Of a stretch of 25,740 nucleotides of DNA, positions 1 to 25,740 are shown in pieces. This stretch comes from a virus. How positions within the stretch are numbered: position 1 is the first letter of the stretch; every line of letters starts with the position of its first letter. The stretch is taken from positions 1-25,740 of the IMG/VR virus record IMGVR_UViG_3300009091_000055; one strand, written 5' to 3'. Under the pieces are notes generated by a model that searched no databases, was not told the origin of the DNA, and worked only from the letters and a program-made list of their open reading frames with translations. The position numbers were made by a program, and so were the translations under genes.

Positions 1-450
1 AAACGATCCAGCTGATCCCGGAAGAATGCCAATAGAAGTGACATAAACATCTTCACCGAGGTCTACCGAAATATTTCCGTTGATAGCCGTTTGAGTGCAT
101 ACGGTATCTGCGTCACCATCGAATGCATTAGCTGCTGTGCCAGTAGATGATGCGTAAGTTCCCGTATTTCTCGTCATCCTACGGTAAAATGAGTTAAGTA
201 CGTCTATCGTGCCAACTGGCATCGAATATATGAACTTGTTTGCCCTAGCGCCGATGATTGATTTTTGTATGGCCCAATAGTCAATCCCTCTATTACCCAT
301 ACTGGACAGCATGATATACAGGCTTTCACGCGCCGCTTGAATTTGCTCGACAGTCAGCTCTTCAGCGAACTTTCCACATCGTCTAGCACCATGCTCAATT
401 AGCTGCATGACATTGATAACTGTTTGGCTAATCGTACCGGATACTGACAT
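1..450 (-). CDS. Virion protein with discoidin-like segment, partial (3' end off window)
   Basis: Minus-strand reading frame of 150 codons, open to the left edge, so the C-terminus is missing. ATG at 450 follows GGAAG six bases upstream and lies four bases after the stop of the preceding small gene. The N-terminal ~95 residues are helical and unrecognised, and include EELTVEQIQAARESLYIML. From about residue 110 comes a galactose-binding/discoidin-like (F5/8 type C) beta-sandwich start: an AFDGDADTVC stretch followed by NGNISVDLGEDVYVTSIGI, the usual 'D.....W..vDLG....V..I' pattern. Such domains bind carbohydrate on phage tail or head surfaces. Its position at the end of the structural block supports a virion surface or tail role. 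The fold call is pattern recognition only. Confidence 0.75.
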   Translation of the reverse strand, partial: MSVSGTISQTVINVMQLIEHGARRCGKFAEELTVEQIQAARESLYIMLSSMGNRGIDYWAIQKSIIGARANKFIYSMPVGTIDVLNSFYRRMTRNTGTYASSTGTAANAFDGDADTVCTQTAINGNISVDLGEDVYVTSIGILPGSAGSF

Positions 451-453
451 TTT

Positions 454-618
454 TTACTTCCTTTTTTTCTTAACCTTTTCAGGCAGTGATTTTGCGCTTT
501 TTGTTGCAGCAAGAAATTCTTTTCCAACTTTCTGTGACACGCCGACTTTCTTGGAAAAAGCCGGGGAAGTTGCGGCCCCGGCCATAAGTCTCAGCTGTGC
601 CTTGCTTTTGGCTGGCAT
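454..618 (-). CDS. Small conserved phage protein (MPAKSK.Q family)
   Basis: 54 residues, basic. ATG at 618 shares its A with the TAA stop of the upstream gene (TAATG), so translation is probably coupled. The N-terminus MPAKSKAQLRLMAGAA followed by FSKKVGVSQKVGKEFL matches a small phage family I recognise from head/tail regions ('P.KSK.Q..LM......p.fakkvG.pq.VgkeF'). Its function is unknown. The C-terminus is a lysine-rich tail (KVKKKRK). The gene is compact and intact, and its length is typical for the family. Confidence 0.8.
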   Translation of the reverse strand: MPAKSKAQLRLMAGAATSPAFSKKVGVSQKVGKEFLAATKSAKSLPEKVKKKRK

Positions 619-1706
619 TATTTTACTCTGCCACCATTCTTCATGCCTGTAGGCCCTTGGACAAGCCTGTTGTTTTGCACAGTAGCCATTCTTGGCTGAT
701 ATTTGTTATACCCTCCACCGCCTTGAGTCAGAAACCCAATGGGATTATTAGGATCAACCCTAACTTGCCCTTGAGTGCCGACTCCAGCTCTAATATCGTC
801 CATTATACCTCTCGGGAACGGAGGGCCAAAGCCGCCGTTACCATTGTCAACCGGAACTGGCTGTTGTGGCATATTGCGTGACGCAAGGCGCGCATTAACC
901 AATCCAAGACCTGATCCAGAAGGCGTTGCAGACGACACGAATGCAGGAGCCTGAGAACTTCCCTGTCCAGTTTGCTCCCATGACAGCGGAGCTTTTGACA
1001 TTCCTTCAAAATTTCTCGGAGCATTCAATGCGGCAGCTTGAGCAGCAGAGTCATCAGGCGACCTGAAGAAGCTACCGCCAGCACCCCTATTATTTCCCAT
1101 TATGGTCTTATAGTAATTCTGAGTTGCAAGAGCCTGATTTATGTCGCCCCTGTTATCCATTTTCTGACTGGGAATATTATTCCTCCTTTGGAACTCAGTA
1201 TTCCATCTTAGAACATCTGCCAGCGATTGTTGAACAGCGCCACCATCTGCCATTTTCTTTACTTCGCCGCCGTACTTCAGGCCCTTATGAGCTTTTGATG
1301 CTGGCTTCTTTTCGTGCGACTTTAGCTCTGCCTTTACCGCTTTAACTTCCTTTTTCTCAGAGGCTTCATGCTTTGCAGACTCCTTGACTTCGCCGCCTTC
1401 CTTCTTGCCTTTGCCGACCGCTATGAGTACATCCAGCTTCGCTTTTGGCTTTGCCTTGGGCTTCACCTTCATTGCTTCACGTCGAGCGGCCATAGATGGC
1501 TTTCCGGGAGCCGCGCTAGAGCCTAATGCAGGCTTGCCAGTCAACTTTTCAGGCAGCAGGCTTATAAGACCACCTACGGCCTTCTTCATCGGCTTAAAAC
1601 CCTGATCTTCAGCGGCGATGGCCTTTGATACATAGCCACCAGTTTTCATGCGCGGCACAGTGCATGCGCATCCATGCATCTTTGGCATTCTTTTGAAATC
1701 ATCCAC
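618..1706 (-). CDS. Phage structural-region protein with GGxV motifs, unknown function
   Basis: About 362 residues. I prefer the GTG start at 1706: AAGGAG lies seven bases upstream of it, but only one base from the in-frame ATG at 1712. The first third is Lys/Ala-rich and low in complexity (PKAKPKAKLD, KEVKAVKAELKSHEKK). The rest is Gly/Asn/Pro/Gln-rich and probably disordered. Three short motifs of the form K-x-GG-x-V occur: KTGGYV near the N-terminus, KYGGEV in the middle and KNGGRVK as the last residues. The same motif recurs in the large protein at 11939-16117. It lies among late virion genes and is probably a minor virion protein. No enzymatic motif was seen. Confidence 0.75.
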   Translation of the reverse strand: MDDFKRMPKMHGCACTVPRMKTGGYVSKAIAAEDQGFKPMKKAVGGLISLLPEKLTGKPALGSSAAPGKPSMAARREAMKVKPKAKPKAKLDVLIAVGKGKKEGGEVKESAKHEASEKKEVKAVKAELKSHEKKPASKAHKGLKYGGEVKKMADGGAVQQSLADVLRWNTEFQRRNNIPSQKMDNRGDINQALATQNYYKTIMGNNRGAGGSFFRSPDDSAAQAAALNAPRNFEGMSKAPLSWEQTGQGSSQAPAFVSSATPSGSGLGLVNARLASRNMPQQPVPVDNGNGGFGPPFPRGIMDDIRAGVGTQGQVRVDPNNPIGFLTQGGGGYNKYQPRMATVQNNRLVQGPTGMKNGGRVK

Positions 1707-1717
1707 GATCATTCTCC

Positions 1718-2398
1718 TTATTGCGTAGACTGCTGAACTATACTTGTTCGAACTGTTCCGCTACCTGAATTAATCAGGAGCCTGACAGCTCTCATAAGCG
1801 TTGTTGTTGCCCCGGCTGTTTGGTTGGCCGTTGCTCCAGTAAGCGCCGCCACCGGATGAGCTACCACTTGATGAGCCAATGTCAAATCGAACGGGTCTTC
1901 ATTGGTGTACTGAACAGAATAGTTCGCTGTTCCTGCCACCGTGCAAGATATATTCGTTACTTGGTTAGGGACGTAAATATCAAGAGGAATCCAATCCGTT
2001 GATCCTGACTGGGCTGTTCCTGCCGTTACCGCCGCCGCCGTTGCTGCTGAGGCTGCGATACGAGTAACTGTCTTGAATGACTTCAGCGTAGTTGCAGCGG
2101 CCACATTGCCACCTGCAATTGTTTCGCTTATTACAGCTCCGCTATTGTTTGTCCCGTACACAGTAAATGTCATGCCGCTATCATTGCCAGCAGAAGTTAT
2201 AGTTACCTTCCCTGATACAGACAATGTAGCGAGCGTTTTAGTAAGCTCTGGCGGTATCTGTGCCGTGAACTTTGGAGTAGTGGCTGCAAGAGCACCATCT
2301 AGCGTCAGGTCACCTGCCGCCAGTGGCGTTTGAGACAAGGCAATACCATCAGCATCGGCAGTTGCATATCCACCCCATGTAAATTCTATTGGACGCAT
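1718..2398 (-). CDS. Beta-rich virion protein, Ig-like/decoration type
   Basis: 226 residues, rich in Ala, Thr, Ser, Val and Gly and with almost no charged clusters. This is the composition of phage surface proteins. ATG at 2398 has GGAG six bases upstream. The alternating beta pattern (TLSVSGKVTITSAG, FTVYGTNNSGAVISETI, TNISCTVAGTANYSVQYT) suggests stacked beta-sandwich modules. Its stop (TAA at 1720-1718) sits directly before the SD of the next gene, so it is in the same operon. Probably a capsid decoration or head/tail accessory protein. No specific family was recognised. Confidence 0.75.
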   Translation of the reverse strand: MRPIEFTWGGYATADADGIALSQTPLAAGDLTLDGALAATTPKFTAQIPPELTKTLATLSVSGKVTITSAGNDSGMTFTVYGTNNSGAVISETIAGGNVAAATTLKSFKTVTRIAASAATAAAVTAGTAQSGSTDWIPLDIYVPNQVTNISCTVAGTANYSVQYTNEDPFDLTLAHQVVAHPVAALTGATANQTAGATTTLMRAVRLLINSGSGTVRTSIVQQSTQ

Positions 2399-2440
2399 TA
2401 ATATCTCCTCAACCCCCCGGTATTACCCGGAGGATATTGT

Positions 2441-3466
2441 TTAGCTTGGATTAACAGCAATTCCAGAAGTTGCGGCAACTACAGACGCACCGTCAACATA
2501 AATCTGGCCAAGACTATTCGCATCAGTACCGAACTCAGTAATACCCATCATGGTTGGATTCTTGAATAACAGAGCGCCCCCGGCAGAGGCTGGCAATGTA
2601 GCAAGCGCCGTCATCTGAGTTGATGTTGACTGAATGTTGTTGATCATCGTGCAATCCTCAAACAGCTGCCACCGATCAATACAAGCCGCGCCCGTTCCAA
2701 GAATGCCCAATACACCAGCCGCACTTGTTTGGAATGGCAAGATGCACTTGGTAAACACATTGCGCGCTGTTCCACCTGCAAACTCAATTGAAGCATTGGC
2801 CACGGTACGAGTTACTGTATCAAGACCGATAACACATCCGTTGAATGTATTCTCTGAGCTGGATACCTTCAAGCTTCGGCTTGCTACGCCTTGCGCTGAA
2901 GCTGCATCACCCATGCCCTGAATGTTCACGTTCACGTATGCATTGCGACCGCCATTCTCATGCACCGCGATCATTCCATTAGCCCCTGTAGAGAAGCCGT
3001 GGAAAATATCAAGGTTCATAAACAAGCACCCAATACCCGTAACGGTAATGAATGGCAAGCTGTTAAATGTGGCTTCAGTGTAAGTTCCTGTTGGAGGAGC
3101 AATACGCGCCCTTTGGCCGACCCTTGTTGGTGCGCACATACCGATCAAGTGAGTTGCATTCTTGTTCCAGTTAAGTGCTCCAGTAGTGGCAGAAGAGCTA
3201 ACTGCTTGTGCAAGAGCAAGTGACAGACGCGCTGTGCTGGCTGTTGTTCCATCAGATACCAAAATAACAACATCGTTATTTCCAGACGTACATTTGGCCA
3301 ATGCGCCATACAGTGTTGCAAGCGGCTGCTCTGGCGTACCTTCATTGCCGTCAGCTCCTACAGCAGGGTCTACAAAGTAGTAGTTGCCTGAAAATGGTAT
3401 TCCTCCAATGCCACCCATAACAGGCACACCGAAGCTGGTTATCCCACCTGGGAAGTTGGTTAACAT
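2441..3466 (-). CDS. Beta-helix virion protein (pectin-lyase-like fold)
   Basis: 341 residues. The N-terminus is Gly-rich. From about residue 28 it reads YYFVDPAVGADGNEGTPEQP, the 'VD...G.D.N.GT...Pf.tl' opening of right-handed parallel beta-helix proteins of the pectin-lyase-like superfamily. It continues with short, regularly spaced beta rungs (FITVTGIGCLFMNLDI, AYVNVNIQG, NTFNGCVIGLD, NVFTKCILPF, WQLFEDCTMINN). These folds make phage tailspikes, head fibres and decoration proteins. The product is short for a tailspike and has no obvious catalytic pair. It is the first gene after a terminator, with AAGGGA seven bases before the ATG and a 22-bp repeat just upstream. Best call: head fibre or decoration protein. 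Confidence 0.78.
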   Translation of the reverse strand: MLTNFPGGITSFGVPVMGGIGGIPFSGNYYFVDPAVGADGNEGTPEQPLATLYGALAKCTSGNNDVVILVSDGTTASTARLSLALAQAVSSSATTGALNWNKNATHLIGMCAPTRVGQRARIAPPTGTYTEATFNSLPFITVTGIGCLFMNLDIFHGFSTGANGMIAVHENGGRNAYVNVNIQGMGDAASAQGVASRSLKVSSSENTFNGCVIGLDTVTRTVANASIEFAGGTARNVFTKCILPFQTSAAGVLGILGTGAACIDRWQLFEDCTMINNIQSTSTQMTALATLPASAGGALLFKNPTMMGITEFGTDANSLGQIYVDGASVVAATSGIAVNPS

Positions 3467-3485
3467 TTGTATATCCCTTCAATTA

Positions 3486-3507
3486 AATTCTCTGCTAGTA
3501 GAGAATT
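3486..3507. repeat. Dispersed 22-bp CTAG-centred repeat, copy 1
   Basis: One of six near-identical 22-bp imperfect palindromes, core TCTCTGCTAGTAGAGA here. It differs at one base from the consensus (core TCTTTGCTAGTAGAGA). This copy is the most symmetrical and lies between the terminator after the capsid gene and the start of the beta-helix gene. Confidence 0.85.
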
Positions 3508-3515
3508 ATGCTTAT

Positions 3516-3553
3516 ATGAAAAAGAGAGATTTATTTTACCACAAATCTCTCTT
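3516..3553 (-). terminator. Rho-independent terminator after major capsid gene
   Basis: Minus-strand hairpin with 11-bp arms AAGAGAGATTT (3553-3543) and AAATCTCTCTT (3532-3522), a 10-base loop, and a run of five T's formed by the end of the second arm and the following bases. It lies 18 bases past the capsid stop codon. It would lower expression of downstream virion genes relative to capsid, or separate two transcription units. Confidence 0.75.
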
Positions 3554-3571
3554 CTCTGATTTCCAGCCCCC

Positions 3572-4486
3572 TTAAACTCCTGGTGTGCCGTACATCGCTC
3601 TCCAGTCTGTCCAACCCACATCGTATCTTTCAGTTGCTTTGTACTTCATTGAATCTGTTTCAAAATCCCCTTCCATCGTTTTCTCCAGCTTACGCCTCAT
3701 CATCAGCTTCATACCTTGAGGTGCGTCAGTCTGGATGAACCATGCTGTTGCAGAGGTAAGCCGTGACAGCACGACTGCACCTTCTGCCAGCGCCCCGGTA
3801 GACTTGATTGGGTTCAAGTCATTGTTTGCGGCCCCAGTTCTCAACACGCTCTTGAGGATTACTTCAGCTTGGAACATATTGCCCGGCGCACAAACGATCT
3901 GCTTGGAGTTCAAGATGATCTTCTTGTTTGTGTTGTCTTCTGCCTGACGAATCTGGATAAGCATTTGCTCAACAGAAGTTTGCGACATGACAGCAGCGGT
4001 TGCCAGTTGATTGCTCAATGTGCCTTGCGCCACAGGATGCGCCGTACTGATTAAGCTTACGCCGTCACCGCCAATATAATTAGCGTTGAATGCGCGGTTG
4101 ATGACGTTTGCTGACAATGTTTCCTTGGTGTCGATCAATGACTGTGCCAAGTGCTTCGAGAAGGTCTGACCGATACGGATATGGTCACCATCTTCCACAA
4201 GCACCTTAGTCAATGCGAACGCCATGCCATATGGACGGTACACGTACCGCTTCATAAACAGCACGCCACCTTGATGGTAGGTCACTGGCATACCGTCAGG
4301 CAGCTCAGGGGCGGATGGGAAGCCATACAGCACTGGCTCTTCGTGATACGCCCTTGGAATACCGTTTTCTTCGCGGAAGACTTTAGACCACTCGTCTTTC
4401 CGTAACTCATAGACTCCATCGAAGCATTCATTGAGGATTGGCTCAACTATGCTTCTAAAGTCCGTCGAACGCATGGGTGCACTCAT
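3572..4486 (-). CDS. Major capsid protein
   Basis: 304 residues, with no cleavage or maturation protease visible nearby. ATG at 4486 follows AAGGAG with nine bases of spacing. The sequence resembles phage major head subunits of the Mu gpT-like branch of the HK97 fold. It has an N-terminal arm (DFRSIVEPILNECFDGVYEL), a central GMAFALTKVLVEDGDH segment, STAHPVAQG and a long helix with SVEQMLIQIRQAEDNTNKK. It ends in a P-domain-like stretch with FIQTDAPQGMKLMMRRK and a C-terminal GWTDWRAMYGT. The context (scaffold, co-chaperonin and decoration-like gene upstream, terminator downstream) fits. A homing endonuclease separates it from the decoration-like gene. Confidence 0.88.
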   Translation of the reverse strand: MSAPMRSTDFRSIVEPILNECFDGVYELRKDEWSKVFREENGIPRAYHEEPVLYGFPSAPELPDGMPVTYHQGGVLFMKRYVYRPYGMAFALTKVLVEDGDHIRIGQTFSKHLAQSLIDTKETLSANVINRAFNANYIGGDGVSLISTAHPVAQGTLSNQLATAAVMSQTSVEQMLIQIRQAEDNTNKKIILNSKQIVCAPGNMFQAEVILKSVLRTGAANNDLNPIKSTGALAEGAVVLSRLTSATAWFIQTDAPQGMKLMMRRKLEKTMEGDFETDSMKYKATERYDVGWTDWRAMYGTPGV

Positions 4487-4526
4487 ATTAACTAACTCCT
4501 TTTAATTTATATACTTGTATTCAAAA

Positions 4527-5195
4527 TTACGACTTTTTATTTGGTCTATTAGCCAGCATATTTTCCCGTTTTATCGGGTCTTGCCATGAGGCTTTGCGCT
4601 TCTCGCTCATCATCTTTCGAAACTTTGGGTCTGCCCACATTGCCTTAGCTGCATTTGCTTTTTTTGCATTTGCTTCTGGAGTATTAGATTTTCGAGCGTT
4701 CTTCACTCTCGCATCATACCCAGCTTGGGACATTGTTTTCTTCTTGCCTTTCATCGCCTCGCATACACGTTTCCTGTATCCTTCGCTTGCCCAACGCTCT
4801 GTACTTGTACGTCTAGTTTCTTCGCGTTTAGCTGCCTTATATTCAGGTCGTTTATGCACTTCTTTTATGGCAATAGACATCTTATCTCTACTCTCTTGCG
4901 GCATGACATAGCCTGAGCTTCCATCACCACCATCGGTCATATTGGTAAGATTAACCCCAGCACGGCGTAAGCATTTAATCAGCCCTTTCTCAAGCTCAAA
5001 CGCGATTTCTTCGCTTGAGCAATCAATCTTGCCAACCAATATGCTCTCTTTGCCGTGCTTTTTCGTAATAAATCCATGAAAGCGATTACGTTCAGTTAAG
5101 TCCAAATATCTTTTGCCTCTGCCCTTACCAACATAGAAAATATCGCTGCTATTAACAGCTTTTGGCTTGGCATGGACATAAGCAAAATAAGTCAT
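4527..5195 (-). mobile_element. Free-standing GIY-YIG homing endonuclease gene
   Basis: 222 residues. The N-terminal GIY-YIG nuclease core has YFAYVH (first strand, GIY replaced), FYVGKGRGKR (YIG strand as YVG), RNRFH, a glutamate-bearing helix in FELEKGLI, and the hallmark NMTDGGDGSSGY. It is followed by DNA-binding NUMOD3-like repeats: a SRDKMSIAIKE segment, then repeated basic helices ending with MWADPKFRKMMSEKRKASWQDP. This is the layout of free-standing phage Seg-type enzymes. The gene is inserted neatly between the decoration-like gene and the capsid gene, and both neighbours are intact. It has no good SD (GCGAAAACATA precedes the ATG), unlike nearly every neighbour, as expected for a selfish insertion. 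It mobilises itself by cutting uninserted relatives. Confidence 0.88.
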
Positions 5196-5206
5196 TATGT
5201 TTTCGC

Positions 5207-5779
5207 TTAAACAGCAACAACAGTAGCTTGGTGTTGAGACTCATTGATCATGGCGTGGACAACTGTATAAGCATCCCCCCAGTCATTAGCAATGCTCGGA
5301 GCCAAGCCAATTATTCTCATCTGCTTGACATTCCCAGCGGCAGCTAAAGTAGTACTGAGTGTTGCCTGAGACAATCCTGTTACAGACGATCCGTCAGTTA
5401 CATTCGAAAGATCGGCCTGATCATCAATACTGGTCTGAGCCAAGCTGCCGTCCGCCTGAATCTCGTACACAATAAGCGGATCGTCGTAGTAAGACACTCG
5501 GCAACTACCAGCAAGATAAGTTGTATTTGCAGGCCAGTAATTAGATACACGCATACGGCCAGTTGAATCAACCCACTCGACACCATGAAAGAACCCTAAA
5601 AACGGGTCTCCAGCAGCAGCAACAACTATCTGCCCGGATGTATCCATCTTTACTGACTGGCCTTTTTTAATATCGCTTGTGTATCCAGAAAGGATACCGT
5701 CCTTTACCACTCGCGGCCTGATAATGCCGCTTGGATGATAAACTGGGCGCGCACCAAAAGGTTTATTGGTTGAAGACAT
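5207..5779 (-). CDS. Capsid decoration-like / head protein
   Basis: 190 residues. The N-terminus reads FGARPVYHPSG. A short beta-barrel-like region follows, with KKGQSVKMDTSGQIVVAAAGD, LGFFHGVEWVD and VSNYWPANTTYLAG. This pattern recurs in a conserved phage protein encoded directly before the major capsid gene in podovirus-like genomes and probably coats or stabilises the capsid. The C-terminal half has predicted beta strands ending in HAMINESQHQATVVAV. Originally it must have been adjacent to the capsid gene; the GIY-YIG gene now separates them. Identification rests on sequence pattern and context. Confidence 0.72.
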   Translation of the reverse strand: MSSTNKPFGARPVYHPSGIIRPRVVKDGILSGYTSDIKKGQSVKMDTSGQIVVAAAGDPFLGFFHGVEWVDSTGRMRVSNYWPANTTYLAGSCRVSYYDDPLIVYEIQADGSLAQTSIDDQADLSNVTDGSSVTGLSQATLSTTLAAAGNVKQMRIIGLAPSIANDWGDAYTVVHAMINESQHQATVVAV

Positions 5780-5802
5780 TTTTCTCTCCTAATTAATTTG
5801 TG

Positions 5803-6345
5803 TTAGCCAGCAAACACTGGCGCTCTCATTGCTCTTTCATCTAGCATGTGACCGTCTTCTGGCTTTCCAAGCTGCCTTCCTAAACTATCGCTTGCTTGGT
5901 TCTCTTCAACCCTGCGCCTGATAGCTGCTGCATCTTCAGCCGGGGCCTCATGATGCATCATTGTCATAACCTCTTGGTAAGCCTCCATAGGGATTTTGAA
6001 CAAAAGCAATTCGTTGCAAGATACAAACCCAACGAATTCACCTTCCTTCACCCTAAGTCCGTCACTTGCTCCAATTTCTTCAGCTTTTACCGGAACATAC
6101 CCAAGCCGCATACGCTTGTCGATGGTGTCATACACGTTAGTAGTAGACAACCAGCACAAGTGCCAACCGGGTATCATTGGTACTTCTGGCAACGCGCTCT
6201 GTCTCCAGCTTTCGCGCCACATTTTCCTGCGCTCTTCTGCCGACATTACTGTATCTTCAGGAGGTCTGCGACTTTCGTCTTCAGCTGCACGATTCTCGCG
6301 ATCACCCGGTACAAGCGTCTTTTTGATCCTGTCATCATTACTCAT
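5803..6345 (-). CDS. Conserved phage head-operon protein, unknown function
   Basis: 180 residues. The N-terminus is charged and disordered (DRENRAAEDESRRPPED). A conserved central domain has PEVPMIPGWHLCWLSTTN and DKRMRLGYVPVKAEEI. A helix with LLFKIPMEAYQEVMTMMHHEAP follows. I recognise the 'P.iPGwH.CWLSTTN...D....R..lGY.pV' pattern from a family encoded beside scaffold and capsid genes in short-tailed phages. No biochemical role is known to me. ATG at 6345 is one base past the scaffold stop and uses GGGA as SD. Likely a head-assembly accessory or structural protein. Confidence 0.75.
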   Translation of the reverse strand: MSNDDRIKKTLVPGDRENRAAEDESRRPPEDTVMSAEERRKMWRESWRQSALPEVPMIPGWHLCWLSTTNVYDTIDKRMRLGYVPVKAEEIGASDGLRVKEGEFVGFVSCNELLLFKIPMEAYQEVMTMMHHEAPAEDAAAIRRRVEENQASDSLGRQLGKPEDGHMLDERAMRAPVFAG

Positions 6346-6346
6346 G

Positions 6347-7324
6347 TTATTTCCCAGCCTTTCTGTCTGCTTCAGCGTATGCTTTAATCATTTTGTTACG
6401 TTTGACTGGATCATCCCACATGCCAGCCTCCTTTAATGCCGCAACTCTTTGTGCATTAAGCGTGAATGTGTTTTTCACGGCGCTACCGTTAGTTGCACTC
6501 CCACGTTCCGACGAAACATTCATACTTCTAGGTCTTTCACGAATTGATACAGTTTCACTATTTTCATTTCCATTATCATTGTAACGATGTGGTAATGTTC
6601 TTTTCAAGCGAGAAGTGAATTCTTCCCAATATTCTTCACTTCTTGGGTCATACCCTTCCTTCGTCAATCGCTTGTCAATCACGTTCGCGATCTCTGAATC
6701 CGTATCACCAAGGCTTGGATCGTACCACGTGTTCTTGGCCATCCAGTCCTTGACGAATCTCTGAACAGTTTGGTCAGGCGTAATGGTATTGTTTCTTTGC
6801 GGAGCTACGGTAGCTCTTTCCTTGATTGAGCTTAATGCCTTAACCTTTTCTTTGGCATCAAACAACATGCGCTGCGCGCCTATCATCTTGTCACCGTCAC
6901 CGCTTGCAGTGGCCTTACTGATCTCCATTTCTGCATACTCGACGCGTACCATCTCATCCTCAAGCGCCTTATCAATGCGCGCTACATCTTGGACTTGGGT
7001 ATGCTTCTCTACAGCAGAAAGCCTGTCCAATAGCTGCCTGTTTTCCTGCCGAAGTTGCTCGAACCTATGATCTTTCTCTTCGCGCTGTTTGGCATGGAAC
7101 TCTTTACGGGCCTTGCGCTTCTCACGCCTGATACGCCTTATTTCATCGGTATCGTCAGCCCTATCAGCACCGCCGTCATCAGGTATGCCATCGTCACTGC
7201 TTTCTGCCTTCTGAACCTGTTCATTGTCATCGTCCGGGATCGTTACGCCAGAAACCTCAACCGTGCCGTCATCATTCTCTTTGACGGTTAATACCTCGTC
7301 TTCTTCTCTGTGTGTGGTAGCCAT
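6347..7324 (-). CDS. Capsid scaffolding protein
   Basis: 325 residues. The N-terminus is very acidic and disordered (VTIPDDDNEQVQKAESSDDG). A long highly charged coiled coil follows (about residues 60-165, with RRIRREKRKARKEFHAKQREEK and then FEQLRQENRQLLDRLSAVEK). The C-terminal half holds WMAKNTWYDPSLGD and VAALKEAGMWDDPVKRNKMIKAY, motifs common in podovirus scaffolds. A scaffold directs procapsid assembly and then leaves. The position just before head and capsid genes, and beside the co-chaperonin, fits. ATG at 7324 is one base after the preceding stop and has a weak SD (GGTG), suggesting coupling. Confidence 0.8.
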   Translation of the reverse strand: MATTHREEDEVLTVKENDDGTVEVSGVTIPDDDNEQVQKAESSDDGIPDDGGADRADDTDEIRRIRREKRKARKEFHAKQREEKDHRFEQLRQENRQLLDRLSAVEKHTQVQDVARIDKALEDEMVRVEYAEMEISKATASGDGDKMIGAQRMLFDAKEKVKALSSIKERATVAPQRNNTITPDQTVQRFVKDWMAKNTWYDPSLGDTDSEIANVIDKRLTKEGYDPRSEEYWEEFTSRLKRTLPHRYNDNGNENSETVSIRERPRSMNVSSERGSATNGSAVKNTFTLNAQRVAALKEAGMWDDPVKRNKMIKAYAEADRKAGK

Positions 7325-7325
7325 T

Positions 7326-7922
7326 TTAATACACCGCCTTCATCGCCAGCGGGTCACCAGTAACAGCAGCGATAACCTCATGGTCATTCATCACGACGAA
7401 TATGGCTCTATCATCCGATGAGCCATAAGGAACCTCCCATCTATCGCCACCCCATTTTGGCACGCGTATATAGTCACCAACTGCGCACCATGCGCCCTCT
7501 GGCCACTGTTCCATGCTATCGCGCTTCCTGAATGCAAGCGGCCCGATAGCAACCACCTTGCCTACCATGTTATTGAATTTCTCTGCGTCAGTAGTTTCCT
7601 TGACCAGCACAATTCCTGACTTCGTTGTTTTTGACTCTGCCTTCTTGAGCTGCACAAGGATGCGCGCTCCAAGCGGCCTTGCTCCGGGTTCTACATCAGG
7701 GAACGCATCTGCTAGGCGATCTTCATACGTTTGCTCTGTTACTGGCTCAATAAAGCGCATTGGCCCATGACTTACTGTTTGGTCAGTCATGCTCGAACTA
7801 TTTATCTCGTCACTTCTCTTTTTGTCGTGCTCATTTACTGCGTTCTGTGCCGCAATAGCCGCCAATCTGCCTCTTTCCATGTCTGCTGCTAAATCTCTTT
7901 TTTGCTCTTCAGTCAATTTCAT
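7326..7922 (-). CDS. Phage GroES/Cpn10-like co-chaperonin with N-terminal extension
   Basis: 198 residues from ATG at 7922 (GGAAG six bases upstream). A longer in-frame start at 7964 lacks an SD. The last ~115 residues read as a chaperonin-10 fold: RPLGARILVQL (first strand), a Lys/Thr-rich mobile loop ending TKSGIVLVKET with the GroEL-contacting IVL tripeptide, NNMVGKVVAIGP, AVGDYIRVPKWGGDRWEV and a final AIFVVMNDHEVIAAV. The ~80-residue N-terminal extension is helical and charged, absent from cellular GroES (about 97 residues). Phage co-chaperonins such as T4 gp31 replace GroES so that host GroEL can fold the capsid protein. The place next to scaffold and capsid fits that role. Confidence 0.82.
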   Translation of the reverse strand: MKLTEEQKRDLAADMERGRLAAIAAQNAVNEHDKKRSDEINSSSMTDQTVSHGPMRFIEPVTEQTYEDRLADAFPDVEPGARPLGARILVQLKKAESKTTKSGIVLVKETTDAEKFNNMVGKVVAIGPLAFRKRDSMEQWPEGAWCAVGDYIRVPKWGGDRWEVPYGSSDDRAIFVVMNDHEVIAAVTGDPLAMKAVY

Positions 7923-7987
7923 TTTTATCTTCCATTTTAAAAGCGCATATCTCAGCGCACACAATGCCGTTTGGCATCCATTGGATT

Positions 7988-8176
7988 TTAGTCTTCTTTA
8001 TTTGTCTCGGCTTCAAGTAATTCCTTAAGAATTTCTTTTGCCTTCTCCAGCCCACTACCATACCCAACTTTTTTCTTATATTCAGAATAGTCGCTAGGCA
8101 CGCCAGATATAATGCAGGAGGTATTGTCCTTAACCTCCGCATTTATCCGGTCAATGAACTTGTTTATGTCGATCAT
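7988..8176 (-). CDS. Small conserved phage protein, unknown function
   Basis: 62 residues. Its ATG at 8176 overlaps the stop of the preceding gene (ATGA), so it is probably translationally coupled; no own SD is evident. It is composed of two helices with the sequence IISGVPSDYSEYKKKVGYGSGLEKAKEILKELLEAE. This fits a small family common in podovirus head regions ('DY.eYk..vG...Gl..A..il'). Function unknown, but it is possibly a head-assembly accessory protein. Confidence 0.75.
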   Translation of the reverse strand: MIDINKFIDRINAEVKDNTSCIISGVPSDYSEYKKKVGYGSGLEKAKEILKELLEAETNKED

Positions 8177-8325
8177 TTTGATGTTTTTTTAACATCACCC
8201 TTGGAGGCAGTTCCTGATCCACCTTTTCCGTCCAAAGGTACGCCCATCGCGATCCTCTTGTGCTGCGGCACTAATTCGCTTTTTTGTGCTGCATCACTAT
8301 TTTGTTTAGCGTTTTCTTTCATCAT
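8173..8325 (-). CDS. Small hypothetical phage protein
   Basis: 50 residues, beginning with two adjacent ATGs (8325 and 8322) after GGGGGA. The end overlaps the next gene as ATGA. Sequence: helical, polar N-terminus (KENAKQNSDAAQKSELV), then RIAMGVPLDGKGGSGTASKG and a lysine tail. Clean SD, overlap with its neighbour and operon position support a real gene. Function unknown. Confidence 0.72.
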   Translation of the reverse strand: MMKENAKQNSDAAQKSELVPQHKRIAMGVPLDGKGGSGTASKGDVKKTSK

Positions 8326-8345
8326 TCCCCCAATGGCTAGTTAAT

Positions 8346-8367
8346 AATTATTTGCTAGTATAGAATT
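8346..8367. repeat. Dispersed 22-bp CTAG-centred repeat, copy 2
   Basis: Same element as at 3486, two differences from the consensus (core TATTTGCTAGTATAGA). It overlaps the stop codon of the exported-protein gene by two bases and sits in the gap before the next start. Confidence 0.8.
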
Positions 8368-8683
8368 ATTTATTGCACGTGCAAGTAGGTGGCGCTGGTA
8401 TGGTTGGGGTCACAGATGGAACCTGCGGAGCCGTCACCTCACCCGGCAACTTAAAGTATGAACCTCCAGAATTAATATTGTTTTGGCGTATTTTCAAGTA
8501 ATAACTCTTCAAGTGAACCTGAGTCTGCTTTGCATCGAAGGCAAGATGATTAATGCGCGCAAATTCTTTATTCCAAGCCCTAGCTTCAATTTCTTCAGAA
8601 GTTGGGTCTGCGTATGCTGTAACAATACTACACGCCAACAGTGCCGCCGCAATGAACATTCCAATTCTTTTAAATTTCTGCAT
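8366..8683 (-). CDS. Small exported protein (signal peptide), unknown function
   Basis: 105 residues from ATG at 8683 (GGAG six bases upstream). An in-frame ATG at 8695 overlaps that SD and is less likely. The N-terminus FKRIGMFIAAALLACSIVTAYADP is a good signal peptide. Cleavage after AYA is plausible; LLAC is a weak lipobox alternative. The mature part is helical (SEEIEARAWNKEFARINHLAF), then Pro/Thr-rich, ending PPTCTCNK. Size, export and the Pro-rich tail recall outer spanin-type proteins, but no partner or endolysin is seen nearby, so I do not assign lysis. Its first 14 bases overlap the end of the HNH gene. Confidence 0.75.
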   Translation of the reverse strand: MQKFKRIGMFIAAALLACSIVTAYADPTSEEIEARAWNKEFARINHLAFDAKQTQVHLKSYYLKIRQNNINSGGSYFKLPGEVTAPQVPSVTPTIPAPPTCTCNK

Positions 8684-9419
8684 TTGATTCTCCATTTAAG
8701 TTAGTTTGTAAATTATTTTGTAAATCAACTACCGTTTGCTCTTGCTCACCCTTCAGCTTTCTTTTTTCTTGCAACGCCCTCTTGATAGCAACTCCTCTTT
8801 TTAACAAAAAATCCTTATCTAGATTAAATAGCTTTCTTGATTCTAACACCTTATTCCTATACTCCGCATCCTGCCACCTTAACTTCATTGACTGAGATAA
8901 CTTATCTTTTGCGCCGGGCTTATTTATAGAAATAATTCTTGCTTCACTTCTCCGTTTTTTGCTTTCTGGTCTTGCGCAACTCTCTCTTAACGCAATTTTA
9001 TTTCTATCCGTTAATGGAACCCCCTTTTTAGATAAACTCATTTTATCCTTGGTTGATTGCGGCGTTACATATCCAATTCTTGCAATACCCATTGCTTTCC
9101 TTGTGTCTTTAGATACAAATTTACCAATTTGATGCAATGAAGATTCTTTGCGCGCTACATCATATAGCTTGCTATTAATATACCTGTTCTTTTTTCCTTT
9201 CATCATTATTACCGCATACCACATACTACCGCCGTGTATTTTTGCTAATAGCATGTGCGCTATAAAATGCTCTCTAGCAGTTAATACAGCTATATTTTCT
9301 TCGCCATCTAATCCTCCAAGAGCAACTGGGATAATGTGATGCCTCTCGCTATATCCATCAAGCAGCATTCTTTCTTTCGATTTATTGATTAGCGCTTGAT
9401 ATACGCTTGCATAATTCAT
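8670..9419 (-). mobile_element. Free-standing HNH homing endonuclease with a portal-derived C-terminus
   Basis: 249 residues. The HNH core lies near the N-terminus: ERHHIIPVALGGLDG, then EENIAVLTAREHFIAHMLL (His27/His28, Asn42, His51 as the expected catalytic/metal residues). NUMOD3-like DNA-binding repeats follow (STKDKMSLSKKG, then MKLRWQDAEYRNKV). The start codon overlaps the portal stop (ATGA). The last ~25 residues, with GEQEQTVVDLQNNLQ, closely match the portal's own C-terminus (AEQEKTVVDMQNKVQ), and the DNA aligns over 48 bases at 35 matches. The gene thus appears to have entered the 3' end of an ancestral portal gene and now reads through the displaced portal end. It spreads by cutting uninserted alleles. 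Confidence 0.87.
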
Positions 9420-11932
9420 TGCGCTGCATCACCCATGCCTTCTTGCACTTTGTTTTGCATGTCTACTACGGTTTTTTCTTGTTCAGCCTTTACTTTAGCC
9501 GCTTCAACACTTAGCTCGATTGTTCGTACACGCTCCTCTGTCAAGTTTTCTTCTGTAGCCATCGCTGCATCAAGCTGATTCTTCTCTTCTGCCTGCTGTA
9601 CCGACACCTCCAATTTCTTCATATCCAACACCGTATCTGCCTTATCCTTCTCTGCCTTACGCTGAGTCTCTGCCATCCCGGTCTGAAGGAATGCGTCAGC
9701 CTGCGGGTCAGTTGGCGGCTTGGGAGCATATTGTTGCGCTACCTGCATCAACTGCTGAAGCACAGGCAAGAACTTCTGGAACCCTGCTTGCGTATCATTG
9801 GTGACGTTATGCGAGGCCCCGGCAACGGCATGGTCAATCTCTGCCATATTGCCCTTCTTATTGTACTTAGGTTTAAGCTCCCCAAGCTCATCCTGCGCAT
9901 ACACTTCAACCCTTTGTGTGTACCATAACAGCATGTGCTGCTTGATATGATCCAAAACGGCTGGAACGAACGCTGGAGCGATTATTGGGTTCATCCCTAG
10001 CACAGGGTTCAACGCAAAGGCGAAATGCGCCTCTAGGTGTGCTATGTGGTCTTGGCTTGGATATACAGCAACAGCTCTTGACATGGACATAGCGGCATTC
10101 TCATCGGCGGCGTGCATTTCCACATGCTTGTTGTACTGAGGCATGATCTCCGATATGTTCGGTATCTTCATTTGCTTCAGCACGCGACTATGCACAGCTC
10201 TTGCGTCATACAGCTCTGGCTGCTTCTCCATCATCTGCAACACAACTTGGTTCTGAGCTACGCGCTGCCCTTCAGAGAATATGTGCGGGTCACTGACTGG
10301 TATTATGTCCGTGGTTCTTTCGAAGTCACCCGGGATTACGTTCAACTCCTCAGCCATGCCAAACTTCTTCTGGTCATCAAGATAGTAACGGTTTATCCGC
10401 TGCAATATCTTCATCACCATGCGTTGCGAGTTGTGCAGTTTCGAATGGATCGAAGAGAACACAACTGAGCCTTGCTCAATCAATGCCTGAGTAGTTCCGA
10501 CCGGAGCGTTTGTTGTTACGTCAGCGATCTTCTCTTCTGCTGTTGTAACAACACCCTTGGCGGCATCAGTAAGCCATCCAAGCAGCTGGAACAATACTGG
10601 CGAAGGAGGATTGAATGGCATCGGCATTGCAATCTTGCGAATATCGTCAACACCTGCAACGCTTTCGATCTCTGTAATCTGCGTTATTTGCACGCTCTTT
10701 GATTGTCCTGATACCTTGGCCCCTTTGAGCTTGAGCATAGATGCGGCGTTATTAATATGAGCACTATCCATGAGTGCGCGAAGAGCACCTGTAGCAGAAG
10801 CCGCAAGACCACCGATAAGTTGAGGGAATCCAATAGCGTAAGCACCGCGCCAAGATATAAACTTAAACTCAACCATCCAATCCAGCTTTTCCATCGCCTC
10901 ATCGCCATCTTCCCAATTCCTGTATAGGCCAACAACGGCATAATCTTGATCGTCTATCATCAAGATATATGGGGCTGATTTACCTTTGGATATTTCATCG
11001 TCTTCTAATTCGAGGTTGCAGCTTATGTGGAATACTCGACGAATTCCATCTTCGTCATTCATTGAATATTCTTTTCCTTCGATCTTCCTGTTTGCTGATT
11101 CTGATAATGTGGCATCAGGCTCCATCGAAGCCATAGTGTGACGCGTGTCGCGATAGATTCCACCATCTACGCGCATAATATATTCTTCTTCTGTTATATC
11201 CTGAATCTCAGTAACTCGTGGAGATACATAGAAGCTTGACGCGGAGAATGGCAGCAGAATGCGGTCGATAGGCACGAACGCTGCTCTCGGCCTACGCTTG
11301 CGCGAATCCCACCATATCTTCAGAAACTGGCTACCACCAAGCGGCAATTGCGTCAGAAGCTGCTCAAGCTCATCACGGAACTCGACTATCTGTTCCGTTA
11401 ACTGCCAGTTCATGTAGTCTCGCTTGCGCTCCGCAACATCAGTCTTTTCTTCAGTTATTTCACCAATGATATCCGTCTTGACTGGGCCTCCTGCCGGGAA
11501 CAACTCCTTCATGGCTCTGGCAGCGAAGTCTACGCACGCCTCAGCCATTACTGGATGACATACTCTCGCCGCCCCATCGAACTCAGCTCCGCCGGGCGCA
11601 TCATCACCCATGCCTGTGCGCCTCAATCCCTCTTCGTATTGCTCATCACGAAGCTTGCGCGCCTCCCTGTCTGCGTCGATGTTATAGATGTACTTTATGG
11701 CAAGATCATTTAGTTCCAGTTCGCTTATCACCTCAGCGAGGTTGTCGTAGAACTTGCCCCCTGTTGGCCGCTCCTCCTCACCCATGCTGACTATGGCTGA
11801 ACCATCAGGCATTTCGATAACGTCAGGTTCTGCCTCTTCCCCAAGAATCTCATCAAGATTAAATTCTACTGGCTGCTCTTCTTCGTCACCAAGCCCGGGC
11901 ATGTATCCTTGTTCAAGCGGTAAAGTTTCCAT
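9416..11932 (-). CDS. Portal protein
   Basis: 838 residues, large for a portal but within the range of podovirus portals. The acidic N-terminal leader is followed by DGAARVCHPVMAEACVDFAARAMKELF (early clip/stem segment) and GGSQFLKIWWDSRKRRPRAAFVPIDRILLP. Around the middle is the portal wing with VVGLYRNWEDGD and a helix-rich TGALRALMDSAHINNAASML. The C-terminal third is long coiled coil ending AEQEKTVVDMQNKVQEGMGDAAQ. The portal forms the dodecameric DNA gateway of the head and docks the terminase. The ATG follows the upstream stop by six bases with only a weak distant SD (AAGGCGAG), so it probably relies on coupling. The 3' end is the target site of the HNH homing gene. Confidence 0.85.
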   Translation of the reverse strand: METLPLEQGYMPGLGDEEEQPVEFNLDEILGEEAEPDVIEMPDGSAIVSMGEEERPTGGKFYDNLAEVISELELNDLAIKYIYNIDADREARKLRDEQYEEGLRRTGMGDDAPGGAEFDGAARVCHPVMAEACVDFAARAMKELFPAGGPVKTDIIGEITEEKTDVAERKRDYMNWQLTEQIVEFRDELEQLLTQLPLGGSQFLKIWWDSRKRRPRAAFVPIDRILLPFSASSFYVSPRVTEIQDITEEEYIMRVDGGIYRDTRHTMASMEPDATLSESANRKIEGKEYSMNDEDGIRRVFHISCNLELEDDEISKGKSAPYILMIDDQDYAVVGLYRNWEDGDEAMEKLDWMVEFKFISWRGAYAIGFPQLIGGLAASATGALRALMDSAHINNAASMLKLKGAKVSGQSKSVQITQITEIESVAGVDDIRKIAMPMPFNPPSPVLFQLLGWLTDAAKGVVTTAEEKIADVTTNAPVGTTQALIEQGSVVFSSIHSKLHNSQRMVMKILQRINRYYLDDQKKFGMAEELNVIPGDFERTTDIIPVSDPHIFSEGQRVAQNQVVLQMMEKQPELYDARAVHSRVLKQMKIPNISEIMPQYNKHVEMHAADENAAMSMSRAVAVYPSQDHIAHLEAHFAFALNPVLGMNPIIAPAFVPAVLDHIKQHMLLWYTQRVEVYAQDELGELKPKYNKKGNMAEIDHAVAGASHNVTNDTQAGFQKFLPVLQQLMQVAQQYAPKPPTDPQADAFLQTGMAETQRKAEKDKADTVLDMKKLEVSVQQAEEKNQLDAAMATEENLTEERVRTIELSVEAAKVKAEQEKTVVDMQNKVQEGMGDAAQ

Positions 11933-11938
11933 TCTGAA

Positions 11939-14900
11939 TTATCTCGCCTTAGTTAATTTATTACGCATTGTAGCCAATTTCATCGTGTCTTTGCTTGGGT
12001 TTAATTCTTTGCTAGTAGAGAATTTAATTCTTCCGCCCTTGGCTTTGCCATGTATTCTGCTAGGCCCGTTGTAATCACCAGTGGATCGACTTGCTCGGTC
12101 TTTGAGTATGGCTTCATCCATTGCCTTTTTGTATGCCCCACGCTTTGCGGCCTCTTCAAGTTCCTGCCTTCTCTTAATTGCCTCATAGACTTCGCTCCCT
12201 GCCATCTCTGATTGTGGCGCTTGTTGATTGCGCGTATTGAAGTCTGGATCATCCTTGTATTTATTGACTGGCGAATAAGCTGTTCCAGCTGGATTTTGCA
12301 CGCTATCCAAAGTCTTCCACTGAACTTTATTCTTTTCAGCGTCCTTTGCTGCCATCTTTGCCAGCGCACGCACTATACCACCACCAGCCTTGTTGCCTAC
12401 TATACCGCCATCCTTATACCCTTGGCTCTGCAACCCAAGATGGCCTCCGCCGACTTTCGTGCGGTCTGCCTGCGTTACCATTAACGTCTTGCCTTCATGC
12501 TGTCCTAGAGCCTCTGAAGCCTTCATCATGGTCTTGAAGCCTTTGACTATGCCACCGACCGCCATGCCTTGCGGAGGCACGACATCATCAAGGAACGACA
12601 TGTCGACATCAGGAGCTACATATTGCGGCTTGTCTAAGCTTCTGCGCGCTTCGTTTACTTGCTGCATCGTCATGTACCTAGGAAGGTCAGGATTTTCACC
12701 TTGCAATAGTGCGTGTTCTGATTCTTTAAAAACGCTCTTTGGATTATATAAATCAGCATGATGCAGGTCGTCAACCTCAGCGAAATTGCCCGATCTTATG
12801 AAGTCCTGCATCATTGGTATTAGCTCACGCTTGTATGCTGGATTCTTCTCCACCCAGTCTTGCACCCTCTGGCTTTCCCAGCTGTTACCGAATGGGCGCA
12901 TCTGGTTTAGTCTCGTACCACCAAGGTCTTTTTCCCCTTGCCACATTTCCTGTGTATGGGCCTTGATGTGCGGCCTTCCTTCTTTGTCTATCAGCACATG
13001 CAACCTATTCCCAGCCGCCTGATCACCGAAGCTAAGAGCGTTGTCCAATTCGTTAGTACACCATCCGCCTTGGCATCCAATCTCCTGCACTTTAGCAATA
13101 CCTTCAGGCGTCTTAACGTCGGGCAGTTCAACCCATCTGTGCCCACTCGGATAGACCTTGCTTGTTTTATACCCAAGGTTCTCAGCCATTCGCTCGGCTG
13201 GCGTCTTCTCGTGCTGCCTACCTAAGAACTGGTCGCGCTCGTACACACGCTTAACAGCGTCCTCCATCCTTATTGCATTCAGGTTTTCAGGGCGCAACCT
13301 GCCCTCTTCCATTTCGGTTCTAAGCATGTCCTTTATGCGGTACATGCCAAGCTTGCCCATAGCGTTTGGATCACCCATAACAGAGTTTATGTCGTACACC
13401 CGACTTTCAGGATGGAGTCCCTTAATCCAAGGATTCTTTTCTACCAAATCAGGCACGTTCTTTATCAGGTCATCTACCTTTGATCCGGTTATTATGCTAT
13501 CAGCCACGTCTTCCCATGCCTTAGCTTGCTCTGAAACGCCCATAGGCTCCGGGTATCCGCCAGCTTCTCGATTCATTTTGAGCATGAATTGATTGCGTGT
13601 TTGGCCGGGCCACGGCGTAGTATGCACAATACCTTGTTCCGCAAGCTTCCTGATAGGGTCTTCAGGCGTCCCTATTTCCTGCTTGATGTACTTGGTCATA
13701 GGCCCCTTGATCCACTTGGCAAGCGCCTGCTCACGTGGATGCACTGCATTCTCACTCGATCCTACAATGTTGCGTATGTGCTCCGGTAGGTTATCAGGAA
13801 CCCAATTGCCACCCTTGCCCTTGACCACACCAGCCAATCCCGATCCACCAAATTGACCAAGCATCTCTTCTGGAGGCATGTCTTTCCACCTGCGCGCCTC
13901 AGACGCAAAAGCCTCTACCGGGTGCGCAGTTCTGTGCTTCACGCCTTGCGCCCATTCTGACATGCCTTGCCCTATTGACTTCCGCGCCCTCTCCAACATG
14001 CTTGGGGTTGCTTGCGCATTGCCTGACCTGTTGGCATTCATCAAGGCCGCTTCAAGCAAGGACATCTTCTGCGTGTCGAGTGTAGGCTCATCATCAACCA
14101 ATCCGCCTTTTGCCATCTTCTGCACTGGCTTCTTGCCGAACATGACGGCCATAGGCTTCGCTGCATTGGGGTTTAGCATTCCCTCGTAACCATACTCTTT
14201 GATTATTCGCTCAAGGTCTGTGCTCGATTGAGGCTGATCCACAAGTCCTGCATTGTACTTTGAGGTATATGGCGTGCGGTTCGCCTCACGTGATAGCAAC
14301 AGCAGCTTTTCAGGGTCGCTCGCAATGTCATACAGCTTTTCGCTTTCCGTGCGGTATGCATGCCTACCAAGGCCGGGTTCAGGCGCTACTTCTCCGGGTT
14401 CACCAGCATAGAAATATGACCTCTCCTTGACTGGGTTCGTGGTTTCGGAAAGCCTGTGCTTTTCACTACCCTTTATTCCGCTCCCAAACCTCGTAGGATC
14501 GGTTTCTTTAAGGTCTGGTACGTTACTGTAGTGCGTCAAGGCTGAACGCGATCCTGCACGTGGCTGGATCAATCCCTGCATGTATTCTGGCATCCCTCCG
14601 GTGTAGTTTGCATCAAGCATTTCAGGAGGCAACAGCACGGACTTCTGCGGGGCGAATTGGAATCCTTCGTATAGGGATTTCTTTTCACCTTGCAACCTCT
14701 TCACCTCATCGGCATTGCCTTGGTACTTGGCATTCACTATTTCCCTGTCAAGCTGCGCTATGTTGTGCTTTAGCTCTGCATTGAGGGGCGAGTAGTTGAC
14801 CACACTGTTCTGGCCACGCGTCTCAGCTGCCATTGCAAGCCTTGCCAATGGACTATACATCTGTTGATGGATTATGTATGCGGCCTCCTCACCTTTCGGC

Positions 14901-16117
14901 CCGAACTCATTACCAAGTACCGCATGTCCTAGCAGGTCATGCACCGCCCTGAACTTCTCATTCTCATTCAGGCCAGTCTCCGGGTCTACGTTATGCAGGT
15001 AGTCGTGCTTATCGCCACCTTGGAAAACATACAAGTGCCTATTGCCATGCACGTCAGCTGCCATTTCCTTGGAGCTGGCATAGTTACCTTCACCAGCCTT
15101 ATGGAATGAGAAGTTATAAGGCAGCGCCCTGAACTGCTGATCCGTTTCCACTGCCAGCTGCTTGTAAGCCTTCTCCATCAGGTCATCGTAACTGCGCGCC
15201 CCGGCCTCTTCAATAACCTCTGGCATCTTTTGCAAGTACGCATTGAACACGGTCTGCTTGTAACCGGGCACATCATCTGCACCCAGCATGAACGCCCGGC
15301 CAATGGCTGATTGCTTCGCTAATGAACTTGGAGGATAGTTCCCGACATTGAAATCAACCCCACGCTTTGCCTTGGTATACTCCTGCGCAATCTGCAATGG
15401 TAGGTTCTCCTCTGGCGTAGCGATTATTCGGGCAACTTCCTCGTGCGGGAGAAGTTGCGGAACTCCGTATCCGCTTCGTCCTGTTGCTCCGGTGTCAGCT
15501 CCGGTAGTTCCGTCCCACCCCTCCTGCTCCTTAAGTCCTCTAGAACTGCCTGCGCTCGTGCTATGCGGTCTGACACGGTAGAATGCTCCTTGTTGTTCTG
15601 TTGCATAATTGCTGCTCCTTGGTTGCGCCCGTGTCACAGTGCCGTGGCCTTGGTTGATTGCCTCTCCTGCTGCCTTTGTGCTGCCCTTGATACCCATGCT
15701 CGCTACTGCTTTTCCTGTCTTGCCTACCATCGAAGCAATCGGTTGTGCGAACCCGGCCACCTCAACTATTCTCGGGTCAAACTTCATTGTCTGGAGCGTG
15801 CGCCCTCCTGTTATTGGCGCGGCATTATATGGCTGATCTTCGGTGTACTCACGCGGAGTTCCTGACCAGTCCTGTAGTGCTGATCCAGCTGTCTGGAATG
15901 GGTCGCTAATCACTGCTTGACCAATAGCCGATAGAATCGGGTGCGATTCGCTCTCCAGCTTTCCTTGGAGCTTGTTACCAATACCAACCAACCCTTCGCC
16001 TGCGCTACCAGCAAAACGCTCAAGAGGGGATTGTCGCACTTGACTAATCCCCCCGGTTTCTCCGCTCAACCCGGCCTCTAAGAGGCTCCGCTTGTATTGG
16101 TCAATATCTTCTTGCAT
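11939..16117 (-). CDS. Large modular polyvalent-type phage protein (HDxxGH, ART-like and PcfJ-like segments)
   Basis: 1392 residues from ATG at 16117 (GGGAG five bases upstream; a GTG at 16123 overlaps that SD). Approximate modules: 1-170 Gly/Ala-rich leader; 170-235 low-complexity linker; 240-460 a domain with AVHDLLGHAVLG (His393 and His398 as possible metal ligands) and AAETRGQNSVVNYSP; 528-665 an ADP-ribosyltransferase-like segment with ALTHYSNV, ERSYFYAG and EYGYEGM (candidate His-Tyr-Glu residues); 770-1130 a PcfJ-like segment with HRWVELPD, CQGGWC and LHVLIDKEGRPH; 1185-1370 repeated GG-[IL]-V motifs. Such multidomain proteins of phages and conjugative elements are thought to enter the host with DNA and act on host targets. 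The place between small terminase and portal suggests packaging in the virion. Domain calls are by pattern. One 22-bp repeat lies inside the 3' end (IKFSTSKEL). Confidence 0.75.
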   Translation of the reverse strand: MQEDIDQYKRSLLEAGLSGETGGISQVRQSPLERFAGSAGEGLVGIGNKLQGKLESESHPILSAIGQAVISDPFQTAGSALQDWSGTPREYTEDQPYNAAPITGGRTLQTMKFDPRIVEVAGFAQPIASMVGKTGKAVASMGIKGSTKAAGEAINQGHGTVTRAQPRSSNYATEQQGAFYRVRPHSTSAGSSRGLKEQEGWDGTTGADTGATGRSGYGVPQLLPHEEVARIIATPEENLPLQIAQEYTKAKRGVDFNVGNYPPSSLAKQSAIGRAFMLGADDVPGYKQTVFNAYLQKMPEVIEEAGARSYDDLMEKAYKQLAVETDQQFRALPYNFSFHKAGEGNYASSKEMAADVHGNRHLYVFQGGDKHDYLHNVDPETGLNENEKFRAVHDLLGHAVLGNEFGPKGEEAAYIIHQQMYSPLARLAMAAETRGQNSVVNYSPLNAELKHNIAQLDREIVNAKYQGNADEVKRLQGEKKSLYEGFQFAPQKSVLLPPEMLDANYTGGMPEYMQGLIQPRAGSRSALTHYSNVPDLKETDPTRFGSGIKGSEKHRLSETTNPVKERSYFYAGEPGEVAPEPGLGRHAYRTESEKLYDIASDPEKLLLLSREANRTPYTSKYNAGLVDQPQSSTDLERIIKEYGYEGMLNPNAAKPMAVMFGKKPVQKMAKGGLVDDEPTLDTQKMSLLEAALMNANRSGNAQATPSMLERARKSIGQGMSEWAQGVKHRTAHPVEAFASEARRWKDMPPEEMLGQFGGSGLAGVVKGKGGNWVPDNLPEHIRNIVGSSENAVHPREQALAKWIKGPMTKYIKQEIGTPEDPIRKLAEQGIVHTTPWPGQTRNQFMLKMNREAGGYPEPMGVSEQAKAWEDVADSIITGSKVDDLIKNVPDLVEKNPWIKGLHPESRVYDINSVMGDPNAMGKLGMYRIKDMLRTEMEEGRLRPENLNAIRMEDAVKRVYERDQFLGRQHEKTPAERMAENLGYKTSKVYPSGHRWVELPDVKTPEGIAKVQEIGCQGGWCTNELDNALSFGDQAAGNRLHVLIDKEGRPHIKAHTQEMWQGEKDLGGTRLNQMRPFGNSWESQRVQDWVEKNPAYKRELIPMMQDFIRSGNFAEVDDLHHADLYNPKSVFKESEHALLQGENPDLPRYMTMQQVNEARRSLDKPQYVAPDVDMSFLDDVVPPQGMAVGGIVKGFKTMMKASEALGQHEGKTLMVTQADRTKVGGGHLGLQSQGYKDGGIVGNKAGGGIVRALAKMAAKDAEKNKVQWKTLDSVQNPAGTAYSPVNKYKDDPDFNTRNQQAPQSEMAGSEVYEAIKRRQELEEAAKRGAYKKAMDEAILKDRASRSTGDYNGPSRIHGKAKGGRIKFSTSKELNPSKDTMKLATMRNKLTKAR
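12003..12024. repeat. Dispersed 22-bp CTAG-centred repeat, copy 3 (inside coding sequence)
   Basis: Core TCTTTGCTAGTAGAGA, taken as the consensus. It lies within the last 30 codons of the polyvalent-type gene, where it is translated as part of IKFSTSKEL, so it has been tolerated in coding sequence. Confidence 0.85.
15424..15606 (-). CDS. Nested small gene candidate inside the polyvalent gene
   Basis: 60-codon frame on the same strand as the large gene, in a different phase. ATG at 15606 has AAGGAG exactly eight bases upstream. The product looks like a normal soluble helical protein (SDRIARAQAVLEDLRSRRGG, then LPELTPEQQDEADTEF), whereas the large protein in this stretch (about residues 171-231) is Gly/Ser/Thr-rich linker with no regular pattern. 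Either an overprinted gene with its own start, or a relic of an ancestral frame restored by two compensating indels. No homologue is recognised. Confidence 0.45.
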   Translation of the reverse strand: MQQNNKEHSTVSDRIARAQAVLEDLRSRRGGTELPELTPEQQDEADTEFRNFSRTRKLPE

Positions 16118-16161
16118 AGCCACTCCCGTTGATTGTTAGTCCGTGGTGTTATTGTACTTCT

Positions 16162-16347
16162 TTATGATCGTCTATTGTTTGGTTGCTGAATTCCGTCAAG
16201 CGTATCATGTATGCGCTTGAATAGCTTAATTTGATCAATAAAGCACTGGAGCTTGTTGTCGTTCAATGGCCCACCAATGCATGTCATAATAAACCGTGCA
16301 TCCTTAGCTCTCTTCAGCAACTTGATTAATTTGCTTCTCCTCTTCAA
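16162..16347 (-). CDS. Small hypothetical protein, non-ATG start
   Basis: 61 residues if it starts at TTG 16347, which has GGAG seven bases upstream. The first in-frame ATG (16287) would leave 41 residues without an SD. The sequence is basic and helical (RSKLIKLLKRAKDARFIM, then LNDNKLQCFIDQIKLFKRIHDTLDGI). It overlaps the 3' end of the preceding small gene in another phase. No family recognised; the start is uncertain. Confidence 0.5.
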   Translation of the reverse strand: MKRRSKLIKLLKRAKDARFIMTCIGGPLNDNKLQCFIDQIKLFKRIHDTLDGIQQPNNRRS

Positions 16348-16456
16348 TTACCATCTCCACCAAGTTTTTCAGCGTGAAGATGGACAGCGCGAACATACGC
16401 GGGGCTGGCTCATCGAGCTTTAATGGCTCTATTATTTTGTTAGCCTTCTTAAGCAA
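16304..16456 (-). CDS. Small hypothetical protein, non-canonical start
   Basis: A protein-like frame on the minus strand ending at 16304 (LLKKANKIIEPLKLDEPAPR, then MFALSIFTLKNLVEMVIEEE). No ATG lies near its beginning. The likeliest initiation is TTG at 16456, two bases after the stop of the preceding gene, by reinitiation; this gives 50 residues. The frame stays open further upstream to about 16505, which also allows a -1/+1 shift from the preceding gene (see findings). Function unknown. Confidence 0.45.
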   Translation of the reverse strand: MLKKANKIIEPLKLDEPAPRMFALSIFTLKNLVEMVIEEEKQINQVAEES

Positions 16457-16458
16457 CC

Positions 16459-16653
16459 TTACCGTCTTCTGCTCAATGGTTTCAGTCCACTGACGAATAT
16501 AACGCCACTACCATCCTTATCACGCCTTGTTGCTATTGAGAACCCGATATCGCTGATTCTCACTTTCATGTCATTACCAAGCCGCGCTTCGTGCGTCATC
16601 TTCGCATACACGCTGGCTGGCACTGTTATCATCTGCTCAATTTCTTTGATCAT
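16459..16653 (-). CDS. Small hypothetical protein
   Basis: 64 residues. The ATG at 16653 overlaps the previous stop as ATGA and has GGGAG six bases upstream. Sequence: IEQMITVPASVYAKMTHEARL, then beta-rich MKVRISDIGFSIATRRD and GVIFVSGLKP with a basic end. Resembles a small beta-sheet protein; no family recognised. The following frame may be its continuation after a shift. Confidence 0.65.
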   Translation of the reverse strand: MIKEIEQMITVPASVYAKMTHEARLGNDMKVRISDIGFSIATRRDKDGSGVIFVSGLKPLSRRR

Positions 16654-16850
16654 TTCTTTCTCCCTTTAGTCCAGTCTAGTGCGCCAGTCCATGCACTCCA
16701 CATTACCCAAGCAAGCAACACCAGCGAGGCTGTAGCGCATGCCGCCTCGATCCCTGTATAGCCATACCTATCCGCAAGCAGCGCACCAAGCACACACGAT
16801 CCATAGGCCATAATTGCCAGTATTGCTCGCCAGTTTCCGATCAAGTTCAT
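16650..16850 (-). CDS. Small membrane protein with two TM helices
   Basis: 66 residues from ATG 16850, which overlaps the previous stop (ATGA) and has GGAG six bases upstream; this rules out the longer GTG-initiated form. Two hydrophobic helices, WRAILAIMAYGSCVLGALLA and ACATASLVLLAWVMWSAW, then a basic end (TKGRKK). Size, two TM helices and the positive tail are compatible with a class II-type holin or a superinfection/membrane factor, but no lysin neighbour was recognised. Confidence 0.68.
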   Translation of the reverse strand: MNLIGNWRAILAIMAYGSCVLGALLADRYGYTGIEAACATASLVLLAWVMWSAWTGALDWTKGRKK

Positions 16851-17062
16851 TGATATCTCCATATTCGCCACAACGTAATGACCAGAAGAACAACAGAGGC
16901 CAGTGTCAAAACGTTATCGCTGATACACCAGTCTTTGCTATCAGCCAACATTGCTAGTATTGAGCATGTCCAGCAAGCGATTGATAGAGCTGCCGTCTTG
17001 AGCGCGATGACTTCCCTATCACACCCCTGCATTGCACTATCCGAAAATTTCCATTCAATCAT
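16847..17062 (-). CDS. Small membrane protein with two TM helices
   Basis: 71 residues, with GGAGG four bases before ATG 17062. The N-terminus is polar (MIEWKFSDSAMQGCDREV), followed by two hydrophobic helices (TAALSIACWTCSILAMLA and LTLASVVLLVITLWRIW). It is encoded immediately before another 2-TM protein with an ATGA overlap. The two look like a co-translated membrane pair, a layout seen for holin/antiholin couples. Function not proven. Confidence 0.68.
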   Translation of the reverse strand: MIEWKFSDSAMQGCDREVIALKTAALSIACWTCSILAMLADSKDWCISDNVLTLASVVLLVITLWRIWRYQ

Positions 17063-17119
17063 ACGTCCTCCGCTATCTCTGTTACTACCTTGTCACGCAT
17101 GGCAATCTAATAACGTTAC

Positions 17120-17302
17120 TCATCTCTTATCGCTCCCGGGCTTGCCGCAATGTGGGCACTTGTTCTCAAGACGCTTCAGCGCCCTGCTGATTGAAGACTT
17201 GTTGACTCCATACCTTAGAGCTGCTGCCGCTGCTGTCATAGTCCCGGCCAATACATAATAGCAGGCACGCTCTACAAGCATTGTTTTCTCCTTGCTTTTC
17301 AT
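17120..17302 (-). CDS. Small HTH protein with CxxC motif
   Basis: 60 residues from ATG 17302, which shares its A with the upstream stop (TAATG). A second in-frame ATG at 17281 has a perfect AAGGAG six bases upstream and may be the main start (53 residues). The helix-turn-helix reads AGTMTAAAAALRYGVNKSSISRALKRLE, in the style of short KorB/TrfB-type or resolvase-type HTHs. A CPHCGK half zinc-ribbon follows. Likely a DNA-binding regulator of phage genes. It could bind one of the palindromic operators described here, but nothing in the sequence says which. Confidence 0.7.
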   Translation of the reverse strand: MKSKEKTMLVERACYYVLAGTMTAAAAALRYGVNKSSISRALKRLENKCPHCGKPGSDKR

Positions 17303-17514
17303 TACACCACCTTGAACTCTACATCATTCGCATGTACTACCCGACGATTGCCAGCGTATATGTTCCTATCGGCCATTCTTGCGGATGATGTGTAGGTTGC
17401 CCCCATGTACCGGATGGTATCCATATCATCCAGCACGATCCACGGCCTACGCTTGGCCTGATCACAAGTCTCTTGGCCTACTATTAGAATGATCTTGCTT
17501 GCTGTCTTAGTCAT
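17302..17514 (-). CDS. Small hypothetical protein
   Basis: 70 residues. The ATG at 17514 overlaps the stop of the preceding, UGA-interrupted gene (ATGA) and has AAGG seven bases upstream. Beta-rich: KIILIVGQETCDQAKRRPWI, then MDTIRYMGATYTSSARMADR and HANDVEFKVV. No family recognised. The overlap with the interrupted gene implies that the two were translated as a coupled pair. Confidence 0.68.
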   Translation of the reverse strand: MTKTASKIILIVGQETCDQAKRRPWIVLDDMDTIRYMGATYTSSARMADRNIYAGNRRVVHANDVEFKVV

Positions 17515-17741
17515 GCCGCCACCTTTTCTGCTGTCATTATCGGGGCCATGCTGTACGATCCCCAAGGCTTGAAGAACTCAACATCGTTATGCACGCCGAT
17601 CCTGAATGTTGATTGCTTGCCCTGATCGGCATTTATAGTCACGGTTTTTTCAGTGCGCCTGAGGATGCTTGCACGGATTATTCACCCACTATCACCAACT
17701 GACCTGCAAGTGTAAGTCATACCAACTTCAAACTTGACCAT
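17511..17741 (-). pseudogene. Conserved small phage/plasmid protein interrupted by in-frame UGA
   Basis: 77-codon frame from ATG 17741 (GGGAG six bases upstream) to TGA 17511, with one internal TGA at 17684-17682 (codon 20). The frame continues perfectly after it and ends in an ATGA overlap with the next gene. Sequence: MVKFEVGMTYTCRSVGDSG, stop, then IIRASILRRTEKTVTI, VHNDVEFFKPWGSYSMAPIM. I recognise the 'Y.tRSiCDh.Ci......R..k..tv......PwG.YSMAP' pattern of a small family of unknown function in which the interrupted codon aligns with Cys. Either a recent nonsense mutation (TGC/TGT to TGA) or readthrough. Confidence 0.62.
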
Positions 17742-17753
17742 GTCGATCTCCCG

Positions 17754-17963
17754 TTATCCAAGCACGTTAAATTTAAAGTGAACCATGTTTTGCAGTGCTG
17801 ATTGCCCAAGGAACACAACTCCAAACCGACCTTCTGCCGTAGGGACTACGATAAAGCGCAAATTCGATTCATGTGAGCCGAAAGCTTTTTCAGCTGCCTT
17901 GACAGCATTATCTTCTGTTGCGTAGGTCTTGATAAATTCGATCTTTACCTGCTTCACTCCCAT
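17754..17963 (-). CDS. Small conserved phage protein; paralogue of the plus-strand gene at 19011
   Basis: 69 residues from ATG 17963, with GGGAG six bases upstream. 59 of 69 residues are identical to the product at 19011-19220 on the other strand. Sequence features: VKIEFIKTYATEDNAVKAAEK, then LRFIVVPTAEGRFGVVFLG and HFKFNVLG. I recognise the 'v.kTYaT..NA.kA......lR....t.dGR..pvfiG....q...HF.FnV.g' pattern of a small phage/plasmid family of unknown function. First gene after the promoter at 18005-18032. Confidence 0.78.
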   Translation of the reverse strand: MGVKQVKIEFIKTYATEDNAVKAAEKAFGSHESNLRFIVVPTAEGRFGVVFLGQSALQNMVHFKFNVLG

Positions 17964-18004
17964 CACGATCTCCCGTTATGCAGGCACGTCACCTGCTAAA
18001 CAGA

Positions 18005-18032
18005 ATTATACAGAGTTGCGCAATTTGTGCAA
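18005..18032 (-). promoter_or_regulatory. Sigma70-type promoter with palindrome, minus strand
   Basis: -35 TTGCAC (18032-18027), 16-base spacer, perfect -10 TATAAT (18010-18005), reading leftwards toward the gene at 17963. The -35 and spacer form a near-palindrome, GTTGCACAA-A-TTGCGCAAC (18033-18015), which could be an operator. A GCAGG/CCTGC hairpin (about 17996-17980) lies in the leader before the first SD. It would drive the accessory block and probably contribute to late genes. Confidence 0.65.
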
Positions 18033-18130
18033 CTATTTTATATAACATTGCAGAATTCCGGTATCAGCCCCGTGGAGAACCATGACTTTGAAAAGATAAC
18101 TCTTTGATTCTATTACACCGTGAATTTTCT

Positions 18131-18152
18131 AATTCTCTACTAGTAAAGAATT
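18131..18152. repeat. Dispersed 22-bp CTAG-centred repeat, copy 4
   Basis: Core TCTCTACTAGTAAAGA. In reverse complement it differs from the consensus by one base, so it is inverted relative to copies 1, 2, 3 and 6. It is five bases from copy 5 and downstream of the small terminase gene. Confidence 0.8.
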
Positions 18153-18157
18153 AATTT

Positions 18158-18179
18158 TATTCTCTGCTAGCAAAGAATT
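18158..18179. repeat. Dispersed 22-bp CTAG-centred repeat, copy 5
   Basis: Core TCTCTGCTAGCAAAGA, same orientation as copy 4, two differences from the consensus when inverted. It overlaps the TAA stop of the small terminase gene. Confidence 0.8.
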
Positions 18180-18837
18180 ACTCCTGATCCTGCTCCTGCT
18201 CATCATCCTCAACTTCTGGAGCTGGCTTCGCCTTGATGCTGTCCCGGCCCTGCACGCGCTTGGACATTTCAAGGTTCTCCATGACGGCCATAAGCTTCTC
18301 ATAGCTTACATCTACCTCACCCTCATGTCTGATAGGATCACCGCCCGGTACTCCTTCAATAGCTTGCCTATCGCCGTATATCTTGGGCATAAGCTTGGCT
18401 GTTATCCACTTGCGCGCCTCCATGCGGTTCTTCTGCCATGAGATATATCCGGGATCAAACTTCTTATTGCCCAATTCGTCAAATATTGCGTCAGGAACCT
18501 CGTCAGCTATATCCAGTATCTGGCTTGACATAGCGTGCGCTCCATCTGCTCTGGCCTGTTCATACTTCTTGCCGAACTCTACGTTCTCGCGCACCCATCT
18601 GTATATGCTCGAAGAGGCAGGCAAGTAGTCATCCATGCATATCTTGTCTATCGACTCTCCCAGTGCCAGTCTTGTCAGTACCTCATTCTCTATGTACGGA
18701 GTAAGTATTGGATACATACCAGCCTTCATCCTACCCATATTCCTTCTGAGCTGCTGTGCCTGTTCCCACTCTTCCTTGGCCTCTCTATTCTGCTTGGCCC
18801 ATCGCAATCTTTTCTGGTCTTCTGTCTCTTCTGCCAT
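18178..18837 (-). CDS. terS: Terminase small subunit-like protein
   Basis: 219 residues. The N-terminus is a charged helix (EDQKRLRWAKQNREAKEEWEQ). A DNA-binding part follows: IENEVLTRLALGESIDKICMDD, then LPASSSIYRWVREN (helix-turn-helix) and FGKKYEQARADGAH. The C-terminal oligomerisation/core part has ISWQKNRMEARKWITAKLMPKIYGDR, the characteristic end of Sf6-type small terminases, then an acidic disordered tail. It recognises packaging sites and recruits the large subunit. Unusually, no large terminase gene follows in the window. SD GGAAAG is nine bases upstream and overlaps a TACG...CGTA element. The stop overlaps a dispersed repeat. Confidence 0.82.
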   Translation of the reverse strand: MAEETEDQKRLRWAKQNREAKEEWEQAQQLRRNMGRMKAGMYPILTPYIENEVLTRLALGESIDKICMDDYLPASSSIYRWVRENVEFGKKYEQARADGAHAMSSQILDIADEVPDAIFDELGNKKFDPGYISWQKNRMEARKWITAKLMPKIYGDRQAIEGVPGGDPIRHEGEVDVSYEKLMAVMENLEMSKRVQGRDSIKAKPAPEVEDDEQEQDQE

Positions 18838-18841
18838 TTTG

Positions 18842-18855
18842 TACGTCTTTCCGTA
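18842..18855. promoter_or_regulatory. Operator-like element in the terS leader
   Basis: TACGTCTTTCCGTA, matching 12 of 14 bases with the perfect palindrome TACGGATTTCCGTA at 24544. It overlaps the terS ribosome binding site. Candidate binding site of the same repressor. Confidence 0.35.
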
Positions 18856-18938
18856 TTCTGTTCAGTTAGTTGTTTGTTACCTCTGAAGTTATCTTACCGT
18901 CTTAACTGATAGCAGTAAATTATTTTTTTATATAGGTG

Positions 18939-18967
18939 TTGACAGTCTACGCTAGGGAGCGTATATT
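18939..18967 (+). promoter_or_regulatory. Sigma70 promoter with TACGCT-N4-AGCGTA operator, plus strand
   Basis: Perfect -35 TTGACA (18939-18944), 17-base spacer, -10 TATATT (18962-18967). The spacer and -10 contain the perfect inverted repeat TACGCT-aggg-AGCGTA (18948-18963), so a bound repressor would block RNA polymerase. It drives the plus-strand block beginning at 19011. A sister promoter is at 20531. Confidence 0.8.
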
Positions 18968-19010
18968 TATATTCATGCAGTCTTTATTCACTTACTAAAG
19001 GGGTAATCAA

Positions 19011-19220
19011 ATGAGCGTTAGACAAGTCAAGATAGAGTTTATCAAGACCTATGCAACAGAAGACAATGCCGTTAAAGCAGCTACTAAGGCATTCGGTAAT
19101 CATGAGGCATTTCTTCGCTTTATTGTTATTCCTACCGCTGATGGTCGCTTCGGTGTTGTCTTTCTTGGAGAGTCTGCTTTGCAAAATATGGCTCATTTCA
19201 AATTCAACGTACTAGGCTAA
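19011..19220 (+). CDS. Small conserved phage protein; paralogue of the minus-strand gene at 17754
   Basis: 69 residues, first gene of the plus-strand operon; AAGGGG lies seven bases upstream of the ATG. The sequence, with VKIEFIKTYATEDNAVKAATK, LRFIVIPTADGRFGVVFLG and HFKFNVLG, is 59/69 identical to the 17754-17963 product. The two copies face outward around the terS gene, each first in its own transcription unit. Function unknown; the compact alpha/beta pattern and promoter-proximal position suggest an early, abundant protein. Confidence 0.8.
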   Translation: MSVRQVKIEFIKTYATEDNAVKAATKAFGNHEAFLRFIVIPTADGRFGVVFLGESALQNMAHFKFNVLG

Positions 19221-19230
19221 GGAACCAGTC

Positions 19231-19323
19231 ATGACAATCACAGTTATCCCTGATCAATTGATTGCCACTGCTCCCGGAATGGAACGCAATGAACATTCTT
19301 ATTCTCAACGTCACGACATTTAA
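19231..19323 (+). CDS. Very small hypothetical protein
   Basis: 30 codons: ATG at 19231, AAGGA seven bases upstream, stop directly before the SD of the next gene. Sequence MTITVIPDQLIATAPGM then NEHSYSQRHDI. Operon spacing is tight on both sides. Could be a real microprotein or a leader; no family recognised. Confidence 0.5.
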   Translation: MTITVIPDQLIATAPGMERNEHSYSQRHDI

Positions 19324-19333
19324 GGAGCTTATT

Positions 19334-19549
19334 ATGTACGTTATCAAAATTGATGGGGCGCTAATAGGTATGGCCATGAACCGCCCCCAGTTGCTCATCA
19401 TCCTGCGCCGGGAGAAGTTGCTTGCTGAAGGGGAGATGCTTCCAGACTTACCCAAGGCTGGCAAGCGCCTGATTATGATGCGGCCATTCCATGCACTGAC
19501 CAAGCACTTGAAATGCGCTACACGTTCTTTCACCATTGACAACGAATAG
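19334..19549 (+). CDS. Small hypothetical protein
   Basis: 71 residues from ATG 19334 with AAGGAG six bases upstream; a longer TTG-initiated form has no SD. Begins MYVIKIDGALIGMAMNRPQL, then basic RREKLLAEGEMLPDLP and GKRLIMMRPFHALTKHLKC. It has an alpha/beta pattern without TM segments. Function unknown, part of the early-type plus-strand operon. Confidence 0.68.
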   Translation: MYVIKIDGALIGMAMNRPQLLIILRREKLLAEGEMLPDLPKAGKRLIMMRPFHALTKHLKCATRSFTIDNE

Positions 19550-19558
19550 GAGATTGCC

Positions 19559-19897
19559 ATGTACGTTAATTCCAACTTATCCCACCGTGAAGCATTCTCT
19601 ATGCACGGCTCATTGCCTGAGGATCGTATGGAAGAGCTTCTGGACGCTGCCGAAGAACTCGACGCTATATGTGACGTTGAGGACGATCTGAATGTTGTTG
19701 CTGGCCATCTACCAGAAGAAGATTTTCTCAATGATGCAGTAAAGAACCTCAAGGAACTCTCCGCCAATATGCGCGGGGCTAATAAAGAAAAGTTGCTGGC
19801 CATCATTAAAGTTGTTGAAAGTGAACTTGATGAGCAAGCACGCGCCATAGAGTTCGCACAAGAAGCAATTAACAAAGCCTTATTTAAACTTCCATAA
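19559..19897 (+). CDS. Acidic helical hypothetical protein
   Basis: 112 residues with AGGAG six bases before the ATG. Almost entirely helical and acidic in the first half (EDRMEELLDAAEELDAICDVEDD), then FLNDAVKNLKELSANMRG and KLLAIIKVVESELDEQARAIEF. Reads like a small coiled-coil/helical-bundle protein that could bind a basic or nucleic-acid-binding partner. No family recognised. Confidence 0.7.
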   Translation: MYVNSNLSHREAFSMHGSLPEDRMEELLDAAEELDAICDVEDDLNVVAGHLPEEDFLNDAVKNLKELSANMRGANKEKLLAIIKVVESELDEQARAIEFAQEAINKALFKLP

Positions 19898-19908
19898 AAG
19901 GGAACTCC

Positions 19909-20145
19909 ATGACCAACTACGAGAAATTTGTTGCCGAACTTACCAAGCAGTATCAAGAGCTGTTCACAACTCCTGATTATAAATTCGCCGCCCTCAGACA
20001 TACCCCTGAGTCCCTTGCGAAATTCATGTCTGACGGACTTCGCGCTGACCAAGCAAATAAAGACGGCACTGGCATAAAGAACACGTGCAAGGCGCTCAAG
20101 ATCAAATATACATATTGCGGCATTGCCACATACCTCAACTCTTAA
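19909..20145 (+). CDS. Small conserved phage protein, unknown function
   Basis: 78 residues; AAGGGA seven bases before the ATG. I recognise the overall pattern: YEKFVAELTKQYQELF, then RHTPESLAKFMSDGL and KDGTGIKNTCKALKIKYTYCGIATYL. It belongs to a small phage/plasmid family ('R.tPE.lA..m...L..g.a.KdG.giK.tckaLgIkhTY.ai..yL'). Helical, with a possible C-terminal HTH-like arrangement, but no activity is known to me. Confidence 0.75.
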   Translation: MTNYEKFVAELTKQYQELFTTPDYKFAALRHTPESLAKFMSDGLRADQANKDGTGIKNTCKALKIKYTYCGIATYLNS

Positions 20146-20161
20146 CAAGGACATTTTTACC

Positions 20162-20281
20162 GTGGGATACAATTTACCAGTACCTGTAGAACCTGACGAA
20201 TTTGACGAATTCGATACCCTGTACTTTCCAATCAGCCAAGAGCGTAAACTTGAGGCCGCTGAATATTTTGAGGAGCGTTAA
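20162..20281 (+). CDS. Small acidic hypothetical protein, GTG start
   Basis: 39 residues starting at GTG 20162 with AAGGA nine bases upstream. Very acidic (VPVEPDEFDEFDTLYFPISQ, then RKLEAAEYFEER). The 3' end carries the GAGGAG that serves as SD for the next gene, which starts four bases after the stop. The DEFDEFD stretch comes from a short internal duplication. Function unknown. Confidence 0.6.
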   Translation: MGYNLPVPVEPDEFDEFDTLYFPISQERKLEAAEYFEER

Positions 20282-20284
20282 GCC

Positions 20285-20509
20285 ATGAACGTTACACCGA
20301 TCCAGCAAGAAGTTATCAAGAAGATATTCCAAGCGCCTCTTGGTATCGCCAGAATTGCATCTATGACTGAGCAAGAGCAGCTTGCGCTTAACCACTTGGA
20401 TGCAATGAAGATGGTGTTCAAGCAGGCTATTATGACTCACCACGGCCTTGTTCGAGTAGCTACATTGCGTCGATCTGGCCTTGAAGCATACGAAGCACTC
20501 GAAGGCTGA
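20285..20509 (+). CDS. Small hypothetical protein, possibly winged-helix-like
   Basis: 74 residues. SD GAGGAG inside the previous gene. Helical: PIQQEVIKKIFQAPLGIARI, then EQEQLALNHLDAMKMVFKQAI, ending HHGLVRVATLRRSGLEAYEAL. The last part resembles the recognition helix plus wing and closing helix of small winged-helix proteins. Last gene before the second promoter at 20531. Regulator is a guess. Confidence 0.65.
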   Translation: MNVTPIQQEVIKKIFQAPLGIARIASMTEQEQLALNHLDAMKMVFKQAIMTHHGLVRVATLRRSGLEAYEALEG

Positions 20510-20530
20510 AAATAAATTTGCATATAGGTG

Positions 20531-20558
20531 TTGACATCTACGCTGGATAGCGTATAGT
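20531..20558 (+). promoter_or_regulatory. Second sigma70 promoter with TACGCT-N4-AGCGTA operator
   Basis: -35 TTGACA (20531-20536), 16-base spacer, -10 TATAGT (20553-20558). It shares ATAGGTG before the -35 and the inverted repeat TACGCT-ggat-AGCGTA (20539-20554) with the promoter at 18939. The loop bases differ while the arms are identical, which points to a protein-binding site. Confidence 0.8.
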
Positions 20559-20608
20559 GAGCACCTGTAGCACATACATATCAATAACTTACTAAGGAGC
20601 ATTAGACC

Positions 20609-21211
20609 ATGAACAACTCTTCCACTACTACACATTTCAATTCTTTTATTGCCGCTATCAATCACGCCAAGGAGCATCGTCGCGCTGTTGCTGTTATTGC
20701 TACCGTAGACGGCGAAACATTCGGGGATTTTTTCAATCATCCTGAATTCAAGAGGGGGTCGTTCATTTCTACCTTGCACCCTATTGTGCAGCGCACACCC
20801 GGTTCCGGTATAACAGCTATCCGCGTTACACATGACTTTCGCAGTTGCGAAGAAAAGAATTCTGATATGCAAGTTTTTAGCAATGCGCAGACTAGCATTA
20901 TTGAACTCACCAATGAGCTTGAGCATCTTGAGCAGGTACAAAAAGAACTCATGACTGGAGAACCCAAGTATGTACTCAAGGCCCTTGACAAGTTTGTTCT
21001 GCTTGCACCTGAAGGCGCTGAAGCCAGCTTCAATCACTTGGTCACCAATCCTACCCATGCAAGCATAATGGGACTGTCTGAAGCGCTCGATGCCGCCAAA
21101 AGGCTGGAGTACATGAACCGCCCATGCGCTGCTGTTAAAATTGAAAATGCCATTGCTTACCGTGCCCACATTCTGCGCTCTATGATCTTGACCATACGCA
21201 CAACTTATTAA
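20609..21211 (+). CDS. Hypothetical protein, largest of the plus-strand block
   Basis: 200 residues; AAGGAG nine bases before the ATG. First half alpha/beta (FIAAINHAKEHRRAVAVIAT, then GETFGDFFNHPEFKRGSF and ITAIRVTHDFRS). Second half helical, with IIELTNELEHLEQVQKEL and a C-terminal EALDAAKRLEYMNRP. No catalytic signature recognised. It has its own regulated promoter and is the only sizeable product of that unit. Confidence 0.72.
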   Translation: MNNSSTTTHFNSFIAAINHAKEHRRAVAVIATVDGETFGDFFNHPEFKRGSFISTLHPIVQRTPGSGITAIRVTHDFRSCEEKNSDMQVFSNAQTSIIELTNELEHLEQVQKELMTGEPKYVLKALDKFVLLAPEGAEASFNHLVTNPTHASIMGLSEALDAAKRLEYMNRPCAAVKIENAIAYRAHILRSMILTIRTTY

Positions 21212-21219
21212 CATTTATG

Positions 21220-21237
21220 GCCGGGTTTACGCCCGGC
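21220..21237 (+). terminator. Possible weak terminator hairpin
   Basis: GCCGGG-tttacg-CCCGGC perfect 6-bp stem nine bases after a stop codon. Only TTAT follows, not a long T run, so termination may be partial or Rho-assisted. Confidence 0.45.
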
Positions 21238-21294
21238 TTATGAGCTGTTATTTTAACTTATTCTAATATTTAATTCAATTATTTAAGGACTATT

Positions 21295-21507
21295 ATGCTT
21301 GCCTCTTTCGTGTCTTATACAGAAGGTTATGAAATATTCATTAACGTCAATCATATCTCTGCCGTTACTCAGCACAAATCTAATCTTGAGCTTGTTTATA
21401 TATTTACTAATTCAAACGATACGGACAGCACTTTCTCTATAAAGGGTAACGCTCTTATGATTTCTAACCGAATAAATGCAATCCTGAATGAATTTTCAAG
21501 GAAATAA
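21295..21507 (+). CDS. Small hypothetical protein
   Basis: 70 residues; AAGGA seven bases upstream of the ATG. Beta-rich: FVSYTEGYEIFINVNHISAV, LELVYIFTNSND and a final NRINAILNEFSRK. The pattern 'i.v..I..v........v.i.........g....v...i..' recalls small PH-like/Sm-like sheets, but I cannot name a family. Confidence 0.65.
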   Translation: MLASFVSYTEGYEIFINVNHISAVTQHKSNLELVYIFTNSNDTDSTFSIKGNALMISNRINAILNEFSRK

Positions 21508-21509
21508 AA

Positions 21510-21587
21510 ATGACGCACGAAGACGTACCGTACTTTATTATTTTTTTAATCGCAATCGTTTTGATTGCACTTTTTTACAGGGATTAA
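21510..21587 (+). CDS. Micro-membrane protein (25 residues)
   Basis: ATG 21510 two bases after the previous stop, with AAGGA eight bases upstream. Polar start (MTHEDVPY), one hydrophobic helix (FIIFLIAIVLIALF), short basic end. The next gene starts one base after its stop. Position and composition fit a genuine small phage membrane peptide. Confidence 0.6.
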   Translation: MTHEDVPYFIIFLIAIVLIALFYRD

Positions 21588-21588
21588 C

Positions 21589-21798
21589 ATGATCGACATT
21601 ACAGCTTTAATCTGGTTTATTACCGTTTGTTCTCTTTTCGTTTTTTTGCACTTGGTTGCACAGACAAGCAAAAAAATAGATCAAGACGCATCCAGACGCT
21701 CTCAGTGGCGTTTTTGGCATAACAATAATAGGGTAGTAGCCTGCACCAACTTTAATGCAGCTACGCGCACAATGGAGGCGTTCTATGAGCACAAATAA
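21589..21798 (+). CDS. Small single-TM protein
   Basis: 69 residues from ATG 21589 with AGGGA five bases upstream; a longer TTG-initiated form is not supported. N-terminal TM helix (ITALIWFITVCSLFVFLHLV), then a polar basic domain (KKIDQDASRRSQWRFWHNNN) likely in the cytoplasm. Its end carries the GGAGG that serves the next gene, which overlaps by 14 bases. Confidence 0.65.
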   Translation: MIDITALIWFITVCSLFVFLHLVAQTSKKIDQDASRRSQWRFWHNNNRVVACTNFNAATRTMEAFYEHK

Positions 21799-21907
21799 TA
21801 GCTTCCTCTACATTATGATGACTGACTACACAGGCATGTCACTAATCTGCATTTTTTTAATCGGCTTTATTGGCTTGGCATGGGTCGCAAGCACATTTGA
21901 TATTTAG
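21785..21907 (+). CDS. Small single-TM protein (40 residues)
   Basis: ATG 21785 with a perfect GGAGG six bases upstream, inside the end of the preceding gene. Polar N-terminus (MSTNNSFLYIMMTDY), then one TM helix (SLICIFLIGFIGLAWVA). Third consecutive tiny membrane protein in this operon. Function unknown. Confidence 0.65.
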   Translation: MSTNNSFLYIMMTDYTGMSLICIFLIGFIGLAWVASTFDI

Positions 21908-21915
21908 GAGAAGAC

Positions 21916-22164
21916 ATGGGAAGGCGGAGTAAAATAGTTGTAGACATACCGATAGCAACACCAGCAGAGATAAAGAACCTGCGCGAATGGGCAGGCTATT
22001 CAATGCGTGAAGCGGCCATCCTGCTTGACCTAGCCTCTCAAGCAACATATGAAAATTACGAGTACGGCAGGAATGAAATGCCTAGACCAACATGGAAACT
22101 ATTCAGGGTAATGACCGGGGCAGTTCTTCCGCCACCAAAGAGAGTTGCAAGGCATCACAAATAA
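21916..22164 (+). CDS. Xre-like helix-turn-helix regulator
   Basis: 82 residues; AGGAG six bases before the ATG. HTH region: ATPAEIKNLREWAGYSMREA, ILLDLASQATYENYEYGRNEMP, TWKLFRVMTG. This is the Cro/CI-type layout (short first helix, recognition helix starting around SQATYENYE). Basic ends, no dimerisation or cleavage domain, so Cro-sized. Last gene of the plus-strand block and therefore a natural candidate to bind TACGCT-N4-AGCGTA and shut off its own operon; this is an inference. Confidence 0.72.
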   Translation: MGRRSKIVVDIPIATPAEIKNLREWAGYSMREAAILLDLASQATYENYEYGRNEMPRPTWKLFRVMTGAVLPPPKRVARHHK

Positions 22165-22168
22165 CAAA

Positions 22169-22197
22169 TAAGCCGGGTTCCCCCGGCTTATCTTTTT
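22169..22197. terminator. Strong intrinsic terminator between convergent blocks
   Basis: TAAGCCGGG-ttcc-CCCGGCTTA, a perfect 9-bp stem with a four-base loop, followed on the plus strand by TCTTTTT. It starts five bases after the regulator stop and lies before the convergent gene ending at 22201. The minus-strand T-tract is weaker (TTTGTTATTTG), so it is at best bidirectional. Confidence 0.88.
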
Positions 22198-22200
22198 ACA

Positions 22201-22866
22201 TTACTTATTTCTCAACCTGAACAACTCCTCATTAGAGGCGTCAATCCTTCTCTCCAGCGTCCTAATATGATCATCTCTCTTGGTTAATTCATAATCTTTT
22301 GCAGTAATATCTGAGGCATGAGCAACACGCATATCGCATATCGCCTGTTCTTTTTTTTCAATATCCAGCTCTATACTACGTGCCCAATCTAGCGCCTTAG
22401 AAATCTCCTGATCCTTACCAGAAAGCGCTAGACGAAGCTCTTCAATTTCCTTTCTTTGTACTCTGTTTTCATGCAATACATTATTCAAAGAACTCATTAC
22501 CCCATTCAACTCCAACCTACTATCTTCTGACTCTTTGCTCAATAACATTATCGACGCTTGCTGGTCATTAATTATCGCAATCAGCCTCTCATCTCGCTTA
22601 TTAGCGTCTGCCGGGCCTTCTGACACATTATTTGAAGGGTAATACCTGTTGATCACATCACGCAGCAATGACAAATTCATGGCGTCACCTATACTGAACG
22701 ATGACGGCGGAATATAAGTTGTTCCGTTCAGCACGCCAGAAGGCGATACGAAAGTAATCACGTTCGACTTTATGTCTAGCGTTGCCATTGAGCTACCGAA
22801 GTCCAGTATGAATCTGTGTGGATCCTGAGGTTTTTGCTCTTCTGTATTAACCTGATCTTTACTCAT
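22201..22866 (-). CDS. Coiled-coil hypothetical protein
   Basis: 221 residues. The ATG overlaps the previous stop (ATGA) and has GGAG seven bases upstream. N-terminal ~85 residues form a small beta-rich domain (HRFILDFGSSMATLDIKSNV, ITFVSPSG). From ~110 on is a long coiled coil (LNNVLHENRVQRKEIEELRL, KDYELTKRDDHIRTLERRID). Last gene of the convergent minus block. Function unknown; looks like an oligomeric or scaffold-type accessory. Confidence 0.7.
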   Translation of the reverse strand: MSKDQVNTEEQKPQDPHRFILDFGSSMATLDIKSNVITFVSPSGVLNGTTYIPPSSFSIGDAMNLSLLRDVINRYYPSNNVSEGPADANKRDERLIAIINDQQASIMLLSKESEDSRLELNGVMSSLNNVLHENRVQRKEIEELRLALSGKDQEISKALDWARSIELDIEKKEQAICDMRVAHASDITAKDYELTKRDDHIRTLERRIDASNEELFRLRNK

Positions 22867-23060
22867 TTATAACTCCTTAATAGATTTTTAGTTTTGTCAT
22901 TCAATTTTACACTGTCACAAACTATTTCTACTGCTCGAACACCATACACCGATAAGACATTCTGAGTTATCTTTTTGGGCGTAAACGCTTGAGATACAAA
23001 CCCATACCAAAAAAACAATACCGATCCCGGCACATCAGCAAACAGCTGTTCTTTTCCCAT
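22863..23060 (-). CDS. Small hypothetical protein
   Basis: 65 residues. The ATG shares its A with the upstream stop (TAATG) and AGGAGG lies eight bases upstream. Sequence: LFADVPGSVLFFWYGFVSQAF with a short hydrophobic stretch, then NVLSVYGVRAVEIVCDSVKL and a basic end. No family recognised. Both ends are overlap-coupled to neighbours. Confidence 0.65.
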   Translation of the reverse strand: MGKEQLFADVPGSVLFFWYGFVSQAFTPKKITQNVLSVYGVRAVEIVCDSVKLNDKTKNLLRSYK

Positions 23061-23218
23061 TAAAACTTCCTCCTTGTACGAACAGACTTTTTAAACCCAA
23101 CAGGGATGGCCACGGACTCAGTGATATATCTTTCTTGAACTGAATCCCACGTTCTAACGTCACGAGTTTGATACAGCACCGATGACTTCTTGCGTGCATC
23201 CCTGTTGATTTTTTTCAT
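23060..23218 (-). CDS. Small basic hypothetical protein
   Basis: 52 residues, strongly basic (MKKINRDARKKSSVLYQTRD, VGFKKSVRTRRKF). ATG 23218 has GGGGA four bases upstream, and its TAA overlaps the next ATG. It resembles a small nucleic-acid-binding or ribosome-associated phage protein, but nothing specific is recognisable. Confidence 0.62.
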   Translation of the reverse strand: MKKINRDARKKSSVLYQTRDVRTWDSVQERYITESVAIPVGFKKSVRTRRKF

Positions 23219-23233
23219 TGCATCCCCAGCTAT

Positions 23234-24511
23234 TTATATGCTGTAAATATCAAGGTAAGCATTAATTGCGTCTATCACACCTGACAGCTCTGGAAGATGC
23301 GCGTAGTTAGATACAAACGCCTCTAATTCACCAACTGCCTCGCTTAAAGGACTCTGCTCAATATCTGCTCTACCGTCACCGACACTACCAGCCACGCCAA
23401 CTCCTTGAGTGACCGATACCGCCTGCATTTCAGCCTCCTGCTTTGCAATAGCGGCACGACCGTCCTCAATCGCTGTCAGCCTCTTTGCCTCTTCCTCAAG
23501 CCGCTCTTTTTCTTTTTGTTGCTGGTCAAACAAGTCCTGCTGATCACGCTTAAACTTTTCTTCAGCATCAGACTCTGCTTTTTTCTTTCTCTCTTCTTCA
23601 GCCCTTGCTTTTGCAATACGCTCTTGCTCTTCCTTTTTTTCTTGCTCCAGCTTTGCCCTCTGGCCTTCAAGCTCGCGCTTTTCATTCTCAAGCTTTTGCT
23701 TGCTTTCCAGCTCCTCTTTCAGTCTTTGCTCTTCCCTTAAGCGCAACTCTGCGCGCTGTTTTTCCAGTTCCTGAGCAGCATCCTCTGCAACCTTCCTGCG
23801 CTGCTCTGCCAGCCTCTCTTCTTCAGCCCTTTGCTTCTCAAACTCTGCTTTTTGCCTTTCCAATTCAGCGCGTTCCTGTTCTGCTTTCTGCTCTGCTTTC
23901 TGCTCTGCAAGCTGCGTAACAAGGAACATGTCCTTCAACTTAGCAATAGCCTCAAATTTAGCATTCAGGGCATTCTCTTTGAATTCCTCAAGGTCATCTT
24001 TGATTTCAAATTGCTCTGCTTGTTCAATAAGCTGAGAAATTTGCAATGAGCTTAATCCAACACACTGCAACGGCAGTGCTCGTATGCTGTCTATAAGAGC
24101 TTGGCAAGCATAAACACGTGCGCGCTCCAGCTCTATAGCAATCTTCCTCTTTGCCTCTTTCTCGGCATCATACGCATCCTGAATTGCTTGAAGCCTCTTT
24201 TCTTCAGGCTCAATAACATCAATCAAGCGCTTTTCTTCAATTATGACCGCCTTGGAGAACTTGTTCGCTTCGTCACGTGCTTCCTTGCCGATCTTGGCAA
24301 TAGCGATTCTTTCGTCCTTCAACACAATACGCTTGCTATGGCATTCTTGGTATCCAGCATTGTTCGTGATTTTTGTAATGCCCTTGGACTGCAATACCAG
24401 CTCTTTAAGCTTTACTTCCCTATTCAATGAGTCCAATGCAGTTGAAACTTTTTGCTCCGTAGCAACCAATGGCAGTGCGCTTGGTTCAGTAACTTCAGAC
24501 TTATTTTCCAT
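23234..24511 (-). CDS. Long coiled-coil protein with DUF1351-like N-terminal part
   Basis: 425 residues from ATG 24511 (AAGGAG six bases upstream; an in-frame ATG at 24541 precedes that SD and overlaps the -10, so it is unlikely). Residues ~35-120 (KGITKITNNAGYQECHSKR, IGKEARDEANKFSKAVIIEEKRL, IEPEEKRLQAI) match a pattern in phage proteins annotated DUF1351-like and encoded near recombination/replication genes. The middle is an extreme Glu/Lys/Arg/Gln coiled coil with AEQKAEQKAEQ repeats. The C-terminal ~50 residues are a small helical domain. Possibly an accessory to recombination or replication; function unproven. It has its own promoter at 24540-24567. Confidence 0.72.
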   Translation of the reverse strand: MENKSEVTEPSALPLVATEQKVSTALDSLNREVKLKELVLQSKGITKITNNAGYQECHSKRIVLKDERIAIAKIGKEARDEANKFSKAVIIEEKRLIDVIEPEEKRLQAIQDAYDAEKEAKRKIAIELERARVYACQALIDSIRALPLQCVGLSSLQISQLIEQAEQFEIKDDLEEFKENALNAKFEAIAKLKDMFLVTQLAEQKAEQKAEQERAELERQKAEFEKQRAEEERLAEQRRKVAEDAAQELEKQRAELRLREEQRLKEELESKQKLENEKRELEGQRAKLEQEKKEEQERIAKARAEEERKKKAESDAEEKFKRDQQDLFDQQQKEKERLEEEAKRLTAIEDGRAAIAKQEAEMQAVSVTQGVGVAGSVGDGRADIEQSPLSEAVGELEAFVSNYAHLPELSGVIDAINAYLDIYSI

Positions 24512-24539
24512 CTTAATCTCCTTGGTTGGTGAAGGCTTC

Positions 24540-24567
24540 ATTATACGGATTTCCGTACAATGCGCAA
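24540..24567 (-). promoter_or_regulatory. Sigma70-type promoter with perfect TACGGA-AA-TCCGTA palindrome
   Basis: Minus strand: -35 TTGCGC (24567-24562), 16-base spacer, -10 TATAAT (24545-24540). The 14-bp perfect palindrome TACGGAAATCCGTA (24557-24544) fills the spacer end and touches the -10, so a bound repressor would block it. It drives the coiled-coil gene and those after it. Confidence 0.72.
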
Positions 24568-24575
24568 CTATTTTT

Positions 24576-24597
24576 AATTATTTGCTAGTAGAGAATT
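24576..24597. repeat. Dispersed 22-bp CTAG-centred repeat, copy 6
   Basis: Core TATTTGCTAGTAGAGA, one difference from the consensus. It lies nine bases upstream of the -35 of the promoter at 24540-24567 and 13 bases from the end of the next gene. Confidence 0.85.
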
Positions 24598-24609
24598 ATT
24601 CTTTAAATG

Positions 24610-24801
24610 CTATTTTTGAATAAACACATCTACTTCCTGCATTCTTAATAACGAATCACTTTTATTGTATACAAGGACAACTCTTTCGACCGTGCCTTCT
24701 TCATGGTCTTCAACACGCGCTCTATCACCGATCTTTGGCAAATGATTCGCCACAACATGCAATGCATTATTCCCATTAACAAACAAATTTATATTAAACA
24801 T
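24610..24801 (-). CDS. Small beta-rich hypothetical protein
   Basis: 63 residues from ATG 24801 with AAGGGG in range; a GTG at 24807 overlapping the previous stop is the alternative. Sequence: NINLFVNGNNALHVVANHLP, then IGDRARVEDHEEGTVERVVLVY and MQEVDVFIQK. The small barrel-like pattern with a GDRARV segment recalls SH3-like/KOW folds. Function unknown. Confidence 0.62.
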   Translation of the reverse strand: MFNINLFVNGNNALHVVANHLPKIGDRARVEDHEEGTVERVVLVYNKSDSLLRMQEVDVFIQK

Positions 24802-24803
24802 GA

Positions 24804-25004
24804 TCACCCCTTTATTGAATTTTCTAAAACATTATTCCCTACGCCTCCATCAATGACAGCTTGATGATATCGCTCAACGTAATATTTTCTAGTGTCGCGA
24901 TCTTCCCGGCACGCATTGATTACCTCATCTATTAGATCCTGATCTGTTTCACCAGTGCTTGCGATCCAGTCTAAAACCTTTTGACGATCTGTTAATCCTG
25001 ACAT
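24804..25004 (-). CDS. Small helical hypothetical protein
   Basis: 66 residues from ATG 25004 with GGAGG five bases upstream. Sequence LTDRQKVLDWIASTGETDQD, then IDEVINACREDRDTRKYYVERY and a flexible C-terminus. Helical and acidic. First gene downstream of the tandem repeats. Family not recognised. Confidence 0.65.
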   Translation of the reverse strand: MSGLTDRQKVLDWIASTGETDQDLIDEVINACREDRDTRKYYVERYHQAVIDGGVGNNVLENSIKG

Positions 25005-25055
25005 GTAAACCTCCAATTATAGGTTTATAGATTTTCTCTATGGCTAGTTTTTAAA

Positions 25056-25095
25056 CTAAACTAAACTAATCTACACTAAACTAATCTAATCTAAA
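25056..25095. repeat. 5-bp tandem array (CTAAW)
   Basis: Eight consecutive 5-base units: CTAAA, CTAAA, CTAAT, CTACA, CTAAA, CTAAT, CTAAT, CTAAA. It runs directly into the 12-bp repeats. AT-rich, no gene; a candidate DNA-unwinding region of an origin. Confidence 0.8.
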
Positions 25096-25140
25096 GACCA
25101 TATGGTAGACCATAAGGTAGACCATAAGGTAGACCATAAC
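25095..25140. repeat. 12-bp iteron-like tandem repeats
   Basis: AGACCATAAGGT repeated: one unit with ATGGT instead of AAGGT, two perfect units, then ten bases of a fourth, which ends inside the stop codon of the replication-type gene. The unit contains the inverted ACC..GGT (perfect palindrome ACCATATGGT in the first unit). Tandem sites beside an initiator-like gene are the usual form of iteron origins. Confidence 0.75.
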
Positions 25141-25529
25141 TATGATAACCCCATGAGTTCATTGCGCTTTTCCTTTATTTTATTGTCCTCCCTTATGGTA
25201 GCACCTTTTTTACCACCAGCCTTTTGCTGTAATCTTATATTTTCCCTGTACTTTCTGTAATCTTCTATTTCAGGGCAAATGATAACCCCATCAACAACAG
25301 CAAAGAATGACATAACCGCTGGCAACGAAGCCTCTATGTCATCTTTTTGCAATCCAAATATCATTGCAATTTCTGAAGGGTCACATGGAATGTTGTGATT
25401 AACCCAGCATTCCATCTGCATGGTGTGAAGCAATCCACGTGCAGCTAGATTCAGCCTTTTAAAATTACGATTAGATAGAATATTTGCCGCATATGTTTGG
25501 TACGCTGGGGGCTTTAAATTTTGACTCAT
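25140..25529 (-). CDS. DUF1376-like phage replication-associated protein
   Basis: 129 residues from ATG 25529 with AAGGA six bases upstream. The core reads NLAARGLLHTMQMECWVNHN, then PCDPSEIAMIFGLQ and ASLPAVMSFFAVVDGVIICPEIEDYRKY, ending with QQKAGGKKGA. This is the winged-helix pattern of DUF1376-like proteins of phages, usually encoded next to replication genes and thought to be initiator or helicase-loader-like. It is on the short side. Tandem repeats start at its stop codon, as in initiator/iteron pairs. The start lies under a structured leader (SD hairpin plus upstream pairing), so translation is probably RNA-controlled. Confidence 0.65.
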   Translation of the reverse strand: MSQNLKPPAYQTYAANILSNRNFKRLNLAARGLLHTMQMECWVNHNIPCDPSEIAMIFGLQKDDIEASLPAVMSFFAVVDGVIICPEIEDYRKYRENIRLQQKAGGKKGATIREDNKIKEKRNELMGLS

Positions 25530-25547
25530 ATCAATTCCTTTTGATAT
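25528..25547 (-). promoter_or_regulatory. SD-sequestering hairpin at the start of the replication-type gene
   Basis: On the transcript ATATCAA (25547-25541) can pair with TTGATAT (25534-25528), placing the SD AAGGAA in a six-base loop and the start codon at the stem base. The left arm overlaps the CTGCATAT segment that can pair with an upstream ATATGCAG, so the two foldings exclude each other. Confidence 0.55.
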
Positions 25548-25690
25548 GCAGGCTGGTTGATAAATCCAGCAAAAGGCTGCGTCGAGTGTGACAACAGCGA
25601 AGCCTTCGACTCTGCATATAAAAAGAAACTGATACTGCTTTTGTACGCCACACTTATAAACCGGGTTATCAATCCGGTTCTTATTTGACT
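25541..25690 (-). ncRNA. Structured leader, candidate P4 cI / C4-like antisense immunity RNA
   Basis: Untranslated leader of about 150 bases before the replication-type gene. Seen directly: ATATGCAG (25619-25612) is perfectly complementary to CTGCATAT (25551-25544) next to the SD; hairpin arms ACCGG/CCGGT near 25678-25658; hairpin GCTGG/CCAGC (25570-25551); GTGTG and CACAC segments also pair. The leader also holds a frame reading CRVEGFAVVTLDAAFC-IYQPA, similar to sequences I recall near P4 ash/immunity regions. P4 cI and P1 c4 are small RNAs cut from such leaders that pair with SD-proximal targets. Exact ends not determined. Confidence 0.42.
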
Positions 25691-25695
25691 TTGTT

Positions 25696-25724
25696 ATTAT
25701 GCTATAAAAGTAAATTACGATCAA
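25696..25724 (-). promoter_or_regulatory. Probable promoter of the leader/replication operon
   Basis: Minus strand: -35 TTGATC (25724-25719), 17-base spacer, -10 CATAAT (25701-25696), upstream of the structured leader. Confidence 0.55.
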
Positions 25725-25740
25725 GCAAATTCAATTAAGA

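Follow-up and report, generated by a model that had tools for sequence, protein, structure and literature searches.

The HNH homing endonuclease gene located directly downstream of the portal gene in the analysed DNA ends in a second, diverged copy of the portal 3′ end: the last 21 or more portal codons recur as the C-terminus of the endonuclease. The analysed DNA, referred to here as the window, is a virus fragment of 25,740 bases from IMG/VR. It is highly probable that a free-standing HNH gene invaded the portal 3′ end as a unit together with a diverged, functional version of this end, and that the enzyme's tail was formed from the resident end. The order of genes on the minus strand is similar to that of MW202545 and of the Caulobacter phage RW. 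All three contain a large ORF, the portal gene, small genes, a GroES-like gene, more genes and the capsid gene. The MW202545 counterpart of the window portal is annotated as a head-to-tail connecting protein. The features of the region are listed in Table 1.

Table 1. Features around the portal 3′ end in the window
Feature	Position	Strand	Basis or remark
50-aa gene, directly 3′ of the portal in empty relatives	8173..8325	-	70% over 47 aa to L004, L008-L012
109-aa ORF, signal-peptide/lipobox-like start (..AAALLAC..)	8366..8695	-	begins inside the putative displaced portal end
Putative displaced portal 3′ end, forming the HNH C-terminus and stop codon	8670..8759 (homologous core 8697-8759)	-	profile, tblastn, DNA match
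HNH homing endonuclease gene, 249 aa	8670..9419	-	phrog_655 match, conserved HNH residues, GC 36%
Present portal 3′ end, probably the incoming diverged end	9416..9496	-	tails of relatives, L171/L172 analogy
Portal protein gene, 838 aa, putatively the invaded gene	9416..11932	-	47-55% to RW and MW202545 portal-position proteins

The portal protein terminates in KVKAEQEKTVVDMQNKVQEGMGDAAQ and the HNH protein in KLKGEQEQTVVDLQNNLQTNLNGESNAEI, each followed by the stop codon. In the best 48-base stretch (9443-9490 versus 8706-8753), 35 bases are identical, and the 13 mismatches fall on the first, second and third codon positions 3, 1 and 9 times, respectively. Across the 63-base core (9434-9496 versus 8697-8759), 40 bases are identical and the 23 mismatches are distributed as 7, 3 and 13. 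This agrees with the preliminary description of the sequence, which had placed a diverged portal 3′ end at the end of the HNH gene with differences mainly in third positions. Among the 51,384 48-mers from both strands of the window, a match of 35/48 is reached only by the two copies themselves. The end-anchored similarity of the portal and HNH C-termini has a score of 65, and the maximum was 33 both in 6,320 and in 9,312 mismatched gene/HNH pairs. Both C-termini are helical with a high content of E, Q and K, as would be expected if two coiled-coil-like ends resembled each other by chance or convergence. Given the null scores, on which this reading was rejected as a leading one, the unique DNA match and the 17 bases identical with a related portal (see below), such a coincidence is hardly credible.

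The origin of the HNH tail was assessed with 80 portal relatives from IMG/VR, which are 57-70% identical to the window portal. A profile was built from 68 distinct portal C-termini, derived from these 80 relatives without the HNH gene and from two further relatives. When compared with all frames of the window, it gave a meaningful E-value only for the portal (7.6e-35) and for the HNH tail (1.7e-4), and the tail is matched end to end (profile positions 83-108 of 109). None of the approximately 80 IMG/VR relatives carries an HNH gene downstream of the portal. A search of GTDB genome contigs gave only four relatives of the portal (56-62%). The L004 group has the 50-aa gene directly 3′ of the portal, without the HNH gene. 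The preliminary description had derived the copy at 8698-8760 from a portal gene, and uninserted relatives do match it: the empty portals of L004 and L008-L012 end in KLKGEQEKTVVGLQDRIQQSMNGEA and show 61% over 28 aa to the HNH tail in tblastn. At the start of the match, a run of 17 bases, AAGCTGAAGGGTGAGCA, is exactly shared by the L004 portal end and the HNH tail. As that description had also implied, the KLKGEQEQTVVD tail is absent from the HNH relatives found elsewhere, in T4-like phages and in other viral contigs; most of the former have a zinc finger at the C-terminus.

The start codon of the HNH gene lies inside the portal stop codon (ATGA, 9416-9419), and the GC content of the gene is 36% versus 49% for the portal gene. 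The HNH protein matches the homing endonucleases of phrog_655 over residues 1-211 (E 3.1e-44) and shows 44% to an RB16 Mob-like enzyme over residues 1-147. The residues H27, H28, N42, H51 and H55 are invariant in two alignments, with 6 and 11 sequences. The Pfam HNH model (PF01844) gives 14.4 bits, which is under the curated cut-off of 21.4; this is a limit of model sensitivity and not a defining biological feature. A sequence search of solved structures with the HNH protein returned nothing significant, and the best Foldseek matches of the HNH model, the HNH domains of I-F_HNH Cascade, were likewise not significant (E ≥ 0.14). A group I intron or an intein carrying the HNH gene was also considered. 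It was rejected, as an Rfam search of 8000-10500 gave no match at E ≤ 1, the portal ORF has its own stop codon and the HNH gene has its own start codon.

Rather than being acquired at this portal, the tail might be a long-standing part of the enzyme, taken up a single time from some other portal gene and brought here with the enzyme. The tail is read in frame, and AlphaFold2 models it within a single long helix at the C-terminus (residues 170-245). The pLDDT of this helix is mostly above 80, but the pTM of the model is 0.42, so that any role of the tail in the enzyme would be tentative. A long-standing tail is nevertheless very unlikely, since the other HNH relatives do not have it, and since the HNH genes at the same position in L098 and L221 carry the end of their own portal lineage.

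A single-sequence query for close relatives of the window HNH protein in viral contigs found none. A search with the HNH alignment identified L098, located on the same contig as L171. On this contig, a portal relative (44%) is followed by an HNH gene at the equivalent position. This portal has near-identical empty relatives, including L172. L171 and L172 do not differ at all in the 1,323 bases upstream of the portal. Within the 2,496 bases of the portal 12 differences are found, nine of which are concentrated in the last 37 bases (hypergeometric 2.6e-15). Eight of the last 12 codons of the L171 portal are changed relative to L172; seven of these changes are synonymous and one replaces I with L. 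In L171, this re-spelled portal end is followed by the HNH gene with an ATGA overlap. The last codons of the HNH gene (ATC AAT CCC AAC CCC TGA) and the sequence beyond them correspond to the portal end and the downstream region of L172, with five differences in 702 bases. A further example at this site, L221, is diverged (HNH 76%). The two inserted portals, L171 and L221, have GLNP, and the readable empty relatives in this set have GINP, as would be expected if the element carried a modified target site. Read from their sequences, L171 and L172 appear to show the proposed mechanism almost directly, in its states before and after insertion, and they are the strongest evidence for it.

Taken alone, the window would also fit a local tandem duplication of the portal 3′ end by slippage or unequal recombination, with later entry of the HNH gene and drift of the copy behind it, as the two copies lie in tandem around the HNH gene and have diverged from each other. 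However, L171 and L172 show the reverse, with the portal's own end changed and the displaced copy unchanged. In the window too, all 51 distinct relatives are closer by identity to the HNH tail than to the present portal end (mean 0.50 versus 0.33). Tandem duplication was rejected as a leading reading on these two grounds and is regarded as improbable. BLOSUM scores favour the HNH tail in 42 of the 51 relatives, with two ties.

The order of events in the window is less direct than in L171. The tails of the 51 relatives are not independent of one another. The nearest empty portals are only about 69-70% identical to the window portal. A sliding comparison aimed at a co-conversion breakpoint in the window portal showed instead that its divergence, higher than that of the relatives, extends through the whole C-terminal region and is not confined to the last codons; its odd tail is for this reason weak evidence of replacement. 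Because of this divergence and the non-independence of the relatives, and since even the closest empty allele shares only about 69% identity, we infer the direction of the exchange and the donor and recipient copies in the window from the comparison of tails and from the analogy with L171/L172: the HNH tail would be the old native portal end and the present portal end the newcomer. The preliminary description had proposed that a donor end restores the portal while the old end becomes the tail of the enzyme. The comparison of L171 and L172 supports this course of events, and in the window the assignment of donor and recipient is the inferred part. The earlier reading is thus correct in outline, and the phenomenon is more general than the window alone could show.

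We propose that the incoming unit consisted of a replacement portal end, the stop codon with the ATGA overlap and the HNH gene, and that it was placed between about portal codon 812 and the portal's own last approximately 29 codons. The incoming end would complete the portal protein. The resident end would be pushed behind the HNH gene, where it would be read in frame as the C-terminus of the enzyme and provide its stop codon. Since it supplies the missing coding end, such a unit can stand where an intron would, without splicing. In homing, the enzyme would cut a portal 3′ end that lacks the element, in a phage infecting the same cell. The unit would then be copied during repair, with the portal body as the left arm and the displaced end and downstream genes as the right arm, and the re-spelled end would protect the genome bearing the element from cutting. 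Cutting, protection by re-spelling and mobility are expected here from the behaviour of free-standing phage endonucleases (PMC2988022).

The replacement of gene ends by homing genes seems to be repeated in other phages, as judged from sequence comparisons of a portal gene, two gp2 genes, a small-terminase-like gene and a 5′ mirror case. A survey covered 97 distinct HNH genes that have another gene no more than 150 bases upstream. Five of them (window, L332, L120, L098 and L221) reach an end-anchored duplication score of at least 25, compared with 0.32 expected; because the window was chosen for this feature, the count without it is 4/96, and L098 and L221 are related to each other. In L332, identical in two contigs, a small-terminase-like gene ends in ..NGEATRVDE and the HNH gene in ..NGTAERVD. 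L120 is the Aeromonas phage phiA8-29, in which the end of gp2 is duplicated at the end of the HNH gene. Its relative TSW001 does not carry the insertion, and the comparison does not settle which end is native. In the Vibrio phage K489, a GIY-YIG gene overlaps the gp2 stop codon and ends in DAWRQLK before its own stop. The empty gp2 of K469 ends in AMAWRLK, and the alignment of K489 and K469 picks up again in the last codons of the GIY-YIG enzyme. A search with this enzyme found no relatives. The matches in L098, L221 and K489 are short, with few residues each; L098 is secured by L172, and the others are less so.

The mirror case is found in L013 at about 3778-4540, from the portal stop to the start of the complete 50-aa gene. 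Here, the 5′ part of the 50-aa gene harbours a GIY-YIG gene. Upstream of it, a truncated ORF that is close to the relatives represents the resident 5′ end; downstream of it, the 50-aa gene is complete and begins with a re-spelled 5′ end. A motif scan of 160 portal loci found three (L013, L171 and L221) with an endonuclease gene near the portal end, and all three have a displaced end. It is conceivable, at somewhat less than an even chance, that phage HNH and GIY-YIG genes commonly move as natural 'home-and-rescue' units, in which the nuclease gene is combined with a re-spelled, cleavage-resistant 3′ (or 5′) end of its essential target gene and the C-terminus of the nuclease is open to any displaced end.

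The closest known systems, and a clear precedent, are the mobile ORFs (mORFs) of fungal mitochondria, which were first described in Allomyces atp6 and extended in Glomus (PMC3630166). The known cases are atp6 of Allomyces macrogynus, atp6, atp9, cox2 and nad3 of Glomus sp., atp9 of Rhizopus oryzae and cox2 of Mortierella verticillata (PMC3630166). In these mORFs, an endonuclease gene has moved into an essential gene near its 3′ end and completes it with a foreign C-terminal end; the native end is found behind the endonuclease and is closer to the relatives than the inserted end is (PMC3630166). The arrangement proposed for the window is of this kind. The greater closeness of the displaced end to uninserted relatives is clear in L171/L172 and less so in the window (51 of 51 relatives by identity, 42 of 51 by BLOSUM). 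However, the mORFs are mitochondrial, encode LAGLIDADG or GIY-YIG enzymes and have longer ends, and their native end is often untranslated (PMC3630166). The elements described here reside in phage genomes and encode HNH (also GIY-YIG) enzymes, and the displaced end is in frame as the C-terminus and stop of the enzyme. The window element thus works like a fungal mORF without being a member of this group, given its phage genome and HNH enzyme.

The mob and seg genes of T4-like phages are likewise free-standing HNH or GIY-YIG genes beside essential genes, and their spread is expected to occur by cutting and co-conversion of the flanks (PMC2988022). The review places them between genes, with their cleavage sites in genes close by, and a text search of it gave no passage on a duplicated or displaced gene end (PMC2988022). 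The engineered home-and-rescue drive HomeR, placed in the 3′ end of Drosophila PolG2, also brings together a nuclease element and a re-coded end that restores this essential gene (PMC7968924). HomeR is synthetic and CRISPR-based (PMC7968924), and the comparison concerns the way of working only, without evolutionary relation. No phage report of displaced gene ends was found in the open literature, which is a weak negative as subscription papers could contain one. As far as checked, gene-end replacement is new for phages and is a variant of a mechanism with fungal mitochondrial precedent.

A replacement end carried by the element explains how an intron-less homing gene could target an essential coding sequence without killing its host. 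Comparison of the displaced and the re-spelled end makes the insertion sites, and perhaps the cleavage sites, readable from sequence. Near-isogenic natural pairs are suited to tests of homing, co-conversion length and self-protection, and the elements offer a natural counterpart to engineered rescue drives. Annotators should be aware that such a nuclease, and also the gene preceding it, may have a swapped segment as its C-terminus.

Some further genes of the window and its relatives deserve mention. The 109-aa ORF behind the HNH gene may be a native downstream neighbour of the portal or a later arrival; searches of Pfam, PHROGs and IMG/VR found no relatives. Immediately 5′ of the portal gene is an ORF of 1394 aa (11939-16123, minus strand) with only a partial match to phrog_3170. 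A second endonuclease-like gene (4527-5195, minus strand) is located between the gene at 5207-5779 and the capsid gene and has NUMOD-like motifs in common with the HNH protein. No displaced end was seen when this second gene was checked for one. L016 contains a partial HNH gene, with 55% over 38 aa to the window HNH protein, at the corresponding junction and not at the portal end. In the Caulobacter phage RW (L085 1759-4561), a gene for a SAM-dependent methyltransferase lies between two CDS annotated as large terminase subunit, which possibly represent an interrupted terminase.
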